Virus record (IMG/VR): IMGVR_UViG_3300017931_000023
Coordinates: 1 to 26,375 of that record
Direction: 5' to 3' (one strand)
Length of the DNA: 26,375 bases
DNA from: a virus
In this document: one piece after another, positions 1 to 26,375 of the stretch
Layout of the letters: the number at the start of each line of letters is the position of its first letter
Position numbering within the stretch: the first letter of the stretch is position 1
Notes under the pieces: model-generated
What the model was told of the DNA's origin: nothing
The model's database searches: none
What the model saw: the letters and a program-made list of their open reading frames with translations, nothing else
Program-made: the position numbers and the translations under genes

Positions 1-242
1 CTGAGGTATGTGGAGCCGTCCCCGATGTTGTCCAGTATCTTCCCGAGGTGTCCGGACTGGGAGAAGTCTATGATTGCCCTGTGGTTCGGGTCCATGTTGG
101 CACCGGGCATCCTGGCGTATACCAGGCCGTCGTTGATGTTGTCGAGGACCTTGTACAGGTGCCCGGGCTGGGAGAAGTCTATGATTCCACGCCGGTTGGA
201 GTCCATGTTGGCACCGGGCATGCGCAGATAGGCCAAACCATC
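1..242 (-). repeat. 37-residue (111-bp) tail-fibre repeats running off the window edge
   Basis: Two full copies (132-242 and 21-131) and the beginning of a third (1-20). Each reads DG..Y.RMPGANMD.N.R followed by IIDFSQ.GHL.K.LDNI. The plus-strand string GTCCATGTTGGCACCGGGCA occurs at 90 and 201, 111 bases apart. The DG-x2-Y-x-R start also occurs upstream (DGALYSR, DGSSYIR), marking hinges between binding domains. Such repeats are typical of fibre shafts. Confidence 0.75.
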
Positions 243-3200
243 TGCAACCTCGCTGTCCAGGGATGCTAGGCGGACGAGGTGGGGCTGGGAGACCCAGGCG
301 GAGTGGGAGCCTCCCGAAGAGTCATTCCGTGACAATGGTATGAACTGGACATAGGATGTGTTGGCAGGAGCGGTGGCGGTAAGGGTTTCCTTGGCCCACG
401 ACGTGGTGGAGTTCGTAGGGGAATAAAGCGGGCTGAGGGTATTCCCCGCCCCGTCGTAGAACACCAGCAGCATCCCGGCCTGGAACGTGCCGTCGCTCAG
501 GAGGTATACGGAGGCGTAGAAGACGTCCCCTGGCGACGCCTTGAACAGGCGGGTATGCATAATCTCCCCGCCCGGGACAGAAGTGGTTACCTGCAAGGAC
601 TTGCCGTTCGTAATCGGGGAACTGGCGCTGACGGAGAAGGTGACCGGGTAGTATATGCTGGCCTGCGACCATCCTGCTGTCCCGGCGAGGAAGCTCGGGT
701 TATCCAGCACGATTGCCGACCCAGCGTACTGGGCAGAGCGGATATAGCTGCTCCCGTCCGCCAGCACGTCGAGCGTCGCAGGGCCCTCTATCTGCCAGTG
801 GGAGGGGGTCCAGGAGGCATCGGAGTTCGCCGTGGTACAGATAAAGTAGTTTCCCGTGACGGAGGGGTAGGCCACCTCCTGCCCTACCAGGTAGGATGTA
901 CCTGCCGGAGGAGGTGCCCATGCTCCCCTGTAGGTATAGGGGATGCCGTTGACCAGGGCGCTGGCAGCAGGAATCTGGGTCTGGAGCGGGATTCCGGTCG
1001 TGGACCCTGATGGTATGGCGTCGGAGTTTACAGGGCCTATGACGGTCCAATAGCTGGTGTTGGTGGGGGCAATGCCTGCCGTTGTCTTTGCAGTACAGAC
1101 ATAGTAGCTCCCGTTGGAGGTCACCTCCATGCCCACGGCATAGGCGACGGAGGCAGAGTAGGCCCCCTGGAGCGTGTAGGGTATCCCGCTGACCACCCCA
1201 GCGGACAGGGTCCTGGAGTAGAGTGCCCCGTCGCTTATGGCATCGACGGAGGCAGCGGACATGAGCTGCCAGTATGCCGGGGAGGCAGAGGGCGGCTCAG
1301 GGTTCCCCCCCGAGCCGGTGGGGGGCGCAGGGCTTCCCGGTCCATTTTCCACCAGGCACTTGTATGGGCTGCTGGTACCGGACCCCGTGGTGGTGTAGTA
1401 CACCGTCATGGCCACGGAGTTAAGCTCTATGGCCGCCCCCGTGCCGGGCGAGAGGGTACATTGGCAGGATGCCTGGAACCCCAGCGTCCCGGCCTGCATT
1501 GCCGCCAGCAGGGCCGCCGGGGTGATTCCGAACAGGCTGCCCCCGGTGCCGCCGTACACGACGGCCGTGGGGGTGGACGGGAAGTTCCCCGAGGGGTAGG
1601 CGGGCGCAACGCTGGCGGAGTTCCCCGTCATCCCTATCAGGACGATGCTGTCGAACATGGAGGCGGAGGTGCCGCCCGTCTGCGCCACCTTGGCCGAGAA
1701 GGAGATTCCTGTTATGGTGGCACTGGAGGGGACGCCTCCGTAGTTGAAGCCCGTGAACTGGAGGGCATAGGACTCGTTTACTGTGTTGTTCGAGCCGTAG
1801 AGGGTGCAGGTGGCATAGGCGCTCGTCCCCTTGGCATTGCTCGGGTTAGCCCAGGGCTTCTGGCGGGCCACCTGCGTGACTACCGTGGGGGCCAGGCTGC
1901 CCGTATTGCCTGCCCCCGAGGAGGCCGGGGCATACGTGACCTCGTTCCCTGGGAAGTACAGGGTCGTGGCATTCCACGGAAGGACAGGCACAGGAGGGAG
2001 CGTCGGGGGGGCAATCTGCGTCCAGTAGACGATGCCGTTGGTGGTCGTCTGCCCCGGCATGGTGTTGTTGCCCAGGGCAGTGGCGTTCATGCACACCCAG
2101 GTGCTTCCGCCAGACGGCCAGCTGACGATGTTCCCAGGGTCGTAGTCCAGTGCCGCCGACCAGAGTCCCAGGTAGACCTGCGCCCCGCTGGTCGCCCCGG
2201 CGACAGCGGGGCCGGTGAGCTGCCAGTAGGGGCTGTAGGCGATGGTCGAGACGGCCGTCGGAGAGGGCACCGTGCCGGGGGCGGCCACCTCCAGCCAGTC
2301 GGGGTTGGAGGACACGGGGGCAACCGTGGAGGTGTTGGCCACCAGGCACAGCCAGTAGTTGCCGGATATGTCCACTACCAGGTTGGCCGGGTTGTAGGGG
2401 GTGCCGGACGTCCATACCCCCCTGTAGTTGAAGCTCGGCGGCTCGACTGCGGTCTCGGCAGGCCCGTTGGAGACTAGGCAGAGGTAGAAGTTGCCGTCCA
2501 GGTAGGCCACCTGGTTCCCCGGGTCGTAGTTCTCCCCCTGGCTCCACACCCCCAGGAAGGCCTCGGCCCCGGAGATGCTGTTTATGGAGTCTGGCCCTAC
2601 TAGCTGCCAGTCCGCCGTGCTGTTGGGAGGCGGGACGTTGGTGTTCGGCAGGAGGCAGAGGTAGTAGTTCCCGTCCGTGTACGTGACCTCGTTCCCCGCC
2701 TTGTATGCGATGTTGTTGCTCCATGCCCCCAGGAACACCTGTGCCCCCGCCATGGACGACACGCTCTGCGGCCCCACCAGCAGCCAGTCCGTGGCATTGC
2801 TCGGGGGGATGACGTTGGTGTTGGCCACCGTGCAGATGTACTGGTTCCCGTCGATGTAGCTGACCTGCTGTCCGGGTATATATGCGATGTTGTTGCTCCA
2901 TGCCCCGACATAGGACACGCCGGTCTCGTTCTGCCAGTCCGTGGTGTTGGTGCTGGGCGGCACATTGGTGTTGCCTGCCAGACAGACGAAGGTGCTGCCC
3001 TGGTATAGGACTTCTTGTCCTGGGAGATAGGCCAACGAAGAGGACCATGCCGTCACCGCCGCATTGCCTATCTGCTGCCAGTCATTGGCATTGGTGTTCG
3101 GGGCCACGTTGGTACAGGCCGTCAAGCACAGGTAGGTGTTCCCATTGTAGGTGACCTCCGAGCCGGGGGAGTACGCTACGCTCGACGACCATGCCCCCCT

Positions 3201-6200
3201 CCACCACAGGCCTCCCAGCGGCATCCAGTCCGTGGCATTGCTCGGGGGGGTGACATTGGTGTTGGCCACCAGGCAGAGGAAGATGGAGCCTCCGTAGTTG
3301 ACCTCCTGTCCAGGTATATAGGCGATGTTGTTGCTCCATGCCCCCTGGAAGGTCAGGCTGCCTAGCGGCTGCCAGTCCGTAGCATTGGTGTTTGGGGGGG
3401 TGTTGGTATTCTGTACAAGGCAGAGGTATAGCGAGCCGTTGTACGAGGCCTCCATGCCCGGGACGTATGTGGCCGAGCTGCTCCATGACCCCTGGTACGG
3501 GACCCCTCCCAGGAGCAGCCAGTAGGTGGGGGAGCCTGTAGGAGACACACCCGTGTTCTGGATAAGGCACATGTACAGGAAGCCTCCATACGAGACCTCC
3601 TGGCCTACCGAGTACGTGGCCGAGCTGCTCCATGACCCCTGATATGCCATGCCCCCCATCCAGAGCCAGTCGTTCGTGTTGGTGTTCGGGATGACATTGG
3701 TATTGGATGCCAGGCAGACGTAGATGCTGCCAGCATAGGACACGGTCTGGCCGATAAGGTAGGTGGTCCCTGAGTTCCATGCTCCCTGGTATGCCTGGCC
3801 GGTGGCGACGAGCTGCCAGTCGGTGCCGTTGCTTGGGGGAGGGACATTGGTGTTGCTGACCTCGCAGATATAGAGGTTCCCAGAGTACAGGACCTCCTGC
3901 TCGGGGAGATAGGCGATGGAGCTGTTCCAGGCCCCCCGGAAAGATATTCCGCCGAGCCACTGCCAGTCCGTGGTGGAGCTGGTCGGGGGCACGTTGGTAC
4001 AGGATACCAGGCAGAGGTAGACGGCGCTCTGGTAGCTGACCTGCTGCCCTACCTGGTAGGACTGGATGTTGCTCCATGACCCCTGGAAGGTGGTGGCGGA
4101 CATGAGCTGCCAGTCCGTGGTGTTCGAGGGGGGCGGGACGTTGGTGTTGGCCACCGTGCAGAGGTAGAGGTTGCCCGAGTACCCTACGACTTGTCCGACC
4201 AGGTAGGGGACCGAGCCTGACCATTGCCCCGCATAGCTCATCCCTCCCAGCCATGCCCAGTCCGTAGCGTTGGAGGACGGGATGACATTGGTATTGGCGA
4301 CGAGGCAGCGGTAGATTGCCCCGTTATAGATGATATCCTGTCCCACCAGGTAGGCTACCGTGCTGCTCCAGGCCCCCAGGAAGGTCATCCCCCCCATGTA
4401 CTCCCAGTCGGAGGTGTTGGACGGCGGGGGCACGTTCAGGTTGGACTGGATGCAGAGGTATATCCCGCCGCTATACAGTACCTCTTGCCCCGGCTGGTAG
4501 GTCACGGTGCTCGACCACGAGCCAGCATAGGTCATGCCGCCCAGCCATGCCCAGTCCGTGGTGCTGGAGGTCGGGACGATGTCCGTGCAGGAGACCAGGC
4601 ACTTGTAGATGTTGCCCAAATATCCCACCTCCTGGCCAGGCAGGTAGGTGCAGGTGTTGCTCCAGGGGCCCATGTACGGCCAGCCCCCCATCAGCTCCCA
4701 TTTGGCGCTGCCGGGCGGGGGGGTATTGGTGTTCGCCGTCACGCACAGGTAGAGGTTGCTGGCATACGATACCTCGTTCCCCGGGAAGTACGGGGTAGAG
4801 CTGCTCCAGGCCCCCAGGAAGGTCTGGCTGCCTGCCAGGGCGCTGGCATTGGCAGGGCCGATGAGCAGCCAGTCTGCGGTGTTCAGGTTGGGCGTAGTAG
4901 TGCTGGAGTTCCCGGTCAGGCAGAGGTAGGTGTTGCCTGAGTAGGAGATTATCTGCCCTGCGGAGTAGGTGCTTCCAGATGCCCAGACCCCCACATAGGA
5001 CAGGCCTCCAAGGGGCTGCCAATGGGCCGCATCGGAGGGCGGGGGGGTCGTTCCCGAGACAGCGACAAGGCAGATGTAGACGAGGCCGCTGTACGAGACC
5101 TCCTGGCCAGGCAGGTAGGTGCTGGTCCCGGACACCCAGACCCCGAGGAACTCGGACTGGGAGCCGATGAGCTGCCAGTTGGTGTTCCCTATGGCGGGGG
5201 CGGAGTTGGTATTGGCCACAAGGCATAGCCATATGCTGCTGCTGTAGCTTACCATCACGCCGATGGCGTAGGCAGTAGAGGGGGCCCATGCGCCGGAGAA
5301 CGAGAGCCCTCCCCCTAGCTGCTGCCAGTCTGAGGCATGCGTGTCAGGCTCAGCGTTGCTGTTGTCGGCGATGGCGATGTAGAGGTCGCCGTTGTAGGTA
5401 ATCTCTTCGCCCACCGCATAGTCTGTGCTGTTGTCCCATGCCCCCATGAACTGCGAGCCGCTCCCCACGAGCTGCCAGTTGGTGTTGGTCAGGGAAGGGG
5501 GGGAGTTGGTGTTCTCGGCAACGCACAGCCAGTAGTCGCCAAGATAGGTACACTCGTTGCCCGCCAAGTATGGCGTGATGTTGCTCCACGGGCCGGTGAA
5601 GACGTTGACGTTCGATGCCCCGGTCTCCAGGTTGAACGCCCCCGGCGTGCCCGTCAACGCCACTGCCAGGGACTCCACGTCGGCGATGGACTGCTCGGTG
5701 TTCCCGTAGGAGTTGAAGCTGGTGGCCTTCAGGTAGATGGTCTTGCCCACGTACATCTGGGCGTACTGCTCCTGGTAGCTGGCCTCGTCCAGGCGCACGA
5801 AGTCGCTCCCGATGGCAAAGCTCTTGACCGGTGTCCCGTACTGCCCCCTGCGCAGGTAGGACAGGCTGTAGGTCTGGAGGCCCGTCAGGCTGACGTTGGC
5901 ATAGCTTACCAGCTCCAGGCCGGAGGTGCCTATCAGGGCGCTGAGCGTCTCCAGTTCGTCGGCGTTGGACTCGGAGACGGAGGCGAGGGTGGCGTCCGGG
6001 CTGGCCATCTGCACCGTCAGGGTGTCTGTGGTGTCGGGGTCGGCAGTGGCAGGAAGGGCCGTCACCAGCGTGCCAATCCTGCCCGGCACCTCTATCTTGG
6101 CGAGCCAGCTAAAGGTGGTGTTGTCATAGCTGTACCACAGGTCGCACCCCCCCCAGTTCGAGCCGGTGCCGCAGGCGAAGATATACAGCATGTTCGACTG

Positions 6201-8156
6201 CTGGAGGGAGGCTGCGGCGGGCACCTGGACGGCCAGTACCTCGGTCTCGTCCGGGGCGGAATAGGCAGCGTCCAAGGTAGAGCTGGGGAGCTGGGCCTGG
6301 GCGTTCTGGAGGATGGCGGTACCTACGCCCCAGGGGAACTGCTCCGCCTCGATGGTGATGCCTTTCTCCGGGTCGTCCGTCATCTGGGTGATGCGGACGC
6401 CAGTCCTTCCGAACATGGTCCCGGCGGTTCCGAGCAGGCCATCGGTGATGGTAACGATGTCGCCGGGCGAGAGGAAGGCAAAGTTGGACTTTAGGGTGAA
6501 GCTGTACTTGGTGTAGATTGCCGACAGCCTTTGCAGCCGCATGGCGGCGGCCCACTGGGCTGCCGGGTAGGTCGTTATGAACTGGTAGTCCTTGGGGTCT
6601 TCCGTCTGGAGGCCGTACTGCTGCACCGAGGCATCGTCCTGGAGGGGATAGGTGTCCTCGTTGTAGGCGTTCTCCCTTACGGACCACCTGATTCCTATCC
6701 TGTTCCACCTGCTCTGCCAGGGCGTCTGCTCGATAGTGACGGGGTCCTCCTTGTCCGCCACGAAGTCGTTGTCGTCCAGGTCTATGACGGGCTGGGTAGG
6801 GGGGGTGTAGGTGTAGCCGTTGGCCACTGCCGTGGTGTCGCCCAGGGGGATGAACTTCAGCTTCCCCTCGTCCCATGAGATGTAGCACTGCCCAGCCTCC
6901 AGCCACTCGCCCAGGACGCTCATGGCGCTGTCCTGGTTCTGCAATATCTGGGAGATGAAGAAGCTGTTGGCCGCCCAGTAGGACTTGGCGGAGGAGTTGT
7001 TCGAGTCCCCTGCCAGGCTGGGGTCGATATACGCACCCGGAAACCCTATGCCGAACACGTCCGAGGTCAGGACTGCGCCTATGGCGTCGGCAGGAGAGGC
7101 ATCCACGATGCCGCCCCCGAAGGCCAACGGCCCCACCACCTCGAAGTTGTACTGGGGGAGCTGGGGCGCTGAGCCCATATAGATGCCGCTCGACGCCACG
7201 CAGGCTATGTCAGAGTAGCCCAGGTCCTCGCCAGGGTGCTTGCTTGACAGGTAGGACCATGGCTCCTGCCCCCTCGCCCCGTTGAGGAAGGTGAGGTTAA
7301 TCATGTTCGGGGCGTTGGCGTCGGTGTTGGTGTCCTTGTAGCTGTAGAAGATGGAGATTCCCTGGCCGGCGTCGGCGGCGGCGAACAGGTAGTTTCCATT
7401 GTTGTAGCTGTAGGTGCCTGCCACAGTGGGCGTTCCGCCCACCGCTGTCATTGCCGGGCCGCCGGGGTAGTATCCTACCCCGTTGTCGGAGTTGAACTGC
7501 GACTGGTACTGGACGGTGACCTGGTAGGGGGAGTTGAGGGGTACGATGGCCAGCTCGTTCTCCTGGATGATGTAACGGTAGGACGCATAGCTGACAGTGA
7601 CGGCGTTGCCGTACTGGGCAGAGTTGAAGACATACTGGCCCGAGGAGTTGATGGTGTACTGCCCTGGACCGGGCGGGTTGCTGGCGGTATAGACCAGGGG
7701 CACCTGCTGGGTACCGCTTAGCGTCGCCGGGCCGGGAGAGCCGTAGTCATTGGCAGTGACGTTGTAGAGGCTTGCCACAGACACGCCGATATCCTGGGCG
7801 AACTGGGGGTAGTTTACGGGGGTATAGGGGCTGCTGCCTGCCGTGGTGACCTCGGAGTTCGAGTCCACGGCGTAGCGGCCGGTGGAGTCCCAGACCCCCA
7901 GGAAGCCCTGGCACGGCCCCATGCATAAGGCCCCGACCACGGCGGCGGAGTAGACATAGGACGAGGCTCCGCCCGCCTTCTTGCTGGCGCCCTGCGCCTT
8001 GGCCGAGGTGAAGTCCCCGTACCACAGCAACATCCACGACAGCCTTTGCTGCCCGATGAGGACGGGCAGGGTGGTGCCCAGGATGGCCTGGTTTGTCCTC
8101 AGGCCGTTGTAGAGGGTTGTCGGGGTCTGCTTATAGCCTGATCCAAAGAGCGACAT
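1..8156 (-). CDS. Giant tail-tip / host-specificity fibre protein, 3' end outside window
   Basis: The frame is open from the ATG at 8154-8156 (AGGA-type ribosome site just upstream) to the left edge, at least 2,718 codons, with no stop seen. Residues 1 to about 850 look like the tail-tip protein that follows NlpC/P60 genes in GTA-like tails: a segment near residues 480-610 has the Phage-tail_3 style (RLQRLSA, then LSPGDIVTITD, then ITIEAEQFPWG), and one near 790-840 ends in IYLKATSFNSYGNTEQS. Small beta modules with a YxF...G..V..SY pattern sit inside the head. From about residue 855 come tandem modules with spaced W, Y, G, Y-x-C and W residues like CBM5/12 carbohydrate-binding domains. Residues about 2475-2630 look like a jelly-roll binding domain, followed by DG-x2-Y-x-R fibre repeats. 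Inferred role: forms the tail tip and binds host surface glycans. The N-terminal role is fairly sure; the ligand is unknown. Confidence 0.88.
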   Translation of the reverse strand, partial: MSLFGSGYKQTPTTLYNGLRTNQAILGTTLPVLIGQQRLSWMLLWYGDFTSAKAQGASKKAGGASSYVYSAAVVGALCMGPCQGFLGVWDSTGRYAVDSNSEVTTAGSSPYTPVNYPQFAQDIGVSVASLYNVTANDYGSPGPATLSGTQQVPLVYTASNPPGPGQYTINSSGQYVFNSAQYGNAVTVSYASYRYIIQENELAIVPLNSPYQVTVQYQSQFNSDNGVGYYPGGPAMTAVGGTPTVAGTYSYNNGNYLFAAADAGQGISIFYSYKDTNTDANAPNMINLTFLNGARGQEPWSYLSSKHPGEDLGYSDIACVASSGIYMGSAPQLPQYNFEVVGPLAFGGGIVDASPADAIGAVLTSDVFGIGFPGAYIDPSLAGDSNNSSAKSYWAANSFFISQILQNQDSAMSVLGEWLEAGQCYISWDEGKLKFIPLGDTTAVANGYTYTPPTQPVIDLDDNDFVADKEDPVTIEQTPWQSRWNRIGIRWSVRENAYNEDTYPLQDDASVQQYGLQTEDPKDYQFITTYPAAQWAAAMRLQRLSAIYTKYSFTLKSNFAFLSPGDIVTITDGLLGTAGTMFGRTGVRITQMTDDPEKGITIEAEQFPWGVGTAILQNAQAQLPSSTLDAAYSAPDETEVLAVQVPAAASLQQSNMLYIFACGTGSNWGGCDLWYSYDNTTFSWLAKIEVPGRIGTLVTALPATADPDTTDTLTVQMASPDATLASVSESNADELETLSALIGTSGLELVSYANVSLTGLQTYSLSYLRRGQYGTPVKSFAIGSDFVRLDEASYQEQYAQMYVGKTIYLKATSFNSYGNTEQSIADVESLAVALTGTPGAFNLETGASNVNVFTGPWSNITPYLAGNECTYLGDYWLCVAENTNSPPSLTNTNWQLVGSGSQFMGAWDNSTDYAVGEEITYNGDLYIAIADNSNAEPDTHASDWQQLGGGLSFSGAWAPSTAYAIGVMVSYSSSIWLCLVANTNSAPAIGNTNWQLIGSQSEFLGVWVSGTSTYLPGQEVSYSGLVYICLVAVSGTTPPPSDAAHWQPLGGLSYVGVWASGSTYSAGQIISYSGNTYLCLTGNSSTTTPNLNTADWLLIGPANASALAGSQTFLGAWSSSTPYFPGNEVSYASNLYLCVTANTNTPPPGSAKWELMGGWPYMGPWSNTCTYLPGQEVGYLGNIYKCLVSCTDIVPTSSTTDWAWLGGMTYAGSWSSTVTYQPGQEVLYSGGIYLCIQSNLNVPPPSNTSDWEYMGGMTFLGAWSSTVAYLVGQDIIYNGAIYRCLVANTNVIPSSNATDWAWLGGMSYAGQWSGSVPYLVGQVVGYSGNLYLCTVANTNVPPPSNTTDWQLMSATTFQGSWSNIQSYQVGQQVSYQSAVYLCLVSCTNVPPTSSTTDWQWLGGISFRGAWNSSIAYLPEQEVLYSGNLYICEVSNTNVPPPSNGTDWQLVATGQAYQGAWNSGTTYLIGQTVSYAGSIYVCLASNTNVIPNTNTNDWLWMGGMAYQGSWSSSATYSVGQEVSYGGFLYMCLIQNTGVSPTGSPTYWLLLGGVPYQGSWSSSATYVPGMEASYNGSLYLCLVQNTNTPPNTNATDWQPLGSLTFQGAWSNNIAYIPGQEVNYGGSIFLCLVANTNVTPPSNATDWMPLGGLWWRGAWSSSVAYSPGSEVTYNGNTYLCLTACTNVAPNTNANDWQQIGNAAVTAWSSSLAYLPGQEVLYQGSTFVCLAGNTNVPPSTNTTDWQNETGVSYVGAWSNNIAYIPGQQVSYIDGNQYICTVANTNVIPPSNATDWLLVGPQSVSSMAGAQVFLGAWSNNIAYKAGNEVTYTDGNYYLCLLPNTNVPPPNSTADWQLVGPDSINSISGAEAFLGVWSQGENYDPGNQVAYLDGNFYLCLVSNGPAETAVEPPSFNYRGVWTSGTPYNPANLVVDISGNYWLCLVANTSTVAPVSSNPDWLEVAAPGTVPSPTAVSTIAYSPYWQLTGPAVAGATSGAQVYLGLWSAALDYDPGNIVSWPSGGSTWVCMNATALGNNTMPGQTTTNGIVYWTQIAPPTLPPVPVLPWNATTLYFPGNEVTYAPASSGAGNTGSLAPTVVTQVARQKPWANPSNAKGTSAYATCTLYGSNNTVNESYALQFTGFNYGGVPSSATITGISFSAKVAQTGGTSASMFDSIVLIGMTGNSASVAPAYPSGNFPSTPTAVVYGGTGGSLFGITPAALLAAMQAGTLGFQASCQCTLSPGTGAAIELNSVAMTVYYTTTGSGTSSPYKCLVENGPGSPAPPTGSGGNPEPPSASPAYWQLMSAASVDAISDGALYSRTLSAGVVSGIPYTLQGAYSASVAYAVGMEVTSNGSYYVCTAKTTAGIAPTNTSYWTVIGPVNSDAIPSGSTTGIPLQTQIPAASALVNGIPYTYRGAWAPPPAGTSYLVGQEVAYPSVTGNYFICTTANSDASWTPSHWQIEGPATLDVLADGSSYIRSAQYAGSAIVLDNPSFLAGTAGWSQASIYYPVTFSVSASSPITNGKSLQVTTSVPGGEIMHTRLFKASPGDVFYASVYLLSDGTFQAGMLLVFYDGAGNTLSPLYSPTNSTTSWAKETLTATAPANTSYVQFIPLSRNDSSGGSHSAWVSQPHLVRLASLDSEVADGLAYLRMPGANMDSNRRGIIDFSQPGHLYKVLDNINDGLVYARMPGANMDPNHRAIIDFSQSGHLGKILDNIGDGSTYL
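1265..1975 (-). other. CBM-like module split by an inserted beta-rich domain
   Basis: Within the tail-tip protein a module starts normally (PWNATTLYFPGNEVTYAP) but its second half (SPYKCLVENG and later YWQLM) appears only about 180 residues later. Between them lies a beta-rich domain with a WANPSNA start, a GFNYGGVPSSATITGI segment and a VYYTTT end, a style seen in other phage structural proteins. A linker rich in Gly, Pro and Ser follows. Read directly from the translation; the domain assignment is inferred. Confidence 0.6.
2010..5600 (-). repeat. Tandem array of CBM5/12-like 49-residue modules inside the tail-tip gene
   Basis: Twenty-three copies follow one another here; three more lie further on (about 1975-1265 split, 1165-1040, 950-790). 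A typical copy reads GAWSSS..Y.PGQEV.Y.G..Y.C....TN..P....TDWQ.LGG. The codons for the closing Asp-Trp give a regular marker on the plus strand: CCAGTC starts at 4551, 4404, 4257, 4110, 3963 and 3816, exactly 147 bases apart, and at 3666, 3519 (as CCAGTA), 3372, 3225 and 3078 with one step of 150. Copies near 2784, 2607 and 4869 carry about 10 extra linker residues. The pattern of aromatic residues and central Y-x-C fits small chitin- or glycan-binding modules; the ligand is inferred only. Confidence 0.88.
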
Positions 8157-8159
8157 AGC

Positions 8160-8609
8160 CTATCCTATCAGCGTGAAGAACCGTCTGAGGCGGTTCAGCA
8201 GGAAGCCCTCCTTTGTCCCGTGGGAGCCGACTGCCCCCCTGCCCTCCACGGAATGGATTACATACGATGGCCATTTCACGATAATCCCCCCGTGCGTCCA
8301 GCTATGCACGAGCCTCCAGAGCACGAGGTCCCCAGGCCTGGCCCCGGCCTCGGGAACCTCCCGCTTCGCCAGCCTCAGGACCAGGTCCAGGTAGGTCGTG
8401 TCCTCCCTCCTCCTGTCCGTGAGCTGCTGGATGGAATAGAAGGGAAGCTCCAGGTCCTTGGGAATAAGGCCCACGGCCTGATAGACCCGCAGGGGGAGCC
8501 CTGCGCAGTCGCAGCCATACCCCTTCAGTGCCGACCTGCCCACAAAGGGGGTCCCTATCCACCCGATGGCCTCCCTGACTATCGCCTCCCTGGTCTCTGC
8601 CTCCGTCAT
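8160..8609 (-). CDS. NlpC/P60-family tail peptidase
   Basis: A 149-residue cysteine peptidase of the NlpC/P60 family, in the position where GTA-like tails encode a cell-wall peptidase. The motif GCDCAGL gives catalytic Cys35 (DC-x-GL), SWTHGGII gives His106, and YVIHS may give the third polar residue, His119. Its expected role is to cut peptide bonds in peptidoglycan at the tail tip during entry. The ATG at 8607-8609 is chosen because the motif layout then begins as in the family and it follows the hub stop by two bases; a longer reading of the same frame would run deep into the hub gene. The giant tail-tip gene starts just after its stop. If the host were an archaeon without murein, the substrate would have to be something else. 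Confidence 0.88.
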   Translation of the reverse strand: MTEAETREAIVREAIGWIGTPFVGRSALKGYGCDCAGLPLRVYQAVGLIPKDLELPFYSIQQLTDRRREDTTYLDLVLRLAKREVPEAGARPGDLVLWRLVHSWTHGGIIVKWPSYVIHSVEGRGAVGSHGTKEGFLLNRLRRFFTLIG

Positions 8610-8611
8610 TG

Positions 8612-9670
8612 CTACACCGCCTGCTCCGGGTTGGGGACAAACGGGCATCCCCCGTAGTGGATTTGGTTCCCGTACAGGCCGCACGTGGCCATGGTCTTGT
8701 CGCACCCCGGCACCAGCAGCACGGTGTCCCCTGCTGCCACGGCGAAAGGCATGGGCCTGATAAGCTGGAGCTGCACCAGGCCGCTGCTTACCGCCATCGT
8801 CTTGACGCTGCCGCTGAAGCCCGTGTTCTGCCCGCTGGCAAAGGTCACGAAGCCCAGGGTGTAGGCATTGGCCATGCAGGTCCAGACGACTGTCCTGTCT
8901 GCGGCCGTGGAGTACCGCTTGCTCGGCAGCGAGGGGACGCTGGACGCCGTGGTCCCCTGCTGGCTGCACATGTAGGGGATGCCGCCCGCCAGGATGGTGT
9001 TCCCCTTGCTGTACCCGTGGCCGCTGTACCTCGGCGGGAGGTCCAGGCTAAGCCATAGCTGGGTGCTTGCAGCATCGAGCGGGACGGCAGTGCTCTGCCA
9101 GTTGGCCTGGAGCAGGCCGCAGCCGGGGCTGAACAGGGTGTGGCGGCAGCTAGACTGTATCTGGTAAGGGGGGAGGGGGCGGTTCAGCATGTAGGTCATG
9201 TCGAACAGCTCGAAGACCGCCTTGCTGCGCCCTGTCTTCTTCACGTTCCCTACCTGCCCCACGTTCAGCATCATAGTGCCTACGATATTGCCGTTGGGGT
9301 CCGTGCCGCCCGGCCAGTAGGCAGTCTGGATGGTCACCACCGCCCCGTTGAACACCCCTGCTGCCATCGCCTGCATGAAGGTAGCGGTGGTATTGGGGAA
9401 GCTTGCCGTGGCCTCCTGCCACAGGGCCGTCAGGTCCATGCTGCTGGCGCTCGGCCTGTACTCGGCGGAGTTGGTGAACGCCCCCCGCTCCCATGCCCCC
9501 CACCTGCTGGCGTAGTAGGTTGTCCCGTTGTAGGTGATGTCCGTGTTGGTGCCGTACACCACGTTCAGGATGGTGCCGTTGGAGATGGCGATAGAGATAA
9601 GGTCGGCCCGGCCAAACGTCTCGTTCCCGAGGAGGAAGGCTTGTAGCTCGGTTGTGATGGTCTTCGGCAT
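8612..9670 (-). CDS. Tail hub protein, DUF2163 / BR0599 family (GTA gp13-like)
   Basis: A 352-residue baseplate hub protein. The N-terminal half is a beta-rich hub domain; the family signature CRHTLFSPGCG (Cys175, Cys184) and the C-terminal PGCDKTMATCGL then HYGGCPFVP (Cys323, Cys330, Cys342) match the conserved cysteines of the family, whose gene transfer agent member is known to bind an iron-sulfur cluster. Between them an extra module (about residues 228-266, IPYMCSQQGTT to TVVWTC) looks like a small insertion often seen in phage tail proteins. It starts at an ATG with AGGGAG upstream, seven bases after the DUF2460 gene. It should link the distal tail ring to the tail-tip protein. Confidence 0.88.
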   Translation of the reverse strand: MPKTITTELQAFLLGNETFGRADLISIAISNGTILNVVYGTNTDITYNGTTYYASRWGAWERGAFTNSAEYRPSASSMDLTALWQEATASFPNTTATFMQAMAAGVFNGAVVTIQTAYWPGGTDPNGNIVGTMMLNVGQVGNVKKTGRSKAVFELFDMTYMLNRPLPPYQIQSSCRHTLFSPGCGLLQANWQSTAVPLDAASTQLWLSLDLPPRYSGHGYSKGNTILAGGIPYMCSQQGTTASSVPSLPSKRYSTAADRTVVWTCMANAYTLGFVTFASGQNTGFSGSVKTMAVSSGLVQLQLIRPMPFAVAAGDTVLLVPGCDKTMATCGLYGNQIHYGGCPFVPNPEQAV

Positions 9671-9677
9671 GGTCTCC

Positions 9678-10310
9678 CTACAGCAGGTGGCTGCTGAACT
9701 TCACCTCCTGGCACTGCCATACCTGGAGAAGCTGCTCCTCCAGGCCCTCCAGGGAGTCTGCCTCGAAGTGGCAGCGGAAGTAGAATCCCCCCGTCCACGT
9801 GACCGCCTGCCCCGAGCCGGGGCTGTAGCCGCCTGCCCAGGTAAGGTTCCCGTACTGGTCGATGGCGAACTGGCCTGAGGTCAGGGTAGTGCTCCCCACC
9901 TTGATGGTGGGGGTGCCCTGGAAGTTCTGGACGAGGTCCCTGGCCCCGCCAGGGGTGACCAGGGTACGGTACATGGTCAAGACCTGGCTGCTGCTACCAT
10001 TGGTCGTCCCTATGGCCTGGCTGGTGACGGAGTTGTCGTAGGGGTCAAGCCATAACCAGTCTTGACCGGCCCCCTGCACCGCCATGAAGAAGTTGACGAA
10101 CACCTGCCAGGCGGAGTTGGACTGGGTGGCGTCCCCGATGATATAGCTCAGGTCGTACTGGAAGTCCCACAGGGGGAAGAGCATCAGCGGGATACGCACC
10201 TCTCCCCTGCCCGAGGCAGGGGTCTGGACTATGGTCTTGAACCTCGGAGTCCGTTTTACAGGCCACGAATAGGACATTTGCCGTGTAACAAACAAGGGGA
10301 AGACTAGCAT
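9678..10310 (-). CDS. Distal tail protein, DUF2460 family (GTA gp12-like)
   Basis: A 210-residue protein of the DUF2460 type: an N-terminal region with FPLWDFQYDL, a central WLDPYDN, and a C-terminal beta domain with WTGGFYFRCHFEADSLE. In siphophages and gene transfer agents this protein forms the ring at the end of the tail tube, between tube and hub. The ATG at 10308-10310 directly follows the TAG of the tape measure, with a GGGGG stretch 8 bases upstream; a second in-frame Met at residue 12 (MSYSW) is an alternative start that better matches family N termini. The order tape measure, DUF2460, DUF2163, NlpC/P60 supports the assignment. Confidence 0.9.
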   Translation of the reverse strand: MLVFPLFVTRQMSYSWPVKRTPRFKTIVQTPASGRGEVRIPLMLFPLWDFQYDLSYIIGDATQSNSAWQVFVNFFMAVQGAGQDWLWLDPYDNSVTSQAIGTTNGSSSQVLTMYRTLVTPGGARDLVQNFQGTPTIKVGSTTLTSGQFAIDQYGNLTWAGGYSPGSGQAVTWTGGFYFRCHFEADSLEGLEEQLLQVWQCQEVKFSSHLL

Positions 10311-12746
10311 CTAGGCCACCCCCATCCTAGAGATTTTGGACTTCAGGAAGCTCACCATCTCCGTGCCGTGCTTCTGCGGATTGAAGGGCTCGCTAATGAC
10401 CGGGGCATAGTGTATCCCCCCAAAGATGTTGGTTCCCCCGCCTACGCCGCCCTCGTGGGCGGCTGCCTTCTGGATAAAGGTGCTGAGGTGGGCGGGAAGG
10501 GTCATCTCCTGGGCGTGCCCCATGTATAGGCCGGTATCGGGGTGGATGCCGCCCTTCTCGAACGCCATGACTGCGACAAAGGCAGCGGCGGCAGCAATCG
10601 GGGCAAGGATAGGACCTACGATGGGGATAGGCGATACGGCAGAGTATGCGCCCTTGGCCGCCATCTTTGCATCCCCCAGGCCCATCTCGGCATCCGATGC
10701 CTTCTTCATCTCTACTCCCGCCCTGTCCGCAGCCGCCCTTGCTACTCGCTCCATTAGGAAAGCGGCAATCCTTCTCTCCACCATCTTCAGGGACGACTGT
10801 ATCATCAACTCCACGAAGGCGGTCTCGGTAGCCTGGAGTATCTTGTAGGCGCTTCCCCCGTGGACCACCCATTGGGTAAAGGCGTTATTGAAGGCATTGA
10901 TACTGGCCTGGGCCGCCTTGACGGTATCCTGCTGCCAGGAGCTAGTCTGTAGCTTCAGCTCTGTCCCAAGCTCCTTCTGCTTCTGGATAAGCTTGGCAAT
11001 GCTGTCCGTGACGGCGTCATACTTCCTCTTCGTGCCGTCGAGCTGCTCCTGGAGGTCCAGGTACGCCTTCTTCCCGAGGTCTGTGGTGGTATCCGTGGCT
11101 GCCATCTTCATCTTTTTGGCTACCATCTCCACCTCGTAGCCGTCCTGCTCGGACAGCATTTGGCCGTGGATAGCCTTCGCCTGGGCCAGCTCCCTCCTCA
11201 GGGACTCTATGTTGATAGAGGTGGTTACCGGGCCCGTGCCTATCCCCGCCGTCCTGGCCTTGCGCTCCAGCTCGATGTCCTCCAGGCTGCGCTGCTGGGC
11301 CTTTGTCTTCTCACGGAGGGACTCCTCGTCCGACCGTATCGCCTCCTGCGCAGTCTTCCTGGCAAGCTCCTGCTGGAACTCGGCCTCGTGGAATGCCAAT
11401 GCCTCGGACTCTACTGCCGCCTTGTGCTCGGCCTCCGCCCTGGCATTCACGGCATTGTTATGGGAGACGGTCAGCCGGTCGTCGAGCGCCTGCTCTTCGT
11501 TCGCCTCCTTGGCCTTTATCTCCTTTACCTTGTCGGCATTCCCGCCTGCCGCCTTGACCTCGGCGGCATAGCGTGCCTCCATATCCGTACGGAGGGTTTC
11601 TACCAGCCCCTTCTCGGCGCTCTCCTCGGCGTCGGCCCTTGCTATGGCGGCGTTCTTGGCGGCCCCGATGTCGGCCGGGGCCTGCTCCCTCCTGGGTACT
11701 GCGGGGGTGGCCTGTACCTCGGCAAGCCTTGCCTGCTGGCCAATCTCCTCCTTGATGGCCCTGGCATGCTGGTCCTTGCCCTCCAGGACAATCCTGGCAA
11801 GCTCAGAGGCATCCGAGACCTCCCTGCTGTGGAGTTCGGTGCCCTTGGCCATGGCCGTGCTGATGTAGTCCTGGTACCTCCTCTTCAACTGCTCCAGGTA
11901 GTTGTTGACATAGTCCAGGGCCATGTAGTTCAGCTCTTGCTGGGCCCCGGTCGTGGTCCTGACTGCGTTCTGGTAGTCCCGCTGGAGGGCAAGGGCCTTG
12001 CCGCCTGCGGCCACCAGGTCGTCGTTTGACCTTACCTGCGACTCTATGTCTGCGATGGCCTGCTTGGCCTGGGCGGGGCTCGTGTAGGATGCCAGGCCCG
12101 CTGCGATGCCCGGTGCCCCCCCCGTCGCATACTGGGCCATCAACTGGAGCCCGAGGACAATCTTAATCACGTAGTCGTACTGGTCCTCAAGCTGCTTGTT
12201 GAACACGGAGATGCCGGACTCCATCCTGGGGTATTCCCCGGCCAGGTCCGCTAGCTGCATCCTGTACTCGGCAAGCGGCCCCTGCGTCAGGCCTACAAGG
12301 CGCTCCCTCTCCTCGGTCAGCCTGTCGTTGGAGGTGCCTATGAACTTGTTGAGGGCGATGGTGTCCTCGGTGACGGCCAGGACCTTCTCCTGCCATCTAC
12401 CGTACAGTTCGATAGCACCGACGACCAGGGCAACGGGAATGGCGGCGGCGAGCAAGGGGCCTGCCATGCCTGCGGCGGCACCCAGGCGTCCGAACTGGCC
12501 GCCCAGCATCCCCACCCCTGCCTCCATGCCCACAATCTTGCCTGTGACCATGGCTGCGGTGTTCTCAAGGCGGGATACCCCTGCTGCCGCTCCAGTGACG
12601 GCAGGGGTCATGGTGTCCAGCTTGGAGGTCAGGCCGGAGACCTGGCCCTGGAGGGACGAGATTGTGGTGTTGGCCTCGGCGACAGACGTGCGGAGACCGG
12701 AGATATCACCGACAATTTGTACGATTATTTCGTTCTCGCTAGCCAT
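10311..12746 (-). CDS. Tape measure protein
   Basis: An 811-residue protein, mostly helical and coiled coil (long stretches rich in Ala, Glu, Lys and Gln at about 310-520), with a hydrophobic segment near residues 95-115 (GPLLAAAIPVALVVGAIEL) and another Ala-rich one near 725-745. The N terminus pairs a DISGLRTSVAEANTTISSL start with a serine/threonine-rich coiled coil, as in phage tape measures. It sets tail length; at about 1.5 angstrom per residue it predicts a tail of roughly 120 nm. The C terminus (GGIHPDTGLYMGHAQE) resembles the end region seen in many such proteins. It overlaps the upstream chaperone gene by 8 bases and has AGGATAAGGA right before the ATG. Position and composition make this nearly certain. 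Confidence 0.95.
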   Translation of the reverse strand: MASENEIIVQIVGDISGLRTSVAEANTTISSLQGQVSGLTSKLDTMTPAVTGAAAGVSRLENTAAMVTGKIVGMEAGVGMLGGQFGRLGAAAGMAGPLLAAAIPVALVVGAIELYGRWQEKVLAVTEDTIALNKFIGTSNDRLTEERERLVGLTQGPLAEYRMQLADLAGEYPRMESGISVFNKQLEDQYDYVIKIVLGLQLMAQYATGGAPGIAAGLASYTSPAQAKQAIADIESQVRSNDDLVAAGGKALALQRDYQNAVRTTTGAQQELNYMALDYVNNYLEQLKRRYQDYISTAMAKGTELHSREVSDASELARIVLEGKDQHARAIKEEIGQQARLAEVQATPAVPRREQAPADIGAAKNAAIARADAEESAEKGLVETLRTDMEARYAAEVKAAGGNADKVKEIKAKEANEEQALDDRLTVSHNNAVNARAEAEHKAAVESEALAFHEAEFQQELARKTAQEAIRSDEESLREKTKAQQRSLEDIELERKARTAGIGTGPVTTSINIESLRRELAQAKAIHGQMLSEQDGYEVEMVAKKMKMAATDTTTDLGKKAYLDLQEQLDGTKRKYDAVTDSIAKLIQKQKELGTELKLQTSSWQQDTVKAAQASINAFNNAFTQWVVHGGSAYKILQATETAFVELMIQSSLKMVERRIAAFLMERVARAAADRAGVEMKKASDAEMGLGDAKMAAKGAYSAVSPIPIVGPILAPIAAAAAFVAVMAFEKGGIHPDTGLYMGHAQEMTLPAHLSTFIQKAAAHEGGVGGGTNIFGGIHYAPVISEPFNPQKHGTEMVSFLKSKISRMGVA

Positions 12747-13047
12747 TCCTTATCCTCTGACGCTCAAGTACCCGGGCAGCCCTCACCCAGTCTGGAAGGG
12801 TAGCCTCAAATTTCCCGTCCACCGGCTTGAGGCTCTCCGCCTTGCGCTTCTGCCCCACCGGCCTGTCAAGCTCCTTCCTCACCCTCCTCCTCCTTCCCAG
12901 CCCCGCCTTGGCTGCCTGTATCAAGTGCGTGGGCGGGTTCTCGCTGAAGTATTCAAGCAGCTCGAAGACCGCCGGGAGGGGCTGGGCGTCGAACTCGGAC
13001 AACGTCCACCCCGTGACCGTAGTTACCAGGCCCCTCAGGTCGGCCAT
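12739..13047 (-). CDS. Tail assembly chaperone, T-like partner
   Basis: An open frame of 102 residues from an ATG at 13045-13047, just before and overlapping the tape measure gene. It lies in the -1 frame relative to the upstream G-like gene, and this frame is open upstream through the G-run at 13067-13071, so it is probably made mainly as a G-T fusion by -1 frameshifting, as in lambda G/GT. No good ribosome site precedes the ATG, which agrees with this. The protein has a hydrophobic helix (LPAVFELLEYFSENPP) and a basic middle (GRRRRVRKE). In phages this partner binds the tape measure during tail assembly. Independent translation is possible. Confidence 0.75.
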   Translation of the reverse strand: MADLRGLVTTVTGWTLSEFDAQPLPAVFELLEYFSENPPTHLIQAAKAGLGRRRRVRKELDRPVGQKRKAESLKPVDGKFEATLPDWVRAARVLERQRIRNG

Positions 13048-13049
13048 CT

Positions 13050-13367
13050 CTAAGGGGCTATCGTTTCCCCCTGTTTGTCCGCCAGCCCGCTCATGCTCTT
13101 GATTTCCTTGAGAAGCTCGTTAATCATAACCTTGTCCAGCTCTGCCTTCAGCCGCTCTACCGTCATCTTGTCGTCTGGGTTGGCATTGTTGTACCCATCG
13201 CAGACGAAGGCATAGTATTCCCGCTCAAGCCTCTTCATATCAGGGGGCTGGGCGGCAAGGCACTCGGCCTGGACAGAGAGGAAATTATCCGCCTGGCCGC
13301 AGGTCAGGGGTGCCACCGTGATGGCTACGCCATCAAGCTCTACCTTCTTCTTCCTTGTAAAGGACAT
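13050..13367 (-). CDS. Tail assembly chaperone, G-like
   Basis: A 105-residue protein (start MSFTRKKKVELDG) between tail tube and tape measure, the usual place of the first tail assembly chaperone. The ATG at 13365-13367 is chosen because GAGGAG lies 4-5 bases upstream and the N terminus KKKVELDGVAITVAPLT resembles the family; an upstream in-frame start at 13481 would read through a strong hairpin. It ends with TAG at 13050-13052, directly before the T-like frame. Helical C-terminal half (ERLKAELDKVMINELLKEIK). Role inferred from position, size and the overlapping -1 frame. Confidence 0.8.
   Translation of the reverse strand: MSFTRKKKVELDGVAITVAPLTCGQADNFLSVQAECLAAQPPDMKRLEREYYAFVCDGYNNANPDDKMTVERLKAELDKVMINELLKEIKSMSGLADKQGETIAP
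13063..13071 (-). other. Candidate -1 ribosomal frameshift site
   Basis: On the coding strand GGGGGAAAC lies 11 bases before the G-gene stop. In the zero frame it reads CAG GGG GAA ACG; one base back it reads GGG GGA AAC and continues open into the T-like gene. The slip is perfect for the P-site codon GGG but has a second-position mismatch at the A site, so it is a near-canonical rather than a textbook slippery heptamer (lambda uses GGGAAAG). Confidence 0.5.
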
Positions 13368-13442
13368 AGGTCTCCTCGTTCGGTTTTGGGTTTGGGTTGT
13401 TCCTGCCCCGAACTGGGTGCCAGGTGGAGGGATGAGGATAGC

Positions 13443-13468
13443 CCCCTGGGGACTGGCGTCCCCAGGGG
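13443..13468 (-). terminator. Perfect 11-bp hairpin after the tail tube gene
   Basis: CCCCTGGGGAC and GTCCCCAGGGG pair perfectly around a TGGC loop (plus-strand reading), 20 bases beyond the tail tube stop. There is no T-run on either side, so it may be a partial terminator or an RNA 3' end stabiliser that raises tail tube levels over the next gene. The intergenic stretch 13368-13487 holds nothing else apart from the ribosome site of the chaperone gene. Confidence 0.55.
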
Positions 13469-13487
13469 TCGTACACCCCATCAGGAC

Positions 13488-14288
13488 TTATACGCTGGAC
13501 AAAAATGTGAGTACTTGCCCCGAGGCGTTTGCGAACGCCTGGAAGTCCAGCTCCAGGATGCAGTATTCTTCCCGCTTGAGGGGCATGGCAATCTTGGACA
13601 CCCTGCACTGGTACAGGACAAGCTCGTTGTCGCCCTGCGTCGGGTTCGTGAGGTAGGCCACGAACACCGGCCGGACGGCATTGCCCATGATTTGGTTGGT
13701 GACAGTCAGCGTGTTGCCGGTCGTGGTCGTGTAGCGGTAGCTGACCAGGATTGCCGTTCCCTCGTCCGAGGAGTAGAAGGTGTAGGTGCCGGTGGCGGCG
13801 GCGCACTTGTAGGTCCCTGCGGCGGCCGGGGTGGTCGATACCGCCTGAAACTGGTTCCTCGTCCCGGCGTACCAGACGCCCAAGTCCATCAGGAACACCC
13901 CGCCAGCGGGGGGAGTGACGACCAGGGTCGCTGTCGGGGGAGAGGCGGCTCCGGCATTGTGCGCCTCGAAGCTCATCGTGGCGACGGAGCCTGCGGTGAG
14001 GCCCTCGCCGAACACGAAGTCGTTGAGCTGGCTGAGGTTGATGCGCCCGGTGGTAATCTTGCCCGTAATCTTGCGGCTCGCCGAGCGGGTGTCCTCAGGG
14101 TCCTCGGTGGACCCCCGCAGCTCCTTGATGGTCACGGCGATGTCAACGCTTGCCTCCTGCACCGTGGCGAAGTTGCCCGGCTGGATAAGTGATACCGGCG
14201 TGCCCGATGTCCCCCCGCTCGTTGCCAGGCCGTAGACATAGCCTGCCCCGAACCAAAGGGTGTCAGTCTGGGTGTTCGTTGTGCTCAT
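13488..14288 (-). CDS. Major tail (tube) protein
   Basis: A 266-residue beta-rich protein in the place of the tail tube subunit. An N-terminal tube-like domain (QEASVDIAVTIKELRGS, SRKITGKITTGRINLSQLNDFVFG) is followed by an inserted module (about residues 160-210, TGTYTFYSSDEGTAILVSYRYT) that matches a beta module also present in the tail-tip protein, and then a closing domain (PVFVAYLTNPTQGDNELVLYQCRV, LKREEYCILELDFQAFANA). Many copies stack into the tail tube. The ATG at 14286-14288 has AGAGGT upstream. The strong hairpin just after its stop fits a highly expressed gene. Confidence 0.88.
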   Translation of the reverse strand: MSTTNTQTDTLWFGAGYVYGLATSGGTSGTPVSLIQPGNFATVQEASVDIAVTIKELRGSTEDPEDTRSASRKITGKITTGRINLSQLNDFVFGEGLTAGSVATMSFEAHNAGAASPPTATLVVTPPAGGVFLMDLGVWYAGTRNQFQAVSTTPAAAGTYKCAAATGTYTFYSSDEGTAILVSYRYTTTTGNTLTVTNQIMGNAVRPVFVAYLTNPTQGDNELVLYQCRVSKIAMPLKREEYCILELDFQAFANASGQVLTFLSSV

Positions 14289-14319
14289 GCGAAGTACCTC
14301 TCAATATAGGATTTGGTAT

Positions 14320-14763
14320 CTAACTTCCGCCGACGAAGACCTGGACCGGGACGACCATGAGGGCCTGCCCGTCCGTGCTCCCGTCAGCAATGTCGGCCTT
14401 GCCGCTTATCCTGGCGTTGTCTATCCCAGGGGTGCCGAGGATATTCCTGCCGTCCGGCAGCCTCCCGGCGTCCATGGCGTTGTCGATGGCATCCAGGATG
14501 GGGTTGATGGTCTGGCCGTATATGTCGGCATCAGGATTCTGCCAGTCCACCTGGACGTATACCCATATCTCGTACAAAAGGACATACTTGTTGGCACCGT
14601 ATGCCTTCTGGCTGATGTCCTCGTCCACCCTCCTGACGAACACGGCGGGCTGGAGGGCCACCTGGGACCAGTGCTGGAGGTGCTTGGAGGCATACTGCCA
14701 CTTGTAGGCGTTCTTCATCACCGCCATCAGGGCGTCGTCAACCTTGGAGCGGGGCAGAATCAT
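14320..14763 (-). CDS. Tail terminator / tail completion protein
   Basis: A 147-residue protein between the gp10-like gene and the tail tube gene, where siphophages encode the tail terminator (minor capsid, lambda U-like, or gp37-like). It has a helical start (KVDDALMAVMKNAYKW), a strand-rich middle (KYVLLYEIWVYVQVDW), a loop with NPILDAIDNAMDAG, and a closing strand (ALMVVPVQVFVGG), the alternation expected for this small alpha/beta fold. GGAGG lies four bases before the ATG at 14761-14763. It should cap the tail tube and join it to the head. Assignment rests on position and predicted fold, not on a strong motif. Confidence 0.65.
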   Translation of the reverse strand: MILPRSKVDDALMAVMKNAYKWQYASKHLQHWSQVALQPAVFVRRVDEDISQKAYGANKYVLLYEIWVYVQVDWQNPDADIYGQTINPILDAIDNAMDAGRLPDGRNILGTPGIDNARISGKADIADGSTDGQALMVVPVQVFVGGS

Positions 14764-14774
14764 CTATCCTCCGG

Positions 14775-14945
14775 TCACAGTTTCTTCTTCAGGATGGAGA
14801 TGAGCTTTCCCATCTCGGAATCCGCCGTCTTCTCGGCTTGTTCAAGGTCGGCCTTGATGGCTGCCAGCTTCTTGAAATTCTTTATGCGGCCAAGGGCAAA
14901 GCCCCCTGCCATCAAAACGATGCCTACCACGATTTCGACTATCAT
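14775..14945 (-). CDS. Small single-span membrane protein with coiled coil
   Basis: A 56-residue protein: an N-terminal membrane segment (IVEIVVGIVLMAGGFALG) followed by a charged helix (KNFKKLAAIKADLEQAEKTADSEMGKL). The ATG at 14943-14945 is chosen because GGAGG lies exactly 5 bases upstream (14951-14955); another in-frame ATG six codons earlier has no such site. It starts just inside the end of the gp10-like gene and sits before the tail-completion gene. Function unknown; a holin, spanin-like or moron membrane protein are possible, but nothing decides. Confidence 0.7.
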   Translation of the reverse strand: MIVEIVVGIVLMAGGFALGRIKNFKKLAAIKADLEQAEKTADSEMGKLISILKKKL

Positions 14946-14946
14946 C

Positions 14947-15492
14947 TTATCCTCCGAATGCAAAGCTCTCCGAGACTATCGGGCCGCCCACGATGTCCAT
15001 GATGCGTGCCCTCAGCTCGTCCGTCGGCCCCCCCATCCACCTTCGCTGCCTGAGCGGGGGGTGGGTGACATGCGCCACGACTATCATGTCCTTGGTAAAC
15101 CCGAAGCTCCTCTGGTGCTTGGCAACCTTCGCTGGCGTGCCAAAGGCCAGCCATGCCAGGGCCTTCCTGTCCACGGGGGATATGTCGTAGCTGGAGAGGC
15201 CCCCCTTCTCGTGGACGATTCCGTACCAGGAAGTACCCCCTGCGCCGTGTACCCCGCCCCTTACTGTAGTGCCCTCTATCCCGGCGGGGATGACCTGTAC
15301 GGAGCCAGCCAGGCCGGACATGCCGTGCCGGGAGTGGATGCCATAGGTGCCGGCCGCCAGGCCAGCCACTATCCTCCCCTGAAGCTCGGCACTTGCAACA
15401 TCTACCCGCCTCTTAAGGACGATGAGGGCCTTGTCTATGCCTTTCTCCAGCCTCGCCTTGACAGCCTCCGCATTCCTGATGGTTACCTGCAT
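14947..15492 (-). CDS. HK97 gp10-like head-tail / virion morphogenesis protein
   Basis: A 181-residue protein with an N-terminal helical part (NAEAVKARLEKGIDKALIVLK) and a glycine-rich middle ending in YGIVHEKGG, then a C-terminal THPPLRQRRWMGG and a helix with ELRARIMDIV. The helix, 'Y...V..G' and terminal helix order is that of HK97 gp10-type proteins, which act at the head-tail junction or in tail completion. The ATG at 15490-15492 comes one base after the preceding stop. The C-terminal half includes extra residues (DRKALAWLAFGTPAKVAKH) not needed in the smallest family members. Confidence 0.65.
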   Translation of the reverse strand: MQVTIRNAEAVKARLEKGIDKALIVLKRRVDVASAELQGRIVAGLAAGTYGIHSRHGMSGLAGSVQVIPAGIEGTTVRGGVHGAGGTSWYGIVHEKGGLSSYDISPVDRKALAWLAFGTPAKVAKHQRSFGFTKDMIVVAHVTHPPLRQRRWMGGPTDELRARIMDIVGGPIVSESFAFGG

Positions 15493-15493
15493 G

Positions 15494-16147
15494 CTAGCCC
15501 GCCCAGCAGGATGTGCGCTTGTAGTTCTGGAGCATCAGCCTGAAGGCCGGGGGGTATGCCCAGGACCTATAAGAGGTTACCGAACCAGTCTGAGGCGTAG
15601 CACGTCCGCCCTCGTCTTCACGCAATCTCCTGTTCAGGAGGACTGTCCCGGCCGCCAGGCAGCCCAGGAAGAGGTCCTCGGGGACCTCGCTGTAGCCGCC
15701 AGGGTAGGCCAGGCTTACGTTCCCGATGCCGTGCGAGAACCTGAACGGCCTCCCCCACCAGGGGGACTGCCCCTGTCGGTATATGCCACCGCCAGGGCGG
15801 AGGGCTATGCTGCTGCCACCCTGCTCGACGAACCATCCCCCGCTCCCGCAGCCGGAGGACTGGGGGATGCCCCTGGCATCCACCATCACGGAGACCTCGG
15901 ACAGCTTCGTGGTGTCTATCGGGCCGTTCAGGACGTACATCTTGTGCGAGCCGTTGCCGTCCCGGACCTCGGTGTAGGTATCCCCGCCGGTGAAGTAGCC
16001 GTCCGCCCTGCCGGTGGCCCAGTAGACAAAAGAACTGACTCCTGAGACAATCTCCTCCACGGTGCTTACCAGGTTCTCCGGGGGGGCGGACTGCTGCCCC
16101 ACCTGACTCCACTGCATAAGGTCCGAGGGCTCGAATAGGCTGGTCAC
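15494..16147 (-). CDS. Head-tail connector (adaptor) protein, probable
   Basis: A 217-residue protein starting with GTG (16145-16147), overlapping the previous stop as TAGTG, with GGGGGAG upstream. The N terminus (EPSDLMQWSQVGQQSAPPENLVSTVEEIVSGVSS, seen in pieces) resembles the start of gp6-like adaptor proteins, which bind the portal ring. The middle is beta-rich and glycine-rich (SSGCGSGGWFVEQGG, RPGGGIYRQGQSPWWGRP) and a C-terminal segment (PEDLFLGCLAAGTVLLNRR) looks helical; the end (YPPAFRLMLQNYKR) is like adaptor C termini that report on the last helix. Together with its place after the capsid genes this makes a connector likely, with a central insertion. Confidence 0.62.
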   Translation of the reverse strand: MTSLFEPSDLMQWSQVGQQSAPPENLVSTVEEIVSGVSSFVYWATGRADGYFTGGDTYTEVRDGNGSHKMYVLNGPIDTTKLSEVSVMVDARGIPQSSGCGSGGWFVEQGGSSIALRPGGGIYRQGQSPWWGRPFRFSHGIGNVSLAYPGGYSEVPEDLFLGCLAAGTVLLNRRLREDEGGRATPQTGSVTSYRSWAYPPAFRLMLQNYKRTSCWAG

Positions 16148-16485
16148 TACTCCCCCTTCCTGGCTTCCAAGGACTGGTCGAGGGCGGTGTTGTCCACTAT
16201 CTCTCCGCCCGACATCTTGGCGATGTTCTTGTCGATGTTGGCAAGGGTGGCCCTTATGTGGGGGATACAGTTGGTGGCGAGGACCTCCACATGGTTCTCG
16301 GTCACGGAGATGCCGAAGAAGAACCTGTACGCCTGGACAGAGGCCACGGAAACCATGCCCGCCAGGGCGATGGCGATGCCCGCTACCTCCCTCCAGCTCA
16401 CGTTCTCGACCAGGTTCACTAGGACTCGGAACGGGGTTTCTTGTAGCATGGCTTTTATTTTCCCTTGCCTTTCCTGCTCCTCCAA
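16147..16485 (-). CDS. Small membrane protein
   Basis: Up to 112 residues from a TTG start at 16483-16485; an ATG at 16447-16449 (residue 13) is a likely alternative, as neither has a strong ribosome site. There is one clear membrane span (EVAGIAIALAGMVSVASVQA), a short aromatic stretch (YRFFFG) and a polar C terminus (NIDKNIAKMSGG, LDQSLEARKGE). It lies between the collagen-like gene and the connector gene. Holin-like size, but only one obvious span and no lysis neighbours, so no function is assigned. Confidence 0.6.
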   Translation of the reverse strand: MEEQERQGKIKAMLQETPFRVLVNLVENVSWREVAGIAIALAGMVSVASVQAYRFFFGISVTENHVEVLATNCIPHIRATLANIDKNIAKMSGGEIVDNTALDQSLEARKGE

Positions 16486-16540
16486 GCGGCTGCTGGATGA
16501 GGCCCGCTCCCTGTCGATGCTGCCTTCAGGACAGTAGGCT

Positions 16541-17038
16541 CTAGTTGTACAGTGCCACCCAGTATGGGGAGCCGAGCACGCTGGTCTGGCCGTACCCGAC
16601 CAGCTTCATCCCCCCCGTATAGCCAGTGAAGTCCGTGAAGCCCGGCCCAGTGTACCCAGTGTATCCTGTATAGCCTGTCCCTCTGGGACCTGTGTAGCCC
16701 GTATAACCAGTGTATCCTGTGTAGCCTGTCCCTCCGGGACCTGTGTAGCCCGTATAACCAGTGTATCCTGTGATGTTGGGACCAGTGTAGCCTGTATAGC
16801 CCGTCCTACCTGTGTATCCAGTGTAGCCAGTGTAACCAGTGTAGCCAGTTCCACCGGGCCCGATAGGACCGGTATAGCCGGTGTAGCCTGTATACCCGCT
16901 GTAGCCCGTCGAACCAATGGGAACCACAGACTGGTCGAAAACGCCGTCCGGCCCGAGCCGGACGAGCTTCCCGGCATCGGACGTGCCTTCGCTCACTATG
17001 ATTGGGTCAAGACCCTTCTGGTACGCTGCTGGTTGCAT
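16541..17038 (-). CDS. Collagen-like Gly-Tyr-Thr repeat protein
   Basis: A 165-residue protein in three parts: a leader of about 43 residues ([30 protein letters not shown]), a repeat region of about 100 residues with 20 GYT triplets plus GST, GYS, GRT, GPI, GPR and similar, and a short tail ([21 protein letters not shown] region). Gly at every third place is collagen-like, but blocks of 2-4 GYT are separated by short breaks ([23 protein letters not shown]) that shift the register. Tyr at X and Thr at Y is unusual for a triple helix, which normally favours Pro. GAGGAG lies 5 bases before the ATG at 17036-17038. Placed right behind the capsid gene, it may decorate the head as fibres. Confidence 0.85.
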
Positions 17039-17049
17039 GGTTACTCCTC

Positions 17050-17093
17050 AAAAAAAATCAGGGCCCCGGGCCTATTTGTCGGCCCAAGGCCCT
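17050..17093 (-). terminator. Intrinsic terminator after the major capsid gene
   Basis: On the coding strand AGGGCC pairs with GGCCCT, then after a 2x2 internal loop GGGCC pairs with GGCCC around an 8-base loop, followed by GA and eight T residues (17057-17050). The T-run runs straight into the GAGGAG ribosome site of the collagen-like gene. The stretch 17094-17130 holds no recognised promoter, so it probably acts as a partial terminator giving more capsid mRNA than downstream mRNA. Confidence 0.8.
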
Positions 17094-17130
17094 AAGGGTC
17101 TTTCGTCAAACTTCTTCATTCACAAGGACG

Positions 17131-18720
17131 CTAAGCAACCCCTACGCTCGTGATGACGATGTTGGCCCACGGGACGTAGACCTCCAGTGTCTCCTCAACG
17201 TAGACACCCTGCGAGTGCAGCCTGGTGACGTAGGGGTACCGGAGTGCGTAGTACGGCTCACGGCACATCATCCTGGCGTTAGCCGGGATGGTATTGCCGG
17301 CCGCCGGATAAGGGTTGGTGAATGTCGGTGCCATGATGGTCCCGAAGGGCAGCCAGGGCACGGTGACCAGAGGGATGACCTTGGCGGTGCCATACGCCGA
17401 GAACTTGCACTTGTAGTTCTCGATTAGCGAGCCGCCAGCCGAGGGGGAATTGGGGTCGCCGCTACGGGTCCAGAGGGTGCTCCCGGAGCCGCTGGGCGAT
17501 GTCTGCATCCTGTTCTGGAACGGAGGCATGATATCGGAGCTGATAAGCGCAATATCCGGGGTGGTCTGGAACAGTTTCCACTGGGTGGCGATGGCCGTCT
17601 CCAGCTCCACGACGCCGCCGCTGCCGTCAGCGTGCAGGATTGCGCCTGCGGCGTCAACGACATAGGCAGGGGTGGTAGTGGCGAGCGAGCCAGCGGCCCA
17701 GGTGGCGAGCCCGTCGAAGTCCCCCGTGGTGGTGCCGGGGACAGGCGGGTTGGCGCTGTGGTCGAGGCTGTCGCCCAGGGCACTGAGCTTCTGTGCAGTG
17801 GCCTTGTTGGGAAGCGTGGTGACAGTGAAGGTGCTGGTCGGGTAGACGCCCTGGAAGTAGCAGTCGGTGGGGACGGGCGGGGAGCTGCTGGCGTCGTCGC
17901 TGTCCACGTAGCATGCATACCCGAATGCGCCAGGGATAGGCTGCACGGTGACGGTAACGGACTGATGGTCCGAGGAGGTGCTTACCACAGCGGACTGTGC
18001 GGACGGGATGCCCGTGCCCCCCTGGTTGACCAGTGCGGTGCCGTCCACGGAGGTGTAGGATACCGTCTGGACGATTCCCTTCCCTGCCCCGAACGTCAGA
18101 GCATTATAGATGCCCCATCCGGTCAGGGGAACGACGACGACGGACACGGTCTTGACGTAGCCCATCGAGCCGCTGCTGGCAAGGGCGATGCCCGGTGCCG
18201 GAGGCTGGGCGGTGGTCAGGGTAAACCCGTTCTGGCCGCTGTAGCCGGTGCCGGAGTTGCCGAAGATGGCCATCCTCTCCTCAAGGTTCAGGAGGACGTT
18301 CAGGCTGGCAAGCCGGGCGGTGCCCAGGTTGTCGTTGTGGCCGACGCCTGCCGACTGCGCCTCGAAGGTCACGCTGGCATCCGTGCCCAGGGTGACATAG
18401 TTGGCACTGGTCCTGCGGGTGGGGATGTTGATGTACTGCGACCGGCTGCCCTCGGCGATGGACGGCAGCACGTTGGTGCCAGGCGTGATAATCTGGTCCC
18501 AGGTCGTCTGGAGGCCGCCAATCTCGTGCCCCAGCTCGGTGGGGGTCACACGGGGGATGAGGTCCAGGACCCTGTGGAAGACACTGTAGGTGTTGCGTGC
18601 CTCCGCCTCCAGGGGCAGGAAGTTCAGCCCGCTCCCGGTAGTGATGGAGTTGGCGTTCGCCTTCGACAAGTTCTGTATCTCGGCGATAAGCCCTGCGATT
18701 TCAGTGTTCTCAAATGCCAT
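17131..18720 (-). CDS. Major capsid protein, HK97 fold
   Basis: A 529-residue coat protein following the prohead protease. The N-terminal arm (FENTEIAGLIAEIQNLSKA), the LNFLPLEAEARNTYSVF start, the E-loop/P-domain region (PSIAEGSRSQYINIP, TRRTSANYVTLGTDASVTFEA) and a C-terminal domain (ISSDIMPPFQNRMQTSP, YGTAKVIPLVTVPWLPFGTI cut in pieces, YYALRYPYVTRLHSQGVYVEETLE) fit HK97-type capsid proteins. An extra beta-rich segment (about residues 175-315, with VVSTSSDHQSVTVTVQP, YACYVDSDDASSS and TFTVTTLPN) looks like an inserted Ig or fibronectin type III-like domain, explaining the length above the usual 300-400. GGAGA lies six bases before the ATG. Many copies form the shell. Confidence 0.9.
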   Translation of the reverse strand: MAFENTEIAGLIAEIQNLSKANANSITTGSGLNFLPLEAEARNTYSVFHRVLDLIPRVTPTELGHEIGGLQTTWDQIITPGTNVLPSIAEGSRSQYINIPTRRTSANYVTLGTDASVTFEAQSAGVGHNDNLGTARLASLNVLLNLEERMAIFGNSGTGYSGQNGFTLTTAQPPAPGIALASSGSMGYVKTVSVVVVPLTGWGIYNALTFGAGKGIVQTVSYTSVDGTALVNQGGTGIPSAQSAVVSTSSDHQSVTVTVQPIPGAFGYACYVDSDDASSSPPVPTDCYFQGVYPTSTFTVTTLPNKATAQKLSALGDSLDHSANPPVPGTTTGDFDGLATWAAGSLATTTPAYVVDAAGAILHADGSGGVVELETAIATQWKLFQTTPDIALISSDIMPPFQNRMQTSPSGSGSTLWTRSGDPNSPSAGGSLIENYKCKFSAYGTAKVIPLVTVPWLPFGTIMAPTFTNPYPAAGNTIPANARMMCREPYYALRYPYVTRLHSQGVYVEETLEVYVPWANIVITSVGVA

Positions 18721-18735
18721 AATAATTCTCCTTGT

Positions 18736-18751
18736 GCCCCTGGCTAGGGGC
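18736..18751 (-). other. Small hairpin in the leader of the capsid gene
   Basis: GCCCCT and AGGGGC pair around a GGCT loop, 15 bases upstream of the capsid ATG and just before its GGAGA ribosome site. There is no T-run. It may protect the 5' end of a processed capsid mRNA; weak evidence. Confidence 0.35.
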
Positions 18752-18778
18752 CTAACATCATTGCTTGCAGAGGCCTAC

Positions 18779-20380
18779 TTACTCAGCCTTCCTCGTCGCA
18801 TACCATGTCCGCAGGAGCCTTGCCGGGGTATAGGGCTGCCAGGACTTCGCCTGCTCCGCCAGGACCTTGGCTGCAGCCGCAGACTGGGGGGCTGCCATAG
18901 CGTTCACGTAGTCGGCCTTGGCAAGCTCGACGGGCTCTGTCTTGCTGTCCTTGGTATCCGCCTCCTTGGTCACGGCGGACTTGGCGAACGGCTGTGCCGT
19001 CCCACGGTCTCCAGGGCCGGAGATGCCCTTGACGATGGCCTTGAGGCCCTCGGCGATTCCGTCCCGGACCATCTTGGCCACGTCCTCGGCCTTCACTTCC
19101 TTGGCGGCCGGGGCAGCGGACTCGGGATTGGCCGGGGTGGGCTCGAATCCCTTGTCGTCCTGGGTGCTCTCAGGGCCACCGCCGATTACCTTGGCGATGC
19201 CGTCGAGATGGGAATGGACGCCCTTGTGGAACGCCAGGTGGCGCTCGTGGTGGGCATCGACATGCTCCCTCAGCTTCGCAATCTTCTCGTGGATGCTCTT
19301 GCGAGCAGCCTTGTCAAGCGTTACGTCCTTCTCCATAGCGAGTCCTCCGGCTAGTCTTTCCAGCTCATCTAAAGCATTCGGTATTCCAGAAACATCCCCT
19401 TCCTCCAGGGAGGAGAGGGTCTTCCACAGCCCCTCGGAGGCGGCAAGCTTCTCAGCGGACGGCACTTCCATGCCCTCCTGCTCATAGAGACGCCTCAGGG
19501 AGGCTATGGCCTTATCCTTGTCCGGGCCCTCATACTTGTTGCCCCTGTACCCGCCGTGCAGCGCAGCCCAGGCGGCCCCCATATGAGAATGGCTGGGACT
19601 TCCGCCCTCGTCGGTCACGGGGAGGTGGTCCGGGGGGACAAGGTAGCGTACCCCCTTCTCCACGGAATCCTTTCCTGGCGTGCCATCCACGGCCTCCTTG
19701 GCAGCCTTGCCGCAGGAGGCGCACTTGCCGTCCACGAGGGCCTTGCCGCAGCCTCCGCACTTCTCCCCGGGCTCCCCCGCACAGGAGGCGCACTTGCCGT
19801 CCGCCAGCTCCTTGCCGCACTTGCCGCAAAACCTGTCCATTTCTGCCTTCCCCAGCAGTATCGGCTCCTCGGTGCCCTTTCCGGCAAACTTCCTCAGCTC
19901 CGTGCTGCCATCCTGCTTGACCATCTGGAAATCGGACTCCGGGTTGTTGGCCAGGTCCACGATGCTTATCTCGGCCAGCCGGGGGATGTACCACTTCTCC
20001 CCCTTCTCCACCCACCTGTCCGCATACTTCCCGCCGATAGAGAACCCCGTATAGAGGCCCTCGTACATCTTCTGCTTCGCAATGGGGTCGATTATCTTGG
20101 CGGTGACGAAGACCCCCTGGTTCACGTCGTCGAACGTCAGGTCCGTAAGCTTGCCGGCCGAGGTGTGGGGGTTGTGCATCTCCCGCACGTTGCCGAGGTT
20201 CTTCCCCTGGCTGGCCTTGAAGACCCGCTCGCTCCAGGAGGAGAACTGGGGCTTGGACCTCTCGTAGTGCATCCGCTCGCCATCGGCATCCCTGGCCTGG
20301 GTGGCGGCATACCCCACCGCTATCCCCTGGAAGGGGTCGTACTTCTGGAGCGGGACGAATATGCTCTTGTCGTAGTCCAT
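18779..20380 (-). CDS. Prohead protease (XkdF-like) fused to zinc ribbons and a scaffold-like tail
   Basis: A 533-residue protein. Residues 1-155 match the XkdF-type prohead serine protease: VREMHNPH gives catalytic His69, YTGFSIGG gives Ser114, and RLAEISIVDLANNP is the typical closing strand. Residues 185-223 hold two zinc ribbons (Cys185, 188, 197, 200 and Cys208, 211, 220, 223). Residues about 248-305 form a small domain (HMGAAWAALHGGYRGNKY, ASLRRLYEQEGM) like one fused to other phage proteases (DUF6582-like, tentative). The rest is helical and charged, with a His-rich stretch (HVDAHHERHLAFHKGVHSH) and an Ala/Lys/Glu-rich end, as expected for a scaffold cleaved out during maturation. No separate scaffold gene is seen. 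AGGAGG lies 14 bases before the ATG, inside an inverted repeat. Confidence 0.85.
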   Translation of the reverse strand: MDYDKSIFVPLQKYDPFQGIAVGYAATQARDADGERMHYERSKPQFSSWSERVFKASQGKNLGNVREMHNPHTSAGKLTDLTFDDVNQGVFVTAKIIDPIAKQKMYEGLYTGFSIGGKYADRWVEKGEKWYIPRLAEISIVDLANNPESDFQMVKQDGSTELRKFAGKGTEEPILLGKAEMDRFCGKCGKELADGKCASCAGEPGEKCGGCGKALVDGKCASCGKAAKEAVDGTPGKDSVEKGVRYLVPPDHLPVTDEGGSPSHSHMGAAWAALHGGYRGNKYEGPDKDKAIASLRRLYEQEGMEVPSAEKLAASEGLWKTLSSLEEGDVSGIPNALDELERLAGGLAMEKDVTLDKAARKSIHEKIAKLREHVDAHHERHLAFHKGVHSHLDGIAKVIGGGPESTQDDKGFEPTPANPESAAPAAKEVKAEDVAKMVRDGIAEGLKAIVKGISGPGDRGTAQPFAKSAVTKEADTKDSKTEPVELAKADYVNAMAAPQSAAAAKVLAEQAKSWQPYTPARLLRTWYATRKAE

Positions 20381-20394
20381 ATCTGGCTAGCGGC

Positions 20395-20446
20395 CCTCCT
20401 GCCGGGGGTTGAGGAGACTATGGCGAAGCCTGTGCCCGGCAGGAGG
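20395..20446 (-). promoter_or_regulatory. 12-bp inverted repeat covering the protease ribosome binding site
   Basis: On the coding strand CCTCCTGCCGGG (20446-20435) and CCCGGCAGGAGG (20406-20395) are perfect complements with a 28-base loop; the second arm contains AGGAGG, the only ribosome site before the protease ATG. Folding would hide it. A competing short stem (GCTTTC 20446-20451 with GAAAGC 20465-20470, plus strand) overlaps the far arm. The 117-base gap 20381-20497 contains no other feature. Confidence 0.55.
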
Positions 20447-20497
20447 CTTTCCCGCTATACTAAAGAAAGCGGTATTGCCTTTCCTGCCAGGCGGGGG

Positions 20498-20713
20498 CTA
20501 CACATGATTCCAGTCCCCAGGAACGAAGCGGTGCGAGCCGTCCGATGCCACTATATCCCGGACCCTGGGCCTCGGGGCGCACCCTAGGTCCATGGACTCC
20601 CAGTCGTTCCAGATGGCATTCACGCCGAAGTAGTCCACGATGCTACGGGCGGCAAGGTAGCAATAGTTCCAGTGGCGGACCAGGTAGAGTATCTCCTTCG
20701 TCCTCCTGGTCAT
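20498..20713 (-). CDS. Small protein of unknown function
   Basis: A 71-residue protein starting MTRRTKEILY. Its ATG (20711-20713) overlaps the portal stop as ATGA, the usual coupling in this operon; a longer reading of the frame would lie inside the portal gene. It has an amphipathic, aromatic-rich N-terminal half (YLVRHWNYCYLAARSIVDYFG, in part) and an Asp/Trp-rich middle (NAIWNDWES). No family recognised. It precedes the protease gene. Confidence 0.6.
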   Translation of the reverse strand: MTRRTKEILYLVRHWNYCYLAARSIVDYFGVNAIWNDWESMDLGCAPRPRVRDIVASDGSHRFVPGDWNHV

Positions 20714-23130
20714 GCCTCCTCGTCCTTGGTGCTGGCCACATAGACAGCGCAGTTGCAATCTGGGTGTGATTCGAGCGTGGACTTGGCCCCTGACGGGAAG
20801 GCATCCCCCAGGTTGACCTCTTCCCCGTCGTTCATCAGGCACTCGTCGCAGGGGTCGGGCCCGATGGCCTCCCACGCTATCCTCTTGACCACGCCGGACC
20901 TCTCCCAGAAGCCCAGGGACGCACCCATCTGTGCCCGGCCTACCTCTGTCTTGGCTATAAGGGCAGCACGGGCGTCTGAGAATATCCCCGCCTCGCCCTC
21001 CTCCAGGGCTGCCTTGACAGAGGACTGAAGCTCCTCGGGGCTGGTGGCAGTCTTGAGGGACTCCTCGACGATGCTGTTCAGCCTCTCACGGGTAGTCTCC
21101 AGGATATTCCACTTGGCATCGGGGTTGTTCACTAGCGTACCGTCAGGAAGCCTTTTCATGCCGACCAGCTCTGCCGCCCTGTCCCTGGCCCAGGCTGCCG
21201 CCTGGTCGTTGGCAGGGCCTACCAGGCTGTCCTCGTCCATGTCGAGGAGCAGGGATGCCTGCCCCACGCCGGACAGGGCTGCCTGCTCCAGTGCAGCAGA
21301 GGCCTCGGGGACAGCGTCCTGGAGCTGCCTTGCTATCCTGTTCCAATAGTCTGCCCTCCCCAGGATGCCGCCGTCGTCCGCCTTCTTGACCTCGAAGAGG
21401 ACAGCGCAGTTCCCGAGCGCCTGCCCCTTCGCCTTCTGGAAGGCCGTGCGGAGCGCAAGCTCAAGCTGCGCCGCCGCTATCTGGGAGTTCCTTGTGAGGC
21501 TTCCTGGCTGGAGGCGTGGCCTGCCCCGCTTTGCCACCCCCCCCTGCCCTTTTGGGGAAGGGCCGGAAACGGGGGGCGGGACGGGGGGCTTGTCCGCAGA
21601 TATGGCCGGCGCAGGGCGGAAGTCCCCGCTCTCGGCATCGTCCAGGCTCTCCAGCGGGACAGGGCCGTTGGGGGTCAGGTAGATATGCTGGTTGGCCCAC
21701 AGCTCGTCAACCTGGTCCCTGTTGTTCCGCTCCGCTATGTCGTTCCAGGAGCACAGGCCATGCCCGAAGTCCGAGGCGTCTACCTGGGCGGACTTGAGCG
21801 GGTCCCTGCTCTCCCTCGCCTCCGGCACCGCCTCCATGTCCCCGTACCCGAGCTGGCCGAGTATCTCGTTCAGGAGGTCCCTGCACCAGTCGATGTAGGG
21901 CTGGAGCCCCTCTATCTCGCCCTGGACGCTCATCTCCTCGGCCACCGCCCTGTTCACCTGCTTGATGAAGGCGGTGGGGCTGACGCCCAGGCAGTAGCAG
22001 CACACACGGGCGAGCCACTCGTCGAACTCGTCCTTGAGCACCTGCTCGTTGAGCTTGGGGAATATGATATTGGGCTGCTTGTCGCCGCCGTAGCTGGGGA
22101 GGAAGAAGCCCTTCCTGCGGTTCCTGGCGTTCCCGGACAGTATGGACTCAAGGTAGCCGTTCGCCTCCTCCACCTTGGCGATGGGCACGTCCGGGGGCAT
22201 GAAGGCAATGAACTCGAACCCCATCCCGGACCTGTAGAAGGCGGCCTGGAAATCCAGGCGGCCAAGCCCCAGGGCAAGGATGGCAAGCGCCTGCTCGATG
22301 GGGCTGAACCCGTACTTGCGGTAGGTCAGGCGGTTGCGGACGGCGTAGATAAGCTCCGTGTCCGTCATCTCCTGGGCAGGGAAGCCGTAGGGGGTAAGCT
22401 GGAATGCCGGGCTGCCGCCCTTGGCATCAAAGCTGCGCTTCTTGGCAAGGTAGGACCTGGTGGCCTTCTTGGGGGAGGTCTGCACGAGGTGGCTTGCGGG
22501 ACGGCCGCTCGCCTGGTGGGAGGCAGGCTGGTTGCCGGACTCGTCGAGCAGCGGGAAGACCTGCGCCCCGTCAATCTGCCCCAGGCTGCAAATCCTGCCC
22601 TCCTGGTCCTTCTGGAGCCAGACAGAGGCAGCGTCGATGACCAGCATGTCGTCCACCAGCCCCCTCAGCCATGTCCTGAACCACTGCCAGCCGTCCGGCT
22701 TGGCGAAGAAGGCGTTGAGCTGGTCTACCCTGTCGTCCCCGACCACCCGCTTGCGGAAGGCCACCTTGGTCTCGCCCTTCCTCTGCCTGGGCCTGAACTG
22801 CCAGTTGATTCCGGCGACCTTGTCCTTCACAGTCTCAAGGATGAAGCGGATGATAGGGTAGTAGCTGAAGTTCCTGATGGTATTGAAGTCTACCTGGCCG
22901 TCCCGCCCCTGGAAGGAGATGTTGGTGAGGGGCATGTAGGCATAGCGCCTGGGAGGCGTGCCTGCGGGAGATATGGGATGTATGGGCTGACCGGCGGGGA
23001 ACCAACCTGTTACGGCCAAATCCTGGATGGTCAAGGCCCCGCCAGTCTGCATTATATCAGATAAGTATAGCCTTTGCTTGCCTGCTGGAAGGGAGGCAGG
23101 GCCTATGTTCTTGTTCTTGGCCAGGGTCAT
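20710..23130 (-). CDS. Portal protein fused to a MuF-type head morphogenesis domain
   Basis: An 806-residue fusion. Residues about 60-480 form the portal: a RNFSYYPIIRFILETVKDKVAGINW segment (in part), a DELIYAVRNRL-like loop region (ELIYAVRNRLTYRKYGFSPIEQ in part), and YCLGVSPTAF, typical of portal cores. A proline-rich linker (PPVPPPVSGPSP, about 512-523) follows. Residues about 550-800 are helical and end in the MuF signature: LIAKTEVGRAQ, then DPCDECLMNDGEEV and SHPDCNC. The portal ring is the DNA gate and packaging motor base; MuF proteins sit inside or on the head, sometimes ejected with DNA. The ATG overlaps the previous stop (ATGA) with GAGGAG upstream. No stop or frameshift separates the two parts. 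Confidence 0.9.
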   Translation of the reverse strand: MTLAKNKNIGPASLPAGKQRLYLSDIMQTGGALTIQDLAVTGWFPAGQPIHPISPAGTPPRRYAYMPLTNISFQGRDGQVDFNTIRNFSYYPIIRFILETVKDKVAGINWQFRPRQRKGETKVAFRKRVVGDDRVDQLNAFFAKPDGWQWFRTWLRGLVDDMLVIDAASVWLQKDQEGRICSLGQIDGAQVFPLLDESGNQPASHQASGRPASHLVQTSPKKATRSYLAKKRSFDAKGGSPAFQLTPYGFPAQEMTDTELIYAVRNRLTYRKYGFSPIEQALAILALGLGRLDFQAAFYRSGMGFEFIAFMPPDVPIAKVEEANGYLESILSGNARNRRKGFFLPSYGGDKQPNIIFPKLNEQVLKDEFDEWLARVCCYCLGVSPTAFIKQVNRAVAEEMSVQGEIEGLQPYIDWCRDLLNEILGQLGYGDMEAVPEARESRDPLKSAQVDASDFGHGLCSWNDIAERNNRDQVDELWANQHIYLTPNGPVPLESLDDAESGDFRPAPAISADKPPVPPPVSGPSPKGQGGVAKRGRPRLQPGSLTRNSQIAAAQLELALRTAFQKAKGQALGNCAVLFEVKKADDGGILGRADYWNRIARQLQDAVPEASAALEQAALSGVGQASLLLDMDEDSLVGPANDQAAAWARDRAAELVGMKRLPDGTLVNNPDAKWNILETTRERLNSIVEESLKTATSPEELQSSVKAALEEGEAGIFSDARAALIAKTEVGRAQMGASLGFWERSGVVKRIAWEAIGPDPCDECLMNDGEEVNLGDAFPSGAKSTLESHPDCNCAVYVASTKDEEA

Positions 23131-23480
23131 ACCGTCTTCTCCTCGCTATGCCAGCTAAGGTCCACGCCCCTGTTCGCCTTGGTATTCTTGTCCTTGCCGG
23201 CCGCCCACAGGGCGGCCTCCTCCGGGCCAAGCGGGGGTGCCTTGAGCCTGTCCACAATCTGCTCCGGGCCGATGAGCAAGGCGGTAGGCTGCTGCCACAC
23301 CCACTTGCAGACCAGGCAAGTACACTCGATGGCAACCTTCTGCCCGTCCGTGACGGCCTGTATCCCGCCCTTCCTGTGGGCGCAGGCCGGGCACAGGCCG
23401 TTTACCGGGACCCTCTTGAAGAGCCAGACGTACAGGCGGGCCATCCACCTGGGGACCGGGACTTTCGAGAGAAGGCTCAT
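23127..23480 (-). CDS. Small zinc-ribbon protein of unknown function
   Basis: A 117-residue protein between terminase and portal. CPAC (residues 30-33) and ECTCLVC (52-58) give paired cysteines for a zinc ribbon; the N terminus is basic and aromatic (RWMARLYVWLFKR) and the C terminus polar. The ATG at 23478-23480 is preferred over the in-frame ATG at 23490-23492 because GAGGA lies 5 bases before it. Zinc ribbons in this place may help DNA handling during packaging, but no function is shown. Confidence 0.75.
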   Translation of the reverse strand: MSLLSKVPVPRWMARLYVWLFKRVPVNGLCPACAHRKGGIQAVTDGQKVAIECTCLVCKWVWQQPTALLIGPEQIVDRLKAPPLGPEEAALWAAGKDKNTKANRGVDLSWHSEEKTV

Positions 23481-23492
23481 TCTTGTCCTCAT

Positions 23493-25244
23493 TTATAGGT
23501 TCCGTATTGGGTTTGCCTGGGGGTCCTCCGCCACCTCGCCGCAGGCCAGGCACTTCCTTCCCCGTGCGGCATGGAACCACCTGGCGGCACCGCACCGGCA
23601 GGGGGCCTCCGCCTTGCGCAGGTCCTCCGTCCTGGCCGGCTTCTCCAGCGGCTCCTCCTTCCTGTCCAGGAAACGCTGCATCCGCCTCGACATCGGGGTA
23701 TTGCCCATCCCCTCCACGGCCTGGAGGTGAAGCTCCCGCTTTATCCCGTTTGCGGTCTTGCCCTCGTTGGGGTTGGCATTGGGCCTCCCCGTGTCCTTGC
23801 CTGCCTGCTCCGCCAGGTACTTCCACCACTCCATGAAGGTGCCCTTCTTCCTCCGCCAGTTGAGGAACTGCGACATGGCGTCCACGTCGTCGTCCTGTAT
23901 GGCATTGGGGAACCTTGCCGCCAATGCCCTGACCTCCGCCCCGTCCTGGTCGTCGGGGAGGTAAACCAGCCCCGCCTCCGCCATGGGGGAGCAGGCCTCC
24001 GCCCTGGCCACCTTGTCCCCCCAGTCGGGGGGGACGGGGATGACGGTCCACTCCTGCGAGAGGTCCTCGATGATGGCCTGCCCGTTCGCCTTGGGCTCGA
24101 TGAGCAGGACAGACGCCCCGTGGAGGGTGGCCATCCTCCTGATTGCCTGCTTGGACTCGGCGAACCCCCTCCTCTTGGTATCCCTGCCCAGCAGGTAGCT
24201 TCCCAGGCCCGCCATCCCCCAGGCATGGATGGCCACGTTGGAGGCCGTCTTCTCCTTGGAGCCGAAGCTGGCGTCCACCGATATGGCCACCTGCTCCGCA
24301 TGGGGTGCCTTCCCAGGCGTGTACATCCTGAACCACCCGGACTGGAATATGACGCCGCCAGGCGGCGCAGGGTCCTGCTGGTACTGCCCCTCGTAGCCCG
24401 AGGCCCCCAGGGCCCTCTTCCTCTCCCTCAGCACCCTGTCCGGAAGCCTCCTGGGGTCGAGAAGGCGCATGCTGTTGTCCGGGGCCCTGACAACCTCCGT
24501 CCCCGATATGGGCAGTGATACCCTCTGCTCCCTCCTCGCCTCGGCGGGGAGGCAGAGGTGGGTCCACCCCCCGTCCCTGAGCAGCTCGCCGCAGATGTCC
24601 TTGTCATGGAGCCTCTGCCCTATGACTATGACCGGCGAGGACTCGGGGCTGTCCAGCCTGGTCATCAGGCCCGTCCTGAACTTCTCCACCCCCGCCGCCC
24701 GGTCGGTGTCCGACTCCGCCTGCTCCGTGTTATGCAGGTCGTCTACAATCAGTATGTTGCCGCCCATCCCGGTCGCCCCGGTAAGGATGGTCATAGCACC
24801 GGTCCGGGAGTTGACCTGCCTCCCCCTGGTGTTCTCGTCCTCCTCCATGGACAATGCCCACATCTCCTGGTAGGGGACGGACTCGATTATCCTGCGCCTC
24901 CTCAGGGAGGACGCCACCGACAGGTTGAAGCTGTAGCTGTAGAAGGCGAACCTTGCGGCAGGGTCGGAGCACCACCACCAGCAGGGGAACATCTCCGTCC
25001 CCAGCGAGGTCTTGGCGGACCTGGGGGGCTGGTTTATGATGAGCCTGGTAATCTGACCCAGCCTGACCGCCATCAGGTACTCGGCTATGGCGTCGAGGTA
25101 CCACCCCTCCGTGAGGACGGTATTGGGGTTGATAACCCTCCAGAACCTCCTGAGGAAGGGGCGGAAGTCCTTCTCCAGCAGCCTCTTGAGGGCCTCCTGG
25201 TCCAGGATTAAGGCGGTCTCTTCGAGCTTTCTCCTGCTCGCCAT
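23493..25244 (-). CDS. terL: Terminase large subunit with C-terminal zinc ribbon
   Basis: A 583-residue packaging motor and nuclease. ATPase part: Walker A variant PPRSAKTS (residues 73-80), Walker B NILIVDDL (163-170), coupling motif VIVIGQR (205-211). Nuclease part, RNase H-like: Asp324 (ISVDASFG), Glu383 (LIEPKANG) and the DDDVD cluster (451-455) supply the metal-binding acids. A zinc ribbon follows near residues 547-570 (CRCG, then KCLACGE), beyond the usual end of such proteins. The ATG overlaps the small-subunit stop as TGATG. It cuts concatemeric DNA and pumps it through the portal encoded two genes downstream. Confidence 0.95.
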   Translation of the reverse strand: MASRRKLEETALILDQEALKRLLEKDFRPFLRRFWRVINPNTVLTEGWYLDAIAEYLMAVRLGQITRLIINQPPRSAKTSLGTEMFPCWWWCSDPAARFAFYSYSFNLSVASSLRRRRIIESVPYQEMWALSMEEDENTRGRQVNSRTGAMTILTGATGMGGNILIVDDLHNTEQAESDTDRAAGVEKFRTGLMTRLDSPESSPVIVIGQRLHDKDICGELLRDGGWTHLCLPAEARREQRVSLPISGTEVVRAPDNSMRLLDPRRLPDRVLRERKRALGASGYEGQYQQDPAPPGGVIFQSGWFRMYTPGKAPHAEQVAISVDASFGSKEKTASNVAIHAWGMAGLGSYLLGRDTKRRGFAESKQAIRRMATLHGASVLLIEPKANGQAIIEDLSQEWTVIPVPPDWGDKVARAEACSPMAEAGLVYLPDDQDGAEVRALAARFPNAIQDDDVDAMSQFLNWRRKKGTFMEWWKYLAEQAGKDTGRPNANPNEGKTANGIKRELHLQAVEGMGNTPMSRRMQRFLDRKEEPLEKPARTEDLRKAEAPCRCGAARWFHAARGRKCLACGEVAEDPQANPIRNL

Positions 25245-25798
25245 CAGGCGGTTACCTCCGACATTACAGGGGGGCCAGGGGGCATCATGGACACGGAGAC
25301 TGCTATCCCCCCATCAGGCGGGGCAGGAGGGCTGTCCGGGGCCACGGCGCCGGTGGCAGGTGCCTCCGGCAGCGCAGGGGGGGCATTCCTCAGCTCCCTG
25401 GCAACCTCCCTCCGCCTATCCCTGAGGTCACGGTCGGACATATTGGCGACCTGTACCAGGGTAGACACCCCCTCGTTCACGATGGTCTGCCTTGCCTTCC
25501 CCTCTATCTGCTCCACCACGAAGCGCACGGCGTCGAGCTGGGTGGGCTTCAGGTCCTTCTCTCCCAGGGCAGCCTCCACCAGCATCTTGGAGATTGCCCC
25601 CGCCTTGGTCATCTTCCTCCCCTCCCTCTGGCACTCCTCCTCCAGCATCTCCAGGATGGAGCCACGGACGGAGGCCTTGGTGGGGCGGCCGGCGGGGTTG
25701 CCGGACTCGCCCGGCTGCCAGGAGCGGAGGTTGGCAAGGCTGACGGGCTGCGGGTAGGGACGGCGTTTTCTCCTCATACCTAAGGGTTCCGTATTCAC
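25244..25798 (-). CDS. terS: Terminase small subunit, probable
   Basis: A 184-residue protein directly before the large subunit. WQPGESGNPAGRPTKASV (residues 28-45) is the DUF5681-type motif seen at the N terminus of many phage small terminases, followed by helices (SILEMLEEECQREGR, ISKMLVEAALGEKD) and a segment with QLDAVRFVVEQIEGK. The C terminus is rich in Pro and Ala. The longest reading starts with GTG (25796-25798); an ATG seven codons later (25775-25777) is equally possible, as neither has a good ribosome site. It should recognise the packaging site, possibly in the adjacent non-coding region. Confidence 0.82.
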   Translation of the reverse strand: MNTEPLGMRRKRRPYPQPVSLANLRSWQPGESGNPAGRPTKASVRGSILEMLEEECQREGRKMTKAGAISKMLVEAALGEKDLKPTQLDAVRFVVEQIEGKARQTIVNEGVSTLVQVANMSDRDLRDRRREVARELRNAPPALPEAPATGAVAPDSPPAPPDGGIAVSVSMMPPGPPVMSEVTA

Positions 25799-25830
25799 AG
25801 GACCCAGTGCCCCAGTGGAAAGACGGGCGC

Positions 25831-25846
25831 TCCTCCGCTAGGAGGA
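25831..25846. repeat. Hairpin TCCTCC-GCTA-GGAGGA
   Basis: Perfect 6-bp arms with a 4-base loop, 33 bases before the small terminase start. On the coding strand it also reads GGAGGA, but too far from the start to be its ribosome site. Confidence 0.5.
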
Positions 25847-25883
25847 TGGCCCGGAAAAGCGGGGAATTTATGGGGTAATCAGG

Positions 25884-25907
25884 GGCCCCCTTTAGGCCGG
25901 GGGGGCC
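25884..25907. repeat. GC-rich inverted repeat
   Basis: GGCCCCC and GGGGGCC pair around a 10-base loop. No T-run follows on either strand, so a terminator is not supported. Confidence 0.4.
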
Positions 25908-25945
25908 TCATCTCCGGTTCAAAGTTGACGGGTGGGGGGTACGCC

Positions 25946-25966
25946 CATCGGATTCCCCATCCGATG
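25946..25966. repeat. Perfect 8-bp hairpin CATCGGAT / ATCCGATG
   Basis: Arms 25946-25953 and 25959-25966 with loop TCCCC. Candidate protein-binding site or RNA hairpin in the terminase leader. Confidence 0.55.
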
Positions 25967-26100
25967 CCCAGCCCAGTCTTGCCAATCACTTAGGCCACGC
26001 TATGACAAGGCACTATGACAGGCCGGGGGCTGGGGCGGCGGGGATATGGCATATTGGCCCGTTGCTATTTTGAAAAGAAGACTAAATGTCCGGCGGTAAG

Positions 26101-26129
26101 TCTACATATGTAGATGGACATCATGTCCA
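26101..26129. repeat. Two adjacent palindromes, operator-like
   Basis: TCTACATATGTAGA (26101-26114) is a perfect 14-bp palindrome. It is directly followed by TGGACAT-C-ATGTCCA (26115-26129), a perfect 7-bp inverted repeat with one central base. Such pairs are typical of dimeric repressor or activator sites. Confidence 0.6.
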
Positions 26130-26157
26130 CAATGGTGCAAAATGCTATGTGCCGGTA

Positions 26158-26241
26158 TCATGGGTGTTTCATATATGTTTCCTGGAAAACGCTAGCTAGT
26201 GTTGGAGTGTCAGATTTGTAGGTGTTTCATGGGTGTTTCAT
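26158..26241. repeat. Direct repeats of (TCATG)GGTGTTTCAT
   Basis: TCATGGGTGTTTCAT occurs at 26158-26172 and 26227-26241; a further GGTGTTTCAT is at 26221-26230, making a tandem pair with 11-bp period. The short iteron-like spacing of about one helical turn suggests cooperative protein binding, for example by a terminase small subunit or a regulator. Confidence 0.6.
26188..26203. repeat. Near-palindrome AACGCTAGCTAGTGTT
   Basis: Fourteen of 16 bases fit dyad symmetry. It lies between the two groups of GGTGTTTCAT repeats. Confidence 0.4.
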
Positions 26242-26246
26242 GGGGA

Positions 26247-26260
26247 CCGCCTTCAGGCGG
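26247..26260. repeat. Short hairpin CCGCCT-TC-AGGCGG
   Basis: Six-base arms next to the tandem GGTGTTTCAT pair; no T-run on either side. Confidence 0.4.
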
Positions 26261-26293
26261 TAGATGGGAGCCATAGTGTGGACATCCTGTCCC

Positions 26294-26312
26294 TTTACAT
26301 TTGAAATGTAAA
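26294..26312. repeat. Perfect 9-bp inverted repeat TTTACATTT-G-AAATGTAAA
   Basis: Arms 26294-26302 and 26304-26312 around a single G. It is AT-rich and operator-like. It is preceded by a weaker dyad, GGACA-TCC-TGTCC, that echoes the GGACAT/ATGTCC palindrome at 26115-26129. Confidence 0.55.
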
Positions 26313-26375
26313 CTTTGGTCCAGAATGTAATAAACGCTGGGTACCCTTCGAGACAAGTCCTTTGCTATCAACAGC

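Follow-up and report, generated by a model that had tools for sequence, protein, structure and literature searches.

The megatron (Rcc01698) of the gene transfer agent RcGTA is a trimer whose C-terminal domain binds a fibre (PMC7296036). Like the GTA megatron, the tip-attachment hubs of Pseudomonas phage KT1, Brevundimonas phage Polewnik and Acinetobacter phage Effie contain the Phage-tail_3 and Rcc01698_C domains. Hubs of the KT1, Polewnik and Effie type stop after 0–2 FN3 domains at ~770–876 aa and are without arrays of carbohydrate-binding modules (CBM). Such modules are known from the chitin-binding proteins of PF02839, which carry 1–3 copies. In CBM5/12 modules, chitin is bound through exposed aromatics, either in the Trp687 loop (CBM12) or as an adjacent Y/W-W pair (CBM5) (PMC8449059). 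The fold also occurs in phage spikes. For example, D2, a subdomain of the CBA120 tailspike TSP1 within its head-binding domain trimer, aligns structurally with ChiA1 at 2.1 Å, and the authors of that study stated that polysaccharide binding by D2-like domains had never been reported (PMC3966878). Here we describe a viral sequence of 26,375 nucleotides (IMG/VR record IMGVR_UViG_3300017931_000023; hereafter, the window) in which a tail hub and an array of these modules are joined in one protein.

A gene transfer agent-type hub with an incomplete C-terminus

The hub/tip gene occupies a single frame of 2718 codons that runs off the window edge (Table 1). The length of the protein (at least 2718 aa) is therefore a lower bound, with the C-terminal end lying beyond the edge. 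Both hub domains score well above their Pfam cut-offs (PF13550, 67.0 bits against 23; PF23666, 55.4 bits against 27). The match to the NCBIfam model GTA_megatron (NF048004) is weak (86.5 bits against an equivalog cut-off of 800) and its best stretch covers profile positions 827–1173 only. The gene lies directly downstream of the tape-measure (TMP), DUF2460 and tail-assembly genes, in the order TMP-DUF2460-tail assembly-hub, and the KT1, Polewnik and Effie-type hubs have a similar gene neighbourhood and ~31–33% identity over the hub. This homology shows that the N-terminal third belongs to the gene transfer agent/gpJ type of hub, which closes the tail tube, here of a siphovirus-like tail, and bears out the tail-tip assignment of an earlier note on this DNA.

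Table 1. Features of the hub/tip gene and neighbouring tail genes in the window.
Feature	Position	Strand	Evidence
Tail hub/tip protein gene	3..8156	-	One stop-free frame from ATG 8156
C-terminal region: unassigned stretch and two motif copies; incomplete	3..749	-	Motif common to L143, L144, L145
Module 26 (residues 2409–2461)	774..932	-	Own HMM, E=1.1e-15
Module 25 (residues 2330–2376)	1029..1169	-	Own HMM, E=3.9e-20
Module 24, two halves (residues ~2060–2077 and ~2262–2303)	1248..1979	-	Half-matches, E=1.3e-9 and 9.8e-10
Insert of ~185 residues within module 24, boundaries approximate	1371..1925	-	Without database match
Modules 20–23 (residues 1808–2052)	2001..2735	-	Own HMM
Modules 7–19 (residues 1161–1798), regular spacing of 48–50 residues	2763..4676	-	Own HMM, E<=6e-23 each; Pfam PF02839; AF2 model of modules 9–11
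Modules 1–6 (residues 853–1159), spacing 50–59	4680..5600	-	Own HMM, each E ~2e-20 or better
Hub region: Phage-tail_3 PF13550 (residues 407–592) and Rcc01698_C PF23666 (residues 693–787)	5796..6938	-	Pfam
Upstream tail genes in GTA-like order	8160..12746	-	PHROGs and Pfam
Minor tail gene	8160-8969	-	PHROGs and Pfam
Tail assembly gene	8612-9670	-	PHROGs and Pfam
DUF2460 gene	9678-10310	-	PHROGs and Pfam
Tape measure gene	10311-12746	-	PHROGs and Pfam

Twenty-six modules with a chitinase-type fold

An iterated HMM built from the protein's own modules finds 26 of them between window positions 774 and 5600, all in the open frame and in the number first proposed. Twenty-two are contiguous and full-length or close to it, module 23 with a long loop; module 21 is truncated (residues 1867–1909, C-terminal strand missing), module 24 is split, and two more lie further downstream. 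The insert in module 24 has no match in the PDB by sequence or in phages by tblastn. Pfam CBM_5_12 (PF02839), the profile that the earlier note had recommended, alone recovers 21 stretches (whole protein E=7.6e-90) and exceeds its gathering cut-off of 26.2 both for the whole protein (295.2 bits) and for a single module (27.7 bits). The 49-residue period (exactly 147 bp) described previously holds for modules 6–19, where spacing is 48–50 residues, and gives way elsewhere to distances of 44–84 residues. The array was also said to be of striking size, and its copy number is indeed an outlier, as ~80 hub relatives have 0–2 modules each, several with FN3 in the module slot. Neither the modules nor the hubs as a set had a stretch of sufficient conservation for a profile query of the sequence collection.

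An AF2 model of modules 9–11 as a three-module monomer (pLDDT 76, pTM 0.51) has the small three-stranded chitin-binding fold of PF02839. Foldseek superposes the module on chitinase domains at 1.2–1.9 Å over 46–50 residues. Its matches include ChiB (1.2 Å/46), ChiC (1.5 Å/46) and the A-1(L) phage fibre (1.8 Å/50). ChiA1 (1ED7), S. griseus ChiC (2D49) and V. cholerae DA1 have the same fold, length (~45–50 residues) and core W/Y/Y/Y/W pattern, and ChiA1 also has the Cys after the third strand. The Pfam match and the modelled superposition thus support membership of the array modules in the CBM5/12 fold. Domains from trimeric fibres or spikes of phages are also among the structural matches of the model (9rkv, phage 7-7-1; 8fqc, Milano; 8kec, A-1(L)). 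The Milano chains are most likely the N-terminal module of the tailspike; the short tail fibre gp31 was ruled out by sequence.

Old modules in constant number

Contigs from other metagenome samples span all of the modules (L005), 22 of them (L003) or ~11 (L002) at >99.6% identity and without an indel in the array, and a fourth (L004) covers the first 4–5. A 1-bp deletion in L005 is located in the hub, outside the array. The window is itself a metagenome fragment, which could raise the suspicion of an assembly artefact, as the earlier note allowed, or of a decayed gene. Agreement among independent contigs and a frame open across 2718 codons refute this explanation, to which we assign a negligible chance.

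We judge the modules to be old because they share only 43% identity in protein and ~56% in DNA. Synonymous sites between modules are nearly random (0.43 versus 0.38 in shuffles) and neighbouring modules are hardly closer in sequence than distant ones. Tandem Repeats Finder reported no array over the module region because the copies are only ~56% identical in DNA. It had been proposed that recombination makes the array grow and shrink, tuning host range by phase variation. The regular 147-bp spacing of modules 6–19, a few exact 26-bp repeats and a five-SNP cluster in module 2 of two contigs, suggestive of local exchange, are in line with this proposal. However, phase-variable tandem repeats have near-identical DNA copies and differ in copy number, whereas the modules are diverged, the 26-bp repeats fall within the shuffle range and copy number is identical in each contig over the part spanned. 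Recombinational tuning is therefore very improbable.

Absence of the known chitin-binding surface

Alignment to 1ED7 reveals that the loop carrying ChiA1 Trp687 is shortened from 18 to 15 residues in the array modules, and in 23 of the 24 testable ones it contains no aromatic; module 26 alone has a loop Trp (ASWTPSHW). Both alignable references (ChiA1 and VcDA1) retain this Trp, yet a loop scan found it in none of 35 modules from known phages and in 4 of 220 other sampled viral modules. The positions of the CBM5 aromatic pair are Val/Ala (alignment to ChiC). The conserved aromatic columns that remain are mostly common to ChiA1, and column 44 is aromatic in five modules. With the exception of module 26, the testable modules thus have no counterpart of the exposed aromatics of functional chitin-binding modules. 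The earlier note would have abandoned its glycan-binding reading if the fold proved unrelated to CBM5/12 and a surface aromatic patch was absent: the fold is that of CBM5/12, but a patch of the known kind is missing. Because the binding loop is missing, it is more likely, judging from sequence, that the modules are not classical chitin-binders. Weak multivalent glycan contacts through another module surface are possible.

Such contacts are central to the proposal of a multivalent adhesin, in which each module would weakly bind a repetitive surface polysaccharide and 26 copies (78 per trimer) would provide avidity as a sticky brush. The family and its chitinase-type fold, the abundance of aromatics (its 1207 residues include 58 Trp and 79 Tyr) and the column-44 aromatic are consistent with this idea. 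Furthermore, the RcGTA authors proposed that particles pass the capsule with the help of numerous weak sugar sites (PMC7296036). Against it stand the absence of the known ligand Trp and loop, also rare across phage modules, and of the CBM5 pair. Moreover, the distal carbohydrate-binding module of the A-1(L) neck fibre did not bind the host (PMC10966104). We regard the adhesin as a tentative alternative, weakened from its original form.

Lys and Arg are nearly absent from the array (0.6%). A Cys is conserved in 22 of the 23 aligned modules and three have a second one. These features could also indicate a stiff, protease-resistant shaft, in which the single Cys of each module and the bead surfaces cross-link chains or dock tail proteins and tryptic sites are few. 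Tail components of phage Milano are indeed disulfide cross-linked (PMC10811340). However, single-domain ChiA1 has this Cys too (alignment), so the residue may simply belong to the core, and no partner protein was identified. This scaffold or armour function is unlikely.

A probable long beaded arm between hub and tip

Relatives of the hub offer a better fit. Three IMG/VR proteins share the hub and the C-terminal motif with the window protein (62–76% identity in the matched segment) but have an FN3 domain and 0 or 1 module: L143 and L145 are arranged as hub-FN3-YLRMPGANMD tail and L144 as hub-FN3-one module-YLRMPGANMD tail. Another relative (L180) has two modules. This series of 0, 1, 2 and 26 copies places the modules between two conserved parts, as spacers are. 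We propose that the array is probably a case of extreme lengthening, in which a bead domain common among phages extended the spacer from hub to tip into a long beaded arm that presents the distal C-terminal region. Of the two options in the earlier note (adhesin or long flexible fibre), the fibre thus agrees best with the data. The 26 beads, in the slot where relatives have FN3 or nothing, would extend very roughly 80 nm if each contributes an assumed ~3 nm. The hub is expected to be trimeric like the RcGTA megatron, and each virion would then bear either three separate arms or a single fibre of three beaded strands. The beads would serve mainly to hold the C-terminal region and its YLRMPGANMD element far from the tail, and the arm may cross capsule or slime to make contact with the cell surface.

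Besides the hub domains, the gene order and the Trp-less loop, the matches to trimeric fibres and spikes are consistent with a spacer. Modules of the same short-loop, Trp-less type occur in phage fibres (Tunturi_5 gp29, KLEP7 gp195, S-CAM1 and P-SSM2 fibres; PHROG 9851, 5073), mostly near the N-terminus of separate proteins and in 3–12 copies, some with collagen, whereas the window protein has all 26 in the hub itself. Tunturi_5, for example, combines 11 CBM5/12-like modules with collagen repeats, which trimerise. CBA120 TSP1 (D2) and the Milano tailspike gp124 likewise have a CBM5/12-like bead in a trimeric spike, with glycan binding by the bead unreported, but there one or two beads fasten the spike to the tail. 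On the other hand, a plain spacer needs no fold known from glycan binding, module 26 keeps its loop Trp, and the loss of FN3 is not accounted for. Nor does the AF2 monomer fix the relative orientation of the modules and, with it, the shape of the arm.

The C-terminal region, likely the distal end of the arm, contains two copies of the motif DGxxYxRMPGANMDxNxRxxIDFSQxGHLxKxLDNI. It has no Pfam match above cut-off, no PDB match by sequence and, by tblastn against phages, one marginal match (Leuconostoc phage); AF2 modelling of residues 2470–2660 without relatives gave a pLDDT of 36.9. A scan of genomes for MPGANMD had no match and hence pointed to no host, and hub relatives are found in genomes of very different phyla.

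Implications for phage tail evolution and annotation

A more specific and rather speculative version of the beaded arm is a hub extension dedicated to penetrating capsule or slime, whose 26 beads would have given up sugar binding and almost all of their positive charge. Such an arm, a bead-based analogue of an FN3 or coiled-coil central tail fibre, would not stick to anionic slime and would bring its distal C-terminal domain alone into contact with the cell surface. More generally, domain-match labels such as 'carbohydrate-binding module 5/12' or 'chitin-binding' may mislead receptor-binding predictions for phage proteins because phage modules are mostly without the Trp behind CBM12 chitin binding. 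The window protein is an extreme natural case and, with relatives carrying 0, 1 or 2 modules at the same site, allows spacer and binding functions to be told apart.

Hub protein and module array

The minus strand of the 26,375-base IMG/VR virus fragment carries a tailed-phage structural block in which the genes upstream of the ORF under study are arranged as in gene transfer agents (GTAs). The ORF is stop-free over at least 2718 codons, a lower bound, as its C-terminus lies beyond the window edge. Two Pfam domains above cut-off (Phage-tail_3 and Rcc01698_C) and only a weak match to the GTA megatron model (86.5 bits; cut-off 800) identify a hub/tip protein of the Phage-tail_3/Rcc01698_C superfamily that is not a megatron equivalog. 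The domains and gene order bear out the tail-tip protein proposed in the earlier note. The window also encodes a short collagen-like protein, with matches to collagen-like PHROG families of minor tail and tail fibre proteins.

Features and variable sites in the window (nucleotide positions unless residues are given)
Feature	Position	Strand	Remarks
ORF under study	8156 to window edge	minus	starts with ATG
Phage-tail_3	residues 407-592		N-terminal third of ORF
Rcc01698_C	residues 693-787		N-terminal third of ORF
DGxxYxRMPGANMDxNxRxxIDFSQxGHLxKxLDNI	3-230		two tandem copies at cut C-terminus
Insert in module 24	1371-1925		
SNP cluster in module 2	5352-5431		
1-bp deletion in L005	7269		hub
Tape measure			upstream of ORF
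Diverged middle of tape measure	10416-12451		
DUF2460 protein			upstream of ORF
Tail assembly protein			upstream of ORF
Minor tail protein			upstream of ORF
Collagen-like short protein	16541-17038	minus	GYT-type repeats; 51-bp tandem units at 16656-16828

Pfam CBM_5_12 matched 21 stretches of the ORF (E=7.6e-90), a positive outcome of the profile search suggested earlier, and an HMM iterated on the ORF's own modules recovered 26, exactly the number first read from the sequence (the two halves of module 24 counted once and three sub-threshold fragments set aside). The proposed exact period of 49 residues (147 bp) holds only for modules 6-19, spaced at 48-50 residues; linkers stretch the spacing to as much as 84 elsewhere. 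Of the 26, module 21 is a truncated copy, and an unrelated stretch of roughly 185 residues interrupts module 24; searches of Pfam (above cut-off), the phage collection and PDB sequences gave no match to this insert. Mean identity between modules is 43% for protein and 56% for DNA, and TRF did not detect the array in the window DNA; as DNA, the array does not amount to a real tandem repeat.

The array size, already called striking, is extreme among the sequences examined. The largest array outside this phage, among the first 120 matches listed for viral stretches with the module pattern, has at least 8 modules, such counts being lower bounds because many loci are cut. Annotated phages have 11-12 (Tunturi_5 gp29), 7 (KLEP7) or 3-5; these modules usually lie toward the N-terminal end of separate fibre proteins, and in Tunturi_5 they are accompanied by collagen repeats. 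Domains of the trimeric fibres or spikes of 7-7-1, Milano and A-1(L) also match the window module model.

Age and stability of the array

Nearly the same gene is present in five IMG/VR contigs from other metagenomes, which argues against an assembly artefact: L005 contains the array in full, while L003 and L002 reach from its start through 22 and about 11 modules, respectively, and none of the three has an indel there. L004 covers the first 4-5 modules and L006 the hub only. Variation in the array is confined to a group of five SNPs in module 2, carried by L002 and L003, and a single SNP in module 1 of L004. When modules are compared at four-fold degenerate sites, their identity is close to that of synonymous-codon shuffles (0.43 versus 0.38). 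Adjacent modules are hardly more similar to each other than modules far apart, and no exact repeat in the array DNA exceeds 26 bp, a length inside the shuffle range. The array is therefore an old construction, and any exchange since then was slight. It is real, the available contigs show it as fixed, and the idea that recombination tunes copy number finds no support in these diverged, indel-free modules.

The module 2 SNP cluster common to L002 and L003, in an otherwise nearly identical array, may mark a local exchange tract. Compared with L003, L004 and L005, the middle of the tape measure is strongly diverged between flanks about 97-100% identical, reflecting allelic exchange within this gene. 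The 1-bp deletion disrupts the hub reading frame of L005, unlike in the other contigs, and is probably a sequencing error.

Fold and binding site of the modules

The modules resemble chitinase modules in fold. In an AF2 model of modules 9-11 (pLDDT 75.8), they superpose on chitinase modules at 1.2-1.9 A over 46-50 residues per module, and the module profile matches ChiA1 (1ED7, E=5e-8). The ChiA1 stretch around LAGW687E aligns to a three-residue deletion, the loop having 15 residues across usable modules versus 18 in the reference. W687, the key chitin-binding residue of the ChiA1 CBM12, falls opposite V, I, T, S or A, and the W-W pair of S. griseus ChiC opposite Val-Ala. The loop contains an aromatic in one of 24 window modules (module 26, ASWTPSHW). 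Both alignable reference loops (ChiA1 and V. cholerae DA1) have the Trp, found in 0 of 35 known-phage modules and 4 of 220 from other viral contigs; this generality is limited to Trp because other loop aromatics occur in 5/35 and 91/220, respectively. CBM5 binding involves an aromatic pair and a third exposed aromatic (PMC8449059). Elsewhere in the window modules, the conserved aromatics (columns 1, 5, 11, 19, 24 and 42) are mostly fold residues common to ChiA1. Because fold and profile match but the loop is short and nearly always lacks its Trp, the modules are PF02839 members without the functional feature that defines chitin-binding CBM5/12 domains. Thus, the earlier assignment to glycan-binding CBM5/12 modules stands for the fold but not for the known binding site; the modules could still bind glycans through some other face.

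A spacer slot in the hub protein

Nearly all of the roughly 80 loci whose hub is related have zero modules; L144 and L175 have one each, L180 two and the window 26. In KT1, Effie and Polewnik, the isolated phages with the closest hubs, the proteins terminate in FN3-like domains at 770-876 residues. The most telling comparison is with L143, L144 and L145, which have the hub as well as the C-terminal YLRMPGANMD motif in common with the window and differ in what lies between (FN3 only in two, FN3 plus one module in L144). The array thus occupies a spacer slot of variable content, flanked by two conserved parts. L005, like the window, stops short of the C-terminus, within 10 bases of the window start.

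By analogy with the RcGTA megatron (PMC7296036), we infer that the hub protein assembles as a trimer. The modules would form an extended arm of beads, with a length of very roughly 80 nm when fully stretched, and would bring the C-terminal element to the cell surface. The D2 domain of CBA120 TSP1, for which sugar binding is not reported, is a precedent for such a module in a trimeric spike (PMC3966878). Lys and Arg account for 7 of about 1207 array residues (0.6%; window 2001-5600). In the hub of the same protein they make up 4.6%, and in modules from other viral contigs, where they are about ten times more frequent, 6.2%. This low charge, not predicted beforehand, would fit an arm that must not stick. 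Of the two roles first envisaged, the spacer slot among hub relatives favors a long fibre and the missing binding-loop Trp speaks against a chitin-like adhesin; the array is better read as a spacer arm. Furthermore, phage CBM5/12 modules mostly lack the loop Trp (L010-L137), and so the CBM5/12 functional annotation of phage proteins may mislead family-wide.
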